Part shown: positions 1 through 64,000 of the stretch, one piece after another
Numbering within the stretch: position 1 is the stretch's first letter
How the letters are laid out: each line of letters opens with the position of its first letter
Source: Bacteroidia bacterium
GTDB lineage: Bacteria; Bacteroidota; Bacteroidia; Chitinophagales; Saprospiraceae
Assembly (NCBI GenBank): GCA_030430845.1
Contig: JAUIKE010000003.1
Span: forward strand, 1-64,000
Length of the DNA stretch: 64,000 nucleotides
Reading direction: 5' to 3'
Position numbers and translations under genes: made by a program
The notes under the pieces: generated by a model
What the model was told of the DNA's origin: nothing
The model's database searches: none
The model's input: only the letters and a program-made list of their open reading frames with translations

Positions 1-6
1 GCGACA

Positions 7-901
7 GTCGCAGTGCCCTTTGCGAGCACAACTTGTCCCGCTGTAACGTAGTGTAAGCGGGACACCTCTCCTACTACTCTAGACTAAAGGATAATGGTGA
101 CTATAAATGTCGCAGTGCCCTTTGCGAGCACAACTTGTCCCGCTGTAACGCAGTGTAAGCGGGACACCTCTCCTACGTGCAACCACTACCAGCGCGTAAC
201 AGATCAGTTGAGTCGCAGTGCCCTTTGCGAGCACAACTTGTCCCGCTGTAACGCAGTGCAAGCGGGACACCTCTCCTACATCAAATAAACTCGTTGAAGA
301 TTAATGTCGACCTTGTCGCAGTGCCCTTTGCGAGCACAACTTGTCCCGCTGTAACGTAGTGTAAGCGGGACACCTCTCCTACTTTTAAGAACTTTTTTAA
401 ATTAATCAGAAATGAAAGTCGCAGTGCCCTTTGCGAGCACAACTTGTCCCGCTGTAACGCAGTGCAAGCGGGACACCTCTCCTACGCATTTTTGCAATGT
501 TTAGTTTCGCAGGCGTTCACGTCGCAGTGCCCTTTGCGAGCACAACTTGTCCCGCTGTAACGCAGTGTAAGCGGGACACCTCTCCTACCGGTAGAATTGA
601 GCAACATCGGAAACCATTACGCGAATAGTCGCAGTGCCCTTTGCGAGCACAACTTGTCCCGCTGTAACGCAGTGCAAGCGGGACACCTCTCCTACCAAAA
701 ACCTGCTGCCATTATTCCGAAGGAAACAAGTCGCAGTGCCCTTTGCGAGCACAACTTGTCCCGCTGTAACGTAGTGTAAGCGGGACACCTCTCCTACATT
801 TTTGCCATGAGAATATTATTCACAGTGCTATATGTCGCAGTGCCCTTTGCGAGCACAACTTGTCCCGCTGTAACGCAGTGCAAGCGGGACACCTCTCCTA
901 C
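7..901. repeat. Nine 68-bp repeats carrying a 32-bp hairpin insert
   Basis: Each of these nine repeats equals the 36-bp repeat of the right end with 32 bp inserted after base 24, between GAGCACA and CACCTC. The insert forms a stem TGTCCCGCT/AGCGGGACA, whose last two bases come from the host repeat, and a 13-base loop. Only two loop positions vary among copies: GTAACGTAGTGTA in repeats 1, 4 and 8; GTAACGCAGTGTA in 2 and 6; GTAACGCAGTGCA in 3, 5, 7 and 9. There is no target-site duplication beyond one ambiguous base. Confidence 0.9.
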
Positions 902-936
902 GATTTGCAACTGGCGGGCGAAGCGCTGAGGAAACA

Positions 937-1184
937 GTCGCAGTGCCCTTTGCGAGCACACACCTCTCCTACAATTCTATTATGGAACAAGTATTAGGTC
1001 AAATGTCGCAGTGCCCTTTGCGAGCACACACCTCTCCTACGGGAATAATATTGTGATTAATGCTAGCTCTCATATTGTCGCAGTGCCCTTTGCGAGCACA
1101 CACCTCTCCTACGCTATCACCGTCACCGTCGAGAAGTGGTCCCAAAAAGTCGCAGTGCCCTTTGCGAGCACACACCTCTCCTAC
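937..1184. repeat. Four uninterrupted 36-bp CRISPR repeats
   Basis: Repeats at 937-972, 1005-1040, 1077-1112 and 1149-1184 are identical and lack the hairpin insert. Spacers here are 32, 36 and 36 bp. Inside the repeat, TCGCA (bases 2-6) can pair with TGCGA (15-19), and GTGC (7-10) with GCAC (20-23). The two pairings interleave. Confidence 0.9.
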
Positions 1185-1290
1185 CCTTGTTTTTTATAAT
1201 GATCTAATAATGAGGTATTTGCGAAAAACTTTAACACTTTAACTTTTACTAAAAGGCGCTTTCGGTGCCAAATTTTATTTGGTTCATAGT
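1185..1290 (-). promoter_or_regulatory. Candidate CRISPR leader or trailer flank
   Basis: This A/T-rich, gene-free sequence abuts the last repeat. Read on the minus strand, toward the array, it contains GTTAAAGTGTTAAAG and then an A/T-rich stretch ending next to the repeat. Leaders usually look like this, but so can trailer flanks. No degenerate terminal repeat is seen at this end, which weakly favours a leader. Polarity is an inference only. Confidence 0.3.
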
Positions 1291-1533
1291 TCATGGTGTA
1301 TGAATGTTGAACCAGCTTAGTAATTACAAGATAGTTCTTTTTTTACAATATTACATCTATGGAGCTTTTAAGCAAGCTGATTGGCGTTTAATTTTTAACC
1401 GCCGAATTTAAGCAAGCTAAAGCTCGCTTTCCTGGCAAGCTGAAGCTTGCTGTCCGATTAGGCGCTTATTTTTTTAACCCCAATAAGCTTGCTGTCCGAT
1501 TCGCAGCTTCGCTATGAGCCTTTCGTGACCAAG
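1291..1533. other. Gene-free stretch with short direct repeats
   Basis: No gene is supported. The stretch holds repeated short motifs, for example AAGCTTGCTGTCCGATT twice (near 1443 and 1487), and two variants of CAAGCTA-AGCTTCGC followed by CTTCCTGG. The last of these runs into the 3' end of the adjacent peptidase gene. Confidence 0.5.
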
Positions 1534-3360
1534 CTACAGCTTCGCCTTCCTGGCCCAGCCTTGAAAGACGGCTTTTTGCCGCTTGCTCTTATGCTCTATT
1601 TGCCGTATAGCATATGGAATCTGCGTGGGCTGCTCCAACACCATTGGAACGGTACTCCGCTCTCCGTCCTTTTCCACTTCCAGGCGAATGATCTGGCCGG
1701 GCTTGGCTTGAGCCAGGGCTTCTTCCAATAAATCAGCTGTGGCAGCTTGGTCATTGATTTTGAGAAGAATCTGCCCGCGGCGGATGCCTTCATACCAGGC
1801 CGGTGAATTCCAGGCGACCTTCCCGATGACTAATTGCCCGTCCCTTTCCCGGGCTTCCAGGCCGAGGGAGGCACCGGGTAGTTGTCGAGGCTCCAGGTCG
1901 ATGGTCAGGCCGGCGTAGCCGAGGTATTTGGCATAATCAATTGGCTGTACAGAGTAGACATAACTGAAAAATTCATCTAGCGCCACACCGGCTGTTTTTT
2001 CACAAATAGATCGAAACTCCGCTTCGGTGTAGCCGCGGCCTTGTTTTTTATAAATGTCGTAATACAAACTGCGCATCACATCATCCAGCGATTTTTTGCC
2101 ATTAGTCTCATGGCGGATCTTAAAATCAAGCAACAGGCCCAGGATCGGCCCTTTTTCGTAATAGGATACCGTTTTATTCAACTCATCGCCCCGCCGACCG
2201 AAGGGGCCGTCCGACCAGGTGTCGAAACTGGCTTGTGTGACAGATTGAAACAGTCGGCCCGGCGCACTTTCCACCGAACGGATGGTCCGCTCGAAGGTTT
2301 GGAGGAGGTCATCCTCACTGACCAGCCCGGCCCGGCGTAGGAGCAGTTCATCGTAATAGGCCGTGATGCCTTCGGCTACCCAGAGCATACTGGTGCGGCT
2401 GCCATGATCGTAATCGAAAGGGCCCAATTCGATCGGGCGGATGCGTTTAGCATTATAATGGTGAAAATATTCGTGTCCGAGAAAACTGAGGATTCCTTTT
2501 CGCCCATTAAAGGTGTTCATGCGTTCATTCCCAGAAAAAGAAACTGCGGTTGAATTAAGATGCTCAATACCGCCTGCCCCTGGGCCTATTCCAATGAAGG
2601 TATATTCCTCAAAAGGGATGTCGCCGATAATATCTACCGAAGCCTCCACCACTTTTTTCAGGTCAGCTATAAAAGCCTCGTGATCAAAATCGCCTAATTG
2701 ATAGCCGATAAACCGGTGTGGGACACCTTGCACCTCAAAAGTCGGCAGTTCTTCCAGGGGCCCTACCAGGATCGGACTGTCGTACAAAATATCAAAATCA
2801 GCGGCTCGGTAGGTAAAAGGCTCCCCTTCTACTGCTTCCAAACCGGTGGCTACCCGGTTCCAGTTTTGGTAGGGAATGATCTTGATGGTAGCCGGCAACT
2901 CAATTTTCCCGTCAATGTGCATAAAAGCACCGCCCGGAGCGATGTATCCTCGGTTTTCATCCAGATAATTGGTGGCTACAAACCTGCGGTTGGCTTGCAC
3001 ATCGTAGGAGATCTGGAGCGAAGTGCTGTTATCATTATACACCCGCCAGGTCACCCGGTTGGCTTTTTCCCATTTTAGCGGAGTACCATCGGCCGTTTTG
3101 ACCTGGAAGTTTTGAATTTTTTCGGGGTATTGTAAAACCTGGTAGTAGCCCGGCATCCAGGTCGGGATCTTGAAATCGGTGTGGCCTGTTTCCAGGTTTT
3201 CGCAACTGAAGGTTATGTGATACAGTTGTGCCCCCGGCTCCGGCATGGAGAGGGTGAAGCTTAGCTCCGGGGGCTGACTGCTGAGCGGCAGAGCAGATGT
3301 GAGCAAGAGGCTTGCTGCCAGGAGGAGAGTGAGGAGGGTGCTTGGATAATGTTTTGTCAT
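1534..3360 (-). CDS. M61 family metallopeptidase (glycyl aminopeptidase-like) with PDZ domain
   Basis: A secreted zinc aminopeptidase of the M61 family. The chosen start (ATG at 3360) gives a clear signal peptide (TLLTLLLAASLLLTSALPLS). An upstream ATG at 3393 exists, but its extra 11 residues lie inside a dispersed repeat (3378-3420) and would place a polar tail before the signal. The N-terminal half is a beta-rich region. The zinc motif HEYFH lies at about residues 296-300, preceded by the family motif GGIEHLNST and followed by the glutamate motif WVAEG. A PDZ domain (about 480-560) follows. Length (608 aa) fits the family. It probably trims peptides in the periplasm; substrate unknown. It is last in a minus-strand series and separated from the antiporter by a MITE-like element. 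Confidence 0.9.
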   Translation of the reverse strand: MTKHYPSTLLTLLLAASLLLTSALPLSSQPPELSFTLSMPEPGAQLYHITFSCENLETGHTDFKIPTWMPGYYQVLQYPEKIQNFQVKTADGTPLKWEKANRVTWRVYNDNSTSLQISYDVQANRRFVATNYLDENRGYIAPGGAFMHIDGKIELPATIKIIPYQNWNRVATGLEAVEGEPFTYRAADFDILYDSPILVGPLEELPTFEVQGVPHRFIGYQLGDFDHEAFIADLKKVVEASVDIIGDIPFEEYTFIGIGPGAGGIEHLNSTAVSFSGNERMNTFNGRKGILSFLGHEYFHHYNAKRIRPIELGPFDYDHGSRTSMLWVAEGITAYYDELLLRRAGLVSEDDLLQTFERTIRSVESAPGRLFQSVTQASFDTWSDGPFGRRGDELNKTVSYYEKGPILGLLLDFKIRHETNGKKSLDDVMRSLYYDIYKKQGRGYTEAEFRSICEKTAGVALDEFFSYVYSVQPIDYAKYLGYAGLTIDLEPRQLPGASLGLEARERDGQLVIGKVAWNSPAWYEGIRRGQILLKINDQAATADLLEEALAQAKPGQIIRLEVEKDGERSTVPMVLEQPTQIPYAIRQIEHKSKRQKAVFQGWARKAKL

Positions 3361-3377
3361 ATGAATTTGTTTTGTCT

Positions 3378-3420
3378 GTGGGCTGACGCCCACTTACCGA
3401 TATGGCGTCCCTCCGGGACT
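3378..3420. repeat. Dispersed repeat, copy 1 (GTGGGC hairpin)
   Basis: GTGGGC-TGAC-GCCCAC forms a short hairpin and is followed by TACCGAT and CCCTCCGG. Nearly the same string occurs at 55143-55185. It sits directly upstream of the peptidase gene. Confidence 0.6.
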
Positions 3421-3463
3421 TTTTCCCGGCGGGGTTTGAGAATAAAATGCTATACGTCTATGG

Positions 3464-3620
3464 GGGGCTGTCTCAAAAGACCTACGGCCTTTTTCGACAG
3501 CCAATAATATTTTTTTAGGAGGTGCTTTTTAGAGAAAAACAAAGTTTTTCTCTAAAAAGCACCTCCTAAAAAAACTTTATGGGGCGGCGAATAACGACGA
3601 AGGAGTTATGAGACAGCCCC
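3464..3620. mobile_element. MITE-like three-hairpin element, copy 1
   Basis: Bounded by 12-bp terminal inverted repeats GGGGCTGTCTCA and TGAGACAGCCCC. Inside are a left hairpin (GGCTGTC with GACAGCC), a central perfect hairpin at 3510-3574 with 31-bp arms and an AAA loop, and a right hairpin (GGGGC with GCCCC, ATAAC with GTTAT). It has no coding capacity. The termini resemble ends of DDE-type insertion sequences, so a non-autonomous transposon is likely. The same layout with different stem sequences recurs at 4970-5141. Confidence 0.75.
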
Positions 3621-3679
3621 TTCCTTTTCCCCGACCACCGAAGCTTTAGCAAAGGCGGTCTCATTCGCCCTTCGACCTT

Positions 3680-4954
3680 CTACTTCTCCTCCTCCACCTG
3701 CACACTCGGCGCCTTCCATTTGGTAAAGCCGACCGGCAAACTCTGAGCTTTTCGAATGGCCTGGCTGCTGCGGCGCTTATCGTAGATCATCGCGAAGGTC
3801 ATGATCAGACTGGTCAGGATGATGATGAACAGCAGGATACCTGGTTCGAAACCCTCCACGATCGCATTCTCGGGAATGGCATAGAACAACAGGATGGTGA
3901 TCAGGCCGCGAGGAGCGATGAACAACTGCGGGATGATGTCCGATCCGATGAACAAGCGGAGAACGATGAAACGGATCACATAAATTGACAGAATGATCAG
4001 ACCACTGACCAAAGCTACATTGACATTGACCAGTGTAGCCAGGGAAATGGTCAAGCCGAATACTACAAAGAAGAAGGTACGCACCACAAAGGCCGTCTCC
4101 ATCGTAATGACGTGCAGGCCTTCGTAGATCTGTTTGGCTCGTTCCAGGTGTAACCACTTGCCAATACGTCCCTGGAAAAACAAAGGCATATTGGCGATCA
4201 ATAAACCGAAGATCAGGATGATGATCAGAGAAGACAAATGCATGAGCTTACCTAAAGAATAGAGCAGCAGCAATACGGAAATTAATAAAAAGAGCTTCGT
4301 TTGGCTTCGTATATTTTGAAAGATCAAAATGATCAAGTAGCTGGCTACCAGGGAAATAACGATGGTTAATAAAAGATTTCCTGCAAAGCCGGCAAAGCCG
4401 CTGGAGTGCTCTCCTCCATCCAACTGACCGGTGAGAAAGTAAAACAACATGATCCCCATAATGTCGGAAAAGGTACTTTCATAAATATGGAACTCCTTTT
4501 TAACTTCGGCCAAAGTACTTACACTTGGAATGATGATAGCACTGGATAAAATGGATAGCGGAGTGGCATATAACCACGCGGCGCTCATACTCATGCCCGG
4601 CACAAACTCATGCAGGATGAGAGCGGCAACATAGGTTGAGCCCATTAAACCGATCAGCGCAATAGTGAAAGCCTTAGCAATAGGCAATAGTTTCTCTCGC
4701 TTCAACTCCAGTTCTAAAGCTGCTTCCAGAACGATCATGATCAGTCCCACGATTCCCAAAACTTCTAATACGGGGAAAAAGTCTACAGCGCCAACCCCCA
4801 GGGCGTCCAGTACCAATTTTAGAACTACCCCCAGCAGAATGAGCATCAGCACCGACGGGATGTTGGTCCGCTTGGCGATACCGCTGAATATGAAGCTCAA
4901 AATAATGATGACAGAAGCCTCAATGATTAGATTATACGAAGTTAATATTTCCAT
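3680..4954 (-). CDS. Cation:proton antiporter (CPA family)
   Basis: An integral membrane protein of 424 aa with about 11-12 hydrophobic segments, of the sodium(potassium)/proton antiporter superfamily. Segment FSDIMGIMLFYF (about 160-175) occupies the place of the ion-binding helix that carries ND or DD in relatives; here it reads SD. The unwound-helix region around YATPLSILSSAIIIPSV is also typical. Expected function is exchange of Na+ or K+ for H+ across the inner membrane. No cytoplasmic RCK/TrkA domain is present; only a short charged tail follows the last helix. Neighbours include an MscS-like protein, so an ion-homeostasis cluster is plausible. Ion specificity cannot be read from the sequence. 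Confidence 0.85.
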   Translation of the reverse strand: MEILTSYNLIIEASVIIILSFIFSGIAKRTNIPSVLMLILLGVVLKLVLDALGVGAVDFFPVLEVLGIVGLIMIVLEAALELELKREKLLPIAKAFTIALIGLMGSTYVAALILHEFVPGMSMSAAWLYATPLSILSSAIIIPSVSTLAEVKKEFHIYESTFSDIMGIMLFYFLTGQLDGGEHSSGFAGFAGNLLLTIVISLVASYLIILIFQNIRSQTKLFLLISVLLLLYSLGKLMHLSSLIIILIFGLLIANMPLFFQGRIGKWLHLERAKQIYEGLHVITMETAFVVRTFFFVVFGLTISLATLVNVNVALVSGLIILSIYVIRFIVLRLFIGSDIIPQLFIAPRGLITILLFYAIPENAIVEGFEPGILLFIIILTSLIMTFAMIYDKRRSSQAIRKAQSLPVGFTKWKAPSVQVEEEK

Positions 4955-4969
4955 AAACAGTATTAATTG

Positions 4970-5141
4970 TTGAACTGGGGTTGTGTAAAAAGTCCTTCGG
5001 CCTTTTCACACAACCAATAATATTCTTTTGGGAGGTCGTTTTAAGAAAAAAACAAAGTTTTTTTCTTAAAACGACCTCCCAAATAAAATTTAATGGGGTG
5101 GGTAAAAACGAGGAACGAGTTTTTACACAACCCCAGTTCAA
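4970..5141. mobile_element. MITE-like three-hairpin element, copy 2
   Basis: Bounded by 22-bp perfect inverted repeats (4970-4991 and 5120-5141) containing CTGGGGTTGTGTAAAAA. It holds a left hairpin (GGTTGTGT with ACACAACC), a central perfect hairpin at 5027-5083 with 27-bp arms and an AAA loop, and a right hairpin (GTAAAAAC with GTTTTTAC). The order, the loop TCCTTCGGCC and the linker AATAATATT match copy 1, while the stems differ in sequence yet stay paired. It lies between the stop of the MscS-like gene and the start of the antiporter gene. Confidence 0.75.
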
Positions 5142-5147
5142 ATAATA

Positions 5148-5876
5148 TTATATCAAATTAGTTACTTTCCCCTGATAGCCCCAGTCTTCGATCAGGGCCA
5201 GCAAAGCCGACAAATGTTGTTCTTCTTTTAATAATACCCGGGCGTGGATCGTCTGATCTCTGACGGTCAGCTCCGGCTTAAACTGAATATCCAGATAGGG
5301 CGTAGCTGCCAGTAAATTCATCAACCCTTCCTGAAGCACAGCCGGTTTCGCTTTTTCGTCCTTAGGTAGCAGTTCTAATTGGTAAAACCCTCCGATTTCC
5401 TGGCCGGAAATAAGGGTATATCCTTTTTCCTGTAAATGTTGATAGGGAATAAAATGCAGGCCTTCATCTGTTTGGATCTCTATGCCCTGCCGGCCTACCA
5501 CTGAGATGATCCCCTGCTGGTTATCCACCTTGATCTTTTTACCGGCTGACAGGCTCTTATTAATCCGAATGACACGGCCACTGACATAATTTCGAAGTTG
5601 TTTGTATCCGAGAAGGATCAGCAAAATAAGTAAAGAACCGTGAAGAACAGGATTTATAAAAACAAGTATTCCAATTAATATAATACCGGCCAAAGGCTCG
5701 TAAAAAAGCAACAACTGATGAATTCCATCCTCGATGGCAAATCGCATATTTCTCAAAAAACCGGCCCGACTGACGATCCGTTGCAGGAACTGCAAAAGAA
5801 AGTACACGAGCAGCAGGAACACGGCTGCCAGCCCGAGCTCTATCCAGTTGAATTGTTTGGCAAAAAGGACTTCCAT
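5148..5876 (-). CDS. MscS-like membrane protein
   Basis: A 242-aa protein with three or four predicted membrane segments in the first 110 residues (LGLAAVFLLLVYFLL; PLAGIILIGILVFI; SLLILLILLGY). A short beta domain follows (about 125-180; NKSLSAGKKIKV, GIEIQTDEG, FIPYQHL) that resembles the MscS middle domain, including the IPxxxL-type motif. The C-terminal part is short and lacks the full MscS vestibule. The likely role is a small mechanosensitive channel or a related regulator in the inner membrane. It lies 14 bp downstream of the coiled-coil ATPase-like gene, so the two are probably one transcript. Family assignment moderately sure, channel activity unproven. Confidence 0.65.
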   Translation of the reverse strand: MEVLFAKQFNWIELGLAAVFLLLVYFLLQFLQRIVSRAGFLRNMRFAIEDGIHQLLLFYEPLAGIILIGILVFINPVLHGSLLILLILLGYKQLRNYVSGRVIRINKSLSAGKKIKVDNQQGIISVVGRQGIEIQTDEGLHFIPYQHLQEKGYTLISGQEIGGFYQLELLPKDEKAKPAVLQEGLMNLLAATPYLDIQFKPELTVRDQTIHARVLLKEEQHLSALLALIEDWGYQGKVTNLI

Positions 5877-5890
5877 ATCAGCTTCTAGTT

Positions 5891-8299
5891 TCAGGTTTTG
5901 GAAATCAGATATTTTCTTCTGTATAAAATTTTGGCTATGTCATTTACAGCCAATGGGTTGATCTCGAGCCAGCCGTTGAGTTGACGCTCCAGCAAACCAA
6001 TATTTAGCAACCTTTGCAGGGTATTGTTGTAAGACTTGGAAAAAGCCGGTCCGAATAGCTTACTGAGCCTGTATTCATTGGTTTGTTTTTCTAAGAGAAT
6101 CGTCGACAAAATCAGCAAAGAATCAGTCTCAAAAGCATCCGGCAAAGGGTAATTCGAATTGAAATGGAATCGAACCTGCTCTCCTTCTGCCTTCTGGATA
6201 GAGGCGGCCCAGAGGTGCAGAGCATCTCCGATATTCCCGTCCGCCACACTCAATACCTTGCTCACCATTTTTCGGAACCGATTCGGGCTGGCCTCATTCC
6301 CCTTGGCATCCAACAGTGGTTTGTGCGTAGCGCCGTGCCGGATCAGCAAGGCTTCAACAATGTCGTTGGGTGGCATTCTGTCCAGGTTAAGATCAGTTTG
6401 AAAAACTTTTTCTGCCTGATGGAAATTGTTGATCCGGTCTCTGGCCCAATTGGTCATGGATACGAGGAAAAACATGCGGTTGCTGTAATCGTCAATAAAT
6501 TTGAGCAGGGCCTTCACGTTTTTCCCAAAAGGAACGTCAATGTCCGACCACAATTCCAGATCATCGATCCAAACAAAGGGGCGACTATTCAAGCTGTATT
6601 TTCTGACGGCACGCAAGGCTTCCTCGATGTCATAACCAATCTGGAAACGACGCCCCGGCAGGACTAATTCCTGCGCCGGACGAATTTCAATTGTTTTATC
6701 GGGGAAAAAACGGTTAGAAACCAATTCTCCGAAAAAAGTACGCCCCGACAAGCGGCGGCCCGTCAGGGTGACTGCTCCGCGAAATCCTTGATTCCAGTTC
6801 TGGATCAAATTCTCAATGTGATTTAATTGCATATTACGGCCTACCCAGAAGGACTCTCCTACATAGCCTTTTGTGAGAAAAATGCTGGTGTAGTGGCTGT
6901 TATCGGGATGGACTTGCCGGCTTTGAATATATCGTACCGTTTTTTCAGACAAGCTTAAGGTGTCTTCAATCTCTACTCTTTTGCGAAACTGTTGAAATCG
7001 ATCCAGCTGGCTCGACAGCCACTGGCGAGTGCGGCCAAGCACCTCGTCCTGGTCGAACATGAAGTTATTTAAGTATTGGACCGGGATAGGCAAAAAGGTT
7101 CTGGTAGGGTGAAAAAGTATAGAAAATCGATATTCCTCCTGAAGCCGGCTTTTGATCAGCTCGTCCAATTGATGTACCTCCTCCAGCACCTTTTCCGTTT
7201 TCTCAGCAAAATTAAGTAATGGAGGCGCCAGGTCTAGTTGCTCGGGATCCGGAGCGCGCCCCTCTTTGATTTCATTGGAAATTAACAAGGCCCGATTTCG
7301 AATATTAAGCAGGGCATTTTTTTCTTCTTCCTGAAGGCGGGCGGCCTCCTCCCAGATCTCATAAAGGGAAGGAAGGATTTCGGATTCCAGGTAGGCCAGT
7401 ATGGTTTTCTTAAAATCAATTTCTTTGTATTGAATGTAACCCAATTCTATAGACACGGGAACTCTTTGTTTACCTGCAAGGCGCAGTGTCTCTTCTTCCA
7501 GTTGATTATTAAAATCCTGGCTACGATCCAACTTCTCCAGGCCATTCTCCAGATCTTCCAGAAAAGGAACGATCCGGCCCGGACGCGGCTCGGCTGTCTC
7601 CGTGGTGTGTTCTTTAATATAGTTGACCGCTTTTTTAATACGTTCTAAGATACCTTCCAGGTCTTTTTCGTAATGAGCAATACTTTGATGGATCTTCTTT
7701 TCAATACTCTGAAAATGATCCAGCGTTTTTTCCAGATCCAGGAACAAAGTGCGCAGTTCGAGGCTTTGCCGACCGATCTCCGACAACTGTTCTTTATATA
7801 CCGGCCAGGGGTTTTTCTGCAAGCGCCAGGAAGCAAGTTGTCTTTCTTGCTGCGACCGCCCCACCCGGGAGTACCTCACTTCCACGCCCATGTCATATAA
7901 TTCATCTGTCGCCTTTGATAATGCCTGTTTAGATTGGGGGAAAAAATTGCTGAGCTGTTCCTCATTGATGGCACCGCTGTGAAACAGGAGTCTGGCACGG
8001 GAATGTTCGAAGCACACATCTCTCCACAGCAGGACAAATAGCTTGGCCTGCTCACTCCATCGATAATTGGTCCAATAATGTCCTGCAGCCTCCAATCCTG
8101 GCTCTGCGGCCTTCTCTTGGAGACACTGAAAGCTCTCGTCTCCAATCTCAATAATCCGATTGGCCAGGGCTTCCGTTTTTTGTGCTAGGATTCGATGAAA
8201 ATCAGGCTTTTCAGCATGTTCCCAGACCTCCTCAATGCTTTCGGTAATAAATTGTTTGAGATCCGATAGTTGTTCTTTTTCCAGGATGTTCGACTTCAT
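5891..8299 (-). CDS. Large coiled-coil protein with degenerate P-loop ATPase domain
   Basis: I do not recognise a named family. The 802-aa protein is soluble, with no signal peptide or membrane segment. Residues 1-400 are strongly helical with several coiled-coil stretches (150-330). A nucleotide-binding-like core follows: a P-loop-like TGRRLSGRT at about 513-521, in which the usual lysine is arginine, and a Walker B-like PFVWIDDLELW at about 574-584. The last 150 residues look like a winged-helix bundle (LLERQLNGWLEINPLAVNDI). This order resembles AAA/STAND-type proteins. With arginine in place of the P-loop lysine, hydrolysis may be weak or absent. It heads a two-gene unit with the MscS-like protein and could be its cytoplasmic partner; that is an inference. 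Confidence 0.6.
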   Translation of the reverse strand: MKSNILEKEQLSDLKQFITESIEEVWEHAEKPDFHRILAQKTEALANRIIEIGDESFQCLQEKAAEPGLEAAGHYWTNYRWSEQAKLFVLLWRDVCFEHSRARLLFHSGAINEEQLSNFFPQSKQALSKATDELYDMGVEVRYSRVGRSQQERQLASWRLQKNPWPVYKEQLSEIGRQSLELRTLFLDLEKTLDHFQSIEKKIHQSIAHYEKDLEGILERIKKAVNYIKEHTTETAEPRPGRIVPFLEDLENGLEKLDRSQDFNNQLEEETLRLAGKQRVPVSIELGYIQYKEIDFKKTILAYLESEILPSLYEIWEEAARLQEEEKNALLNIRNRALLISNEIKEGRAPDPEQLDLAPPLLNFAEKTEKVLEEVHQLDELIKSRLQEEYRFSILFHPTRTFLPIPVQYLNNFMFDQDEVLGRTRQWLSSQLDRFQQFRKRVEIEDTLSLSEKTVRYIQSRQVHPDNSHYTSIFLTKGYVGESFWVGRNMQLNHIENLIQNWNQGFRGAVTLTGRRLSGRTFFGELVSNRFFPDKTIEIRPAQELVLPGRRFQIGYDIEEALRAVRKYSLNSRPFVWIDDLELWSDIDVPFGKNVKALLKFIDDYSNRMFFLVSMTNWARDRINNFHQAEKVFQTDLNLDRMPPNDIVEALLIRHGATHKPLLDAKGNEASPNRFRKMVSKVLSVADGNIGDALHLWAASIQKAEGEQVRFHFNSNYPLPDAFETDSLLILSTILLEKQTNEYRLSKLFGPAFSKSYNNTLQRLLNIGLLERQLNGWLEINPLAVNDIAKILYRRKYLISKT

Positions 8300-8416
8300 T
8301 CAAGATGGCTTTGCATGATAGCTGGCTGGTTTCTATTTTGGATGAAAATAAACATTTAGGCGAATAAAACAAAAGCATTCTTTTTTCAAACGGTTTATTA
8401 TTTTAAAGGTAAAAAC

Positions 8417-8854
8417 ATGGATTCATTTCTTCAACAAGCACTCGAGGAAGCTCGAAAAGGTTATACGGAAGGAGGTATTCCCATTGGTTCCGTGATTGTT
8501 CATCAGGGAAAAGTCATCGGAAAGGGGCACAATCAGCGCATCCAGCAAGGCAACCCTATTCTTCACGGGGAGATGGATGCCTTACAGAACGCAGGTCGGT
8601 ATCCAGCCTCTGTATACCGTCAAAGTATTTTATACACGACCTTATCTCCTTGTTCTATGTGTTCAGGAGCCATTTTGTTGTATGGAATACCAAAAGTCAT
8701 TATTGGTGAAAACCGAAGCTTTATGGGTGAGGAGGCTTTGCTCAGATCCAGAGGCGTAGAAGTCGTGCTTGTAAATGATGAAGCCTGTTATGAGTTGATG
8801 CAGCGATTTATCAAGGAGCATCCTGAGATTTGGAATGAAGATATTGGAGAATAA
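8417..8854 (+). CDS. Nucleoside/cytosine deaminase
   Basis: A 145-aa zinc-dependent deaminase of the CDA superfamily. The catalytic set is complete: HGE (His50, Glu52) and PCSMC (Cys79, Cys82). The protein hydrolyses an exocyclic amino group of a cytosine- or guanine-type base or nucleoside; its closest family look is the yeast-type cytosine deaminase (short, with LSPCSMCSGAILL). The alternative is a tRNA adenosine deaminase (TadA), but the sequence around the zinc site (ILHGEMDAL) fits cytosine deaminase better. It is cytoplasmic and monocistronic, divergent from the coiled-coil protein gene, with about 117 bp between the two starts. Confidence 0.85.
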   Translation: MDSFLQQALEEARKGYTEGGIPIGSVIVHQGKVIGKGHNQRIQQGNPILHGEMDALQNAGRYPASVYRQSILYTTLSPCSMCSGAILLYGIPKVIIGENRSFMGEEALLRSRGVEVVLVNDEACYELMQRFIKEHPEIWNEDIGE

Positions 8855-9006
8855 TAAGTCCTTTGCTAATATTCGTGCTTTTCGGTTTTGACAGCAAAAA
8901 TTATTCATTGGTCTACTTCCTGCTTCCTCGATAGCTTTCAATAGCTTTTTTGACCGTGTTTCAAGATAAAAACAACTATTTTGAGGCAAATGAAACCATC
9001 ATTATC

Positions 9007-10677
9007 ATGAAAAAACATACCACTAGCATTCTTTTTTCTTTACTTTTTGCCTTAACAAGCCTGCTCTTTTTTCCCGGATGCACCCCATCCGAGCAAGGGA
9101 GCGAGACCAACTTAAAATTTGAGATTTCTTTTCCTGAAGCGGCCCATGCAGAGGCCATTACCGGGCGGGTATACGTGATCATTTCTAATGACGATTCGCG
9201 TGAACCGCGCCTGCAAATCAGCACGATGGGACAGCCTTTTTGGGGAGAGGACATTGAGGCCCTTGCCCCCGGGGCAGCGGCTACTATTGACGGCAGCACC
9301 TTCGGCTATCCACTCGAAAGCCTGGCGGATCTTCCTCCGGGTGAATACAATGTGCAGGGCTTTGTCAATATCTACACCAAGTTCGAACGCTCGGACGGGC
9401 ATACGCTCTGGATGCACAACGACCAGTGGGAAGGCCAGCACTTCAACCGTTCGCCGGGCAACCTTTACAGCGACGTCCAGAAAATCACCATCGATCCGGA
9501 AAAAGGCGGTACGATTCGCCTCGATTGTAAAAATATCATCCCTCCGATCGAAATGCCCGAAGATACCAAGTGGGTCAAGCGCGTCAAGTTTAAGAGCGAA
9601 ATGCTGAGTGAGTTCTGGGGGCAGGATATCTTCCTGGGCGCTACCATTTTACTTCCCAAAGATTACGAGGAACATCCTGATTCTTATTACCCTGTTAACT
9701 ACATCCAGGGGCATTTCTCCCTGGGCAATCCCAATCGTTTCAGCACGGAAGATCCGGGAGAAGGAAATCCCCGAGCCCGGGCCGGCTACGAATTTTACCA
9801 ATTTTGGGACTCAGATGAAGCCCCTCGCTTTATTGCAGTGACCTTCCAGCACCCCTGCCCTTATTACGATGATTCATATGCAGTAAACTCTCCTAATGTC
9901 GGACCATATGGAGATGCGATTATGCAGGAATTGATCCCGTATGTGGAAGAGCAATTTCGCATTATCCGCGAGCCCTACGCACGTATGCTCTCGGGCGGAT
10001 CGACCGGTGGATGGGAATCACTGGCCCTACAGATCTTCAATCCGGATTTCTTTGGAGGTACGTTTTCACTGTGCCCCGACCCGGTTGATTTCAACTACTT
10101 CCAGGCCGTAAATATTTATGAGGATGAAAATGCTTATTATAAAAACAGAGGCTGGCTGAAAGTCCCTACTCCTTCCGACCGCTATACCGACGGTATGATC
10201 CGCCTGACGTATGAACAACGCAATCATTACGAGCTAGTGCGGGGCACCAAAGGCCGATCCGGAGAGCAGGTCGACATTTTTGAGGCTGTTTTTGGTCCGA
10301 TCGGAGAGGATGGATATGTTAAGGAACTTTTTGATCAAAAGACCGGTGAAATCGATAAGGAGGTTGCTGCCTATTGGAAAGAAAATTATGACCTGCACCA
10401 ATATTTACGGAAAAACTGGGCTACCCTCGGCCCCAAGCTAAAAGGTAAACTCCATATTTACACTGGTGACATGGATACTTATTACTTAAATCCAGCCGTG
10501 GAACTACTAGAGGAATACCTGGAAAAAACGGATCCTTTCTACGAAGGAGTAGTAGAATACGGAGATGGAGAGCCTCACTGTTGGGGCCCCGACCGTAAAG
10601 ACCTTCAGTTTTTGATGGCTGAACAGGTTAAGAAAAATGCGCCCATGCCGGCGAATACCAGAATGTGGAATTATTGA
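9007..10677 (+). CDS. Secreted esterase-like lipoprotein
   Basis: A 556-aa predicted lipoprotein: signal peptide with lipobox cysteine in LFFPGC (about residue 25). An earlier in-frame ATG at 8950 would put 19 polar residues ahead of the signal, so ATG 9007 was chosen. The N-terminal third is beta-rich. The C-terminal two thirds look like an alpha/beta hydrolase of the enterochelin-esterase (Esterase_D) type, with nucleophile motif GGSTGG (Ser at about 332) and a late histidine in GEPHCWGP. It probably cleaves an ester outside the cytoplasm; substrate unknown. No operon partner: a strong bidirectional terminator follows. Confidence 0.65.
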   Translation: MKKHTTSILFSLLFALTSLLFFPGCTPSEQGSETNLKFEISFPEAAHAEAITGRVYVIISNDDSREPRLQISTMGQPFWGEDIEALAPGAAATIDGSTFGYPLESLADLPPGEYNVQGFVNIYTKFERSDGHTLWMHNDQWEGQHFNRSPGNLYSDVQKITIDPEKGGTIRLDCKNIIPPIEMPEDTKWVKRVKFKSEMLSEFWGQDIFLGATILLPKDYEEHPDSYYPVNYIQGHFSLGNPNRFSTEDPGEGNPRARAGYEFYQFWDSDEAPRFIAVTFQHPCPYYDDSYAVNSPNVGPYGDAIMQELIPYVEEQFRIIREPYARMLSGGSTGGWESLALQIFNPDFFGGTFSLCPDPVDFNYFQAVNIYEDENAYYKNRGWLKVPTPSDRYTDGMIRLTYEQRNHYELVRGTKGRSGEQVDIFEAVFGPIGEDGYVKELFDQKTGEIDKEVAAYWKENYDLHQYLRKNWATLGPKLKGKLHIYTGDMDTYYLNPAVELLEEYLEKTDPFYEGVVEYGDGEPHCWGPDRKDLQFLMAEQVKKNAPMPANTRMWNY

Positions 10678-10685
10678 TATTGAAT

Positions 10686-10723
10686 AAAAAAAAGCCGAGG
10701 GCCTGGGCCCTCGGCTTTTTTTT
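10686..10723. terminator. Bidirectional rho-independent terminator
   Basis: Stem GCCGAGGGCC/GGCCCTCGGC with a TG loop, flanked by eight A on the left and eight T on the right. It serves both the esterase-like gene (plus) and the convergent permease gene (minus), whose stop codon it touches. Confidence 0.95.
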
Positions 10724-13370
10724 ATTCGTCTCTAAGGCTATTCACCGGATTCCCTATCGCGGCCCGCCAGGTCTGGCTACCTACCGTGATCATCGCCACG
10801 ACTATGGCGCCCAGGCCGGCCACTGGAAAGATCCACCAATTGATCGGCACCCGATAAGCAAAATCATCCAGCCAGATATCCATTAGGAACCAGGCCAGTG
10901 GAGAAAAAACGATCAGGGCGATCAGGATCATCCAAATGAAATGACGTGACAACAATCCGACTATAACCGTAGTGGAAGCGCCCAGAATTTTACGTATCCC
11001 GATTTCTTTCCGACGACGTTCGGTCATATACGTAGCCAAAGCATAAGTTCCTATACTCGCTATGAAAATGGCTAATATGGTAGCGATCAGGACAAAGGAA
11101 CTCCACTTTTGCTCAGCGGTGTACATCGCCCCATATCCTTCATCTACAAATTGGTAGTCGATCGGGAAGCCGGTATTAAACTGGTCCCAGGTTTTTTCAA
11201 CAGCGGCAATGGTGCCTGCCATATCTTCTGTACCTACTCTTAAGGCTACTTTCCAGTAAGACTCGGGATAGATGTGCAGAACAGCAGTTTGTACTTCCTC
11301 GTGCAAGCTGGCATAGTGGAAATCCCGAACGACTCCGATGATTCTACCTCGCTTGATGCTGTCGGGATAATGCCACATGTCCCATTCCAAGGATTTTCCA
11401 ATCACATCCTCCGGGTTATCACCCAATCCTAACTGACGGATCGCTGTTTCATTCACGATAAAAGCTTCGGAGGCGTCGGTAGGTATTTCTTCTGAAAAAT
11501 TTCGGCCGGCTATGATTTCCATACCCATGGTAGGCACGTAGTTATGATCAACACAGAACAGTCTGGCAGATTGTTTCCTGCGGTCTTCACCCGGCACTAT
11601 GATATTATCGCCTGCTATGATATCCCCAGGAATACCAAAAGAAACGCTAACCGATTGGACCTTCGGTATTTTTGAAAACTCTTCCCTTACACTTTCCTGT
11701 TGACTGAACATTGGACCACGCATCGGGAAATACAGCAATTGCTCCTTTTCAAAGCCCAAATCCTTTTTCCCCAGCAAATGGATTTGCTGAGTTATGACCA
11801 TCACACAGATGATCAGCAAAATAGTCAGGCCGAATTGAAGGACCACCAGGCCTTTGCGAAACCATTGCGTGCCGTTACCCGGATTAAAACTACGGGCTTT
11901 TAAGGCCTGGATCGGCTTAAAGCCAGAAATAATAAAGGCCGGATACGCGCCTGCCAATAATCCTGTTATTAAAATTGCCCCCAATAAAAGGGCCACTGCC
12001 AAAGGATGTATAAACCAGGTTGGTGACATGGCTTTCTCAGCAAAAGTATTGACATACGGAATGGTCAAAGAACTCAAAACTACAGCCAGTATAGTGGCAA
12101 TAGCAGCCACGATGGTGGCCTCTCCAATGAATTGGAATGCTAATTGACTCCTCAATGCACCCGTTGTTTTGCGTACGCCCACTTCCTTAGCTCGCTGTAA
12201 GGCTTTAGCCGTGGTAAGATTGATAAAATTAATACAGGCTATCAGTAATAGGAATAAGCCGATACCTATCAAGCCCTTGATATAAAGATGATTAGATCGG
12301 CGAGCGATATCATTTCTGAAACCGGCTGAATACAGATGGATATCTGTTACCTTTTGTAAATAGGGGTAGTAATGGAAACCCGAGGGTTTAGTTTTTGGAT
12401 GTATCTCTTTTTCGGCATACTCATACATTTTGGCTTCCAATGCTTCCTCATTCGCATTCGGTTTTAATTTAATATAGTTGTAAAAATCCTGCCAGACCCA
12501 ACTCTGGATTCGTTCTTTTGGTACATCCCGGATCAATTCTTCAAATGAAAAGAGAAAATCAAAATCCAGGTGGAAGTAAGGGGATGGATTTTCCACAACA
12601 GCAGTTACTTTTACGGGATCGCCGTTTAAGGTCAAAATTTGCCCCACCGGGTTCTCCGCCCCAAAATACTTTTCAGCTAGTGACGCAGTCAATACAATAG
12701 AATTGGGCTCATTTAAAGCATGAGCGGCCTCCCCGTATTTGAACGGCAGGTGGAAAAAATCAAAAAAGGCAGATTCGACGATCAGTCCTTTTTCCTCAAA
12801 ATACTCCTCATCCTCATTTTTAAATAAATACTTCTGTCGAATATTGTAGACCCGCAGAGACTCCTCAACTTCAGGAAATGTCTCTTTCAGGGCCGGTCCC
12901 ATCCTCGGAGAGGTACTGGCCATCATTCCACCCATTGAACTACCAAATGACTGGGTGTAAACCCGATATAGTCGATCCTTTTCAGGATGATGCTGATCAA
13001 ACTTCCACTCATCCAATACAAATAGGGAAATCAGGAAACAGCCTGCCAGGCCAATTGCTAGCCCCAAGATATTAATCAGACTGCTTTGACGGTTTTTTAG
13101 CAGATTACGAATCGCTACTTTGAAATAGTTTTTTAACATGTCAGGTGATATTATTGAAAAAATAGGGTTAGACAATTTTTTAATTACCGAGGGTCTGAAC
13201 AACAGCAGTACTTCTTTGCGGTATCTCCTGCGAGCATAGGAAGAGCCCTTGCTTTCCAGGTCTCGCCGGAAGTGCTCCTCTAAATCTCCTTCCAGTTCTT
13301 CCAACAATAAAGGGTGGCAGAACCAGCGGAGCAATCTTTGATATAGTTTGGGTGGTGGTGTGTGGTTCAT
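10722..13370 (-). CDS. FtsX/MacB-type ABC permease with permease-prefix domain
   Basis: An 882-aa inner-membrane protein. Residues 1-65 (YQRLLRWFCHPLLLEELEGDLEEHF) match the permease-prefix domain found in Bacteroidetes permeases next to PadR genes. Then come a first membrane helix (about 100-120), a periplasmic MacB-like domain, three helices with the FtsX signature RAKEVGVRKTTGA (about 385-500), a second periplasmic domain, and a final three-helix FtsX unit with RRKEIGIRKILGA. Such duplicated permeases work with a separate ATPase to export or signal; no ATPase gene is adjacent. The PadR gene upstream on the same strand is its likely regulator. Confidence 0.9.
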   Translation of the reverse strand: MNHTPPPKLYQRLLRWFCHPLLLEELEGDLEEHFRRDLESKGSSYARRRYRKEVLLLFRPSVIKKLSNPIFSIISPDMLKNYFKVAIRNLLKNRQSSLINILGLAIGLAGCFLISLFVLDEWKFDQHHPEKDRLYRVYTQSFGSSMGGMMASTSPRMGPALKETFPEVEESLRVYNIRQKYLFKNEDEEYFEEKGLIVESAFFDFFHLPFKYGEAAHALNEPNSIVLTASLAEKYFGAENPVGQILTLNGDPVKVTAVVENPSPYFHLDFDFLFSFEELIRDVPKERIQSWVWQDFYNYIKLKPNANEEALEAKMYEYAEKEIHPKTKPSGFHYYPYLQKVTDIHLYSAGFRNDIARRSNHLYIKGLIGIGLFLLLIACINFINLTTAKALQRAKEVGVRKTTGALRSQLAFQFIGEATIVAAIATILAVVLSSLTIPYVNTFAEKAMSPTWFIHPLAVALLLGAILITGLLAGAYPAFIISGFKPIQALKARSFNPGNGTQWFRKGLVVLQFGLTILLIICVMVITQQIHLLGKKDLGFEKEQLLYFPMRGPMFSQQESVREEFSKIPKVQSVSVSFGIPGDIIAGDNIIVPGEDRRKQSARLFCVDHNYVPTMGMEIIAGRNFSEEIPTDASEAFIVNETAIRQLGLGDNPEDVIGKSLEWDMWHYPDSIKRGRIIGVVRDFHYASLHEEVQTAVLHIYPESYWKVALRVGTEDMAGTIAAVEKTWDQFNTGFPIDYQFVDEGYGAMYTAEQKWSSFVLIATILAIFIASIGTYALATYMTERRRKEIGIRKILGASTTVIVGLLSRHFIWMILIALIVFSPLAWFLMDIWLDDFAYRVPINWWIFPVAGLGAIVVAMITVGSQTWRAAIGNPVNSLRDE

Positions 13371-13396
13371 TGTTTAGTCTTTCTTGGGTTCCGAAA

Positions 13397-13438
13397 TTCC
13401 ATGGTTCCGGGGTTCCCAGGAACTTTGGAACCATGGAA
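13397..13438. repeat. Inverted repeat upstream of permease gene
   Basis: TTCCATGGTTCC at 13397-13408 is repeated in inverse as GGAACCATGGAA at 13427-13438. It lies between the PadR and permease genes and may act as an attenuator or be a repeat remnant. Confidence 0.5.
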
Positions 13439-13478
13439 CCTTGGGACTTTGAAACCCTATATTCAAAAAGCTACAATA

Positions 13479-13539
13479 CCTTCGACCTTCGTCCTTCAAC
13501 CTTCGTCCTTCAACCTTCGTCCTTCGTCCTTCGACCTTC
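13479..13539. repeat. Tandem CCTTCGTCCTTCAA-type repeat
   Basis: About six imperfect units of CCTTCGAC/CCTTCGTC/CCTTCAAC lie just downstream of the PadR stop (minus strand). A low-complexity repeat with no coding role seen. Confidence 0.7.
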
Positions 13540-13882
13540 AAAAAGCCCACTTACTTCTATCCCAGGAAACTTTCGGAATAGCCTGGTACAGATCATCACG
13601 ATGTTTCTTGGCTTCCTGGAGAGCCTCTTTGCCTCGATTCGTAACGGTGTAAAAACGTTTGCGCCGGCCGCCTCTAACCGCACTCCCCTCTCCCATCTGG
13701 GAAGTCACAAAACCCTTGTCCTCAAGGCGGCTTAGGGCGGTGTGTAAAGAACCTCTGCTAATATTTCGATCAAGCCGGTCATTGATTTCTTCCTGAATAC
13801 TGACCCCATAAGCATTATCATCCAGCAATAATATGGTCAGCAGCACGATTTCCTGGAATTCTCCTAGGTATGTTCCTTTCAT
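13538..13882 (-). CDS. PadR family transcriptional regulator
   Basis: A 114-aa winged-helix regulator. Family features: LGEFQEIVLLTILLLDDNAYGVSIQEEI (helices 1-3), SRGSLHTALSRLEDKGFVTS (recognition helix and turn), and the wing GGRRKRFYTVTNRGKEAL. The short C-terminal dimerisation helix is typical of the PadR-s2 class. In Bacteroidetes such genes precede permease-prefix FtsX genes, as here. The upstream region carries two copies of TGTTTTAAAATGAAGA, likely autoregulatory sites. Confidence 0.92.
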   Translation of the reverse strand: MKGTYLGEFQEIVLLTILLLDDNAYGVSIQEEINDRLDRNISRGSLHTALSRLEDKGFVTSQMGEGSAVRGGRRKRFYTVTNRGKEALQEAKKHRDDLYQAIPKVSWDRSKWAF

Positions 13883-13890
13883 TCTTATTA

Positions 13891-13943
13891 TGTTTTAAAA
13901 TGAAGACCATATAAAGATAGTATTTTGTTTTAAAATGAAGAAC
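13891..13943. promoter_or_regulatory. Direct repeats, candidate PadR operator
   Basis: TGTTTTAAAATGAAGA occurs at 13891-13906 and 13926-13941, 35 bp apart, immediately upstream of the padR-like start. Each contains the self-complementary TTTTAAAA. Repeat and position suggest binding by the adjacent regulator; inference. Confidence 0.5.
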
Positions 13944-14335
13944 AAATGCCGACAGTAAACATCAGGAGAACGGATTACTTTGAAATAGGTTACAAACTTT
14001 TTTTTTGAGGAGTAATCCAACAAGGTATTTTCAGAATTAATTCAGTATTTATTCTAAAAAAATTCAGAATAAAATCAAGATTAAATCAAAATTCATTCAG
14101 AAATTATTCACAATTCAAGCAAAAAAGCTGCTCCGGTCTATATTTTTATTATTTTATTACCAATTCTTTATTTTTTTATTATTTTTCAGGCCTAAATCGA
14201 CAAAATTTCCCACGGACTAAGCGAAAAATAAAAGATTTGAGCACCCCCAAAAGATTTACCACTTAAAAAAAGTGGTCTTACGCTATCATCAACAAATAAT
14301 TTTCAACACTCTATTCAATCACTTAAACTTAGTTT
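13944..14335. other. A/T-rich promoter region of SusC gene
   Basis: About 390 bp without a gene. It is very A/T-rich with recurring ATTCAGAAT-like words (14030-14110) and a small hairpin CCACTT-AAAAAA-AAGTGG at 14259-14276. The promoter of the SusC/SusD operon should lie here; I could not fix a -33/-7 pair with confidence. Confidence 0.4.
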
Positions 14336-17300
14336 ATGAAGCATGCGAAACATTTCATGCTCTCAGCACTGTTTAGTATTCTTACCATAGCAGTGCTGCA
14401 TGCCCAGTTCACTGTACAGGGAACAGTAACGGATGCAACGGGAGATCCTTTAATTGGTGCGACTATTTTGGTCAAGGGCACCACTACGGGTACGACAACC
14501 GACATAGATGGTAGTTTTGAACTTAGGCTGCCCGGCCAGGAAGCCACTTTGCTTGTTACTTATACCGGATACGCAGATCGGGAAGTGGCGGTATCTTCTA
14601 CCAACAACAATGTTTCTATTTCACTTCAGGAAGCTGTGAGTGAATTGTCTGAAGTCATTGTAGTAGGTTATGGAGAAACCCGCAAGGAAGCGCTCACCGG
14701 CTCGGTGACTTCTCTGCGTTCGGAGCAGATTGAGCAAGTTCCTTTAGCCTCCGTAGAGCAAGCTTTACAAGGAAACATTGCCGGTTTGCAGTCAGTCATG
14801 GGCAATGGTCAACCAGGCGCCAATGTTCAGGTGCGCATTCGCGGGATCGGTTCCATTTCTGCATCGAGTGAGCCTTTGTACGTGATCGATGGCATTCCGG
14901 TAACTTCCGGCGATATTACCCGGACCAATACCACTGCCAACACCATGGCCTCGCTCAACCCCAATGATATCGAGGCAGTTACCGTACTGAAAGATGCTGC
15001 GGCTACATCTATCTATGGTTCACGGGGAGCGAACGGAGTTATTTTGATCACCACAAAAAGCGGCAGGAGCGGCAAACCAAGGATAGACCTGAAAACCCAG
15101 GTCGGGTTTAACGGATGGGCTGTTTCTGACAGCAGGCGCCTCAAACCACTAACCGCAGAGCAGTATACTGAAATGTACCTGGAAGGCTGGATGAACCGTG
15201 GCGAAACGGTCCAGCGTGCAATGGAGCGCTTTAACGGCCATTACCCCGGTGCAGTAGATTTCGGCCCGAACGGAGAAATTCAACGTATTAACATAGAATC
15301 CGATTGGATAGATGCTATTACTCGTACAGGGTTTAACCAAAGCTACGACCTAAGTGCAAGTGGAGGGACCGATGCAGTTTCATACTATGCTTCCGGTTCT
15401 TATTTCAGCCAGGAAGCTCCAATCATCTATTCTGGCTTGGATCGATACTCTTCACGTCTGAACTTAAAAGTGAAACCGAACGAAAAATTCACCATTTCTA
15501 ATAACCTTTCCTTGTCCAGACTTGAGCAATATGGAATGAGTGACGGAAGTTTTTGGGCTAACCCACTTTATACCGGTTATTTCCTTGCTCCGGTTATTCC
15601 AATTTATGACGACCAGGGGCGTTTTTACGGTGATCACCAATCCTTCTTCATGGGAGGTAACAACCCCGTGGGCAGCTTAAGTGGCGATGACAACCGCCAG
15701 TTTGATCAGATCCGAATCATGGATAACCTGTCAGCCGATTATCAATTAGCAAAAGGTTTGAAATTCAGGACTGCCTGGGCTTTTGATATGATCAACGTTC
15801 AGGAGTTTTTCTATCGGAACCCACGCTACGGAGACGGTAGAAACGTAAATGGGTATGCGACCGAAACGGCCATCAATGAATTAAACTGGATCGGAACTCA
15901 AACGCTGAATTATAGCAAAACCTTCAAAACGGATCATAATGTCTCTGCTCTTGTAGGATATGAGGCCCAAAAGAACAGAAGAAAAGGGGTCATTACAACC
16001 GGCGAGCAGTATCCAAATAGTGAATTAAGGACACTTCAGAATGCGGCCAACCCAACTCAGGCTTATAGTGATTTCACTGAATATACCTTTTCTTCCATTT
16101 TCTCCCGTGTGGATTATAATTACCAGCTGAAATATTATCTAAGCGGTTCTGTTCGCCGTGACGGTTCCTCCAGATTTGGTAGAAATAACCGCTACGGCAC
16201 TTTCTGGTCGGTCGGTCTGTCTTGGAGAATGGATCAGGAAGCTTTCCTTCAAGACGTGAGTTTCATTGACGACCTTAAATTGCGGACCAGCTACGGAACA
16301 AACGGTAATGCAGGCATTGGCAACTATGAACATTTACCGCTGTTTGGCTTTGGTGCCGATTACGACGGTTCTCCGGGGGGAGTACCCACAGAGATCGGAA
16401 ACGTGAACCTGACATGGGAAACTTCTACCAACTTTAACATCGGTTTGGACTTTGGGCTGTTCAACTTCCTTTCCGGAACGGTAGAATATTTCTCAAGAGA
16501 GTCCGACAACTTATTGCTGGCCCGCCCGATCTCTTCTACTACCGGCTTTACATCTCTGACCCAAAACTTTGGTGCCATGCGTAACAGCGGATTGGAGTTA
16601 ACCTTAAATGCGAACATTATCAGTCGCGATAACTTCAGCTGGGGAGTAGGTGGAAACATTACTTTCCTTAAAAACGAGGTAACCAGGCTGGACGAGGACA
16701 TCATTGACGGTACTAAGATTCGGAAAGAAGGATACGATTTTCAGACTTTTTACCTATATGAATATGCGGGGGTAGATCCGGCAACCGGCACTCCTCTTTG
16801 GTACACCGATGAGTCAGAAAGTACCATGACCGGTAACATTAACGACGCCACTCGTTTTATTTCCGGCAGAAGTGCGACTCCTGATTTTTTTGGTGGATTG
16901 AATACAAACCTAGCCTTTAAAGGCATTACGCTCGACGCACAGTTTGTGTACTCTTTCGGTAACTATCTGTACGATACAGAAGCACGCTTCCTCCAGGGAG
17001 ACGGTTCTTTGACTCCTCGCAGCCAGACACAAATTAACCTGCAACGCTGGAGAGAACCAGGTGATATTACAGATGTGCCTTACTTCAGATGGGGCGGCAA
17101 CAACAACAGTAACGTGGCCAACATGACCCGTTGGTTGAAAGACGGTTCTCACATCCGCCTTAGAAATGTTACACTGGCTTACAGCCTTCCCAACACATTG
17201 GTATCCAAAGTTGGATTTCGCTCTGCACGGATCTATGCAAGAGGCGTCAACTTATGGACCTGGACAAAAGACAAAGACCTCTATATGGATCCGGAAGCCG

Positions 17301-17374
17301 CCATCAATGGTCTTGTTGAGTCTCCGGTACCTAACCTGAAAACAATTTCTTTCGGTCTGGATATCGGTTTTTAA
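14336..17374 (+). CDS. SusC/RagA-type TonB-dependent outer-membrane transporter
   Basis: A 1012-aa outer-membrane transporter. Order: signal peptide (to about residue 23, ending LHAQ), carboxypeptidase-like regulatory domain (25-110; VTDATGDPLIGATILVKGT), TonB-box-like SEVIVVGYGETRKEALTGSV (about 103-122), plug domain (to about 240, with IRGIGSISASSEPLYVIDG), and a beta barrel ending in FGLDIGF with terminal phenylalanine. It imports oligosaccharides with energy from TonB-ExbBD, using the adjacent SusD as lid. No sugar-cleaving enzyme is adjacent, only xylose isomerase. Followed by susD after 21 bp, clearly the same operon. Confidence 0.95.
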   Translation: MKHAKHFMLSALFSILTIAVLHAQFTVQGTVTDATGDPLIGATILVKGTTTGTTTDIDGSFELRLPGQEATLLVTYTGYADREVAVSSTNNNVSISLQEAVSELSEVIVVGYGETRKEALTGSVTSLRSEQIEQVPLASVEQALQGNIAGLQSVMGNGQPGANVQVRIRGIGSISASSEPLYVIDGIPVTSGDITRTNTTANTMASLNPNDIEAVTVLKDAAATSIYGSRGANGVILITTKSGRSGKPRIDLKTQVGFNGWAVSDSRRLKPLTAEQYTEMYLEGWMNRGETVQRAMERFNGHYPGAVDFGPNGEIQRINIESDWIDAITRTGFNQSYDLSASGGTDAVSYYASGSYFSQEAPIIYSGLDRYSSRLNLKVKPNEKFTISNNLSLSRLEQYGMSDGSFWANPLYTGYFLAPVIPIYDDQGRFYGDHQSFFMGGNNPVGSLSGDDNRQFDQIRIMDNLSADYQLAKGLKFRTAWAFDMINVQEFFYRNPRYGDGRNVNGYATETAINELNWIGTQTLNYSKTFKTDHNVSALVGYEAQKNRRKGVITTGEQYPNSELRTLQNAANPTQAYSDFTEYTFSSIFSRVDYNYQLKYYLSGSVRRDGSSRFGRNNRYGTFWSVGLSWRMDQEAFLQDVSFIDDLKLRTSYGTNGNAGIGNYEHLPLFGFGADYDGSPGGVPTEIGNVNLTWETSTNFNIGLDFGLFNFLSGTVEYFSRESDNLLLARPISSTTGFTSLTQNFGAMRNSGLELTLNANIISRDNFSWGVGGNITFLKNEVTRLDEDIIDGTKIRKEGYDFQTFYLYEYAGVDPATGTPLWYTDESESTMTGNINDATRFISGRSATPDFFGGLNTNLAFKGITLDAQFVYSFGNYLYDTEARFLQGDGSLTPRSQTQINLQRWREPGDITDVPYFRWGGNNNSNVANMTRWLKDGSHIRLRNVTLAYSLPNTLVSKVGFRSARIYARGVNLWTWTKDKDLYMDPEAAINGLVESPVPNLKTISFGLDIGF

Positions 17375-17395
17375 TTACATCAAAATTGATCAATA

Positions 17396-18811
17396 ATGAA
17401 AAAAATCATTTTTAAAACCTTCATATATCCCGTTGCTGTAATGCTGTTGCTTATGACAGCGTCTTGTAGCGAGGAATTCCTGGAATTACAACCCTCTGGT
17501 GCGGCTGACCTGAACAGTGCGATCCAATCGCTGGATGACTACAAGGCGGCAGTCAATGGTATGTATAGTGGACTGCAATCAGCCAACTACTATGGTCGCT
17601 ATTTTATACTGGTACCGGATGTAATGTCAGATGATGTGAAACAAAATGCACAGGCCAACCGGGCCCGTGATTTTGCCGATTATGTCGCGAATGTACAGGA
17701 TGGTATTGCCGCCGGTATGTTTAACACCATTTACAATGTAATCAACCGCGCCAATACGGTGATCAATGCCGAAACGGAGGTACCTGCAGCTGTCCAAAAC
17801 CAAAAAGATCAGTACCGCGGAGAAGCTTTTGCCGTTCGGGCATTGGCCCATTTCGACCTTGTACGCATCTTTGCACAGCACTACGGATTCACCAGTGGAA
17901 ATAGTCATGCCGGGATTCCCATAGTCACGGTTTTTGATCAGGAGTCCAAACCTGCTCGCAGTACGGTCGCAGAGGTTTACACCCAAATTATCAGTGACCT
18001 GGAACAATCTGTTTCTTTGATGACTATTGACCAGGCGAATCCTGGCCGTATATCAAAGGAAACTGCACAGGCATTACTTGCCAGAGTCAACCTGTACATG
18101 GGTAACTGGGCCAGAGCCGAGCAATTCGCCACTTCGGTTATTAACAGCGGCAATTATTCCTTATTGTCCAATGATGCCTATGCTGATTCCTGGAATCAGC
18201 AGTACTCTTCAGAGTCTATTTTTTCCATCTTTTTCCGATCTGATGACGATAACGGATCGGACGCTCTGGGGCGTATGTACATTGTAGAAGGCTACGGCGA
18301 TTACCTGCCCTCACAGGATGTGGTTGGCTTGATCCCTGAAGGTGATGCTCGTCTGGGTATTTTCAAGGAAGATCCAAACCTTAGTGGAGTATTGGGCACC
18401 ATCCGTGTTAATAAGTACCCGAATCCAGCTGTGCAAAACAGTACCCCGGTCGTACGTCTATCAGAAATGTACCTGATCCGTGCAGAAGCCCGCGCTATGC
18501 AGGGCAATGAGGCTGGTGCTCAGGAAGATGTAACCCTCATTCGTCAGCGCGGTTTACCTACTGCCGATGCGGTCACTGCTACTGGACAGGGTCTGTTGGA
18601 TGAGATCGAAAAGGAACGCCGAATTGAGCTGATGTTCGAGGGGCACCGCCTTTGGGACTTGATGCGAAAGAAGCAGGGAGTTTTCCGTACAGATTGTACC
18701 GGATTGACTTGTGAGATCTCCTATCCGAACGATCGTTTTGTAGCACCGATTCCGCAAAGAGAAGTCGACGCCAACCCGAATATGGTCCAAAATCCGGGAT
18801 ATGGCAGTTAG
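17396..18811 (+). CDS. SusD/RagB-type surface glycan-binding lipoprotein
   Basis: A 471-aa lipoprotein (signal MLLLMTASC) of the SusD family. TPR-like helical repeats are visible: QYRGEAFAVRALAHFDLVRIFAQHYG, the typical LRAEARAMQGNE-like motif near 355, and the closing KERRIELMFEGHRLWDLMRK. It sits on the cell surface, capping the SusC barrel and binding the glycan. Its gene follows the SusC gene closely and is followed by two hairpins. Confidence 0.95.
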   Translation: MKKIIFKTFIYPVAVMLLLMTASCSEEFLELQPSGAADLNSAIQSLDDYKAAVNGMYSGLQSANYYGRYFILVPDVMSDDVKQNAQANRARDFADYVANVQDGIAAGMFNTIYNVINRANTVINAETEVPAAVQNQKDQYRGEAFAVRALAHFDLVRIFAQHYGFTSGNSHAGIPIVTVFDQESKPARSTVAEVYTQIISDLEQSVSLMTIDQANPGRISKETAQALLARVNLYMGNWARAEQFATSVINSGNYSLLSNDAYADSWNQQYSSESIFSIFFRSDDDNGSDALGRMYIVEGYGDYLPSQDVVGLIPEGDARLGIFKEDPNLSGVLGTIRVNKYPNPAVQNSTPVVRLSEMYLIRAEARAMQGNEAGAQEDVTLIRQRGLPTADAVTATGQGLLDEIEKERRIELMFEGHRLWDLMRKKQGVFRTDCTGLTCEISYPNDRFVAPIPQREVDANPNMVQNPGYGS

Positions 18812-18821
18812 AGTAAATTTT

Positions 18822-18856
18822 TTAAGGCATTGGCCGCTGCGCGGCCAATGCCTTAA
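18822..18856. terminator. Hairpin after susD-like gene
   Basis: Sixteen-bp perfect stem TTAAGGCATTGGCCGC with a TGC loop, directly after the susD-like stop. No T-run follows, so it may stabilise the 3' end rather than terminate alone. Confidence 0.6.
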
Positions 18857-18938
18857 GCAGTTAATTCATATCAAGTGAAATAACCGCTTTATAGGTCATG
18901 CTCCCTGTGCCTTTGGGTATGGGGGGCGGCTTTAATGA

Positions 18939-18980
18939 AGAGTTTAAGGTATCACGCAGCCTTAAACTCTTTTTATTTTA
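18939..18980 (+). terminator. Rho-independent terminator upstream of xylA
   Basis: Stem AGAGTTTAAGG/CCTTAAACTCT (18939-18949 and 18960-18970) with a 10-base loop, followed by TTTTTATTTTA. It separates the susCD transcript from xylA. Confidence 0.8.
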
Positions 18981-19029
18981 TTTTGCTGCGGTTTTTAAAT
19001 AAATTAGTCCCAAACAAAAAAAATCAAAT

Positions 19030-20358
19030 ATGACGGTCGTTATCGGAGACAAAGAATATTTTCCCTGGGTAGAGCAGGTACAATTTGAAGGCCCTATTTC
19101 CAAAAACCCTTTTGCATATAAATATTACAATCCACATGAGATTGTAGCGGGTAAAAGCATGGAAGATCACTTCCGCTTTGCAGTAGCCTATTGGCACACC
19201 TTCTGCAATACCGGAGGAGATCCATTTGGTGATCCCACCAAGGTTTATCCCTGGCTGAGCGCTCTCAATCCCATTCAACGAGCGAAGGATAAAATGGATG
19301 CCGCTTTTGAGTTTATTACAAAAATGGGCATTCCCTTCTTCTGTTTTCACGATGTCGACCTGGTAGATGACGCCAAGGACCTAGGAGAATTCGAAAAAAG
19401 ATTGGAAGCGATCACTGATTACGCCCAGGAAAAGATGAGCGCCTCCGGAGTGAAGGTGCTTTGGGGAACGGCCAACTTATTCACCCATCCACGGTACATG
19501 AACGGAGCGGCGACCAACCCGGATTTTGCGGTAGTAGCCCGTGCAGGTGCCCAGGTAAAAATGGCCCTGGATGCTACCATAAAGTTAAATGGAGAAAATT
19601 ATGTTTTCTGGGGTGGGCGCGAAGGATATCTTTCCCTGCTCAACACGAACATGAAAAAAGAGCTGGATAATCTGGCCAGATTCCTGCACATGGCTAAAGA
19701 TTATGCCCGTTCTCAAGGCTTCAAGGGGACCTTTTTCATCGAGCCCAAGCCGATGGAGCCCACTAAACATCAGTACGACTTTGATGCGGCTACCGTCAGC
19801 GGTTTCCTACGCGAATATGGACTAATGGATGATTTCAAGCTGAATTTGGAGGTGAACCATGCTACGCTGGCCCAGCACACCTTCCAGCACGAGCTGCAGG
19901 TAGCGGCCAATGCCGGTCTGCTCGGCAGCATTGATGCCAACCGCGGAGATTATCAGAATGGCTGGGACACGGACCAATTCCCGATCAACATCTATGAATT
20001 GGCCGAATCTATGCTGGTGATCCTACAAGCAGGCGGTTTCCAGGGAGGCGGTATCAACTTCGATGCCAAAACCCGCCGTAACAGTACGGATTTACAAGAT
20101 ATTTTCCACGCTCATATCGGCGGCATGGATGCCTTCGCACGTGCTTTGCTGACGGCTAATGCTATTTTGGAAAAATCGGATTACCGTAAAAAGATGGAGG
20201 AAAGATATGCTTCCTTTGACAGCGGTGAAGGGAAGGACTTTAGTGAAGGCAAATTGTCTTTAGAAGACCTGTCCCGTATTGCTCATAAGAAAGGCGAGCC
20301 GGAGCAGATTAGCGGCAGGCAGGAATGGTTTGAGAATTTGGTGAATCAGTATATATAA
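19030..20358 (+). CDS. xylA: Xylose isomerase
   Basis: A 442-aa cytoplasmic enzyme that converts D-xylose to D-xylulose with two divalent metal ions. Both family signatures are present: FHDVD (catalytic His at about 107) and FIEPKPMEP (236-244; metal-ligand Glu), plus [18 protein letters not shown] and [17 protein letters not shown]. Length and sequence fit the class II (long) xylose isomerases. No xylulokinase gene follows. Its position right after a SusC/SusD pair suggests that pair handles a xylose-containing glycan, although a terminator lies between. Confidence 0.97.
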
Positions 20359-20364
20359 TTATTC

Positions 20365-20394
20365 AGAGTAAATGGCCAAAAGGCCATTTACTCT
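20365..20394. terminator. Bidirectional terminator between xylA and DASS transporter
   Basis: Stem AGAGTAAATGGCC/GGCCATTTACTCT with an AAAA loop between two convergent genes. T-runs are weak on both sides. Confidence 0.7.
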
Positions 20395-20396
20395 AA

Positions 20397-21941
20397 TCAA
20401 TGCTCCGCCCAGATCGGAAACACCCCCGCCTCAATCTCAAAAATATAGGTCCCTAAATAATACGTCATCAGGGTCACGACCACAATCCCGATCAGGTTTA
20501 AAAAGACCCCCGCCTTCGCCATTTCAAAAATGCTGATCCGGCGACTGCCGAACACAATGGCATTGGGCGGTGTAGCTACCGGCAGCATAAAAGCCAGTGA
20601 GCCGGCCACGGTGGCGGGGAGCATAAACAGCAAGGGGTTAGTCTCGATGCTGACGGCCAGTCCGGCCAGGATGGGTAAAAAGGATTCAACGGTAGCCGTA
20701 TTGGAGGTTACTTCGGTTAAAAAGGTGATCAGGAAACTGATGGAGACGATCAAAATGAGCGGATGTACGCCTTTCAGCCACATCAACTGCTCGCCGAACC
20801 AAGTCGACAGGCCCGACTCTTTAAACCCACTGGCCAAGGCAAAGCCGCCTCCGAACAGCAGAATGATCTCCCAGGGGATATCCTCGGCGGCTTTCCAATC
20901 CATCAGGAACTTTCCGGGCTCCTGCCGGGAGGGGATGATGAATAAAATGATGGCTACGAATATAGCCACCGTCCCATCATTGAACAACCGGGGCTGGCTG
21001 AACAAATTCGACCAACCGGGTATGCGTACAGATCCAATAACTATATCCGCCCTGAAAAACCACAACAGTGCCAGCGATACAAAAACAACCAGCAAGGTTT
21101 TTTCTTCAAAACTCCGTTTTCCCAAAGCCTCATATGCCTCCTGAATTTCCCCTTTACTGAGCCCTATCCACGCTTTTTTCCTTCTGACAAAGACCAGATA
21201 CAGGTAGCCGAATACAATCCCAAACAATAATAGGCTGATTGGAAATGCATAAAAGAACCAGGTAGCAAAGGAAATTTCCGGAGCGTCCGGGAAATAGATG
21301 TAAAAAATGCGGGCAAAGGAAAGATTGGGAGGCGTTCCGACCAGCGTAGCAATCCCTCCAATAGAGGCACTGTAGGCAATACACAATAATAAACCGATGG
21401 CAAAATGGCGAACTTGCTTTTCGCCGTTCACCTCCTCTAATTTGGCAATGATCGACAAGAGGATGGGTACCATCATCATGGCAGTAGCTGTATTGGAGAT
21501 CCACATCGACAAAAAAGCAGTGGCAAACATAAAGCCAAGCAGAATACGGGCCGGGCTGCTCCCGATCACTCTGAGGATATTCAGGGCGATCCGTTTATGC
21601 AGATTCCACTTCTGGATAGCCAGGGCCACCAGAAAGCCTCCGATAAACAGAAAAATAACGTGATTGAAATAAGTCGCCGAAACAGCTCGACCGTCCATAA
21701 TTCCAAGCATAGGAAACAAGGCCACGGGAAGCAAGGAGGTTACGGCCAATGGAACTACTTCTGTTACCCACCACAAGGCCATGAGTACGGCTACCGCCAG
21801 GGTATTCGTCACCGCGGGCTGAACGGGATCTAATTCGACAAACAAGATCAGATAGGCTGCGATTAAAGGAGCGAGCATAAAAATGAGGTAGCGAATGCTC
21901 TCTGCCGGATGTTCGAGTAAATACTTTCGACCTGTAGCCAT
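20397..21941 (-). CDS. DASS/SLC13 family anion symporter
   Basis: A 514-aa inner-membrane transporter of the divalent anion:sodium symporter family. Both SNT motifs that bind Na+ and substrate are present: SNTATAMMMVPI (about 148-159) and SNTATVESFLPIL (about 412-424), each in a re-entrant hairpin next to a PP-containing helix break (TPPNLSFARI; TPPNAIVFGS). The expected role is Na+-coupled uptake of dicarboxylates, citrate or sulfate. With the sulfatase genes further on, sulfate is a possibility, but TPPN motifs are equally common in dicarboxylate carriers. Monocistronic. Confidence 0.9.
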   Translation of the reverse strand: MATGRKYLLEHPAESIRYLIFMLAPLIAAYLILFVELDPVQPAVTNTLAVAVLMALWWVTEVVPLAVTSLLPVALFPMLGIMDGRAVSATYFNHVIFLFIGGFLVALAIQKWNLHKRIALNILRVIGSSPARILLGFMFATAFLSMWISNTATAMMMVPILLSIIAKLEEVNGEKQVRHFAIGLLLCIAYSASIGGIATLVGTPPNLSFARIFYIYFPDAPEISFATWFFYAFPISLLLFGIVFGYLYLVFVRRKKAWIGLSKGEIQEAYEALGKRSFEEKTLLVVFVSLALLWFFRADIVIGSVRIPGWSNLFSQPRLFNDGTVAIFVAIILFIIPSRQEPGKFLMDWKAAEDIPWEIILLFGGGFALASGFKESGLSTWFGEQLMWLKGVHPLILIVSISFLITFLTEVTSNTATVESFLPILAGLAVSIETNPLLFMLPATVAGSLAFMLPVATPPNAIVFGSRRISIFEMAKAGVFLNLIGIVVVTLMTYYLGTYIFEIEAGVFPIWAEH

Positions 21942-22059
21942 GGGTTGGTTTCGGTAATATTGGTTAGGTGAATAAGGTTCAGAAGGAATTTGTTTCCCAG
22001 GTGGCTTTTGTCAGTTGGAAGTATTCTCTAGCTTTAATATAGTAAAAAAGTGGGGAGGA

Positions 22060-22177
22060 GCTAAGACCTCAAAGGTTTCGAAACCTTTGAGGTCTTAGCA
22101 TAGATAGCTTAGCTTACCCATTTTTTCCAAAAAAAGTTCCCCACATCTCTTCTTTTTTCAAAAAAAATCACCACCCC
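22060..22177 (+). repeat. Palindrome-plus-tail element, copy A
   Basis: A 40-bp perfect palindrome (22060-22099) centred on TTCGAA with arm GACCTCAAAGG, then a conserved tail: AGATAGCTTAGCTTACC, TTTTTTCCAAAAAAAGTTCC, then C/A-rich and A-rich stretches. Four copies occur in the window, all in this orientation. This one lies between the transporter start and the response-regulator stop. Confidence 0.8.
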
Positions 22178-22190
22178 AATTTTACCTTTG

Positions 22191-22874
22191 TCAATCCTCC
22201 AATACAAACCCCTTGCCATGTACATTCTTGATACGTATTCCCTCTCCTTTGTCAAGGTACTTACGCAGGCGGAAAATAAAAACATCCATACTTTTTCGGC
22301 TGAATTCATCTGTATTGCCCCAGATTTGGGTGAGGGCTCTATTGCGGGGCAAGAGGCGATTTTTGTACCTGCATAACATAGTCAAAAGCTGCGCTTCTTT
22401 ATCTGTCAGGAACTGTTTTTCGTCTTCAAAACTTAAACATTGATTATCTACATCAAATTGAAAAGACCCAATTCGAAATTTCTCCGGGTCTTCCTCTAGG
22501 CCCTTTTGCCGTTGGCTGCGATGCATAATCGCCTGAATCCGGGCCAGCAATAATTCTTCATCAATGGGCTTAACAATATAATCGTCACAACCTAAACGAA
22601 AGCCTTTTAATTTATCTACTTTCAGAGATTTCGCCGTCAAAAAAATGAAAGGCATGTCCGGATCCTGGTTCCGAATCTCAGAGGCCAATGAAAAGCCATC
22701 CATCTTAGGTAACATAATATCCAGCAAGCAAATGTCAAAGCTTTGCCTTGAAAAGGCTCTTAAAGCTTTTTCTCCATCAGTTACCAAAACCACTTCCAGC
22801 TGGCTCAACTCCAGATATTCTTTTAAAATGTACCCAAAGCTCGGATCATCCTCAACAATTAGTATTTTATACAT
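22191..22874 (-). CDS. OmpR-type response regulator
   Basis: A 227-aa regulator with a receiver domain (1-120: acidic VEDD at 7-10, phospho-acceptor Asp52 in LLDIMLPKMDG, Lys102 in VKPID) and a winged-helix DNA-binding domain (130-227, ending RLRKYLDKGEGIRIKNVHGKGFVL). Its kinase is encoded directly upstream on the same strand; the two genes are separated by 51 bp that contain a perfect palindrome. Confidence 0.95.
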   Translation of the reverse strand: MYKILIVEDDPSFGYILKEYLELSQLEVVLVTDGEKALRAFSRQSFDICLLDIMLPKMDGFSLASEIRNQDPDMPFIFLTAKSLKVDKLKGFRLGCDDYIVKPIDEELLLARIQAIMHRSQRQKGLEEDPEKFRIGSFQFDVDNQCLSFEDEKQFLTDKEAQLLTMLCRYKNRLLPRNRALTQIWGNTDEFSRKSMDVFIFRLRKYLDKGEGIRIKNVHGKGFVLED

Positions 22875-22883
22875 ATAAAAAAA

Positions 22884-22939
22884 TTAAAAGAGGTTGAAAC
22901 AGAAGCTGCGGCCGCAGCTTCTGTTTCAACCTCTTTTAA
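22884..22939. repeat. 56-bp perfect palindrome between kinase and regulator genes
   Basis: A loopless 28-bp inverted repeat centred on GCGGCCGC. It overlaps the last three codons and the stop of the kinase gene and ends 10 bp upstream of the regulator start. As RNA it would form a long hairpin that could lower readthrough to the regulator. It could equally be a transposition or replication scar. Confidence 0.8.
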
Positions 22940-24200
22940 AAATTAATCGAAAAGTGGTTCCCCTACCCTGCTGACTATCCAGTTCAACCCTTCCTCCGTG
23001 TGCCTCCATCATCTTTTTAACATAGGCCAAACCCAGCCCAAAGCCTTTCACATCATGTACATTCCCCGTTTTTTCCCTGTAAAATTGATCAAAAACTTGC
23101 TTTTGGACTTCTTTACTCATACCTAATCCATTATCTGAAATGACTATACTTAAAGAAGCTTTTTCCTCTTCCGTACTGATCCGAATCATGGGTACTTTAT
23201 CATGGTATTTAATTGCATTATCTACCAAATTATAGACGATGTTGAATAAATGTATGCCGTCAGCCTGGATAGTACCGTTAATAGCTTTCGGAATAAGAAT
23301 TATCCGGCCACCCTTTTTTTCCAATAACACACTGAAGCTTTCTCTTACCCTTTTAATGGTTTGATGGACGTCTACTGCCGTTTTATCTAAGTCAAAGTTA
23401 CCTCTGTCCAGGGTAGCCATTTGCAGAACTTTATCTATGTGATTCTCCAGCCGTTTTCCTTCCTGGTTGATCAAATTGAGATAATCCAAAGCTTTGGGGG
23501 ACTGTCGGACCACTTCCAATCTATTCATCGTCTTGGCAGCTAAAGAAATGGAGGCGATGGGTGTCTTGAACTCATGAGTAAGGTTGTTAATGAAGTCATT
23601 CTTCATAGCTGTTAATTTCTTTTGCCGGAAAATCGTGTACAACATATACACGATGACGGCCGTCAAAAGCAACATGAATAAAACGGAGCTTCCAATAGCC
23701 AAAGACATCTCCCGAAAAATCAATTTGTCTTGCTGTGAGAACAAAGTATAAAAATGCAAATGATCCCGGCCGACCGGCGTTGAAAATTCGTAACCGTCCA
23801 GTTTGAACTGTCGTGCATTCCGAATTTCATCCTCAAAGGCAGGATCACTGAACCAGCTAAACTGATTGGATTGACAGGTAGTAATGCCAAGTTCATACGG
23901 CATGAGTACATTTCTCACCCTTAATACGGAATCCATGATCCGTTCGGCATCTGCAATCAATTGCTTCGTTTTTATTGTCAACCCTTCGCTACAGGTGCTA
24001 TTGAAGTACCCTCCTTTCAGCATTTGGTGGGTGAAACTAGGTTTTAGCTCTTCTATTACCTTATCCAGACGATCTTGGACCTTCTCCTCCTGGATCGCCT
24101 TGGCCCCATTCAACCAATTGAGCTGAATAAAAGACAAGCCTGTCAGTGATATTAACACAAGCCCGATGATGATGATGCTATGTGATTTGGTGAAGATCAT
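22926..24200 (-). CDS. Sensor histidine kinase
   Basis: A 424-aa membrane kinase. TM1 at about 9-30, periplasmic sensor domain (31-166) with two cysteines (Cys70, Cys109) that could form a disulfide, TM2 at about 168-191. HisKA domain with phospho-acceptor His209 in NLTHEFKTPIAS, then HATPase domain with NLVDNAIKYH (N box), ISDNGLGMS (G1) and GFGLGLAYVKKMMEAHGG (G2). It phosphorylates the regulator encoded just downstream. The signal is unknown. The upstream intergenic region has direct repeats that could be the regulator's own sites. Confidence 0.95.
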   Translation of the reverse strand: MIFTKSHSIIIIGLVLISLTGLSFIQLNWLNGAKAIQEEKVQDRLDKVIEELKPSFTHQMLKGGYFNSTCSEGLTIKTKQLIADAERIMDSVLRVRNVLMPYELGITTCQSNQFSWFSDPAFEDEIRNARQFKLDGYEFSTPVGRDHLHFYTLFSQQDKLIFREMSLAIGSSVLFMLLLTAVIVYMLYTIFRQKKLTAMKNDFINNLTHEFKTPIASISLAAKTMNRLEVVRQSPKALDYLNLINQEGKRLENHIDKVLQMATLDRGNFDLDKTAVDVHQTIKRVRESFSVLLEKKGGRIILIPKAINGTIQADGIHLFNIVYNLVDNAIKYHDKVPMIRISTEEEKASLSIVISDNGLGMSKEVQKQVFDQFYREKTGNVHDVKGFGLGLAYVKKMMEAHGGRVELDSQQGRGTTFRLIFKRG

Positions 24201-24241
24201 TTTTTCTAAAATAAGTCATTATTAAGAAACTTGCCCTCCAA

Positions 24242-24275
24242 TTAAGTTTTCATTAAGTCTTTTAAGTTTTCATTA
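24242..24275. promoter_or_regulatory. Direct repeats, candidate response-regulator sites
   Basis: TTAAGTTTTCATTA occurs at 24242-24255 and 24262-24275 with 20-bp period, two turns of the helix, in the region between the divergent kinase gene and the small secreted protein gene. OmpR-type regulators bind such repeats; the assignment is an inference. Confidence 0.5.
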
Positions 24276-24391
24276 TCCAAACTTAATATTTGTCTTTCCA
24301 TATCAAAGCTCCAAAACCATCACCTTGAGCAGGTAAGTAAAATCACACTCCCACTCGACTTATTTTATTCTTTAACCTAAAAAAGTAGATC

Positions 24392-24841
24392 ATGAAAAAA
24401 TTAATCGTTTTGCGTAACAGCTTCCTTCTTTTACTCCTGTTAGGTACTCAATTGTCATTTGCTCAATCCTGCCCGGCTCCTCCTCCTCCCATTGACAAAA
24501 GTAGTCTGGTAGGGGCATGGCAGGGCAATTATACTTTGGAAGGAAAAACTTATGATTTAAAGCTCAGGATACAAGAAAAGGACGAAAAATTATCGGCTAT
24601 GGCTGCACTTCCTGACTTAAATCTGCCTTCCAGCGAGTTCACGGCCTGGATTTGTCGATCAAATGAGCTTCATATGCGACTTGACCTTCCCGAGAACCGG
24701 GCGGTTAAACTAATTGGCAAGCTTCAAAACGGTATGCTGAAAGGCCGTTTTGTTTATAACAAAATATCGGGAGTATGTGGTGTTTCAAGGGAGAGGTTTT
24801 CGTTGAGCCGGACTAACTCCTCTTCAATAAAAATGGAGTAA
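24392..24841 (+). CDS. Small secreted protein of unknown function
   Basis: A 149-aa protein with a signal peptide (NSFLLLLLLGTQLSFAQ, cleavage near residue 25). The mature part is mostly beta (SLVGAWQGNYTLEGKTYDLKLRIQEKDEKL...), like a small lipocalin-like or beta-sandwich domain, with three cysteines besides the signal. I do not recognise a family. It is divergent from the kinase gene and shares its putative regulatory repeats, so it may be a target of that system. Confidence 0.7.
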   Translation: MKKLIVLRNSFLLLLLLGTQLSFAQSCPAPPPPIDKSSLVGAWQGNYTLEGKTYDLKLRIQEKDEKLSAMAALPDLNLPSSEFTAWICRSNELHMRLDLPENRAVKLIGKLQNGMLKGRFVYNKISGVCGVSRERFSLSRTNSSSIKME

Positions 24842-24846
24842 GCCTC

Positions 24847-24967
24847 CTAAGACCTCAAAGGTTTCGAAACCTTTGAGGTCTTAGCTTAGATAGCTAGGCT
24901 TACCCCTTTTTTCCAAAAAAAGTTCCATGCACCCCCATTTTTTTTTCAAAAAAATTATCCTACACCC
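24847..24967 (+). repeat. Palindrome-plus-tail element, copy B
   Basis: Palindrome 24847-24884 centred on TTCGAA, with the same tail (AGATAGCTAGGCTTACC, TTTTCCAAAAAAAGTTCC, C-rich, then a T/A stretch). It starts six bases after the stop of the small secreted protein gene. Confidence 0.8.
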
Positions 24968-25090
24968 AAAAAGAAAGGTAGCCTGAACTTCATTCAGGCT
25001 GACCTCACCTAGAATACAAAATTCGCTAGTTCTGAATATTTTTAAAGAGAATTAAAGTGTCCTGGAATAAATTCGGTCAAACGGCCGGAT

Positions 25091-26179
25091 TTATTCCCAC
25101 TTTCCTATGATACCCCAGCCACCAAAGGCTTCCGTCACAGCTACCCAAATTTCATTCCTCCCTTTTTTTAACGGCAGATGTACGGTGTCAAAAAGGCCGA
25201 TCGTTCCCAGATACCGGAAATCGCGGGAGCGGTAGGTTTCGTTACCGCTGAAGATGGCCCGGCCGTTGCAGAAGACAGTAGCCCGGTCGCTGAAGCCCAG
25301 AGTTAGTTCCTTTATCTCTTCTTTTTCAGCATTAATCACGAGTCGTGCAAAAACGGTATTTCGGTCCTGTGGATGAAAATCTGAGATGGTGGCCAGATTG
25401 GCAATACCAGAAGCTTCTGCCTTCAATTCGGTCCAGGTCCAATCCTTGTCGCCTATTTCCTGGAGGTCGTGTATCCCTTTTAAAACGGTGTTGGGAAAAG
25501 CTTGCGAGACCGACCAGCTGCCTACCATTTGTGGATCGATGGTTTTTTCTTGTACGGCAGTGCTTTTCAGTTGGGGCTTATCCATCGAATGATAGGAAAA
25601 ATTGGCAAAATAGGCTGGAACCAGGCTTCCATAAACCATCAAACCACCACTTTTAGGCTCCCGCTTTAAAAATGGGATATGCAATACAGGGGTCTTCATA
25701 TTGTCGATGTACAGCTCTGCTTGCCGGTCGGCTAATACCAATTTTACATGAAACCACTTGTTGAAGTTGTATTCATATGGAACGGAATAAGCGGCACCGT
25801 GATAGAGTTGCCAGGAGGACAGGCCGTTATCAACAGGGCAATACTGATTAGCATCCGGCTGACCGGATTGATGAGGCCGGAAATAGAATTCTTCCATATT
25901 CCTTTGGTCCTGCATGCGAAACCGGATGCCTGTGAAGCCTCTTTCTTTCGGGAAGGCCATATCCCATTCGATGATCCCATTCTTGAATGGAGTATCTCTC
26001 AAAAGCGCAATTCCACCCTGCATAAACAGGGCTTGTTGTCCCTTGTATTCTTTCAATTCATACTTCTGAGCCCGGATGTCCCAGTTCAGGGTATCGAATG
26101 GCACATTTTTCTGCGCGGATACAAATAAAATACTGGCAAGTATACCAAAAACAGTCAAGGTGATTCTCTTAAGTGTCAT
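25091..26179 (-). CDS. Secreted LamG/DUF1080-like protein
   Basis: The ATG at 26179 gives a 362-aa protein with a signal peptide (LTVFGILASILFVSAQ). The longer frame from 26242 puts 21 residues before it. Residues about 25-190 look like a concanavalin-like sandwich (IIEWDMAFP, GIRFRMQDQ, EFYFRPHQSG, WFHVKLVLADRQAELYIDN), as in DUF1080/LamG proteins that bind or cleave glycans. The C-terminal 130 residues form a second beta domain. It may bind carbohydrate outside the cell; no catalytic residue can be named. Divergent from the HTH protein gene at 26316 with a shared palindrome. Confidence 0.65.
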   Translation of the reverse strand: MTLKRITLTVFGILASILFVSAQKNVPFDTLNWDIRAQKYELKEYKGQQALFMQGGIALLRDTPFKNGIIEWDMAFPKERGFTGIRFRMQDQRNMEEFYFRPHQSGQPDANQYCPVDNGLSSWQLYHGAAYSVPYEYNFNKWFHVKLVLADRQAELYIDNMKTPVLHIPFLKREPKSGGLMVYGSLVPAYFANFSYHSMDKPQLKSTAVQEKTIDPQMVGSWSVSQAFPNTVLKGIHDLQEIGDKDWTWTELKAEASGIANLATISDFHPQDRNTVFARLVINAEKEEIKELTLGFSDRATVFCNGRAIFSGNETYRSRDFRYLGTIGLFDTVHLPLKKGRNEIWVAVTEAFGGWGIIGKWE

Positions 26180-26233
26180 AGATCCTTTTTTACTGTAAAA
26201 GAGAAAAAAAGTCATCTTTAACGCAATACACAG

Positions 26234-26253
26234 CTTGTACAACTTTGTACAAG
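26234..26253. promoter_or_regulatory. Candidate operator between divergent genes
   Basis: CTTGTACA-ACTT-TGTACAAG, an 8-bp perfect inverted repeat between the divergent starts at 26179 and 26316. The product of the plus-strand gene has an HTH-like N-terminus and may bind here. Confidence 0.5.
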
Positions 26254-26315
26254 TACCTACAAGGACGGAAAAGCAGCTGAAAAACCGTATTTTTACCTAA
26301 GGAAAAGCAGAATAG

Positions 26316-27578
26316 ATGACAGAAGAGCAGTTTCAAATAGAATCGTGTATCAAAGCCATAGAGGCCAAATTAGGCTGGGGGAAAGGTGAAAACTGGACCC
26401 ATCAGGACTTCACCAATCTGAGCGATCGTATACTGGAAGAGACCGGCGAGTCCATTAGCTACATAACCTTGAAAAGGATATGGGGAAAGGTAAGCTATAA
26501 TAGCTTACCCAATCTGAACACCTTAAACACCCTCGCTCACTTTTTGGAATTTGACTCCTGGCGTGCCTATCAAAAATCATTGAGAGAAAAAAAGCAAACT
26601 TCCGGGCAATCCTTCCGTTTTTTCCAGGAAAAAAGTAAGGTCTGGCTCCAGGCCGGTGCCGCTATCCTACTTATTCTCTTCTTCCTCTTAATAATTCCTG
26701 CTGCGAAGGATCAACCTCCCCTTCATCCGGAAGACTATAGTTTTTCGAGTAAAAAAGTGGTCAGCCAGGGAGTTCCCAATTCGGTGGTTTTTGATATCGA
26801 AGCTGCTAAATCCCCTTATGATACGATAGAAGTCCAGCAATCCTGGGACGAAAGACTTCGAACAAAGATATCCAAGGATCAAAAACAGCATACGTCCATT
26901 TATTACTATCCGGGCTTTTTTGAGGCAAAGTTGGTGGTGGGAGGAAAAGTAATGCAGGAGCATGCACTGCATATTACTTCCGATGGTTGGTATGCTGCGA
27001 TCAGGCAGGCTCCTGTGCCGGTTTATTTCCCCTTGAAGGACATTCAACAGGATGGTCGTCTGGAAGTGACGGCTGAACAGGCGCTCGACAAAAATATTCC
27101 CCTACAGCCTCAACCTCCGCTAACACGAATCGGCAACATCCGTGAATTTGGTGATTTGAAGACCGATAATTTTGTTTTTGAGGCGACTCTCCAGCATACA
27201 TATAGCGAGGGAAGCGCAGCTTGCCGGCAGACTTTTGTTTATTTATTATGCGAGGGTAAAATTATCCTGATCCCGCTCACTGCCCGGGGATGTGTATCAA
27301 GTAGTAATTTGTATTTCATCGACCACATCGTTTCTGGAAAAGAAAAGGACTTATCGGCATTTGGCGTTGATTTTAGTGAAGAAGTCCAACTGAAAGTAAG
27401 CTGTGTGAGTGGTCAGGGAAGCGTTTATCTGAATGGGAAAAAAGTCTATTCCGTTCCGGGAAAAGTGGAGGCCAGAGCCATTAAAGGTATTGATTTTCGG
27501 TTTCGAGGCCTTGGCGCTGTTAGTGAGGTAAAGTTGGGAAAGCCGGGGGAGACTCCAATTTTATTAGAGGATTTTTAG
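26316..27578 (+). CDS. Membrane-anchored protein with N-terminal HTH-like domain
   Basis: A 420-aa protein with no signal peptide. Residues 1-90 are helical with a helix-turn-helix look (ISYITLKRIWGKV...LNTLNTLAHFLEFDSW), a motif seen at the N-terminus of many uncharacterised Bacteroidetes proteins. One membrane helix follows (about 111-130, AAILLILFFLLIIPAA), so the rest (130-420, beta-rich) should be periplasmic. The C-terminal part contains LKVSCVSGQGSVYLNGKKVYSV, like a lectin-type sandwich. The layout suggests a one-component transmembrane regulator; its divergent neighbour also has a lectin-like domain. The TAG stop codon lies in a palindrome-plus-tail element. Confidence 0.6.
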   Translation: MTEEQFQIESCIKAIEAKLGWGKGENWTHQDFTNLSDRILEETGESISYITLKRIWGKVSYNSLPNLNTLNTLAHFLEFDSWRAYQKSLREKKQTSGQSFRFFQEKSKVWLQAGAAILLILFFLLIIPAAKDQPPLHPEDYSFSSKKVVSQGVPNSVVFDIEAAKSPYDTIEVQQSWDERLRTKISKDQKQHTSIYYYPGFFEAKLVVGGKVMQEHALHITSDGWYAAIRQAPVPVYFPLKDIQQDGRLEVTAEQALDKNIPLQPQPPLTRIGNIREFGDLKTDNFVFEATLQHTYSEGSAACRQTFVYLLCEGKIILIPLTARGCVSSSNLYFIDHIVSGKEKDLSAFGVDFSEEVQLKVSCVSGQGSVYLNGKKVYSVPGKVEARAIKGIDFRFRGLGAVSEVKLGKPGETPILLEDF

Positions 27579-27681
27579 ACCTCAAAGGTTTCGAAACCTT
27601 TGAGGTCTAGGCTTAGATAGCTCTGCTTACCACAATTTCCCCAAAAAAGTTCCCTCCACCCAGTCTTTTTTTAAAAATCCT
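27576..27681 (+). repeat. Palindrome-plus-tail element, copy C
   Basis: Palindrome 27576-27609 centred on TTCGAA with arm TAGACCTCAAAGG, then tail AGATAGCTCTGCTTACC and CCAAAAAAGTTCCC. Its first three bases are the stop codon of the preceding gene. Confidence 0.8.
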
Positions 27682-27912
27682 TTCTCTCCAATATCTGAAT
27701 ACCCTAAAGCTCCACAATCATCCTTATCCATTGAGTCAATAGTGGCATCTATTGAGTGGATGTGCAATTAGAAAAAATCTTTATCCATACTGATTACCTT
27801 CAGGCATTAACTCAATCAAACACTCTCTTCAATCACTTGAGATTGAATAAAGCAGCCATTCATCTTAAGCTTGTACCAACAAATAACATTCAAGCATTTA
27901 AATCATACGACT

Positions 27913-28347
27913 ATGACAAGTTTACCGTTGAAAAACAAATTAGGGCTGACTCACTTGATGGACCCCAAAACAAATTTGTTCCTAAAATTACCTCAGGGCT
28001 TTAGAATATTTGCTACCACCGACCGCTTCTGGATCGGCGGCAATCAGGAGGAGGCTTATTATTTGCATATAGAGCGCCTGGCCGGAACGGAGCACATACC
28101 AACCATTTTAGCCGAAGGAGACCTGGATATGTATATCACCTCCACCGGATCAAAAATTGAAAAGATCGACTCTTCCACATCCGGTCTTAAAATTGCCGGG
28201 AGTATTGGCCAAAAGGAGGTTTCCGGCTATTTGGCCAAAGTAGATTATTCAGCTACCTATTCGTACATCGTAATGATAGCCAGTGAAACGGATTCGACCG
28301 ACGAGGACCGAACCATCGCACTCAATATCTGCCGTCATATTTCTTAA
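27913..28347 (+). CDS. Hypothetical cytoplasmic protein
   Basis: A 144-aa protein from ATG 27913; a longer frame opens at 27871. No signal peptide or membrane helix. The sequence is mixed alpha/beta (FRIFATTDRFWIGGNQEEAYYLHIERL, ILAEGDLDMYITS). I do not recognise a family. It is followed after 27 bp by a DUF4395-like membrane protein gene. Confidence 0.6.
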   Translation: MTSLPLKNKLGLTHLMDPKTNLFLKLPQGFRIFATTDRFWIGGNQEEAYYLHIERLAGTEHIPTILAEGDLDMYITSTGSKIEKIDSSTSGLKIAGSIGQKEVSGYLAKVDYSATYSYIVMIASETDSTDEDRTIALNICRHIS

Positions 28348-28374
28348 TCGAACTCAGAAGTAAAAAACAGTATC

Positions 28375-28872
28375 ATGAAAAATAAAAAGGCTGGACTTTC
28401 CAGCACCCGAATTAACAGGATCCGCGCACAGGGTTATTTTGCTTATACCGATCAGGAAATTACAGAGCTGGCATGGGGAAATCGCTTTGCGTATATACTT
28501 TGTACTTCCCTCGTTATTACGGGGGTGGCAACGGCTAGTGTCCCCTTGCTTTCTGGAATGATGACCGTCGCCTTCGGAGGAGTCGTTCTTCCCAATCATC
28601 CGTTCGATTACATTTACAACTATTGGCTCAGAAGGTTTTGGAAAGGCCCCAAACTACCGAGACGGTCCAATCAGCTCAAGTTTGCTTGTGCCAATGCCAC
28701 GGCCATGCTGGCAGCTATCGTTTATATGTTTTATTCCGGAAACACGATGGTAGGATATCTATTGGGCGTTTTTTTTGCTGTAATGGCGTCCCTGGTGAGT
28801 AGTATAGATCTGTGTATTCCTTCTGTTATTTATAATGCTATGTTTAAGATCCGATTGTCCCCTAAAATATAA
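28375..28872 (+). CDS. DUF4395-like membrane protein
   Basis: A 165-aa membrane protein with four hydrophobic segments (about 40-55, 57-72, 102-118, 122-143) and a positively charged linker (RRFWKGPKLPRRSNQLK). The pattern, including LPNHPFDYIYN, fits the DUF4395 family of unknown function. It probably shares a transcript with the preceding hypothetical gene. Confidence 0.65.
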   Translation: MKNKKAGLSSTRINRIRAQGYFAYTDQEITELAWGNRFAYILCTSLVITGVATASVPLLSGMMTVAFGGVVLPNHPFDYIYNYWLRRFWKGPKLPRRSNQLKFACANATAMLAAIVYMFYSGNTMVGYLLGVFFAVMASLVSSIDLCIPSVIYNAMFKIRLSPKI

Positions 28873-28914
28873 AACAGGAGTCATCCCAAATTCTCAAAGC
28901 CTTTTATAAAGATC

Positions 28915-29007
28915 TGACTTTCAATTATTTAACTTTCGTTGTTCGTTGTTCGTTGTTCGTTGTTCGATTAAACGGACAACAATCAACGGACAACGAACTG
29001 AAAGTCA
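28915..29007. repeat. Inverted repeat enclosing a 7-bp tandem repeat
   Basis: TGACTTTCA (28915-28923) and TGAAAGTCA (28999-29007) enclose four tandem copies of CGTTGTT (28937-28966) and partly complementary CGGACAACGAAC. A similar tandem repeat lies at 46595-46640. It sits between convergent genes. Confidence 0.65.
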
Positions 29008-29074
29008 ATATTTAGTTGAATAAGCAGTTTTTCTAAATTCTCTTTAAAAAATGGGGATGACTCCAGTTTGTAAA

Positions 29075-29479
29075 TTATGACAATTCCTTCTCAATATCAT
29101 TCAGGGTCTGTCTGACATCTTTTTTGAAGGCTTCCCAACCGTCGCTGATATCTTCACCCATTCTTTCAAGGCTCTTATCAAGATCTTTACCTTTTTGCTG
29201 TAGATAATCAATCTGTTTTTGAATTTCGATGGAGGCTTCCTCAGAAGCTGACTCCATATCCTTCGACAATTCATTAATTCTTTCCTCGATATCGGATTGG
29301 ATGTCTTTAATATCTTTCTGAAGTTCTTCCTGCTCGGTCCTGAATAAATCTCCGACGGACTCTCCAAATTCTTCTAGGTCCTCCTCAGCCTTTTCTGCTG
29401 CAGATTTATTTTCGCAGGCCATGATAGACATACTCAATACGATGGCTAAAAACAGGAAACTTAATTTTAAATTTTTCAT
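29075..29479 (-). CDS. Coiled-coil lipoprotein
   Basis: A 134-aa predicted lipoprotein: signal LSFLFLAIVLSMSIMAC with lipobox cysteine at 22. The mature part is almost entirely charged helix (EEFGESVGDLFRTEQEELQKDIKDIQSD...) and would form a coiled coil. Function unknown; such proteins are often envelope-stress or periplasmic spacer proteins. It lies beside genes for the DUF1328/YtxH/holin block. Confidence 0.75.
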   Translation of the reverse strand: MKNLKLSFLFLAIVLSMSIMACENKSAAEKAEEDLEEFGESVGDLFRTEQEELQKDIKDIQSDIEERINELSKDMESASEEASIEIQKQIDYLQQKGKDLDKSLERMGEDISDGWEAFKKDVRQTLNDIEKELS

Positions 29480-29694
29480 TTTACTTTTTTTTGGTTTAAA
29501 ATTGATGGTTTAAATGGAGTTATAAAAGCTCTTCTGCCGGCCATAAATTCGATAGCCGGTGAAAACATTTATGGAACAAAAAAATTATTTGGTTTTATTT
29601 AGTGAACTGATTAGGAAAGAGAAAATCTTAAAAGAAAACCGTTTATTATTAAAAAGCAGTTTTGAATCAGATGTTCGATTTGCTGTAAAAAAAA

Positions 29695-30816
29695 TTATTT
29701 TCTTCTTAAAAACTGGCTGAGTCTGAACCTGGGATGATCAAACTTTTGCAGCAATTGCCCTTCTTTATTCCCTATTTCAGTTCCGAGTAACATACTGATT
29801 GGTCGCAAAACATCCACCTGCTCCATGATTATCTTAAAGATGGCCATTAAAGGAATAGCAATAACCAAACCTGCAATCCCCCAGATACTTCCCCAAATAA
29901 GTAAGGATAGGATGGAAGCCAAAGGATTTAGTTTCACAGAAGCCCCTGCAATTTTAGGCGTGATCAGATTATTCTCCAGGAGTTGAACGATGTTAAATAC
30001 CAAAATAACCAGGAGTGGTTGGAACCAGCCGTTAGACAAGGACAGCGTATATAAAAAGGGCAAAAAAGCAGCTAAGAAAGTCCCCAAATAAGGGATAAAA
30101 GCTAACATCCCTCCCAGGAAGCCCCAGAACAAACAATATTTGACACCTATGATCCACAATCCTAAACTATTTAATACCCCTAATACAAAAGTCACCAATA
30201 GCATTCCCACTAAATAACGTCCGATTACCAGGTTAATCCTTTCTAAAAGCGCTTCGGCCTTTTCTCTGTTTTCTTCGGTCATTTGAATCAGGAAAAAGTT
30301 TTTAAAAGCAGTTCGATAGAGCATAAAGAAAAAACAATAGACAAAAGTCAGTAGCGAATTGATCAGAAAGGAAGCAGAAGCAATCATTCTTGGAAAAGTG
30401 CTGGTTAGCGATCCATTCAAAATTTGAGGAAAGGTCTCCATGATCCATTTTTCACTCTCCGCTTTGGTAAAGCCAAACTGCCGGTACACCCATATGTAAA
30501 ATTCGTTGGTAATTTCTTTAAACCGGTTCTCGATATCAGGCAGGGAACTGATCACATCTGTAATCTCTATATAAATGAAATAGCAAAAGCCTAAAACGGG
30601 CAAACCAATTAACAGGAAGGTGAGGAAAATTGATGGAATCCGCCATTGGATTCGGTCTTCTATTTTTCGGCACAGGGGATTCAGCACAATGGCCAGCAAA
30701 CCTCCAAACACCAGAGGTATTAGAAGATGCCTGGCAACAATTAGAAAATAGACCAGCAAGAAAAGGAGAATCACAATAGCCGCCAGTCTGGTAAAATCAG
30801 TGGTTTTTACGTTCAT
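29695..30816 (-). CDS. AI-2E family transporter
   Basis: A 373-aa inner-membrane protein; ATG 30816 is chosen, with an alternative ATG at 30840. Around eight membrane segments, with the family pattern: paired N-terminal helices (LAAIVILLFLLVYFLIVARHLLIPLVFGGLLAIVL), a helical domain 80-150, and the C-terminal block PYLGTFLAAFLPFLYTLS and LLENNLITPKIAGASVKLNPLASILSLLIWG. The family includes autoinducer-2 exporters and Na+/H+ or small-solute carriers, so the substrate is open. Divergent from the ECF sigma gene. Confidence 0.88.
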   Translation of the reverse strand: MNVKTTDFTRLAAIVILLFLLVYFLIVARHLLIPLVFGGLLAIVLNPLCRKIEDRIQWRIPSIFLTFLLIGLPVLGFCYFIYIEITDVISSLPDIENRFKEITNEFYIWVYRQFGFTKAESEKWIMETFPQILNGSLTSTFPRMIASASFLINSLLTFVYCFFFMLYRTAFKNFFLIQMTEENREKAEALLERINLVIGRYLVGMLLVTFVLGVLNSLGLWIIGVKYCLFWGFLGGMLAFIPYLGTFLAAFLPFLYTLSLSNGWFQPLLVILVFNIVQLLENNLITPKIAGASVKLNPLASILSLLIWGSIWGIAGLVIAIPLMAIFKIIMEQVDVLRPISMLLGTEIGNKEGQLLQKFDHPRFRLSQFLRRK

Positions 30817-30855
30817 GAGCCTTAAGTTTTTTGGGTACATGTATATAAAGTAGAA

Positions 30856-30895
30856 GAGCAGAAAAACCCTTTTGTTCGTTTTCTGCTCCTTTTTT
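30856..30895 (+). terminator. Terminator-like hairpin on the plus strand
   Basis: GAGCAGAAAA (30856-30865) pairs with TTTTCTGCTC (30879-30888), followed by CTTTTTT. It reads as a plus-strand terminator although the nearest upstream plus-strand gene ends at 28872, so its target transcript is unclear. Confidence 0.55.
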
Positions 30896-31011
30896 CAAAA
30901 GCCCTCGGAAAATGATCATTCATTTCTGATATGTCAGAAAAATGATTTTATTTAATCAAAATAAAAAACACAAAATCATCATAAAAAACTGATTATCAAT
31001 TATTTAAAAAG

Positions 31012-31028
31012 TTGGCACGGCTTTTGAA
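31012..31028 (+). promoter_or_regulatory. Sigma-54-like (-24/-12) promoter of the ECF gene
   Basis: TTGGCACGGCTTTTGAA matches the sigma-54 consensus TGGCACG-N4-TTGC except that the final C is A. The GG and G(A) elements are exactly 12 bp apart. It lies about 80-95 bp upstream of the ECF gene start, and a sigma-54 activator gene lies downstream at 33298. Confidence 0.65.
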
Positions 31029-31104
31029 ATATAGATAAGCGAAAGGAAAGAAAAAATCTCAAAAGAAAATTTCAACTCAATTAACCAACTGAAACTACTC
31101 TGTA

Positions 31105-31632
31105 ATGAAGCATGTAATGTCAAAAGATGAATTCATGGAAAAATATTCCATACTGAGAAGTTCACTGTTTGCTTTCGCCTTACGGCTGACTCAAAATAAA
31201 GATGACGCCAAGGATCTGGTACAGGAAACATTCATGAGGGCATTCACTTATAGGTCCGGCTTTAAGGAAGGAACCAACTTCAAGGCCTGGGTCACGACCA
31301 TCATGAGAAATGCCTTTATCAGTGAGTACAGAAAACGCAAGCGCAGAGGCCAGGTGGAGGAATCCATTGAAAATGTAACACACATGGTCAATGATAAGAC
31401 TGCAGAAGTCAAATCTGATCATGCTGTTCATTTAAAAGAATTAATCGGCATAGTTGACAGGCTTGACAGCAAGTACAGATTGCCGTTCCTGATGTTTTTG
31501 AATGGATACAGTTACATCGAAATTGGCCTGCATTTTGACATTCCGATCGGCACCGTTAAGAGTAGGCTTTCTACTGCACGCGACCGACTCAGACACAGCA
31601 TACAAGCGAATTACAGAACCCGAAGAGCCTAA
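31105..31632 (+). CDS. ECF-type RNA polymerase sigma factor
   Basis: A 175-aa extracytoplasmic-function sigma factor; ATG 31117 is an alternative start. Sigma region 2 is clear (LRLTQNKDDAKDLVQETFMRAF, then WVTTIMRNAFISEYRKRKR). Sigma region 4 carries the HTH (FLMFLNGYSYIEIGLHFDIPIGTVKSRLSTARDRL). No anti-sigma gene follows; instead small membrane-protein genes do, so those are plausible targets. It is preceded by a sigma-54-like promoter. Confidence 0.92.
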   Translation: MKHVMSKDEFMEKYSILRSSLFAFALRLTQNKDDAKDLVQETFMRAFTYRSGFKEGTNFKAWVTTIMRNAFISEYRKRKRRGQVEESIENVTHMVNDKTAEVKSDHAVHLKELIGIVDRLDSKYRLPFLMFLNGYSYIEIGLHFDIPIGTVKSRLSTARDRLRHSIQANYRTRRA

Positions 31633-31635
31633 GGG

Positions 31636-31695
31636 GGAGGGTTGTGTGAAAAGTCCTTCGACCTTTTTCCCCAACCCCAAGAAAATATTTTTTAT
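31636..31695 (+). repeat. Half copy of the three-hairpin element
   Basis: GGGTTGTGTGAAAAGTCC...CCTTTTTCCCCAACCCC followed by AAGAAAATATT resembles the left hairpin of the elements at 3464 and 4970. The GGGTTG stem is kept (pairs with CAACCC). It lies just after the sigma factor stop and may act as its terminator. Confidence 0.6.
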
Positions 31696-31716
31696 CACAC
31701 TCAAAAAACTTTAATC

Positions 31717-31893
31717 ATGTTAAGACTTATTGTAGCCTTTTTGATCATTGCATTGATCGCAGCCGTATTAGGATTTGGAGGAATTGCAGCCGGTGCAGCC
31801 AGTATCGCCAAGATAGTATTCTATATATTCCTTATTCTTTTAGCCATTTCATTGATCTCCGGTTTGTTTAGAGGAAGTACCTGGAGATGGTAA
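31717..31893 (+). CDS. DUF1328 small membrane protein
   Basis: A 58-aa protein with two hydrophobic segments joined by a glycine/alanine turn ([51 protein letters not shown]). It matches the DUF1328 (YtjA-like) family of stress-induced inner-membrane proteins. The longer frame from 31642 runs through the repeat and is rejected. It begins the small-membrane-protein cluster behind the ECF sigma factor. Confidence 0.85.
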
Positions 31894-31978
31894 TCATATA
31901 TCCGGCCCCTCTTCATCCAAATGAACACTTCTAACAAATTATTTCTCAAACCATTTGATCACAACAAAAAACAACATT

Positions 31979-32347
31979 ATGAGCAACCGTAATAATTCAA
32001 GAAACTGGTTAGCCCTGGGCTTTGGCCTGCTGGCCGGTGGTGCCCTAGGCTATTATCTCAATACCGATAAAGGAAGAGCAATGCGTAAGAAAGTCTCGGA
32101 AGAGGTGAAGAGAAACGCAGATTATGCCGCTGAAAAGTTGAGCCAAACAGCCGACCAAGTGAAAAACCAAGTGAACAATCTGGCTGAACAAGCCCAATCA
32201 AGTATTTCCAGTATTACATCCAACGCCCAGGAGGCTGTTGACTCCATGGAAGATAGCTTTGAAAAAGGTGCCGAGAAGGCCAAGAAAAAAACAAAGCGAG
32301 CCTCCAACCATATTTCCGAAATGGTCGATAGCGAACAGAACTCTTAA
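31979..32347 (+). CDS. YtxH-domain protein
   Basis: A 122-aa protein from ATG 31979. One glycine-rich membrane helix (WLALGFGLLAGGALGYYL), then a long charged helix (AMRKKVSEEVKRNADYAAEKLSQTADQVKNQVNN...) typical of YtxH stress proteins. The tail is highly charged (EKAKKKTKRASNH). It probably lies in the membrane with a cytoplasmic coiled coil. Confidence 0.85.
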   Translation: MSNRNNSRNWLALGFGLLAGGALGYYLNTDKGRAMRKKVSEEVKRNADYAAEKLSQTADQVKNQVNNLAEQAQSSISSITSNAQEAVDSMEDSFEKGAEKAKKKTKRASNHISEMVDSEQNS

Positions 32348-32365
32348 AAACCAAAAGTCGTGGCA

Positions 32366-32716
32366 ATGAAGCATTCAGAACAACTTCTACAAACTGCCGG
32401 GGAAACTTTCGAGTATGCCCGGCAGTATGCCCGGCAAAAAGTCGAGTATCACAAGCTTGATATGGCTGGGCGTATGGCAAAGGTGACCTCCTTTCTTCTG
32501 ACCTTTATCTTAACGATATTTTTAGTGGGGATGGTCATTGCTTTTTTATCCATCGGCCTGGCTATTTTCCTGGGTCAGGTACTCGAATCCTATTTTTGGG
32601 GATTCACCATCGTCGGAGGCTTTTATTTATTGATTACCCTGCTGATCTATTCGTTGAGAACCCGCTTACTCACCAATCCATTATTATCTGTTATACTAAA
32701 ATCGATTCTGGAATAA
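32366..32716 (+). CDS. Phage-holin-family (Phage_holin_3_6-like) membrane protein
   Basis: A 116-aa protein from ATG 32366 with an amphipathic N-terminus (TAGETFEYARQYARQKVEYHKL) and two membrane helices (VTSFLLTFILTIFLVGMVIAFLSIGLAIFL; FWGFTIVGGFYLLITLLIYSL). It matches the putative Actinobacteriophage-holin/PF07332-type family that travels with YtxH genes in Bacteroidetes. The name is historical; no prophage is present. Confidence 0.8.
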   Translation: MKHSEQLLQTAGETFEYARQYARQKVEYHKLDMAGRMAKVTSFLLTFILTIFLVGMVIAFLSIGLAIFLGQVLESYFWGFTIVGGFYLLITLLIYSLRTRLLTNPLLSVILKSILE

Positions 32717-32718
32717 TT

Positions 32719-33093
32719 ATGAAAAAGAAAATTAACAGCCTGGAAGAACTTGAATTGGAAATGAAAAAACTAGAGCTGGAAATGGATTTTACTGCTAAAG
32801 CTTTTAAAGACAGTTTAAGCCGATCCAAAAATGTGGCCCTGAATTGGACTTCCATTAAGAGTATTTCTCCTGTACTCATCAACGGCGCTATCAAATGGGG
32901 GATGCATTCCGCTGTTTCTTCCCTTGAAACGCCTGATAACAGTCAAAATGATAAGTCGACCTCCATGTGGCAAAGCCTGACTTCTTATTTCCTGGAAGAG
33001 ATCTTCTGGCCGCTCGCCACACAATGGATATCTTCCACCAAAGAGCCCACAAAAGAAAATCCTATTACCTCTCCCCTAATAACTAATAACTAA
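32719..33093 (+). CDS. Hypothetical protein of the YtxH/holin cluster
   Basis: A 124-aa protein from ATG 32719, two bases after the previous stop. N-terminal coiled coil (INSLEELELEMKKLELEMDFTAKAFKDSL), then mixed sequence (PVLINGAIKWGMHS). Family not recognised. Its last codons (LITNN and stop) are encoded by a 7-bp tandem repeat. Confidence 0.75.
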   Translation: MKKKINSLEELELEMKKLELEMDFTAKAFKDSLSRSKNVALNWTSIKSISPVLINGAIKWGMHSAVSSLETPDNSQNDKSTSMWQSLTSYFLEEIFWPLATQWISSTKEPTKENPITSPLITNN

Positions 33094-33115
33094 TAACTAA
33101 TAACTAATAACTAAC
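33076..33115 (+). repeat. Tandem CTAATAA repeat at a gene end
   Basis: Four copies of CTAATAA plus CTAAC. The stop codon of the hypothetical gene lies in it, so slippage could change the C-terminus. Confidence 0.8.
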
Positions 33116-33138
33116 ATAAAAAATAGTTGCCTTTCTTC

Positions 33139-33167
33139 GCCTGTACTCAAGCTACGGGCTTTTTTTT
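33139..33167 (+). terminator. Rho-independent terminator of the YtxH/holin cluster
   Basis: GCCTGTA (33139-33145) pairs with TACGGGC (33153-33159) with one G-T pair, followed by eight T. It closes the operon 31717-33093. Confidence 0.8.
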
Positions 33168-33297
33168 GCACTTTTTCCAGTTAATTCCTATTTTTATTTA
33201 ACATTTTCACTTTTTCTGTGTTGTAAGATTAAACACACAATTGCTATTCAATTTTTCTCCGATAAGGTTTTCATTCAACTGAATTTAATTACCGAAT

Positions 33298-35829
33298 ATG
33301 ACGAAATCATCGAATTCGGCAAATTTTGATTTGCTGAGAACCTATATCGGCGTAATGGAAATGGTAGAGCATGGAGTCATCTGGCTGGAATCCTCTGGTC
33401 GGATACTTGGTGTTAATGAACAATTTGCCCGGGATCTAGGCTACACAAAGGCTGAGTTCAAGTCAAAATCTATCTTCGAGATCAGCCCCTACACCAATCT
33501 AATCAGTTGGAGAAAACTCTGGAACCAACTCCTTGAAGAAAAAACCATCAGCATTGAAACGGAGCACATAACGGCCGACGGCCTGATCTACCCTGTTCGC
33601 TTAAAAGGCGTACTCATTGAATCGGGTAAAGACACCGTTTGTTGTGGGATTGTAGAGAATCTGTTAACCAAAGCCCCGCTTAAGGACCTTCTTAATCTTA
33701 CCTCCAGGGTATCCAATATCGGAAGCTGGCAATGGAACTTACTAGATAATTCCATCCTTTTTACAGAAGAAATGTATCGTTTATTAGATCTTCCTACTGA
33801 CTACCCAGTCCGTGAAGATAGCGTTATGCAGCTTTTTAAGGAACGGACAAATGAGGATGACTTTGAACGATTGAGCAAGCAAATTAAGCATAGTGTAAAA
33901 ACCGGGGAACGCTTCAAATTAGAGTTGGTCGCAGGGAACAGCGAAAAATCTCAATCCTTTCAATTGATTGGCGTACCACTTTTCAATGATGGGACTACCC
34001 TCAAAATGTTCGGTACCCTCCAAAATATCAACGAAATCTCTACCCGGACCAAGGATATGTATCTCACCCAATTTGCCGTAGATAAGGCATCCGACCTTAT
34101 TTTTTGGTGTAATAAGGAAGGTAAGATACATTACGTCAACCAAAAGCTGTCTCGGACTTTAGGCTATACCAAAAACGAATTGCTCGAAGCTCCGCTATCC
34201 AAGATCTGGCCAAAGATCTCCTTAAGTAATTGGGATGATTTGTGGTCCGATATTAAAAAGGAGCAAACGCTGGAAATAGATACCAACTTTTTATCCAAAA
34301 AGGCCCTAAACATTCCTATCCACTTGGCAGCCACTTATGTAGATACGATAGACCATGAGTTTATCTGTGTGTTCGCCCGCAACCTGAGTAAAAAGTTAAA
34401 GAGGGATGAATTGATCCGATTGACCTATCATACCCTCGATCAGGCCATGGACATGATCTATTGGACCCGATCAGACGGTTCTTTTGTTTATGTCAATGAA
34501 ACCTTGTGCGAAACGCTGGGCTATTCCGAAAAGGAGATCCTGAATAGAACGTCCTTTGATCTTTATCCGAATAAAACTCCGGAGAGTTTCAAGAAAATGT
34601 GGGAATCTTTGCGTAGAAAGGAGATGCTAAAAACCCCCAATTTGACTATCAAAACGAAGGACGGCCGAAGCATCCCCGTTGATAGTTACAGAACACTTAT
34701 GGACTATAAGGGAGAAGAGTGCAGTTGTGTAATCCTTCGCAATATCAGCGAACAAAAGAAAAAGGAAGAGGCCCTTCAGGCAGCTATTCGACGGATTGAA
34801 TCCTTGAACGAAGAGTTAAAACTCGAAAAAAAGATCTTGCAAGATGAAATTGAACTGGAGTATAGTTTCAACAATATCATCAGCAAAGACCCTAATTATA
34901 AAAGGGTATTGAAGCAGGTCGAGCAGGTGTCAGATACCTCCTCTACCGTGCTGATTACAGGAGAAACCGGAACCGGAAAGGAATTGCTGGCCCAGTCTAT
35001 TCATCAGCTAGGTGACCGCTCTGAAAGGTCCATCATAAAGGTCAATTGCGGTGCTATTCCTTCCAATTTGATTGAAAGTGAATTATTTGGGCATGAAAAA
35101 GGAGCCTTCACCGGAGCTCACCAACAAAAGAAAGGAAAGTTTGAACTGGCACATAAAGGTACCCTCTTTCTCGACGAGATCGGTGAAATGCCGATTGAGC
35201 TTCAACCGAAATTATTGAGAGTTTTACAGGAAGGAGAATTCCAGCGGGTTGGAGGTACTCAAACCATAAAGGTAGATGTGAGGGTAATAGCCGCTACCAA
35301 CCGAAACCTGGAAAAATTGGCCAGAAAAGGCGAGTTTCGCGAAGACCTTTACTATCGCTTAAATGTATTCCCGATCCATAATATTCCTCTGCGGGAAAGG
35401 CCCGAAGATATCCCTTTGCTCATAAAGTATTTTGTAGAAAAAATATGTAAAAAGCTTGGAAAAAAGGTCATGGAAGTACCCGAGAGAATGATTAAGAAAC
35501 TTCTTCAGTATCCTTTTCCGGGTAATGTCAGAGAGCTGGAAAATATCATCGAACGGGCAGTTATCATCACTGAGGGTAAAACACTCAACCTTCATGCGTC
35601 ATTGAAAAAAAGGACTTTCAAAAAACTCAACAATAAAGTGTTTCTCAGCATGGAAGACATGCAGAAAAAACACATCCTGAAAGCATTGAAATTAAGTCAC
35701 GGCAAAGTAAGTGGCCGGGGTGGAGCTGCGGAGCTCTTAAAAATGAATGATAAGACGCTCATTTCCAGGATGAAAAAATTAGGCATCCAAAAATCCGATT
35801 ATTTAGACAATGAGCGAACATCTCTTTAA
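33298..35829 (+). CDS. PAS-rich sigma-54-dependent transcriptional activator
   Basis: An 843-aa cytoplasmic enhancer-binding protein. Four PAS-like domains (about 15-120, 130-250, 255-365, 375-490), a helical linker, then the AAA+ core: P-loop GETGTGKE (555-562), GAFTGA loop (602-607) that contacts sigma-54, Walker B LFLDEIGE (623-630), and arginine-finger region FREDLYYRLNVFPI. A Fis-type HTH ends it (MQKKHILKALKLSHGKVSGRGGAAELLKMNDKTL). It should open sigma-54 promoters in response to small molecules or redox sensed by the PAS domains. The sigma-54-like promoter at 31012 is a natural target. No phospho-receiver domain. Confidence 0.93.
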   Translation: MTKSSNSANFDLLRTYIGVMEMVEHGVIWLESSGRILGVNEQFARDLGYTKAEFKSKSIFEISPYTNLISWRKLWNQLLEEKTISIETEHITADGLIYPVRLKGVLIESGKDTVCCGIVENLLTKAPLKDLLNLTSRVSNIGSWQWNLLDNSILFTEEMYRLLDLPTDYPVREDSVMQLFKERTNEDDFERLSKQIKHSVKTGERFKLELVAGNSEKSQSFQLIGVPLFNDGTTLKMFGTLQNINEISTRTKDMYLTQFAVDKASDLIFWCNKEGKIHYVNQKLSRTLGYTKNELLEAPLSKIWPKISLSNWDDLWSDIKKEQTLEIDTNFLSKKALNIPIHLAATYVDTIDHEFICVFARNLSKKLKRDELIRLTYHTLDQAMDMIYWTRSDGSFVYVNETLCETLGYSEKEILNRTSFDLYPNKTPESFKKMWESLRRKEMLKTPNLTIKTKDGRSIPVDSYRTLMDYKGEECSCVILRNISEQKKKEEALQAAIRRIESLNEELKLEKKILQDEIELEYSFNNIISKDPNYKRVLKQVEQVSDTSSTVLITGETGTGKELLAQSIHQLGDRSERSIIKVNCGAIPSNLIESELFGHEKGAFTGAHQQKKGKFELAHKGTLFLDEIGEMPIELQPKLLRVLQEGEFQRVGGTQTIKVDVRVIAATNRNLEKLARKGEFREDLYYRLNVFPIHNIPLRERPEDIPLLIKYFVEKICKKLGKKVMEVPERMIKKLLQYPFPGNVRELENIIERAVIITEGKTLNLHASLKKRTFKKLNNKVFLSMEDMQKKHILKALKLSHGKVSGRGGAAELLKMNDKTLISRMKKLGIQKSDYLDNERTSL

Positions 35830-35975
35830 TTAATCCTGTTCTAGAAGTACCCCATAGAAGCCCCGATAAGCACTAAAACATACTTTTAGAAATATTTTTC
35901 TTACCAAGTATCTAACCAAAAGTACCTAATAATTCCTTTTGGAGTGCTGCTTACTTCGGGCACATTCGCTAAAAA

Positions 35976-36323
35976 TTGAGTAAAATTCTGGTTCTTATGG
36001 TTAATCCTTCTACCTATTCCGAGGTAAATGATAAGATATTTGAAAAGATCACGATAGAAGAAGGGCAATCAACCGTCGTTGTTTTCGGCTCCGAGACCTC
36101 AGGCGGCATGTCAATGATAGATACAATCATGGAAGGCCTGGCCGTGATGTATCCATCTATCTATTTTTTCAAAATCAACAATGATCGATCTGCGTATGCA
36201 GGAATCTATGGCGATGCCGGCATGGTCAGCATCTGTTATTTTAAAAATGGAAAGATCGTTGATACACAAATTGGCCTCAGCCCAAAATCAAAATTGAAAG
36301 AAAAAATTGCACTGCTCGAATAG
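35976..36323 (+). CDS. Small hypothetical protein, possibly thioredoxin-like fold
   Basis: A 115-aa protein that begins with TTG at 35976; ATG 35997 is an alternative. The pattern (ILVLMVNPSTYSEV, STVVVFGSE, IYFFKINNDRSAYAGIYGDAGMVSICYFKNGKIVD) has the beta-alpha-beta order of a thioredoxin-like fold, but the catalytic CxxC is absent. It may be a degenerate member. It is followed after 19 bp by the AraC-type gene. Confidence 0.55.
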   Translation: MSKILVLMVNPSTYSEVNDKIFEKITIEEGQSTVVVFGSETSGGMSMIDTIMEGLAVMYPSIYFFKINNDRSAYAGIYGDAGMVSICYFKNGKIVDTQIGLSPKSKLKEKIALLE

Positions 36324-36342
36324 CAGCTCAAAAAACCAACAA

Positions 36343-37380
36343 ATGAAGTTTCTTATCCAGCAATCCAAACCACGCGGCATTATTCAAAGTATTGCCCGAC
36401 AATTAAACATAGAATCAAAAAGCGATTGCCTGGAAGAGGTCCTAACAATCCCAGCTTTTCACGGCAGTGGACAGATAACCGGCTTTAATTTTAAATTCGG
36501 ACTAGGTGTCCTGATAGTTAAATGCCGCCTAAAAAAGGATTGGGTCATTGAATTTAAAACTCCCTGCCCTCCCCTTTTGCTAAAATTTAATCTTAAGGGG
36601 GAATTCTGGCACGTTTTTGACCATCAAAACATCCAATACCACCTAAACCCCTTACAAGGTACCATCTCCGCTAACCCTCAGTCAAGCCAACAATACTTTG
36701 AATTTCCCTCCGGCATGGAACTTTTTTTTGTCGCCATCATGATACAACGATCTGAGTATTTAAAAAAGGTGGATTGTATGGTAGAAAAAATGCCCGATAA
36801 ACTTTCTAAGGTATTCTCCGATCAACAAGCAACAGAGCCTTTTTTTTATCAAAGTAACTACAGCCTGGCAAGCTCCGCCTGTATTCAGAAAATGGCCTCT
36901 GACAAAAACAAAGGGCTTACGAGAAGCACTTTCATTGAAGGAAAAGCACTGGAACTATTATCTAAACAATTGAAACAGTTTGAGGATGACCTGAATTCCC
37001 CTTCAAAAAAGATCACCCTTAGAAAATTTGACCTTGGCAAGATCAAAGAAGCCCGGGATATTCTGATCGAGGATCTAAAAAATCCGCCTACCATTGAGGA
37101 ATTGGCTTTAAAAACCGGCATTAATCGAACCAAACTGAAAACGGGCTTCAAAAAAGTATTCGAATTGACTATTAATGAGTACCTGCGAAATGAAAGATTA
37201 GAAAAAGCCTCTATCCTGCTACTCAACGGCATGCCTGTCAAAGAAGTATCCGAGCAAATTGGCTATGTCAACAGCGGTCATTTCGCCAATAAATTCAAAA
37301 AAAAGTACGGCGTTCTGCCAAAAGACTACCTCAAATCCATCCAGATAGAAATTGATTCCGTTCAGCCTGAGAGGAGCTAA
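36343..37380 (+). CDS. AraC family transcriptional regulator
   Basis: A 345-aa regulator from ATG 36343. Residues 1-230 form a divergent sensor domain; the AraC HTH pair lies at about 245-335: IEELALKTGINRTKLKTGFKKVFELTINEYL (first HTH) and VKEVSEQIGYVNSGHFANKFKKKYGVLPKDYL (second). The sensor domain lacks a clear sugar-binding cupin motif. Probably co-transcribed with the small protein upstream. Targets unknown. Confidence 0.9.
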   Translation: MKFLIQQSKPRGIIQSIARQLNIESKSDCLEEVLTIPAFHGSGQITGFNFKFGLGVLIVKCRLKKDWVIEFKTPCPPLLLKFNLKGEFWHVFDHQNIQYHLNPLQGTISANPQSSQQYFEFPSGMELFFVAIMIQRSEYLKKVDCMVEKMPDKLSKVFSDQQATEPFFYQSNYSLASSACIQKMASDKNKGLTRSTFIEGKALELLSKQLKQFEDDLNSPSKKITLRKFDLGKIKEARDILIEDLKNPPTIEELALKTGINRTKLKTGFKKVFELTINEYLRNERLEKASILLLNGMPVKEVSEQIGYVNSGHFANKFKKKYGVLPKDYLKSIQIEIDSVQPERS

Positions 37381-37902
37381 TACGTCCGATAGGTGTTTTT
37401 ATACTTCTTATAGGTTTAGGTTCTTCACATGGATCCACTTAATTTTGTTTAGAATTTGTAATCACGCGCTTTAATCCATAGGTGATCGTTTCCCTTTACC
37501 CATCATTCGTTTATCAAGCTCATAAGGTATTGCACTCCAAGCTTTCATACCAGAAGTCTTAGTCCTTATCGGGGCTTTTCGACGGTAGTTCACTCCCCCC
37601 CTTGGGAGGCTACCGTCTCTTTTTTAATTTTTCCGGCTCTGTGCAACCTTCTTTGATTAAGCTTATCTTTCTAATAAAGATCTCCTGTTAAGTTCAATTC
37701 AGCGGCGCAAATAGCTGCATTCTTTGAAGAACTCTCAATTTTTTATTGATTCATATAATATTTGATCCTTTTCCATCTTCACAGCGTGAAGAGAAAAGTT
37801 ATTACCGCTTCATCAAACTAGGCATTGAAGAGGTCGGGATTGCTGTGTGCAGGAGGAGACTGCTGTGGGTGGTTGTTCGGGCCTTTTCAAGCTTTTCTTC
37901 CT
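37381..37902. other. Gene-free stretch with a terminator
   Basis: No credible gene; a 61-aa frame at 37746 is judged spurious. The stretch ends before repeat copy D. A strong plus-strand terminator lies at 37581-37627, about 200 bp after the AraC gene stop, so either a long 3' UTR or a separate small RNA ends there. Confidence 0.5.
37581..37627 (+). terminator. Rho-independent terminator far after the AraC gene
   Basis: GACGGTAG (37581-37588) pairs with CTACCGTC (37610-37617); a run of six T follows. The loop holds seven C and GGGAGG. Confidence 0.8.
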
Positions 37903-38022
37903 CTAGACCTCAAAGGTTTCGAAACCTTTGAGGTCTAGGCTAAGCTAGCCTAGCTTACCTCTTTTTTCCAAAAAAAGTTCCCCACCACCCCATTTTTTTC
38001 AAAAAAATATCCTCCCACCCCC
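37903..38022 (+). repeat. Palindrome-plus-tail element, copy D
   Basis: Palindrome 37903-37938 centred on TTCGAA, then tail GCTAGCCTAGCTTACC, TTTTTTCCAAAAAAAGTTCC and C/A-rich stretches. About 220 bp upstream of the ABC transporter genes. Confidence 0.8.
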
Positions 38023-38240
38023 ATTTCCGCAACTTCACACGCTTATTTTCACCTTTCCATCAAAACATTATATCCCTTCGTCGGAATTTTTACGCCGAAA
38101 AGCAAACAACTACTATCCTTGTGTGCAATTTTATTTTGAGAAAGCAGTAATTTTGTAAGCATCTTATTATATCGCTCTACTCAATGGAGCTTCAAAAGGA
38201 ATTCATACACCTTAAACTTCGCTAACCTTCAACAAACAAT

Positions 38241-39107
38241 ATGGAATTATCAATCGACCACTTATCTAAGACCTATCCAAACGGAGTCCAGGCCCTTAAA
38301 GAGGTGAGCCTGCAAATCCCCACCGGCATGTTCGGACTGCTAGGCCCTAACGGTGCCGGCAAAAGTACACTGATGCGTATCCTGGCTACCTTGCAGGAAG
38401 CCGATACCGGCAACGTACAACTTGGTGAAATAGACGTCTTAAATGACAAAGAAGCAGTCAGAAAAGTACTGGGCTATCTACCACAGGAATTCGGCGTTTA
38501 TCCCCGCATGTCGGCCTTGCATATGCTGAATCACTTTGCTACGCTAAAAGGCATTCCCGCAAGTGACAGAAAAGACCTGGTCGAAACCCTTCTCCATAGA
38601 GTCAACCTTTGGGATCACCGCAAAAAATCGGTCAGTAGCTACTCCGGTGGAATGCGCCAGCGCTTCGGCATCGCCCAGGCCCTCATCGGCGACCCCAAAC
38701 TGATCATCGTAGATGAGCCGACAGCCGGGCTCGATCCCGGCGAGCGCAACCGTTTCTATAACTTACTCTCAGAGATCGGCGAAAATGTGATCGTCATCCT
38801 GTCCACTCATATTGTAGATGACGTTCACGAACTTTGCTCCAACATGGCCATCATCAACCTGGGCGAAGTCGTTTATACCGGTGCCCCCTCCAAAGCCTTG
38901 GAAACATTAGAAGGTAAAATCTGGCAAAAAGTGATCACTAAAGAAGAATTGGAAAACTATCACAGCGAATTCCAGGTAATTTCGAGCAAACTAGTCGCAG
39001 GCAAGCCTATCATCCATGTGCTGAGTGAGGATGCTCCCGGTAATGGCTTCCAGGCAGCTGACCCAGGGCTCGAAGATGTCTTCTTTTCCAAAATCATGCA
39101 CTCCTAA
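38241..39107 (+). CDS. ABC transporter ATP-binding protein
   Basis: A 288-aa ATPase with all key motifs: Walker A GPNGAGKST (about 37-45), Q-loop LPQEFG, signature YSGGMRQR (about 134-141), Walker B LIIVDEPTAGLDP, and switch His in STHIVDD. The last 70 residues form an extra domain. It belongs to the exporters of the NatA/ABC-2 class. It pairs with the permease-peptidase fusion 12 bp downstream. Confidence 0.95.
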   Translation: MELSIDHLSKTYPNGVQALKEVSLQIPTGMFGLLGPNGAGKSTLMRILATLQEADTGNVQLGEIDVLNDKEAVRKVLGYLPQEFGVYPRMSALHMLNHFATLKGIPASDRKDLVETLLHRVNLWDHRKKSVSSYSGGMRQRFGIAQALIGDPKLIIVDEPTAGLDPGERNRFYNLLSEIGENVIVILSTHIVDDVHELCSNMAIINLGEVVYTGAPSKALETLEGKIWQKVITKEELENYHSEFQVISSKLVAGKPIIHVLSEDAPGNGFQAADPGLEDVFFSKIMHS

Positions 39108-39119
39108 AACCACGATACT

Positions 39120-42100
39120 ATGTTCCGTACTTTTTTCAGTTTCGAACTGAGGTCTTGGTTGAAGGCACCCCTTCCCTGGATCTTTATGTTCTTATTCGCC
39201 CTGATGACCTTTTTTGCCACGGTCACCGATAACCTAACCATCGGCGGTAGCTTTGGTAATATTTATAAAAACGCGCCTTTTGTGGTCCAAAACTGGTATG
39301 CCGTTTTCAGCATTCTGTCTTTGCTGCTGATGACGGCTTTCCTGAATACAGCAGCCATCCGGGATTTTGAAAACAAAACGGCCCAAATCGTTTTTTCTTC
39401 GCCCATTAATAAGGCGGGATATTACTTTGGGCACTTCTTCGGTGCCTTCCTCGTCAGTTTGATACCCATGCTGGGTGTATCACTGGGTATGTGGATCGGC
39501 GTAGGGGTGAATGGCATCACTCAGTGGGTAGAGCCGGAGCGTTTCGGTCCCTTCGAAATCCAGGGGCACATCAATGCTTTTACCAGCATTGTCATTCCTA
39601 ATGCCTTATTCGGTGGTGGTATTCTGTTTACGGTAGCAGCCCTTACCCGCAGTACTTTGTATTCCTTTATTTCGGCCATGGTGCTGCTGGTAGCCTATAT
39701 CATCACCGGCAATGTCATCGGAGATATAGAGAATGAAGCCATGGCGGCCCTTTTTGATCCGTTCGGTTTGAGGCCTTTCTCTCTCATCACCAAATACTGG
39801 ACGGTAGAAGATAAGAATACAATGTCGGTTCCTTTTTTCCACTCCGGCTGGGTCATCAACCGCTTGTTATGGATCGGCGTAGGACTGGCAATACTCATTT
39901 TTGGCTATTTCCGTTTTTCTTTTGCGGAAAAAACGAAGCGGCGACGAAAGAAAAAGAAAGCGGACTCCATGGAGGATATTTATGGGGTAAAAAGACTAGG
40001 GACCGTTCCAAGACATACGCCTCTATTCAATAGCCGTATGGTTTGGGCACAATTCCGAAGTCAATTCAAAGCTAATTTCCTGGGTGTCATAAAAAGTGTT
40101 CCCTTTATCATGATGAGCTTCCTCGGTTTGCTCAATCTGATAGGTGGACTTCAGTTTAGTACACAGGGATATGGCACGCATAATTTTCCGGTCACTTATT
40201 CGATGGTCGGTACGATCCGCGGTAGTTATTACCTCTTTATCGTAGCGATCATGGCCTATTATTCAGGCTTGCTGATCTGGCGTGAACGTAGGGCCAAAGT
40301 CAACGAGATCTACGACACCATGCCCACCAAAAACTGGACGGGCATGGCTGCTAAGTTTCTCACCGTAGTAGGAACGATCGCTATACTGATCGCACTTGGC
40401 ATCGTCGCCGCCGTCATAGCCCAGGCCTTGCATGGCTATACTCGCTTTGAACTAGGCATCTATGTCCGTGAGTTGCTCTTGATCGACCTCCTAAGTTTTG
40501 CTTTCGTCATCGCCCTGTTTATGCTGATCCACGCACTATCACCTAATATGTACCTGGGCTTCTTCCTGTGCATTGTGGTAGCTATTGCAAACGGATTCGT
40601 CTGGGATGCCCTTCGGGTCAGTACCAATATGGCCGAGTTTGGCGCTATTCCGGGCTATACCATTTCCGATCTGTACGGATACCGGCCTTATGCCAAAGGC
40701 TTATTCTGGTTTAATACCTATTGGAGTTTGTTTAGCCTGTTCCTGGTCGTGATGGCCATTATTTTCTGGCCCCGAGGACTGGAAACCAAGTTTCGCAAAA
40801 GATTAAAAATTGCAGGGGAGCAATGGAAAAAATACAGTCTACTGGGTTTACTGGCGCTCGGATTATGGGTCCTTTGCGGCGGTTGGGTATACTACAATAC
40901 ATTCAAGCTCAACACCTTTCGCAACAGCAAGCAAAATGAAAAACTCACCGTTCGATACGAAAAGGATTATAAAAAGTACGAAGGGAAATTTCAGCCGCGA
41001 ATTTACAACGTCAAATACGACATCCGAATTTTCCCCGAAAAAAGAGGCCTCGAAGCAGATGGAGAATATTGGGTGAAAAATTTGCACGACCAAGCCCTGG
41101 ATAGTTTATTAGTCATCACTCCATCTCAGGTAGATTTCACTTTTTCTACCAATCGATTACAATTACTTATGGAGGACAAGGATGTTAATTTCAACATCTA
41201 CGCTATCGAACCGGCTCTGGCACCTGGTGATTCCATGAAAATCACCTTCAGTTCTTCTTACCTGGAAAAAGGTTTTGAAAACAACCTTTCCTTCCAGCAA
41301 ATCATGCAGAACGGTACCTTCTTTAATAATACGGATATCGCTCCGAGCTTTGGCTATTCTCCTCAAAGAGAAATGACCGATCGCACGAAACGCAAAAAAT
41401 TCGGTTTGCCATCCAAATCCAGGGCCCCTGAATTAAATCCGCAGGATACCCTCACCAGAAGTAATTCCTATATCTCTTTGGATGCCGACTGGGTGAATGT
41501 GTCCACTGTGATCAGCACTTCCGGTGATCAAATTGCCATCGCACCTGGGTCTCTGAGAGACGAATGGACCGAAAACGGCCGGAATTACTACCGCTATCAA
41601 CTCGATAATAAGAGCCTGAACTTCTATTCCTTTATGTCGGCTGAATATGAAGTGGCCCGCGAAAAATGGAACGGCCTCGACCTGGAGGTCTACTACCACA
41701 AAGATCATGGAGCCAACGTGGATCGCATGCTCAAATCGATGCGCAAATCACTTGAGTATTACACCGAAAACTTTGGTCCGTACTACCACAAACAGTGCCG
41801 GATCATAGAATTTCCGCGTTATGCGAGCTTTGCCCAGGCCTTTCCAGGGACTATGCCCTATTCAGAGTCCATCGGCTTCATTGAGGATTTTCGCGAAGAG
41901 GAAGACGATATCGACATGGTATTCTATGTAGTCGCTCACGAAATGGGACATCAGTGGTGGGCACATCAGGAATGTGGCGCTGCCATGCAGGGTGGCACGA
42001 TGACCGTAGAAACACTGGCCCAATACAGTGCCCTCATGGTCATGGAAGAAGAATACGGTCGCGACATCATGCGCAAATTCCTCGAATACGAGGCCGATAG

Positions 42101-42713
42101 CTACTTGCGCGGCCGGGGTAGTGAGCGGCTGGAAGAACTTCCTTTGGCTAAAAACGAAAACCAGGGGTATATCCACTATCGCAAAGGTTCTGTTGTCATG
42201 TACTATCTCAAAGAAATGATCGGTGAGGAGCAGGTCAATCAGGCCTTGCGAAACTTCCTGGATAAGTTCCGCTACGCCGAACCGCCTTACCCGGTTACGA
42301 CTGACCTCGTCTCTGAGTTTGAAAAACAAACACCCGACTCCTTGAAGTACATCATTGATGACCTGTTCTGGGATATTACCTTGTTCGAGAACCGAACGTC
42401 CGAAGTCAGTATGAAGGAGTTGGATAATGGTAAATTTGAGGTTACCCTTAAAACAGAAAGCCACAAACTGAAGGCTGACGGGCAAGGCAAAGAAAACGAA
42501 GTCACGATCAACGACTGGATCGATATCGGAGCTTTTGCCAAACCGGATAAAAAGAAAAAATACGGCAAAACACTCTATCGCCAGCGGGTGAAGATCAACC
42601 AGAAGGACAATACATTTACCTTCATCGTGGATGAAAAGCCGCACTCAGCAGGGATCGATCCGTTCCGATTGTTGATTGACCGTAACCCTGAGGATAATCT
42701 TCGAGATTTTTGA
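39120..42713 (+). CDS. ABC-2 permease fused to M1 family aminopeptidase
   Basis: A 1197-aa membrane protein. Residues 1-580 hold two sets of about six membrane helices (ABC-2 permease, duplicated). After a helix at about 570-590, residues 620-1197 form an extracytoplasmic M1 aminopeptidase: zinc motif HEMGHQWW (His940-Trp947) with the third ligand Glu in TVETLAQYSALM about 24 residues on. The gene follows the ATPase gene, so a transporter with a built-in peptidase is likely, perhaps exporting and trimming peptides. This fusion is known in Bacteroidetes but its substrate is not. Confidence 0.9.
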   Translation: MFRTFFSFELRSWLKAPLPWIFMFLFALMTFFATVTDNLTIGGSFGNIYKNAPFVVQNWYAVFSILSLLLMTAFLNTAAIRDFENKTAQIVFSSPINKAGYYFGHFFGAFLVSLIPMLGVSLGMWIGVGVNGITQWVEPERFGPFEIQGHINAFTSIVIPNALFGGGILFTVAALTRSTLYSFISAMVLLVAYIITGNVIGDIENEAMAALFDPFGLRPFSLITKYWTVEDKNTMSVPFFHSGWVINRLLWIGVGLAILIFGYFRFSFAEKTKRRRKKKKADSMEDIYGVKRLGTVPRHTPLFNSRMVWAQFRSQFKANFLGVIKSVPFIMMSFLGLLNLIGGLQFSTQGYGTHNFPVTYSMVGTIRGSYYLFIVAIMAYYSGLLIWRERRAKVNEIYDTMPTKNWTGMAAKFLTVVGTIAILIALGIVAAVIAQALHGYTRFELGIYVRELLLIDLLSFAFVIALFMLIHALSPNMYLGFFLCIVVAIANGFVWDALRVSTNMAEFGAIPGYTISDLYGYRPYAKGLFWFNTYWSLFSLFLVVMAIIFWPRGLETKFRKRLKIAGEQWKKYSLLGLLALGLWVLCGGWVYYNTFKLNTFRNSKQNEKLTVRYEKDYKKYEGKFQPRIYNVKYDIRIFPEKRGLEADGEYWVKNLHDQALDSLLVITPSQVDFTFSTNRLQLLMEDKDVNFNIYAIEPALAPGDSMKITFSSSYLEKGFENNLSFQQIMQNGTFFNNTDIAPSFGYSPQREMTDRTKRKKFGLPSKSRAPELNPQDTLTRSNSYISLDADWVNVSTVISTSGDQIAIAPGSLRDEWTENGRNYYRYQLDNKSLNFYSFMSAEYEVAREKWNGLDLEVYYHKDHGANVDRMLKSMRKSLEYYTENFGPYYHKQCRIIEFPRYASFAQAFPGTMPYSESIGFIEDFREEEDDIDMVFYVVAHEMGHQWWAHQECGAAMQGGTMTVETLAQYSALMVMEEEYGRDIMRKFLEYEADSYLRGRGSERLEELPLAKNENQGYIHYRKGSVVMYYLKEMIGEEQVNQALRNFLDKFRYAEPPYPVTTDLVSEFEKQTPDSLKYIIDDLFWDITLFENRTSEVSMKELDNGKFEVTLKTESHKLKADGQGKENEVTINDWIDIGAFAKPDKKKKYGKTLYRQRVKINQKDNTFTFIVDEKPHSAGIDPFRLLIDRNPEDNLRDF

Positions 42714-42718
42714 TATAG

Positions 42719-42808
42719 GACACTGGGGATGCTGTTTTAGTGGTAACAGTGTCCCTAGTGTCAAAAACAATCAGTGTCTGCCTGCCTTCGCAAAGCTACG
42801 GCAGGCAG
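42719..42808. terminator. Two hairpins between convergent genes
   Basis: GACACTGGGGA (42719-42729) pairs with TCCCTAGTGTC (42752-42762) with one G-T pair. CTGCCTGCC (42778-42786) pairs with GGCAGGCAG (42800-42808). They separate the permease and sulfatase genes; T-runs are weak. Confidence 0.6.
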
Positions 42809-42818
42809 GAGTGTCCAA

Positions 42819-44345
42819 TCAATAAGTACTCCTATCAGTATCCCCATACCGCTCCTGCAATCCCTCTAATTGTTCTTTCAACTCCTTAACTAAACCCTCA
42901 TACTTCTTTTTCCCATACAAATTATCCATCTCCTGAGGATCCTCTTGCAAATCATACAACTCCCAAATATCAATATCATAATAAAAATGGATCAACTTAT
43001 AACGATCCGTTCGAATCCCGTAATGCCGCTTCACCGCATGCTCGTTCGGGTACTCGTAATAATGATAGTAAATGGCACCCCGCCACTCCTCTGCTGCCCC
43101 GTCTTCTGTTTTCAAAAAAGGCAGTAAGGATTGCCCCTGGATCTCTTCAGGTACCTCCAACCCTGCCAGGTCCAGGAAAGTCGGGGCATAATCGATGTTT
43201 TGCACCATTTCCTGTATGTCGCCCGTACGTTCAAAACCTTCCGGCCCTCGCATCAGCAGCGGCGTACGCAAGGAGGGCTCGTACATGAAGCGCTTGTCAA
43301 ACCAGCCATGCTCGCCGGTATAGAATCCCTGATCAGAGGCATACACAACCAAAGTATTTTTATCCAAACCATTCGCCTCCAGGTAATCCAGCACCCGGCC
43401 AACATTATCATCGACAGATTGTATACAGGCCAGATAATCCTGCAAATACCGCTGATATTTGAAGAGGTCCAGTTCTTTCCCTTCCGGAGGGTTATGAAGA
43501 AAACTGTCAATAACAGGGGTAAAATACCGATTCCAGGCTTCCTTTTGGGCTTCGTTCATAAAACGGGTATGATCGTAATTCGGAAAGCGTCCCTCGATTT
43601 CAGGATGCTGCAATTTGAGATCATAAGGGAGGTCCATATCGCTCGCCCGAATACTGAGTTTTTGTTCAGCAGCAGCTTCCCTTCCCTCGTAATCATCAAA
43701 AAAGTTTTCCGGAACGGGATACTCTTTTTTCAGAAAAACCGGCAAATAACTTGTATCGGGTTGCCAGGTACGATGCGGGGCAATATGATGGAGCAGCAAA
43801 CAAAAAGGCTTTTCCTTAACTCTGTTTTCCAACCAATCTAAAGCCATATCTGTTACCACAGTTGTTGTATAACCTTCCTGCTCAACCTGAGTACCATTTT
43901 CTATAAAAACGGGATTGTAATAGCGTGTTCCCCCTATGAGTCGCGCATAATGATCAAAGCCCATTGGCTGAGAGCGCAAATGCCATTTCCCGACCTGGGC
44001 CGTTTGATAGCCTGCCGCCTGTAAAAGCTTCGGGAAGGTCATCTGCGTGCTATCGAAAATCGTTTGATTGCTGATGTGCCCATTGACATGACTAAACTTC
44101 CCGGTCAATATCACCGCCCGGCTCGGCGCGCAGATAGAGTTGGTCACAAAGCTATTCCTGAACACCACCCCATTCCGTGCAATCCGATCGATGTTAGGCG
44201 TCTGTATCAAACTACCGTCATAGGCACTCAGCGCCCGCACAGCATGATCGTCCGCCATGATGAAGAGGATGTTGGGTGGGGAGGGCGCTTCTCTTTTACA
44301 AGACAGCATTGTAAGTAAAAACAATAAAAAAATTATTCTTTTCAT
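42819..44345 (-). CDS. Sulfatase lipoprotein
   Basis: A 508-aa predicted lipoprotein (signal LLFLLTMLSC) of the alkaline-phosphatase-fold sulfatases. Metal-binding MADDH (30-34) and the formylglycine motif CAPSR (Cys72), modified to the catalytic aldehyde, are present, as are GKWHLRSQPMGFDHY and SDQGFYTGEHGWFDKR. The TGEHGWFDKR block is typical of iduronate-2-sulfatase-like enzymes. It hydrolyses sulfate esters of glycans in the periplasm or at the surface; needs a formylglycine-generating enzyme, not in this window. It stands apart from the main locus, next to a SusC-like regulatory-domain protein. Confidence 0.92.
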   Translation of the reverse strand: MKRIIFLLFLLTMLSCKREAPSPPNILFIMADDHAVRALSAYDGSLIQTPNIDRIARNGVVFRNSFVTNSICAPSRAVILTGKFSHVNGHISNQTIFDSTQMTFPKLLQAAGYQTAQVGKWHLRSQPMGFDHYARLIGGTRYYNPVFIENGTQVEQEGYTTTVVTDMALDWLENRVKEKPFCLLLHHIAPHRTWQPDTSYLPVFLKKEYPVPENFFDDYEGREAAAEQKLSIRASDMDLPYDLKLQHPEIEGRFPNYDHTRFMNEAQKEAWNRYFTPVIDSFLHNPPEGKELDLFKYQRYLQDYLACIQSVDDNVGRVLDYLEANGLDKNTLVVYASDQGFYTGEHGWFDKRFMYEPSLRTPLLMRGPEGFERTGDIQEMVQNIDYAPTFLDLAGLEVPEEIQGQSLLPFLKTEDGAAEEWRGAIYYHYYEYPNEHAVKRHYGIRTDRYKLIHFYYDIDIWELYDLQEDPQEMDNLYGKKKYEGLVKELKEQLEGLQERYGDTDRSTY

Positions 44346-44395
44346 AATAAATATTTTAGCTATTGGTCAGCCGACCAATAGCTAAAATATTTATT
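44346..44395. terminator. Palindromic terminator overlapping a stop codon
   Basis: A 23-bp arm, AATAAATATTTTAGCTATTGGTC, written here by its ends (AATAAATATT...TTGGTC), is repeated in inverse across a 4-base loop. Its right end contains the stop codon of the gene at 44391, and its left end the start region of the sulfatase gene. Confidence 0.75.
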
Positions 44396-45563
44396 TCTCC
44401 TCATAATCCTCCGGCAACATCGCACCGATCTTTTTCTCTGAAATTGCCCCGCCAAACAAGATCTGGTAATTCGGGATCGTCCCGTTTGAACGCACCAGAC
44501 AAGGATCATCCAAAAACTGGATCAGGGATTGCACCGGCTGACGCCCTTTTTTTCGAGTCAGATCTCTAGGATGGCCTTGCCCATCCGGGTAGAAAAACAC
44601 ATAAAACTGCCGATCTTTTAATCCGCCGATCTGAACAATGCTTTCTTCCTGCCTGTATTCCAGATAGTCATAGATGGGAAATTCCTCATAACTAACATCT
44701 TTTGTATCAGGATCTTCAATGCGCTCATAAAAACGGTAGCCGTTTTCCAATAATTTTTGCTGATAAAGCGCCCTCAAAAAATGCTGCGGGGAGTTGTAGT
44801 AAGCCTTCAGACGGTTCTTTTCTATTCTTTTGATCTTGCCCTTTTTCGATAATTTGTATGGCTCATAAAAATAATACCCCAGCCAATAAGTCCGTGCCGG
44901 ATTTCCAAAACCCCGGCCGTAAGTCAGCTGAAACTCCACCAGGTCCACCTGGATCTTATACCCCAGTTCGGGCTGGTCCACGACTACAGGGGCGATACTG
45001 CGAGCCTTGAGGTTGAGGGGGCGCTCGATGGTCATGACGCTGCTTTCTTCGGCGCTGCTGTCTTGAGTCGAAGAGATCTGCCCGCCACCGATCCGGATGC
45101 TGCGTCCGATGTTGCGCTTTTCGTAATCCCGGCTAAAGAGAAGCACTTTGTCATTGACTAGCTTGGCCTTTTTACCAAATTCATCCAATCCGACAAAAGC
45201 ATTGCGGAACTCCTCCACATTGCGTTTGCGTTTATTGGTATCTTCCACTTTGACTTCGGCCAGCGCCACGCTTTGAGGTTTCACTTTGAGAAGCACCTTT
45301 GTTTGAGGGGCCTCTTTGAGGAAAAAAGTGGCATTTTCGTAACTCAGGTGGCTGACCACCATCTCCGCCGGGAAGGTCACATTTTCGAGTAAAAACTCGC
45401 CTTTTTCATTCGTATAAGCCCCCTTGGTGGTGCCGTTGATGTAAACGGTGGCCAGTTCGACGCCTTGGCCTGTAGCGGCATCTACTACTCTGCCGTCAAT
45501 GTTGTTTTGGGCATACAAGAGCATCGGCCACCAGAAGAGGTGTAGGATAAATAGTTTTTTCAT
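44391..45563 (-). CDS. Secreted protein with carboxypeptidase-like regulatory domain
   Basis: A 390-aa protein with a signal peptide (FILHLFWWPMLLYAQ) and an N-terminal carboxypeptidase-regulatory beta sandwich (20-100; IDGRVVDAATGQGVELATVYING and TNEKGEFLLENV). The middle and C-terminal parts (about 130-390) are charged, without a known fold I can name. It resembles family members that sit in the periplasm or on the outer membrane, but has no barrel. Upstream of the sulfatase gene on the same strand and could be co-transcribed. Confidence 0.75.
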   Translation of the reverse strand: MKKLFILHLFWWPMLLYAQNNIDGRVVDAATGQGVELATVYINGTTKGAYTNEKGEFLLENVTFPAEMVVSHLSYENATFFLKEAPQTKVLLKVKPQSVALAEVKVEDTNKRKRNVEEFRNAFVGLDEFGKKAKLVNDKVLLFSRDYEKRNIGRSIRIGGGQISSTQDSSAEESSVMTIERPLNLKARSIAPVVVDQPELGYKIQVDLVEFQLTYGRGFGNPARTYWLGYYFYEPYKLSKKGKIKRIEKNRLKAYYNSPQHFLRALYQQKLLENGYRFYERIEDPDTKDVSYEEFPIYDYLEYRQEESIVQIGGLKDRQFYVFFYPDGQGHPRDLTRKKGRQPVQSLIQFLDDPCLVRSNGTIPNYQILFGGAISEKKIGAMLPEDYEEK

Positions 45564-45711
45564 GGTCGGGTGATTGATTCGTGTCTAAAAATAACAATCT
45601 CCGCAGAAAATGGTGTACAAAAAAAACGCCGATACCTACACAGTGGCATCCGCGTTTTCAGCGTCCTTCTAAAACAGTGCTTTCAGTGGCTCCAGTGTCA
45701 AATAGTTTTTA

Positions 45712-46572
45712 CTACCCAACTTCCGGCATATGCCGGACAGCCGCCAGGCGAAGCTTTCGTAAGCTTCGATCTTTAATCTGCCGGACGCGTTCACGGCTCA
45801 GGCCGAAGTAGTCCGCAATGTCGCTCAGCGAAGCCGAGCGGTTCCGGCCGATACCGAAATACATGGCAATGATCGTCTTCTGACGAGGCGGAAGGGTATT
45901 GATGAGGTGCTCCACCTCTTTCTTCCGGGACTCCGTAACGGCCAGCTCATGGTCAGGCCGGTCGATGGTATGGTCTTCCATCAGATTAATCATCGAATCG
46001 TCACTTTCGTCATTCAGGGGTGCGTCAAGGGAAGTGGTACGTGCATAAGAGCGCAGGCATTTCTGTACGACCTCTTTAGTTAGTCCAGTGGCCTTAGCCA
46101 ACTCCGCGATATTCGGCTCGCGCTCATTCTTCTGTAAGAGTTCTCTGCGCTTTACCATTACCTTTGAAGTATTGCTGTTCACGTTCAGTGGGAGGCGAAT
46201 CATACGACCCTTTTCATTAATCGCTTGCAGGATCGACTGGCGAATCCACCAAACTGCATAAGAAATGAACTTAAAACCCTTCGTATAATCAAATCGCTGT
46301 GCAGCCTTGATCATACCAATGTTACCTTCATTGATCAGATCGCCAAGCCACATCCCCATCTCCTGGTATTGCTTCGCTACCGATACGACGAAACGCAGGT
46401 TGTGCTTCATGATTTTTTCAAGAGCGACCTGGTCGCCGCTTTTGAAACGTTTGAACAGTTCCAGTTCCTCCTCCGGGCTCAATACCTCATACTTGGCGAT
46501 ATCCGCCAGATACTTCTCCAAAGACTTTTGGTCTCTGTTCGTTATTGATTTGGTAATTTTTAATGCTCGCAT
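45712..46572 (-). CDS. rpoD: Primary RNA polymerase sigma factor (sigma-70, Bacteroidetes type)
   Basis: A 286-aa primary sigma factor. It has the short Bacteroidetes form without the large 1.1/non-conserved region: region 1.2 (SLEKYLADIAKYEVLSPEEEL), region 2 with GNIGMIKAAQRFDYTKGFKFISYAVWWIRQSILQAI, region 3, and region 4 (IIAMYFGIGRNRSASLSDIADYFGLSRERVRQIKDRSLRKL). It directs housekeeping transcription and recognises TTG/TAnnTTTG promoters in this phylum. Monocistronic, with a tandem-repeat-rich upstream region. Confidence 0.96.
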   Translation of the reverse strand: MRALKITKSITNRDQKSLEKYLADIAKYEVLSPEEELELFKRFKSGDQVALEKIMKHNLRFVVSVAKQYQEMGMWLGDLINEGNIGMIKAAQRFDYTKGFKFISYAVWWIRQSILQAINEKGRMIRLPLNVNSNTSKVMVKRRELLQKNEREPNIAELAKATGLTKEVVQKCLRSYARTTSLDAPLNDESDDSMINLMEDHTIDRPDHELAVTESRKKEVEHLINTLPPRQKTIIAMYFGIGRNRSASLSDIADYFGLSRERVRQIKDRSLRKLRLAAVRHMPEVG

Positions 46573-46577
46573 ATGTT

Positions 46578-46667
46578 TCGTTAATCGTTAATAGTTGTTC
46601 GTTAATAGTTGTTCGTTGTTCGTTGTTCGTTGTTCGTTATTAAATGCACAATTAACAACGAGCAACC
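46578..46667. repeat. TTGTTCG tandem repeat upstream of rpoD
   Basis: Imperfect tandem copies of GTTGTTC and GTTAATA, ending in the inverse AACAACGAGCAACC. Similar to 28937-28966. It may fold into a hairpin and overlaps the probable rpoD promoter or leader. Confidence 0.6.
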
Positions 46668-46768
46668 AAATTAAAATCAAAGTTTAATTAAAAAGCCTAT
46701 ATTCTTGAACCCTCTTTTAAAAAACAGAGAATGGCTTATGTTTTAGCTATATTCAGAGCTATACTTGT

Positions 46769-47125
46769 TTATCTCAAATACACTAATTGTGCGTTCAAAT
46801 TATGTTTATCCATCAGGCGCTCCGTAAAAGCTTTGTGCCCATGAGGTGCCAGCAGGAAAAATTTTCCGCCTTTCATGGAAGCCAGTGTACTCAATAATTT
46901 CCACTTGGTCACCCGGCGGCGGATATTCTCGGTTTTGACGGCTACCTCAATGTATATTTTTTTGTTTCTTTTCCGGCCGGTAATATCCGGGATATAAGGT
47001 TGGTCTTCGTTAGGTTTGGAAAACTGAGTAGGGGTTTCAAATTCGTCATGGTTGGCTTTGATACCGGAATATCCACGTTTCTTAGCCCAGTCCACTGCTT
47101 TCATTATGTATTTTTGCTTCTCCAT
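46769..47125 (-). CDS. Small nuclease-fold-like protein
   Basis: A 118-aa cytoplasmic protein. The middle reads PDITG (Pro46-Asp47) then a basic turn and IYIEVAVKTE (Glu60, Lys64). This resembles the PD-(D/E)xK nuclease core, but the spacing between the second acid and the lysine is one or two residues longer than canonical. A helix and a strand-rich C-terminus (FFLLAPHGHKAFTERLM) fit the fold. No partner gene. The alternative is an inactive homologue that keeps only the fold. Confidence 0.5.
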   Translation of the reverse strand: MEKQKYIMKAVDWAKKRGYSGIKANHDEFETPTQFSKPNEDQPYIPDITGRKRNKKIYIEVAVKTENIRRRVTKWKLLSTLASMKGGKFFLLAPHGHKAFTERLMDKHNLNAQLVYLR

Positions 47126-47620
47126 GATGTAAAAGTTTTGATTAGAAAATGGTAGAAAGTAAAAGATAGAAAGACATGCTTAAACAAGTTTTACTTTGCT
47201 ACTTATTGATTGCTATTTTATGGATGATAGATAGGTCTGTAGGAGGGAAAAAAGCTGTCATCCTAATTCCTGGCTGCAATTAGTTTGCAAAAAAATCATA
47301 CTCCACATTAAGTAAAAAGTTTCTGAAAGAAGTGCAGGAAGCTGAAAATTTATTCTTCAACTTTCCCTGACCGCCTCAGGTGGTTACCATTTACTTTCTC
47401 CTATAATTTTACTTTCTGATTTGACAAAAGATGATAAGCTATAAAATCAACAGACCCAATTTGTTACATCCACCTATTATAACAGGAAGAAATAAGAAAT
47501 AGTTTCAATAGAAAGTATTTTCTTTGAAATAAGGGAAGCTTTTTATAAAAACACCTCTTAAAACAGGACTATGGAATGATTAAAAAGGTCGGAGATCTTT
47601 TTAATCATTCTCCAACAAAT
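47126..47620. other. Gene-free stretch with terminator
   Basis: About 495 bp without a credible gene. The end of the sulfatase transcript lies here (terminator 47574-47610) and the promoter of the small nuclease-like gene. I see no other structure. Confidence 0.5.
47574..47610 (-). terminator. Terminator of the polysaccharide locus
   Basis: GAATGATTAAAAAG (47574-47587) pairs with CTTTTTAATCATTC (47597-47610) just past the last sulfatase stop. It probably ends the long minus-strand transcript. Confidence 0.75.
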
Positions 47621-49000
47621 TCACTTACTTGCTTTGCGTTCCAGTGCATTATATTCTGTAGAAGCTCCGTCATCGCCTTGTTGTTTCATCCAGGATTTTA
47701 GCCCAACTTTCATCTCCTCTATCCTCTTTTGATATTTTGGATGATTGATCAGATTACTCATTTCGTAGGGATCTTTTTTTAAGTCGTAAAACTCCCATTC
47801 CGGCCGTTGAATGTATCTTTTCACCTCTGTAGCCGCCAATGCATTGCCTTTTGCAGCTTCCTCCTTCCAGGAAGTAAAAATATCCTTGGGGCCCTTCCCT
47901 GCCACTACAAGATTGCTGAACTCATTTTCATGGTTGACATTCCAGATCAGGCGATAACGATCCGAACGAATGGTCCGGATACCAAAAGCTTCAGGTCCGC
48001 TGTAGATGCCTTTGGAAGTCTGAATACCGAATGAGTATTCCCTATGCCTTTTGGTTTTGCCTTTTAATACTTCGAGGAAGCTGCTGCCGTCAAAGTCGTA
48101 GTCCTGGGGATCCTTCCCGATAATATCCAGTATGGTAGGCACGACATCCACATATTGGATCATGGCTTTAGTGTGGGTATTGGGCTTGGTCAGGCCGGGA
48201 TATCGAACAATACCTGCCGAGCGCAAGCCGGTGTCATAGCAAGTCCATTTTCCGTGTGGGAATTGCCCGCCTTGTTCGGACAGGTAAATGACCACTGTCT
48301 GATTAGCTTGCCCGCTTTTTTCCAAAAATTCCAGCGTGCTTCCCAACTGATCATCAAAGTAGGTGATCTCTGCATAGTATTTTGCCAGTCCCTCTCTAGT
48401 CGCTTTTGTATCTATCAAATAGGGGGGCAGACTCAGTTTTTCTGGTGAATAACGGCTGGCATCTCCCCGATTCCAGGGCTTATGCGGCTGGTTAGAGGAC
48501 ACAACCAGGCACCAGGGCATGTCCTTGGTGTTGTTGATAAAAGAATCAATTTTGGGCAGGTCCAGATCTATTCCTTTCCCGCCGTCATGATGCCGGCCGC
48601 CCAGGTCTTCAAAGGGAAAATTCTGTAGGGGTGCCTCATGCCTTTTTCCACAAATAGCCACTTTATAACCTTCAGCAGATAAATGATGAGGTAGGCTTTT
48701 GATGTGATCATACACTCTGCTGTGATTGGGATGCCCGCCATTGCGTACCGGGTGGATGCCCGTGTATAGGCTCATGCGTGTAGGGGCACACATGGGAGCG
48801 GAATTAAAGCAATATTCAAATCGCAAGCCTTCCCTGGCCAGTTGGTCCACATTGGGCGTTTTGACCTCTTTGTTACCGTAGCATCCCAGATCGTGATAGG
48901 TAAGGTCATCAGAAAGTATGATGAGAACATTGGGTTGCTCTTGGGAAAATAGTGGTCCTGAAAAAATCAAAATAATGAATAGAAAAAGAGTATTTTTCAT
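47621..49000 (-). CDS. Secreted sulfatase
   Basis: A 459-aa sulfatase with a classical signal peptide (LFLFIILIFSGPLFSQ). Metal site LSDDL (29-33), formylglycine motif CAPTR (Cys71), and AICGKRHE in place of the usual GKWH. It is the shortest of the set and most like heparan-N-sulfatase-type enzymes (LSEQGGQFPHGKWTCYD). Last gene of the locus, eight bases after the DUF1680 gene at 49009. Confidence 0.92.
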   Translation of the reverse strand: MKNTLFLFIILIFSGPLFSQEQPNVLIILSDDLTYHDLGCYGNKEVKTPNVDQLAREGLRFEYCFNSAPMCAPTRMSLYTGIHPVRNGGHPNHSRVYDHIKSLPHHLSAEGYKVAICGKRHEAPLQNFPFEDLGGRHHDGGKGIDLDLPKIDSFINNTKDMPWCLVVSSNQPHKPWNRGDASRYSPEKLSLPPYLIDTKATREGLAKYYAEITYFDDQLGSTLEFLEKSGQANQTVVIYLSEQGGQFPHGKWTCYDTGLRSAGIVRYPGLTKPNTHTKAMIQYVDVVPTILDIIGKDPQDYDFDGSSFLEVLKGKTKRHREYSFGIQTSKGIYSGPEAFGIRTIRSDRYRLIWNVNHENEFSNLVVAGKGPKDIFTSWKEEAAKGNALAATEVKRYIQRPEWEFYDLKKDPYEMSNLINHPKYQKRIEEMKVGLKSWMKQQGDDGASTEYNALERKASK

Positions 49001-49008
49001 AATGGTAT

Positions 49009-51024
49009 TTAGTTTTTAAAATTCACCAATGGAAACTGTCCCACTCGCAGCGTCGTACTGCCATAAGGGTAAAGCGTAAGTTCTGTTTCTTCACAATCTT
49101 CTTTTAGCATACGAACCCTGCCGGGGATATTGCCGGCCGAATGCTGATACAATTCCCACTGAGGTACCCGGCAGCCCTTGGTTTTGATCACCAAAGGGGC
49201 GTTCTCCAGATTCCAGGGCATGTCAACTACACTGTTTTTTTCTTCCACCACAAAATCTTTGTCCTCCAGGGTTGTTCTCGCCAAGCCATAATTCCAGTTA
49301 CTTTTGGGTAAAACTTCATAAAGCGTATGATCCCGACCGGGCGTTTTGACTTCCTTCCATTGTTCTTCCAGGCCCAGCGCATAGACAAGCGGCCCCCGCT
49401 CCACTCCTACGGAGCGTTCATACCAGAAACTGGTTTCGATCTCCATTGGTAAAACCAGTTGAACCTTATCTCCCGGAGTCCATTCTCGACCCAGGATCAC
49501 GATGTTTTCTTTTGGGTTGATTTCCATTGCTTCTCCATTGATGGTAATACTCGGCGCCTCACACCAGGCCGGAATGCGTAGGTGTAAGGGGAAGCTCACT
49601 GCGCTTTCAGCATCAAAAACAAAGTCGATCTGCTCACTAAAGGGGTAGTTGGTGGTTTCGGTAAAACTTACTTCTGTACCCTTTTTTCCGACTTTAGCCC
49701 TCACTTCAGAAGCGCCGTAAACCAAGGCCGCCAAGCCGTTATCAGCTGTTGCGTACCAGAGGTTTTGAACAAACTTTGGCCACCCCTGATGCATATTGGT
49801 GGTACAACAAGGATATCCCGTCAATACACCATAACAGATCCGTGCATTGTCGTCATTAAAGAAGTTGCGTGCCTGGTCTGTTATCTGCACCTGATTGACC
49901 TGCTGGAAATACTGCTTGCGCAAAAACTGATCATCGTGCTGGGTGGGCAGTACATTGTAGGCTACTTTTTCCAGATAATCCGCATAATAAGGATCGCCGG
50001 TAATGGGCAGGATCGTTTCAAAAGAAAACATCATTTCCACTGCTGAACAGAGTTCTATCCCCTGTGTAGGGTTATTCCCATGCAGGCCTTCATCCCCACC
50101 GTACATGCCGTTCACAAATCCATGAACCTCTTTTAATGCATCCAAGCCTTTTTTCACCGATTGTAGATACTTTTCTTCCGGATTCTGCTGATAATACACA
50201 ATCGGCTCCTTCAACCCCTGAGCGACGTTGACACAGTGTAACCGAGGTAGCGGACTCAGCTTCCGGATGGTATTGTTGGAGTACACCTCTGTCCAGTTGA
50301 AAGTTTGTTCATGAATGAGCTCTGCCAGTTCCAGCAGGAAGGACTCCCGGGTAATATTGTAAAGCCAGTAGACGATCATCAGGTTATCCCCGCCTCGGCG
50401 GTTGGCCCAGTAAGACCATTTGCCCAAGTTGTGTTTGGGTAAATTTTCTAATTGATATTTGAAGTATTTCGTCATTAATTGAATAACTCGTTGGTCTTCG
50501 GTGGCGGAGTAGTATTGCTGTAGGACTTTGAGCATAACCATTTTAGGCCACCAGTCTTCTCGGTTACCTTGCTGAGTACCCGGTATTTTTTCATAATCCT
50601 CGGGCAAGGGTAAGGGACCAAAATAGCCGTCGGCTCGCTGGTTTTCAATACTCCATTCGACCCACTCCTGAGCTTTGTTTTTTAATTCATCATCATCGAG
50701 AATATAGGCCAGCGGCAACAATCCGTCGATCCAGTACGGGCCGCGCTCCCAGCCGTCGCCGGTGCCGCCGAGCCAGCCATTATTAGGGCCGCAAACGACT
50801 TCATAGATGCTGTCGAGCTGCCCGGTCAGGCCGTCGCGCTGTATCTCGAGCATATTGTAAAGCCAGCCCTGGGCTTGTATTGCACCTAGAGGAAGCGCTG
50901 AATATGGCTGCGCCTTCAATGGAACCTGATTAGAGATGTAATGATCGTTTCTTGCTTGAGCAATCAGTAGGTTTAGTGATAAACTGAACAGTCCGATGAG
51001 TAAACAGGCTTTGCGTTTTTTCAT
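49009..51024 (-). CDS. DUF1680/GH127-like beta-L-arabinofuranosidase, copy 1
   Basis: A 671-aa secreted protein from ATG 51024 (signal LLIGLFSLSLNLLIAQ); a frame from 51066 adds 14 polar residues. An alpha/alpha-barrel domain of the DUF1680 family with the expected zinc-thiolate set: GIELC (Glu324, Cys326) and GYPCCTTN (Cys406, Cys407). In characterised GH127 enzymes these bind Zn2+ and one cysteine is the nucleophile. Beta domains follow (450-671). It should remove beta-L-arabinofuranosyl units, but GH127/GH146 membership and linkage cannot be decided here. Confidence 0.8.
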   Translation of the reverse strand: MKKRKACLLIGLFSLSLNLLIAQARNDHYISNQVPLKAQPYSALPLGAIQAQGWLYNMLEIQRDGLTGQLDSIYEVVCGPNNGWLGGTGDGWERGPYWIDGLLPLAYILDDDELKNKAQEWVEWSIENQRADGYFGPLPLPEDYEKIPGTQQGNREDWWPKMVMLKVLQQYYSATEDQRVIQLMTKYFKYQLENLPKHNLGKWSYWANRRGGDNLMIVYWLYNITRESFLLELAELIHEQTFNWTEVYSNNTIRKLSPLPRLHCVNVAQGLKEPIVYYQQNPEEKYLQSVKKGLDALKEVHGFVNGMYGGDEGLHGNNPTQGIELCSAVEMMFSFETILPITGDPYYADYLEKVAYNVLPTQHDDQFLRKQYFQQVNQVQITDQARNFFNDDNARICYGVLTGYPCCTTNMHQGWPKFVQNLWYATADNGLAALVYGASEVRAKVGKKGTEVSFTETTNYPFSEQIDFVFDAESAVSFPLHLRIPAWCEAPSITINGEAMEINPKENIVILGREWTPGDKVQLVLPMEIETSFWYERSVGVERGPLVYALGLEEQWKEVKTPGRDHTLYEVLPKSNWNYGLARTTLEDKDFVVEEKNSVVDMPWNLENAPLVIKTKGCRVPQWELYQHSAGNIPGRVRMLKEDCEETELTLYPYGSTTLRVGQFPLVNFKN

Positions 51025-51163
51025 TTTTTTATTTTTTGCTTTTTGGTTGTAGCTGTTAGTAATCAAGTGGCTTAACAGCTACCGGCAAGTATACTCCCCT
51101 GAGTTTAGCCAGACTTGATCTATTGTGTAGTATCTTTGTATGAATGTGCAAAAAACAAATACA

Positions 51164-52762
51164 CTATTCTTCTATCGGCCATTTCCTCACCCCTACCTCA
51201 TCTGCCCATTGCTGATATTGAGCCAGAAGTGCCTGCAAGGTATCCGGGAAGCGGGATGCCAGGTCGTTCATTTCAGTGGGGTCCTCCTCAATCCGGTACA
51301 AATGCCAGTCCTCTTCATGAGAAGCAACGGCTTTCCAGGGGCCTTTACGGATCGCCCGGTTGCCGCGATGCTCCCAGAACAGGGTCCGAGCTGGATAATT
51401 TCCGTTCTCGATCAACGGCATCAAACTGGTTCCTTGCATGGGCAGGATTTCCGAACTATCCGGCAATTGCCCGGGGTACTGGGCTCCGGCCACTTCACAA
51501 AGCGTCGGCATTAAGTCGATCAAGTGGGCCGGCGCTTTGACCAGCCCCCCTCCTTTTTTAATTTTTTCAGGCCAGTGTACAATGAAAGGCGTTCGGGTAC
51601 CACCTTCATAAGTGAACTTTTTATACTTTTTGAAAGGGACATTACTCACATTGGCCCAGGCCTGCCCCTGGCTGGCCGACCAGCCGCTTTCACGCTTCCA
51701 TTCCCGGTAATTGTCAGGAGTGAATTTGTCAAAGTTCATGCCCATCATGCCGGTCTCAGATGAGCACCCATTGTCTGACATAAATAATATGACCGTATTA
51801 TCCAATTGATCCGTTTCTTTCAGGAAATCGACCAGCCGGCCGATGTTCTCATCCATCCGATCTACCTGAGCCGCATAAATAGCCCGGCGAAAATCCAAAT
51901 TTTCCCGATCGGCCAACGACAAGGAATCCCAGTTGACATTTTCAGGCGGAGAAAGCGGTGTTCCTTCTTCCAGCAGCCCCATAGCAATCATGCGATCCAT
52001 TTTTTCCGCTCGCAGAGGGTCCCATCCATTCATGTATTGGCCACGGTATTTTTCAATCAGAGAATCCGGTGCTTCCAAAGGAAAGTGGGGCGCATTATGG
52101 GCCATGTATAGGAAAAAGGGTTGGTCGGCTTGCTCACCGGCTCCTTGTAAAAATTCTAAGGCATAATCGGTAAAAATATCGGTCGTATAGAATTCCCGAT
52201 CCGGGTGCATGGGATTCTGAGGGTTCTCCTGTGCAGGGATAATGATCTCCCCATCCAGGTAAACATCACAGTTTTTCAGTACCTTCCAATAACTGTCTAC
52301 ATGGATGTTGATGCCAAAAAAGTGATCGAAGCCCCGGTCAGTAGGCCACTGCCCAGGCTGATGGCCGACATGCCATTTGCCGGACATCAAGGTTTGGTAG
52401 CCGGCGCCTTTTAACACCTCGGCCAGTGTTCTGTTTTTATCATTTAAATAAGTCAGATAAGCTCCGCCCCTGTTTCGATAAACCATGTCACCGATCCCTG
52501 CCTGATGCGGGTAAAGCCCCGTCAGCAGTGCAGCCCGGGAAGGGCAACAGCGGGCAGCGTTGTGGAACTGGGTAAAACGCAGGCCGTTGGCGGCCAGTTG
52601 ATCCAGGTTGGGGGTACTGATCTCTCCGCCATAGGAGCCGATGTCGGAATACCCCAGGTCATCGGCGAGAATGAGGATGATGTTGGGGCGTTCAGGTGCT
52701 TTTTCCTGAGAAGTACAAGCTACAAAAAGAAGGAGCAATCCGAACCATGCTATATTTTCCAT
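51164..52762 (-). CDS. Arylsulfatase-type lipoprotein
   Basis: A 532-aa predicted lipoprotein (LLLLFVACTSQ) with metal site LADDLGYSD (32-40), formylglycine motif CCPSR (Cys72), SGKWHVGHQPGQWPTDRGFD and SDNGCSSETG. It belongs to the arylsulfatase A-like group (S1). It hydrolyses a sulfate ester on a glycan; position specificity unknown. A DUF1680-type gene lies on each side. Confidence 0.93.
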   Translation of the reverse strand: MENIAWFGLLLLFVACTSQEKAPERPNIILILADDLGYSDIGSYGGEISTPNLDQLAANGLRFTQFHNAARCCPSRAALLTGLYPHQAGIGDMVYRNRGGAYLTYLNDKNRTLAEVLKGAGYQTLMSGKWHVGHQPGQWPTDRGFDHFFGINIHVDSYWKVLKNCDVYLDGEIIIPAQENPQNPMHPDREFYTTDIFTDYALEFLQGAGEQADQPFFLYMAHNAPHFPLEAPDSLIEKYRGQYMNGWDPLRAEKMDRMIAMGLLEEGTPLSPPENVNWDSLSLADRENLDFRRAIYAAQVDRMDENIGRLVDFLKETDQLDNTVILFMSDNGCSSETGMMGMNFDKFTPDNYREWKRESGWSASQGQAWANVSNVPFKKYKKFTYEGGTRTPFIVHWPEKIKKGGGLVKAPAHLIDLMPTLCEVAGAQYPGQLPDSSEILPMQGTSLMPLIENGNYPARTLFWEHRGNRAIRKGPWKAVASHEEDWHLYRIEEDPTEMNDLASRFPDTLQALLAQYQQWADEVGVRKWPIEE

Positions 52763-52868
52763 AATTGTCTAAATTTTTTAAAACAATGAAGTGGTACTTT
52801 TATGTCATAAAGCTGATCTTTTCTGACACGGACTTCAACTGACTTAGAATGACTTTTACTGTTTCCAC

Positions 52869-54902
52869 TTAGTCTTTTTTGTGCACATCCACTACAGGGA
52901 ACTGTGCAATCCGTAAAGTAGTACAACCATAGGGGATCAGAGTTATTTCTTCCTCAGGGGTGCCCAGTTCGCGATGCGGCCAGGGCGATTCCGGCAGTTT
53001 GCCGGCGCTTCCGTTGTAAAGCTTCCAATATGGAATTTTTTTGGCTTTTACGGTCAAACTGAGCGGGGCATTCTCCAGATTCCAGGGCATGTCTGAGACA
53101 GCGCCTGAGGAAGCAAGCTGGAAGGCCTCCGGCTTCAAGTGCTTCTTGGGAATACCATAATTCCAGGCAGAAGTGGGGTGAACTTCCCAATAACTGTGGT
53201 CCCAGGCCTCTTCCTTTACTTCTCGCCAGTCTTCGCCTATTTTCAGAGCATAAACCAAAGGACCTCGCTCTACTCCCAGTGATTTTTCGTACCACCTGGA
53301 AAGTCGTACATCCATCGGCAATTTTAAAGTCACCCGATCTCCGTCTTTCCAGGTTCTTTCAAGTATGGCCATGCTTCCTGCCTCCCCTTCCGGCCCGGCC
53401 TGCCCATTGATCGTGATAATCGGGTTTTCACACCAGCCGGGAATCCGCAGGTGGAAAGGGAAATTAAGTTCTGCCCCATTTGTCTGAAATTCAAAGCTGA
53501 TCTCATCTTCGAAGGGGTAGTTCGTTTTTTCAACAAGCCTAATCTCTTTTCCCCCTTTTACTTTCACCCTGGCCTCAGAAGCTGCATAAACCATAGCTGC
53601 CACTCCCCCGTCGCGAGTCGCGTAAAACAGGCTTTGTACCAGCTTGGGCCAGCCCTGATGCATATTACTCACACAACACGGGTAGCCGGTGGTGACTCCA
53701 AATACCGTTCTTCCAAATCCGTCACAGTTGAAATTGCGGTATTCGTCGGTGATCAGCACCTGATTGACCTGTTGGAAGTATTGTTTGCGCATAAACTGAT
53801 CGTCATGCTGCGTAGGTAAAACATTGTAGGCTACTTTTTCCAGGTAGTCGGCAAAATAAACATCTCCGGTGATGGGAAGGATGTTTTCGAAGGAATACAT
53901 CATTTCGACGGCCGAGCAAAGCTCAGAGCCTTGCGTGGGGTCGTTGCCGTGCAGCGCTTCATCGCCGCCGTACATACCGTTGACAAAGCCATGTACATCT
54001 CTCAGAGAGGCCAGGCCTTCTTTGACGGCTTCTACATATTTCTGATCGGGATTTTGCTGGTAATAGACTACTGGCTCCTTTAATCCCTGGGCTACATTGA
54101 CGCAGTGCAGATCGGGAAAAGGATTGGCATTTCGGATCTTGCCCGAGCCGTAGGTGTCCGTCCAATCAAAGGTTTGCTGATGGAGTTTTTCTCCCAGTTC
54201 CAGCAGATAGTCTTCGCCGGTATGGTTGTACAGCCAATGTACCATGGCCAGGTTATCCCCTCCTCTTCTTTCGGCCCAGTACGTCCAATGGCCCAGAGGG
54301 AATTCATTCAGTTGTTCGTTTTGGAATCTAAAATAGCGGTCCATTAATTGCAGTACCCGCTCGTCCTGAGTAGCGGAATGGTATTGTTGTAATGCCTTGA
54401 GCATGACCATTTTGGGCCACCAATCGCGTCGCTTATCCCGCTGGATACCTTCCTCCCGAGGAGGGGGTGTTTGGAAGGGTACGGGGCCGAAATAGCCGTC
54501 CTCCGTTTGGTTTTCCAGGCTCCAGTCGATCCATCGCTGTGCTTTGGCTTTTAGGGCCTCGTCGTTGAGAATGTAGGCCAGTGGAACCAGTCCGTCAATC
54601 CAGTAGGGGCCACGTTCCCAGCCGTCGCCGTCACCGCCGAGCCAGCCATTGCGGTCGCCGCATACTTTTTCATAAATGCTGTCCAGATCGCCGGTAAGTC
54701 CTTCGGCTTGTATTTCGAGCATTTTGTTCAGCCAGCCTTTGGGTTGGATGTCCCCCAGGGGTAACTCCAGGTAGGGTTTGTCCACTAAAGGGGCCCGGTT
54801 GGCCAGGTAAAGGGCCGGCGCTTCCGGCTTATCAATGGCCATACATCCGGAAGTCAGCACCAGAATGGCCAGGATTACTAAATTGGTAGTATATCTTTTC
54901 AT
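52869..54902 (-). CDS. DUF1680/GH127-like beta-L-arabinofuranosidase, copy 2
   Basis: A 677-aa predicted lipoprotein (LTSGC, Cys20). A close paralogue of the protein from 49009: the same blocks are seen along the whole length (GWERGPYWIDGLVPLAYIL; YGGDEALHGNDPTQG; QHDDQFMRKQYFQQVNQV). Zinc-thiolate residues Glu327, Cys329, Cys409, Cys410 are kept. Unlike copy 1 it is lipid-anchored, so the two may act in different places, surface versus periplasm. Confidence 0.8.
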   Translation of the reverse strand: MKRYTTNLVILAILVLTSGCMAIDKPEAPALYLANRAPLVDKPYLELPLGDIQPKGWLNKMLEIQAEGLTGDLDSIYEKVCGDRNGWLGGDGDGWERGPYWIDGLVPLAYILNDEALKAKAQRWIDWSLENQTEDGYFGPVPFQTPPPREEGIQRDKRRDWWPKMVMLKALQQYHSATQDERVLQLMDRYFRFQNEQLNEFPLGHWTYWAERRGGDNLAMVHWLYNHTGEDYLLELGEKLHQQTFDWTDTYGSGKIRNANPFPDLHCVNVAQGLKEPVVYYQQNPDQKYVEAVKEGLASLRDVHGFVNGMYGGDEALHGNDPTQGSELCSAVEMMYSFENILPITGDVYFADYLEKVAYNVLPTQHDDQFMRKQYFQQVNQVLITDEYRNFNCDGFGRTVFGVTTGYPCCVSNMHQGWPKLVQSLFYATRDGGVAAMVYAASEARVKVKGGKEIRLVEKTNYPFEDEISFEFQTNGAELNFPFHLRIPGWCENPIITINGQAGPEGEAGSMAILERTWKDGDRVTLKLPMDVRLSRWYEKSLGVERGPLVYALKIGEDWREVKEEAWDHSYWEVHPTSAWNYGIPKKHLKPEAFQLASSGAVSDMPWNLENAPLSLTVKAKKIPYWKLYNGSAGKLPESPWPHRELGTPEEEITLIPYGCTTLRIAQFPVVDVHKKD

Positions 54903-55259
54903 GTTCGTTTATTTAAAAATTAGGAGTATCCACTGATGCAGGCTCTGTAGTTTGTAGGAAAATTCATCAGCGCAATACTCCCAGGATTAATATTTTATTT
55001 GGGCGTTTTGGGTTCAGGGCTTTAGGTTAAAAACCGCCATCTTCATTGGCAATTGAACTTTTGGTTTCTGCAAGGAGTCTCCAACAGTTCGTCCCTTGTG
55101 ACGCTCCGCTGGAGCTCCTTAGTTGGGGACCTCCTCGGCTGAGGGCTGACGCCCACCGTTACCGATGTATCGCCCCTCCGGAGCTCCTGTGCATTCAATA
55201 CTTAGCAGCTCTGTCCTTCTTCGACCGCCAAAACCCAAGCGAAGGCGGTCCTTCGCCCT
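54903..55259. other. Gene-free spacer with dispersed repeats
   Basis: About 357 bp without a gene. It holds the second copy of the GGGCTGACGCCCAC repeat (55143-55185) and an imperfect inverted repeat GTCTCCAAC...GTTGGGGAC near 55076-55130. The break may separate two transcripts of the locus. Confidence 0.5.
55143..55185. repeat. Dispersed repeat, copy 2
   Basis: GGGCTGACGCCCAC, then TACCGATGTATCGCCCCTCC. It closely matches 3378-3420. Confidence 0.6.
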
Positions 55260-56870
55260 TCACTCAATCTTCTTCGGTAACACCTGATGGCTATAAGCCC
55301 ACTCTTCCCATTTCCTTGTTAACTCCTCCATCAATTCGGGATATTGGGCGGCCAGGTCCGTCGTTTCTAGGCGATCGTTTTCCAGGTTATACAATTCCCA
55401 GTTGTCTTTATTTCGATGCTTGAGGGCTTTCCAGGGGCCCTTACTGATCGCATTTCGGTTCACATGTTCCCAGTACATATACTCGTGCTCTGTTTTTTCA
55501 CCTTCGGTAAAAACCGGCAGCAGACTATTCCCTTCGAGGGGGAAGATCGATTGACCGTTGTGGAAGGTATTCGGGTAGGTAGCGCCGGCTATTTCCAGGA
55601 AAGTCGGCATGAGATCGATCAGGTAGGCCCGGTTATCCGTGATCTGGCCGGCCTGGCTTTTGATCTTGCCCGGCCAGTGGGCGATCAGGGGCGTATTGAT
55701 GCCTCCTTCGCCTGGAAAGACCTTGTAGGATTGAAAGGGCGTATTCGACATATTGGCCCAGGCCCGGCCGTAGGAGACGGCTCCCCAGAGGCTGGGGTTG
55801 TTAATGTCCTCCAACTTGCCGCTGCCCAGTTCGGAGTACTCGGCGCAAGCCCCGTTATCGGATAGAAACACGATCAGAGTATTGTCCAGCGTTGCTGTTT
55901 TTTCCAAATACTCCAGGATTTTCCCTACATTATAATCCACGCTGTAAACCTGTGCGGCATACACAGCCATGCGATAATCCGATTCGGTTTTTTGCTGTTC
56001 TGTCAGGTCGTCCCAGGCCCGGACGGTCGTATCACGGAAGGGCTTCCAATCCTGATCGAACAGGCCTAGCTTTTGTTGCTTGCGATAGCGTTCCATACGC
56101 AGGCTGTCCCAGCCTTGACGGTACTTACCTACAAACTTTTCAATGTCTTCTTCCTTGGCCTGCAAGGGCCAATGGGGGGCGTTGTAAGCCAGGTATAGGA
56201 AATAGGGTTGTTCATCCTTTTGCTCTTTTATGAATTTCAAAGCATAGTCGGTAAAGGCATCGGTCGTATAATAAGCCGTATCCGGAGCGGGCAGGCTGTC
56301 GTTCATATAGGTCAGGCCGCGCAGGCCCTCAGGCTTGAAATAGCTGCTGGCTCCAGCCAGGATACCATAATATTTTTCGAACCCGCGTTGTAAAGGGCGG
56401 TGCTCCGGCTGGTGAAAGCCCACATGCCATTTGCCGGTCATGTAGGTGTGGTAGCCCGACTGTTGCAGTGCCTCTGCCATCGTCACACAATTTTCATTTA
56501 GATGTCCAATATAACCCGGCGTTCCCCAGTCTTTAAAAGCATCCGGGTTCGCAGGGGCTGCAGCCATCGTACCTATTCCGGTTTGGTGTTGGAACAAGCC
56601 TGTTAGCAGGCTGGCTCTAGTGGGGCAACAGCGGGAGGTGTTGTAAAACTGAGTAAACCGCAAGCCTCCTGCCGCCAGTCGATCAATATTAGGCGTGGGG
56701 ATCTCCCCACCATAACAGCCGATGTCGGAATAGCCCATGTCATCTACCAGGATGAGGATGATATTGGGAGGAGCCTGTCGGGAATCGTTTTCGCAACCCA
56801 TGATCAGACATCCTCCCAAAAGTAGAAGCGGTAAATACGCTAGTTTGATGAAATGTATTTTGTGTTTCAT
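55260..56870 (-). CDS. Arylsulfatase-type lipoprotein
   Basis: A 536-aa predicted lipoprotein (LLLLGGCLIMGC). Metal site LVDDMGYSD, formylglycine motif CCPTR (Cys81), TGKWHVGFHQPEHRPLQRGFE and SDNGACAEYSELGSG. Arylsulfatase A-like. It and the gene at 56919 are tandem neighbours and similar throughout, so probably duplicates with different specificity. Confidence 0.93.
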   Translation of the reverse strand: MKHKIHFIKLAYLPLLLLGGCLIMGCENDSRQAPPNIILILVDDMGYSDIGCYGGEIPTPNIDRLAAGGLRFTQFYNTSRCCPTRASLLTGLFQHQTGIGTMAAAPANPDAFKDWGTPGYIGHLNENCVTMAEALQQSGYHTYMTGKWHVGFHQPEHRPLQRGFEKYYGILAGASSYFKPEGLRGLTYMNDSLPAPDTAYYTTDAFTDYALKFIKEQKDEQPYFLYLAYNAPHWPLQAKEEDIEKFVGKYRQGWDSLRMERYRKQQKLGLFDQDWKPFRDTTVRAWDDLTEQQKTESDYRMAVYAAQVYSVDYNVGKILEYLEKTATLDNTLIVFLSDNGACAEYSELGSGKLEDINNPSLWGAVSYGRAWANMSNTPFQSYKVFPGEGGINTPLIAHWPGKIKSQAGQITDNRAYLIDLMPTFLEIAGATYPNTFHNGQSIFPLEGNSLLPVFTEGEKTEHEYMYWEHVNRNAISKGPWKALKHRNKDNWELYNLENDRLETTDLAAQYPELMEELTRKWEEWAYSHQVLPKKIE

Positions 56871-56918
56871 TGTTTGACACGGATTTTCACGGATTTATAC
56901 TGTTTTGATTCTTGGGGC

Positions 56919-58580
56919 TTAATTATTTTCTTCAGAGTGATTTTTTGTTTCTCTATTCGGGAAAACCTTGCTGTCCCAGGCCCATTCGGTCCAGTTTTCT
57001 TGTAAACGGTTGACCGTTTCGGGGAATTGAGCAGCGAGGTCGTGTTCCTCAACCGGGTCTTCTTTTAAATTGAAGAGCTGCCATTTGTCCAGCGGCCTGC
57101 TGTACACCAACTTCCAGTCCCCGTCTCGAATGGCTTTGTTACCGAGATGTTCCCAATACATTTTGCGATCGGGTGCTTGTCCATTTTGTTTGATAAGCGG
57201 GATCAGGCTATGGCCCTGGACGGGCAGGATGGAGTTTCCCTGGTACTCCTGTGGATACATCTGTCCGGCGGCGGCCAGGATGGTCGGCATCAGGTCAGGC
57301 AGATAGGCAGGCGTACGGACGATCTCGCCGGGCCGTTGGATGCCTTTGGGCCAGTGTACGATGAGCGGAGTGGCAATGCCGCCTTCTTCGGTACTTCTTT
57401 TGTACATTCTAAATGGGGTGTTCTGTAGGTTGGCCCAGTTCAGACCAACACTTTGGAAGGTGTTTTCGGGACCAGGCATTACATCAGGCCGGTTAGATAT
57501 ATGGATAGTATCCCCGGCAGAGGTCCGACCGCCGCCGGTCAGGCGACTGACGAAATTGTACCAGCCCATGGTAATTTCTTCGGCACAGCCGCCGTTATCG
57601 GAAAGGAAAAGAATTAGGGTATTGTCCAATACTTCGTTTTTTTCCAAAGCCTCCACAATGCGTCCGATTTGCTGATCCATCAGCCAAAGTTGAGCAGCAT
57701 ATACCTCCATTTTGCGTTTTTCCCAGTCTTTGTGGACTTCTTCTTCCCAGGCAGGTATCAGGGAATCTCTTTTGGAGAGGGTGAAGTGGTCTTCCAGCAA
57801 ACCCATTTTTTTCATGCGCTCAAAACGTTTTTTTCTCAACACATCCCAACCTTCATCAAAAGCACCTTCGAATTTTTGTATAGCCGTATCCGGAGCATGC
57901 AGCGGGAAGTGAGGCGCAGTAAAGGCGACGTATGAAAAAAACGGGCCGGCAGGTTTTTCCTTTAAATGCTCCTGAATGTACTCAATGGTATGATCGGCGA
58001 TCTGCTCCGTGTAGTAAAAATCTTCGGCATAGGTCGTTAACTGATTGTCTTCCATCAGTCGATCCGGATGGAAAAAGTTACCTCCGCCGTTTAGCGTACC
58101 GAAAAAGCGGTCAAATCCTCTTTGTATCGGCCAGTTGCGCTGACGGCTGGTGTCAGCGGTCAGGTGCCATTTGCCGGCCATGTAGGTCCCGTACCCTCCT
58201 GGTTTTAAGGCCTCTGCAATGGTGACGCATTCGCCGGATATCTCTCCCATATAGCCCGGCAGGCCTGATTGGTCTCCGTTCATCCCTCCCAATCCGCTTT
58301 GATGGGGATGAAGGCCGGTCATCAATGAAGCCCTCGAAGGGCAACATCTGGCGCCATTATAAAACTGCGTAAATCGAAGGCCCTGGTGCGCCAATGCGTC
58401 CAAATGGGGAGTTGGGATTTCACCGCCATAGCAAGACAGATCCGAATAGCCCATATCATCGGCCACGATGAGCAGGATGTTTGGGAGCTCAGACTTTGGC
58501 GCTGTTCGGGGCGTACAGGAAAGCATCCCCCAACAGCACACAAAGAGTACGTATTCAACAAATTTTCGTAAAACGCTCAT
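56919..58580 (-). CDS. Arylsulfatase-type lipoprotein
   Basis: A 553-aa predicted lipoprotein (CCWGMLSC). Metal site VADDMGYSD, formylglycine motif CCPSR (Cys79), AGKWHLTADTSRQRNWPIQRGFD and SDNGGCAEEITMGWY. Arylsulfatase A-like and similar to the neighbour at 55260. It is 48 bp from it and five bases from the sulfatase gene at 58586, so an operon. Confidence 0.93.
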   Translation of the reverse strand: MSVLRKFVEYVLFVCCWGMLSCTPRTAPKSELPNILLIVADDMGYSDLSCYGGEIPTPHLDALAHQGLRFTQFYNGARCCPSRASLMTGLHPHQSGLGGMNGDQSGLPGYMGEISGECVTIAEALKPGGYGTYMAGKWHLTADTSRQRNWPIQRGFDRFFGTLNGGGNFFHPDRLMEDNQLTTYAEDFYYTEQIADHTIEYIQEHLKEKPAGPFFSYVAFTAPHFPLHAPDTAIQKFEGAFDEGWDVLRKKRFERMKKMGLLEDHFTLSKRDSLIPAWEEEVHKDWEKRKMEVYAAQLWLMDQQIGRIVEALEKNEVLDNTLILFLSDNGGCAEEITMGWYNFVSRLTGGGRTSAGDTIHISNRPDVMPGPENTFQSVGLNWANLQNTPFRMYKRSTEEGGIATPLIVHWPKGIQRPGEIVRTPAYLPDLMPTILAAAGQMYPQEYQGNSILPVQGHSLIPLIKQNGQAPDRKMYWEHLGNKAIRDGDWKLVYSRPLDKWQLFNLKEDPVEEHDLAAQFPETVNRLQENWTEWAWDSKVFPNRETKNHSEENN

Positions 58581-58585
58581 ATTTT

Positions 58586-60244
58586 CTATTCAAACGGCTT
58601 CAGTTTTTTCACAATAGCGGCTGCCTCTTTACCGGTTACGCCTGGCTTCTCATCCGGAATATTGGCCAGCCTTTTATACTCATTGGTGTATCTTTTCCAG
58701 TACTTATTGACCTGTGCGGTATCTCCAAGCTCGGCATACCATTGCAAGGGATCCTCATTAACTGAAGTACCATTCGCTCTTTCTCTGCGCCAGTTTACAA
58801 GCCGTCCGCTCAGATCCTCCATGATCATTTGATGACCTTCTTCCCCGGCCAGATTTTTATGGCACATGGGGTCTTTTCGGAGGTCATACAGCTCTATTTC
58901 TTTGCTGATGTGATGAACGCCCATCAACCAGTCTTTGGTCATGATCGAGCTCACCAGGGCACTTTCAATCACTACGCAGTCGTGGACTTCCGCCTTTTGA
59001 GTGCGCAGCATGGGCACCAGGCTGGACCCTTCCGTTTGAGGAATATTTTCCATCCCCGCCAGTTCCATAAAGGTGGCGTATACATCGGCATGCGAGGAAA
59101 AATTATCTCGTTTCCCAGGTTTTACAAAGCCCGGATACCAGACGATGAAGGGCACGATAGACTGGGTGGGAAAAGGACTTCCCTTGTGCAGCATTTCGTT
59201 GTCAAACAAGGCGCTGCCATGATCGGCAGAGAAAACGATGATGGTATTTTCCAATAGGTCTTTTTTCTCCAATTCTGTCACCACCTGTGCCAGTTGCTCA
59301 TCGATGTAACTGAGCATTCCGTAATGAGCAGCCCGTACCTTGCGGCGCAAGTCCTTTTGTGCTGTAGCATTAAGGGTATCATGGTACTGCATGAGTCCGC
59401 CGCCGTATCCGTATCGGTGGCGGGTATAATCGATCGGTTTTTGATCTATTTCCCCTTTGGTGAAATCGGCCTCCGGTAAATCTTCCATTTCCCGGTAAAT
59501 GCCGGCATATCTTTCCGGTGCATTCCAGGGATTGTGCGGGCCGGTAAAGGAGACCCACATAAACCAAGGATTGTCTTTTTTGATGATGTCCTTTTGAATT
59601 GCTTCCCGGGTTTTTATCCCCACAAAAGCATCCGGGTGTAGTTTTTCATCCAAATCCCAGTCGAAATATCCCATGCCCGGCGGGATGTTAGGATCCTTAT
59701 GCTTGGCATTTTTGATGGCTTGCCTGCTGGAGCCATGTTCTGCCAGGTAAGCTTCGTAATCATCATCGCGATAGTTTCGATCTTTTCCTTCCAGTGTGAC
59801 TCGGTAGTCATAGTCGTAATCCGCCTTAAAGGGATGAAAATGCATTTTCCCGATACCAACGGTGGTATAGCCCTGTTTCTTCAGCTCTGTTATTAAAAAA
59901 GGCTTCCCTTCTTTTTTGATGGGAATAGCGTTGTTGTCCCAGAGATTATGGCTATGGGGATAAGCTCCGGTCACGATGGTGGCGCGGGCCGGCATACAGA
60001 TCGGGCTTACGCTCGAGTGCCGGGTGAAGACGGCCCCTTCCCTGCTCCATTTTTCTACGGTGGGCATTTGGATGAAGGGAGCGCCCACGGTAGGCATGTC
60101 TACTCCTCTGGTGTAATCGGTAGTGATGAAAAGGATATTAGGTTTTTCCGGCAGCTCATTTTTTTCATTACATGACAAAAGGAAAAAAAGCAGCGGAAAA
60201 ATCCCTATAAATTCAAGTTTCATTCTCAACCCTATACTTATCAT
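58586..60244 (-). CDS. Sulfatase lipoprotein
   Basis: From ATG 60244 a 552-aa lipoprotein (GIFPLLFFLLSC). ATG 60223 is an equally possible start; the frame from 60328 runs through a repeat and is rejected. The formylglycine motif is CMPAR (Cys76 counted from 60223), with GKMHFHPFKADYDYDY and SADHGSALFDNEMLHKG. It is closest to choline-sulfatase/iduronate-sulfatase-like enzymes rather than to the two arylsulfatases beside it. Expected to cleave sulfate from a glycan. Confidence 0.9.
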   Translation of the reverse strand: MISIGLRMKLEFIGIFPLLFFLLSCNEKNELPEKPNILFITTDYTRGVDMPTVGAPFIQMPTVEKWSREGAVFTRHSSVSPICMPARATIVTGAYPHSHNLWDNNAIPIKKEGKPFLITELKKQGYTTVGIGKMHFHPFKADYDYDYRVTLEGKDRNYRDDDYEAYLAEHGSSRQAIKNAKHKDPNIPPGMGYFDWDLDEKLHPDAFVGIKTREAIQKDIIKKDNPWFMWVSFTGPHNPWNAPERYAGIYREMEDLPEADFTKGEIDQKPIDYTRHRYGYGGGLMQYHDTLNATAQKDLRRKVRAAHYGMLSYIDEQLAQVVTELEKKDLLENTIIVFSADHGSALFDNEMLHKGSPFPTQSIVPFIVWYPGFVKPGKRDNFSSHADVYATFMELAGMENIPQTEGSSLVPMLRTQKAEVHDCVVIESALVSSIMTKDWLMGVHHISKEIELYDLRKDPMCHKNLAGEEGHQMIMEDLSGRLVNWRRERANGTSVNEDPLQWYAELGDTAQVNKYWKRYTNEYKRLANIPDEKPGVTGKEAAAIVKKLKPFE

Positions 60245-60261
60245 ATTTTTATGATTTTTCT

Positions 60262-60311
60262 TTAAGGGTTTGTGTAAAAAGTCCTTCGGCCTTTTCCCCC
60301 AACCCCTTAAA
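60262..60311 (-). repeat. Half copy of the three-hairpin element
   Basis: Contains GTGTAAAAAGTCC, TTCGGCCTTTT and a flanking stem TTAAGGG/CCCCTTAA. Same loop motif as the elements at 3464 and 4970. It sits between two genes of the polysaccharide locus. Confidence 0.6.
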
Positions 60312-60329
60312 AGGATCATTATGCTCAAT

Positions 60330-62726
60330 CTACTTTACTTCCCATTCATACAAGCCCGCAGATTTCTCTCCATTAACCAGTTCCAGTTTCATGGCCTTGG
60401 TTTTTACCTTCGGAAAGCTTACCCGGCTGGGTTTCCCATCCTCATTCACTGGATAGCTGCTCACTTTTACCGGCACCCAATCCCCGTTTTTCTGATAATA
60501 CAGCTTCCAGGAAAGCGGATAGATCACCCCCCCGTCATTGCTTTTGAACCAATAAACCGTACTTTCTGAGATTTCAGCCTCCTCCGGAAACTCATAGGTG
60601 ATCCAGCCGGTAGATTCCTTGATCGGCCACCAGTTGAAGTTGGTGACTTCCAGCGTAGGATTGTTATTGGGTTTGATCAGATCGTTTACAGCGTGCAGAG
60701 CTCCAGCCCGGCGATCTTTCGAGGTGGCGACTTTGCTGCGGGAAGCTAAGCTAGGATAAGGCCTGGGGGCTGCGGCTTTTTCCTCAGCCGGAATCCAAAC
60801 CAGCATATCAGAAGCACCTCGGTTGGCCCATGCATAGTAAGGAATAGCCTTAAACGGAATGCTCTGCTTATCAATCTTCCCCTTTGCATTTTCCAGCAGC
60901 GCATCAGCCTGTCCATGAATGGTCATGACACCGCCCAGCAAGTCTTTTTCATAGACCAGTTGGAAATCCTGCTTTCCATCTAAAAGCAGATTTGTGGCAT
61001 AGCCCAGATTATCCACACTTTCGACACAGAACACCACAGGCCCGGCCTGCAAGGCAATCCGGTTTTGATTGGTAGGGATCTCGGAGTGCGACTGGATGGT
61101 GCGTACCTCATAAGGGAAATCGATCTGCACCAGGTCTCCCTTTTTCCAGCTTTGCTCTACTACCGCATATCCTTTTTCCATGGTATACTCAACCGCTTTG
61201 CCATTGACGCGAATGATGGTTTTCCGGGAAGGGCCGGCAGTGAACGAGTAGAGATCAGAGGGAACGGGACGCTCACTCGCCCAACCCGGAATTCTGATAT
61301 GCAATGGGAAGCGTGTTGTGTTATCGCTGTTGATCTTGAGTTCTACCTGGCCGGACCAGGGGATCTGGCTACTTTGTTCGACCCTTACTTTTTGTCCTTT
61401 TATGTCGAACTCAGACTGGCTGGAGATGAACAAATTCACATAGAGTTTTTCTTCATCTTGTGCATAGATATAGCCTGGCACCGCAGGCAGGTAACGCGCC
61501 ACGTTTGATGGGCAGCAAGACGTGTTGAACCATTCGCTGCGCTGCGTTTTGCCCCTGGCCTCCATGCGGTTGGGGTAGAAAAATTCATCGCCGCCCAGCG
61601 ATACGCCCGACAGTACATTGTTGTACAAAGAGCGTTCCAGGACGTCCACATACTTGGCATCTCCGTGCATGAGGAACAGCCGGTAGTTCCAGAATACATT
61701 GGCAATGGCCGCGCAGGTTTCGTTGTAAGCGCGCAGGTTGGGTAGTTCGTACTCGCCACCGAATCCTTCATGGCCGCCGGCAGCGCCGATGCCTCCGATG
61801 ATGTACAATTTAGCATCTACGATATCATGCCACAGATTGTCCATGGCTTCGACATAAGCTACGTCGCCGGTCAGGGCGGCGATGTCAGCCATGCCTGCGT
61901 ACATGTATACGGCCCGCACGGAATGCCCGACTGCCTCGTCCTGTTCGGTCACTTTCTTGTGTGATTGATTGTAAGTTGTTTTGTGTTCATTCTCCCCTCT
62001 TTTATCGAGGAAAAACTTGGCCAGGTTGAGGTACCTTTTTTCGCCGGTAGCATTGTACAATTTAACCAGTCCTACTTCGATTTCCTGGTGGCCGGGCACA
62101 ACTTCTCGTTTGCCCCAGCCGAATTCCTTATCGACCAGATCGGCATTTTTGATAGCAATGTCCAGGAAACTACGTTTGCCGGTGGCTTCGAAATGAGCCA
62201 CAGCTGCCTCGTACATATGCCCCACGTTGTAGAGTTCGTGCGAGCCCTGTTCGATGGCTTCCCAGCGCCTGGCTTTGGAATCGCGATGCTCCTCCGAATC
62301 GCCGAGGATGGTTTTTACAGTGTACAGGTAGCCGTCCTCTTCCTGGGCTTCTCCTACATAGTAAATGAGCTTATCCAGGTAAGCTTCCAGTTCAGGGTCG
62401 GGATGCTCGGCCAGGGCGTAGGCAGCTCCTTCCATTACTTTAAATACATCTGAGTCATCATACCCCCTTCGAGTATTGAAGGTCCCTTCTTCCAGGCCTC
62501 CAGCCACTTTGAAGTTTTTGATACGGCCCGTTTCTTCGCTTCGTTGAAAAGCGATGGGGATGGTAACTTCCCGGTTGGTTTCTATGCGTTCTTTCCAGAA
62601 GGCATCTTTGATGGTCACATCTGTAAAAGGGACCGGATTAATCGGATAATAGGAATCTTGAGAAAACCCGGTTTTCCCTATAATAATTAAGCAAAAGGTC
62701 AGTAGGACCTGAATTGATCTTAGCAT
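60330..62726 (-). CDS. GH127-type beta-L-arabinofuranosidase
   Basis: A 798-aa secreted protein (signal VLLTFCLIIIGKTGFSQ). The catalytic set of GH127 is complete: Glu325 in GFGGEYELPN (position of the acid/base in the Bifidobacterium enzyme), NETC (Glu336, Cys338) and NTSCCPSN (Cys404, Cys405) for zinc and nucleophile. An alpha/alpha barrel (30-430), two beta domains, and a C-terminal F5/8-type beta domain (about 690-798; STVYWFKSNDGGVIYPLSWKLYY) that may bind sugar. It should release beta-L-arabinofuranose from oligosaccharides imported by SusCD. Confidence 0.88.
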   Translation of the reverse strand: MLRSIQVLLTFCLIIIGKTGFSQDSYYPINPVPFTDVTIKDAFWKERIETNREVTIPIAFQRSEETGRIKNFKVAGGLEEGTFNTRRGYDDSDVFKVMEGAAYALAEHPDPELEAYLDKLIYYVGEAQEEDGYLYTVKTILGDSEEHRDSKARRWEAIEQGSHELYNVGHMYEAAVAHFEATGKRSFLDIAIKNADLVDKEFGWGKREVVPGHQEIEVGLVKLYNATGEKRYLNLAKFFLDKRGENEHKTTYNQSHKKVTEQDEAVGHSVRAVYMYAGMADIAALTGDVAYVEAMDNLWHDIVDAKLYIIGGIGAAGGHEGFGGEYELPNLRAYNETCAAIANVFWNYRLFLMHGDAKYVDVLERSLYNNVLSGVSLGGDEFFYPNRMEARGKTQRSEWFNTSCCPSNVARYLPAVPGYIYAQDEEKLYVNLFISSQSEFDIKGQKVRVEQSSQIPWSGQVELKINSDNTTRFPLHIRIPGWASERPVPSDLYSFTAGPSRKTIIRVNGKAVEYTMEKGYAVVEQSWKKGDLVQIDFPYEVRTIQSHSEIPTNQNRIALQAGPVVFCVESVDNLGYATNLLLDGKQDFQLVYEKDLLGGVMTIHGQADALLENAKGKIDKQSIPFKAIPYYAWANRGASDMLVWIPAEEKAAAPRPYPSLASRSKVATSKDRRAGALHAVNDLIKPNNNPTLEVTNFNWWPIKESTGWITYEFPEEAEISESTVYWFKSNDGGVIYPLSWKLYYQKNGDWVPVKVSSYPVNEDGKPSRVSFPKVKTKAMKLELVNGEKSAGLYEWEVK

Positions 62727-62783
62727 TGGTTCATTATTTTTTATTAAGCTGGTTGACGGCGAGCCGCCTCCGTCTGTTCATGT

Positions 62784-62847
62784 GGCTGTCTCAAAAGACC
62801 TACGGCCTTTTTCGACAGCCAATAATATTTTTCAGGAGTCAGCCCCT
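62784..62847 (-). repeat. Half copy of the three-hairpin element next to susD
   Basis: GGCTGTC (62784-62790) pairs with GACAGCC (62814-62820), followed by AATAATATTTTT and GCCCC. It matches the left hairpin of the element at 3464 and reaches the stop codon of the SusD gene. Confidence 0.65.
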
Positions 62848-64000
62848 AGTAAATTTCGTCTAATGGATTCTGTACACTGATATTTCCGAAGTTAATCTCA
62901 TCATCCGGAATTTGCATGATGAAGCGGTACGAACGAGCCGGGATGGTAATCTTATCCCGGGCATCTCCTTCTTTGACCAGGTCTCTTTGCATGCGGATCA
63001 GATCAAACATGATTTGGCCTTCGGAATACAGTTCTTTTCTTCTTTCTATCCAGATGGCTTCCAGAAGTTCCGTCTGATCAGTTGTGGTGGTTGGGTTCAG
63101 AACATTGCGCTGAGTTTGCAGTTCATTGAGTAAGGTCAAAGCCTGAGCCGTTTGGCCCTGCTGAGCCAGCGCTTCAGCCTCGATCAGCCACATTTCAGCT
63201 GCACGCATGACGATCATATCTCCCAGGTAGTTAGAGCCGTCGTCTCTGAACTTGTTGGAGGCCCAGCCGGAGTCGATGTCCCCTTCTTCTTTATAGAAAA
63301 ACTGGTTGCGAACGTCCGAATCGTCGAACATATTGACGAATGATTCATTCACCCGCAGGGTTTCATCGCCAAAGACCGTACCGGCTGGACGATGCTGGTT
63401 GATATTCCATCTGGAAAACAGGTTGTTTGTTTGAATATTATCATTCTCCGTTTGACGGAAGCCCCACATCCATTCGGCGTTGGCTACATCAAAACCGCCT
63501 TGGAACTCCTCTCCGCTCATCAAGCTATAGCCGGCTCTCGCTGCATTAGCATGATTGGCCGCTTCTGTCCAGTTTTCCATGGTCAGATATACTTGGGCCA
63601 GGATGCCGTTCACGACATCTTTATTGATGTACTCCATGCTTGGGCGGTTGTAGTTCTGCAAATCACTGAGGGCTGTAGTCAGGTCGGATAATACTTGCTG
63701 ATAAACTTCTTGTACTGTACTGCGATCTTTTTGCTCTCTTTCCGGCGTAGCTCTGCTTAGATAAACAGGTACTCCGGGTTCATTAGAAGCGATGCTGTAA
63801 GTTTGCTGATAGTAGCGGATCAGGTTGAAATAAGCCCAGCCTCTGATCGCCAGGGTCTGTCCTTTGATCGAAGTAGCCAAATCTGGCTGATCGGTAAAAT
63901 TGCCGATTTCAGACAGTATGATGTTACAATTGTTGATCAATTTATAATGGTACAGCCAGGTATTACCGCTGAGCGAGCTTCCTGATTCGGTTCGAACCGA
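62846..64000 (-). CDS. SusD/RagB-type surface lipoprotein, partial
   Basis: The C-terminal 384 codons of a SusD-family protein; the frame stays open to the right edge, so the N-terminus, with its lipobox, is off-window. Typical motifs: GQTLAIRGWAYFNLIRYYQQTY, MVMRAAEMWLIEAEALAQQG and IWIERRKELYSEGQIMFDLIRMQR. It binds the glycan that the adjacent GH127 and sulfatases process; the matching SusC gene should lie just off the right edge. Confidence 0.93.
   Translation of the reverse strand, partial: SVRTESGSSLSGNTWLYHYKLINNCNIILSEIGNFTDQPDLATSIKGQTLAIRGWAYFNLIRYYQQTYSIASNEPGVPVYLSRATPEREQKDRSTVQEVYQQVLSDLTTALSDLQNYNRPSMEYINKDVVNGILAQVYLTMENWTEAANHANAARAGYSLMSGEEFQGGFDVANAEWMWGFRQTENDNIQTNNLFSRWNINQHRPAGTVFGDETLRVNESFVNMFDDSDVRNQFFYKEEGDIDSGWASNKFRDDGSNYLGDMIVMRAAEMWLIEAEALAQQGQTAQALTLLNELQTQRNVLNPTTTTDQTELLEAIWIERRKELYSEGQIMFDLIRMQRDLVKEGDARDKITIPARSYRFIMQIPDDEINFGNISVQNPLDEIY

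Follow-up and report, generated by a model that had tools for sequence, protein, structure and literature searches.

A CRISPR array with hairpin-interrupted 68-bp repeats beside plain 36-bp repeats in a Saprospiraceae genome

Results

Organization of the array

This study examined a CRISPR array in a 64,000-nt stretch of DNA, hereafter the window, which forms the left end of contig C117 (107,620 bp) in a 9.1-Mb Saprospiraceae genome comprising 396 contigs. The window opens inside the array, which is cut by the contig end, and nine long repeats are followed by four plain repeats and a leader (Table 1). The 24 left and 12 right bases of the repeat were invariant across 13 of 13 window repeats, and the 68-mer is the 36-mer with 32 nt placed after nucleotide 12 in the transcribed orientation (repeat start+24 to start+55 in window forward coordinates). 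In the presumed transcribed orientation, the plain repeat reads GTAGGAGAGGTG^TGTGCTCGCAAAGGGCACTGCGAC, with the insert TCCCGCTTRCACTRCGTTACAGCGGGACAAGT located at ^. The spacers measured 32-39 bp, were all unique, and were equal in length in the long-repeat and plain-repeat blocks. The repeats are direct and nearly identical, and the spacers between them are unique and similar in length, which identifies the locus as a CRISPR array; the original prediction that nine repeats carry 32 bp at one site, that the last four are plain, and that a clean boundary separates the two blocks was confirmed. Because the insert occupies exactly one site in nine of the nine older window repeats, chance is not a concern.

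No convincing spacer match was found in phages or plasmids or by seven exact-pattern spacer scans of viral contigs, and an Rfam scan of the window returned no match. The window also contains a perfect palindrome with 16-bp arms (TTAAGGCATTGGCCGC...) and a REP-like palindrome, CTGCCTGCCTTCGCAAAGCTACGGCAGGCAG (coordinates 18822-18856 and 42778-42808).

Table 1. Positions of the array components and of two genes of the adjoining operon
Feature	Record	Position	Strand	Remarks
CRISPR array, window part	Window	7-1184	- (presumed transcription)	Nine long 68-bp and four plain 36-bp repeats
Older block, nine 68-bp repeats with unique spacers	Window	7-901	-	7-74, 109-176, 212-279, 315-382, 418-485, 521-588, 628-695, 730-797, 834-901
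Nine 32-nt hairpin inserts	Window	31-62, 133-164, 236-267, 339-370, 442-473, 545-576, 652-683, 754-785, 858-889	-	
Spacer between long and plain repeats, clean boundary	Window	902-936	-	
Four plain 36-bp repeats, newest, leader-proximal	Window	937-1184	-	937-972, 1005-1040, 1077-1112, 1149-1184
Leader	Window	1185-1284	-	91/100 identical to the leader of array 2, contig C186 (L039 11822-11921)
DEDDh	L039	967-1521		
CorA	L039	1514-3124		

The hairpin insert and its loop haplotypes

The insert consists of a 27-nt hairpin with a 9-bp stem (TGTCCCGCT/AGCGGGACA) and a 5-nt tail, and it behaves as the palindromic unit that had been predicted. The nine window copies of the insert were not identical and exhibited C/T variation at two loop positions, giving three haplotypes. 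Read from the leader (window 34-64 and the other eight inserts), the loops were CC TT CC CT CC TT CC CT TT, and the series continued on contig C186 (L039 20-457) with CT TT TT TT. The CC-form loop contains GCACTGCG, which is also present in the tail of the repeat itself, GGGCACTGCGAC.

All eight adjacent pairs of long repeats in the window differed in loop haplotype (shuffle P 0.06). Strict leader-proximal copying would require approximately 12 substitutions, all at 2 of the 68 positions, with the remaining 66 unchanged. The original idea of plain vertical copying from a single inserted repeat cannot yield alternating haplotypes and was rejected; the pattern requires some contribution from repeat-to-repeat exchange, from insertion on several occasions, or from a mixture of strains. 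Sequencing errors caused by base modification are an unlikely source of the alternation, the loop motif GCACTGC being present also in the repeat body and invariant there in the window.

We searched the same genome for the insert, allowing up to three mismatches or requiring exact arms, and found it in the array only. With zero copies outside the array, the window insert is not a high-copy dispersed palindrome of the kind that defines REP elements. Y1_Tnp genes numbered five in this genome and one in the Lewinella genome described below (G024). The three Y1_Tnp (Y1/REP-type transposase) genes examined gave no support for a RAYT origin, the palindromes near them being different from the insert. 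Neither strand has a T-run after the hairpin, and a role as an intrinsic terminator, which had been among the functions proposed for it, is therefore unlikely.

The remainder of the array and the cas operon

The long-array repeat was found on only two contigs of the genome, C117 and C186 (12,380 bp), and because no other contigs bear it, we infer that the two are joined into one array. C186 opens with five further long repeats, followed by two decayed terminal copies with decayed inserts. The array consequently holds at least 14 long repeats (nine in the window and at least five on C186) and, as had been proposed, the CRISPR system has accumulated many spacers between 68-bp repeats. The oldest decayed repeats (L039 530-660, C186) hold a second, different palindrome, AAGGCGGAGCTGCTGCTCCGCC, whose family has a few other copies in the genome.

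The fragmentation of the genome, the break of both contigs inside the array, and the alternation of the loops are compatible with an assembly artefact, in which several strains merged in one metagenome-assembled contig would explain the border between long and plain repeats or the alternating loops. We consider this very improbable, because every insert has a unique spacer of its own beside it, well inside the length of a read, because the second contig adds another five long repeats, and because a same-site insert occurs in an independent genome.

A search for cas genes beside the array had been proposed, and a type III-B operon adjoins its other end on C186, across the putative contig join. 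The block comprises ten genes in the order DEDDh nuclease, CorA, an unassigned protein, Cmr1, Cas10, Cmr3, Cmr4, Cmr5, Cmr6, and Cas6b. It includes cas10/cmr2 together with cmr1 and cmr3-6, the gene set of type III-B, and the complete operon lies between the two arrays. By gene content, the neighboring DEDDh and CorA pair corresponds to a CorA-type III (SAM-AMP) system, in which corA lies beside an nrn, DEDD, or SAM-AMP lyase gene, an association that has been described previously (PMC10600005). The 237-aa protein encoded between CorA and Cmr1 (L039 3058-3771) matched nothing in Pfam or PADLOC; its N-terminal part appears to span the membrane, and G024 has an open reading frame at a similar position (L124 4144-4719). 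Array 2, at the far end of the cas block, has a plain 36-bp repeat, GTAGGAGTCATGGGTGCTCGCAAAGGGCACTGCGAC.

The cas1 gene was not found in the type III-B block. Another contig, C181, carries two copies with open frames of 337 and 326 aa, and adaptation would therefore have to act in trans, as has been documented for another system (PMC8092290). C181 of this genome (G000) also carries the decayed terminal repeats of two other arrays with the 37-bp repeat GTCAGAG...GGATTAAGAC (L108 13738-13900 and 16290-16400); these repeats are flanked or cut by palindromes, which include the GCGGAGCTGCAGCTCCGC family.

Survey of relatives and direction of the array

A Cmr4-family search covered 398 Saprospiraceae genomes, and a Cas10 search covered 299 genomes of the order. 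We fetched 83 loci around Cas10/Cmr4-family matches and cas1, including those of the two focal genomes (the present one and G024), and obtained 58 arrays with repeats of 23-45 bp. Intact repeats with such an insert were found in just the two focal genomes among these loci and arrays; the arrays of the relatives had plain repeats, mostly of 35-38 bp. The other odd spacings in the 58 arrays reflected array ends or repeats that were truncated or had been skipped, and no comparable insert lay between intact flanks; the long-array repeat was not found in a genome of the same genus (G001). Palindromes at decayed terminal repeats recur on C181 and in the loci L100 and L195. In an unrelated array (CTTTAAATCATTGTCCAAATAAGGTTGGATTGAAAC, L235 18459-18842), two similar stretches of approximately 130-145 bp follow terminal repeats, replacing spacers.

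The 100 bp to the right of the window array and the 100 bp upstream of array 2 aligned with 91% identity and a score of 155 (best of 200 shuffles, 27), and both leaders abut the GTAGG end of the repeat. The window array thus has a leader beside it and, given the putative join, a cas operon near its other part. Because of this leader homology and the decay at the opposite end of the array, we placed the leader on the right, which makes the four plain repeats the most recent additions and the hairpin form the older one. A length of 36 bp is probably ancestral in the family, since the repeats of relatives are mostly of similar length (35-38 bp). The array therefore went through a long-repeat phase and then returned to the plain repeat at its leader. 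The original prediction had offered amplification of the insert or, if the leader was on the right, its loss. The leader is indeed on the right and the plain repeats are the newest, but precise loss is not the sole route to them. Simple loss by slippage was rejected, because a deletion between the TGT repeats would leave 34 bp and skipping of the whole hairpin would leave 37 bp, whereas 36 bp was observed; the plain repeats are thus at least as likely to stem from an exchange with some plain strain or array as from precise excision.

Same-site inserts in a Lewinella genome

A search with the 3' part of the repeat identified a Lewinella genome of another genus (G024, record CALMYQ010000263.1), the operon of which has the same gene order (DEDDh, CorA, Cmr1, Cas10, Cmr3-6, Cas6b) with protein identities of 29-50%. 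Its plain repeats are GTCGAAGTCATG^TGTGCTGAAGAAGAGCACTGCGAC and GTCGAAGTCATG^TGTGCCGGTGAAGGGCACTGCGAC, and four arrays carry inserts at the same repeat site as the window array. These four arrays belong to one Lewinella type III-B system (L124 1-2300, L155 1-800, L091 5280-8330). The inserts are 32 nt long (TCCACCTACGCC-GAT or TGT-GGCTACGGCGGATAAAT) or 104 nt long with similar ends. In array B' (L124 702-1254), the repeats read from the leader are plain, long, plain, plain, long, plain, long. Long repeats account for 6 of the 59 overall, and the terminal repeat is long in four of the four arrays; the probability of this by chance is approximately 3e-5 assuming position independence, though two terminal ends share downstream sequence. 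This common sequence suggests that an array was duplicated.

The palindrome family of the G024 inserts is also dispersed outside CRISPR in that genome, and the G024 palindrome is therefore REP-like. The search for the insert outside CRISPR, which had been proposed as a check, thus gave a divided answer, with no other copy in the insert's own genome but, in another genus, a related palindrome occupying the same site of the repeat. The window insert and the 32-nt G024 insert are alike in site, length, and pairing register (positions summing to 28), and flanking pairs T-A and G-C or G-T are common to both, whereas the stem sequences differ. In sequence, the window insert resembles the G024 and REP palindromes weakly (P about 0.005-0.12 in hairpin-preserving shuffles). 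This resemblance is only suggestive, and the data would fit either descent from a shared ancestral insert or separate insertions of related palindromes.

These likenesses, which persist despite different stem sequences, raise the possibility of a two-form repeat in which the hairpin is kept for a function (e.g., protein-binding, RNA-stabilizing, or a mark of the terminal end) and has been inherited from a common ancestor of both loci. The same gene order at the two loci and the presence of the insert in the terminal repeats of all four G024 arrays would agree with such a role. We nevertheless regard it as distinctly improbable: the hairpin is absent from the other surveyed type III-B arrays, from array 2, and from the newest repeats of its own array; 104-nt versions exist too; the T-run that termination would need is lacking; and the sequence homology between the window and G024 inserts is only suggestive.

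The same data bear on whether an array first assembled from plain repeats later received a site-specific palindrome, either singly in each older repeat or by gene conversion between repeats, the four newest repeats being too young to have received it. Long and plain repeats interleave in G024, which simple copying does not give; the loop haplotypes of the window array are not blocky; one site is used in two genera; the oldest terminal repeats are enriched for inserts (4/4 G024 arrays); and precise excision becomes unnecessary. However, the block is sharp, with the insert in 14 of the 14 older repeats seen and in none of the four newest, and neither a donor copy elsewhere in the genome nor a matching transposase was found. 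We regard independent insertion as rather unlikely.

Discussion

The array described here is genuine and its type is known; its repeat is unusual, and the insert recurs at one site in two genera. The system resembles the Bacteroides fragilis-like type III-B (Cmr) system with CorA and a DEDD/NrN phosphodiesterase that signals through SAM-AMP (PMC10600005), sharing cmr1, cas10, cmr3-6, cas6, corA, a gene for a DEDD-family nuclease, and a plain repeat length of 36. This likeness is one of gene content and plain repeat length, and the window array differs by its 68-bp repeats with an inserted hairpin. Similar to REP and REPIN elements (PMC3733652, PMC8266576), the insert is a short GC-rich imperfect palindrome, and the G024 family occurs outside CRISPR as well; in contrast to them, the window-genome insert is confined to one fixed site in CRISPR repeats, and no RAYT linkage was found near the genes examined. 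Foreign DNA has been reported in CRISPR loci, namely IS elements in cas genes (PMC10359306) and a prophage in a terminal repeat of Streptococcus pyogenes (PMC3089615), the latter sharing the terminal position with inserts observed here. Unlike those cases, the window-array insert is only 32 nt long, leaves the repeat usable, and occupies at least 14 repeats of one array. No description of hairpin-inserted CRISPR repeats was found in the literature searched, most subscription journals lying outside that search.

Our best explanation, which we hold with about even confidence, is that a REP-like palindrome entered a fixed hotspot in the repeat family and that the long repeat was then copied with approximately 13 spacers of normal length. 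The alternation of adjacent loop haplotypes is the main reason for not placing it higher; the interleaving of long and plain repeats in G024, the lack of insert copies outside the window array, the weak resemblance to the G024 and REP palindromes, the absence of cas1 from the locus, and the unlike palindromes near the examined transposase genes also weigh against it. Under this amplification account, palindromes would enter the repeat family at a hotspot after nucleotide 12, just 5' of the stem-loop expected for Cas6. An inserted repeat may have become leader-proximal, for example after collapse of the array to its terminal repeat, and would have been duplicated across approximately 13 spacer acquisitions, until a plain repeat replaced the leader-proximal long one, possibly through exchange with another array or strain.

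In RNA folding, the long repeat formed the insert hairpin and, after it, the same 6-bp stem-loop as the plain repeat, without change (-27.0 versus -10.0 kcal/mol). Because this stem-loop is still predicted to form, processing of the long repeat by Cas6b is probably kept. The preceding crRNA would then carry the hairpin on its 3' side, the side that is trimmed in the B. fragilis Cmr system (PMC10600005). The extra 32 bp may be tolerated during adaptation because the insert lies upstream of the 3' portion of the repeat, which defines where the second integration occurs in the systems that have been studied. In one such system, of type II-A, a ruler near the repeat 3' end fixes the second cut, and changes in upstream length are tolerated (PMC6895254). 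Alternatively or in addition, a 31-nt hairpin may fold out, leaving 37 nt, which is near normal. A more far-reaching reading, which we consider unlikely, is that of a minimal mobile hairpin parasitizing CRISPR repeats, which would enter at a fixed site, perhaps while the repeat strands are single-stranded at spacer acquisition, and be multiplied by adaptation machinery that leaves the folded-out hairpin uncounted when measuring the repeat.

A molecular ruler in the adaptation complex is thought to keep the length of CRISPR repeats. A natural array in which 68-bp repeats have apparently been duplicated many times with normal spacers can be used to ask whether that ruler counts from one end or sees a folded-out hairpin. 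Array-detection programs with an upper limit on repeat length will easily overlook such hairpin-bearing repeats. That another genus has inserts at the same site suggests that tiny palindromic elements can use CRISPR repeats as a landing site; such hairpins appear to settle in these repeats and can be carried along, which offers a probe of how precisely repeats must be measured.
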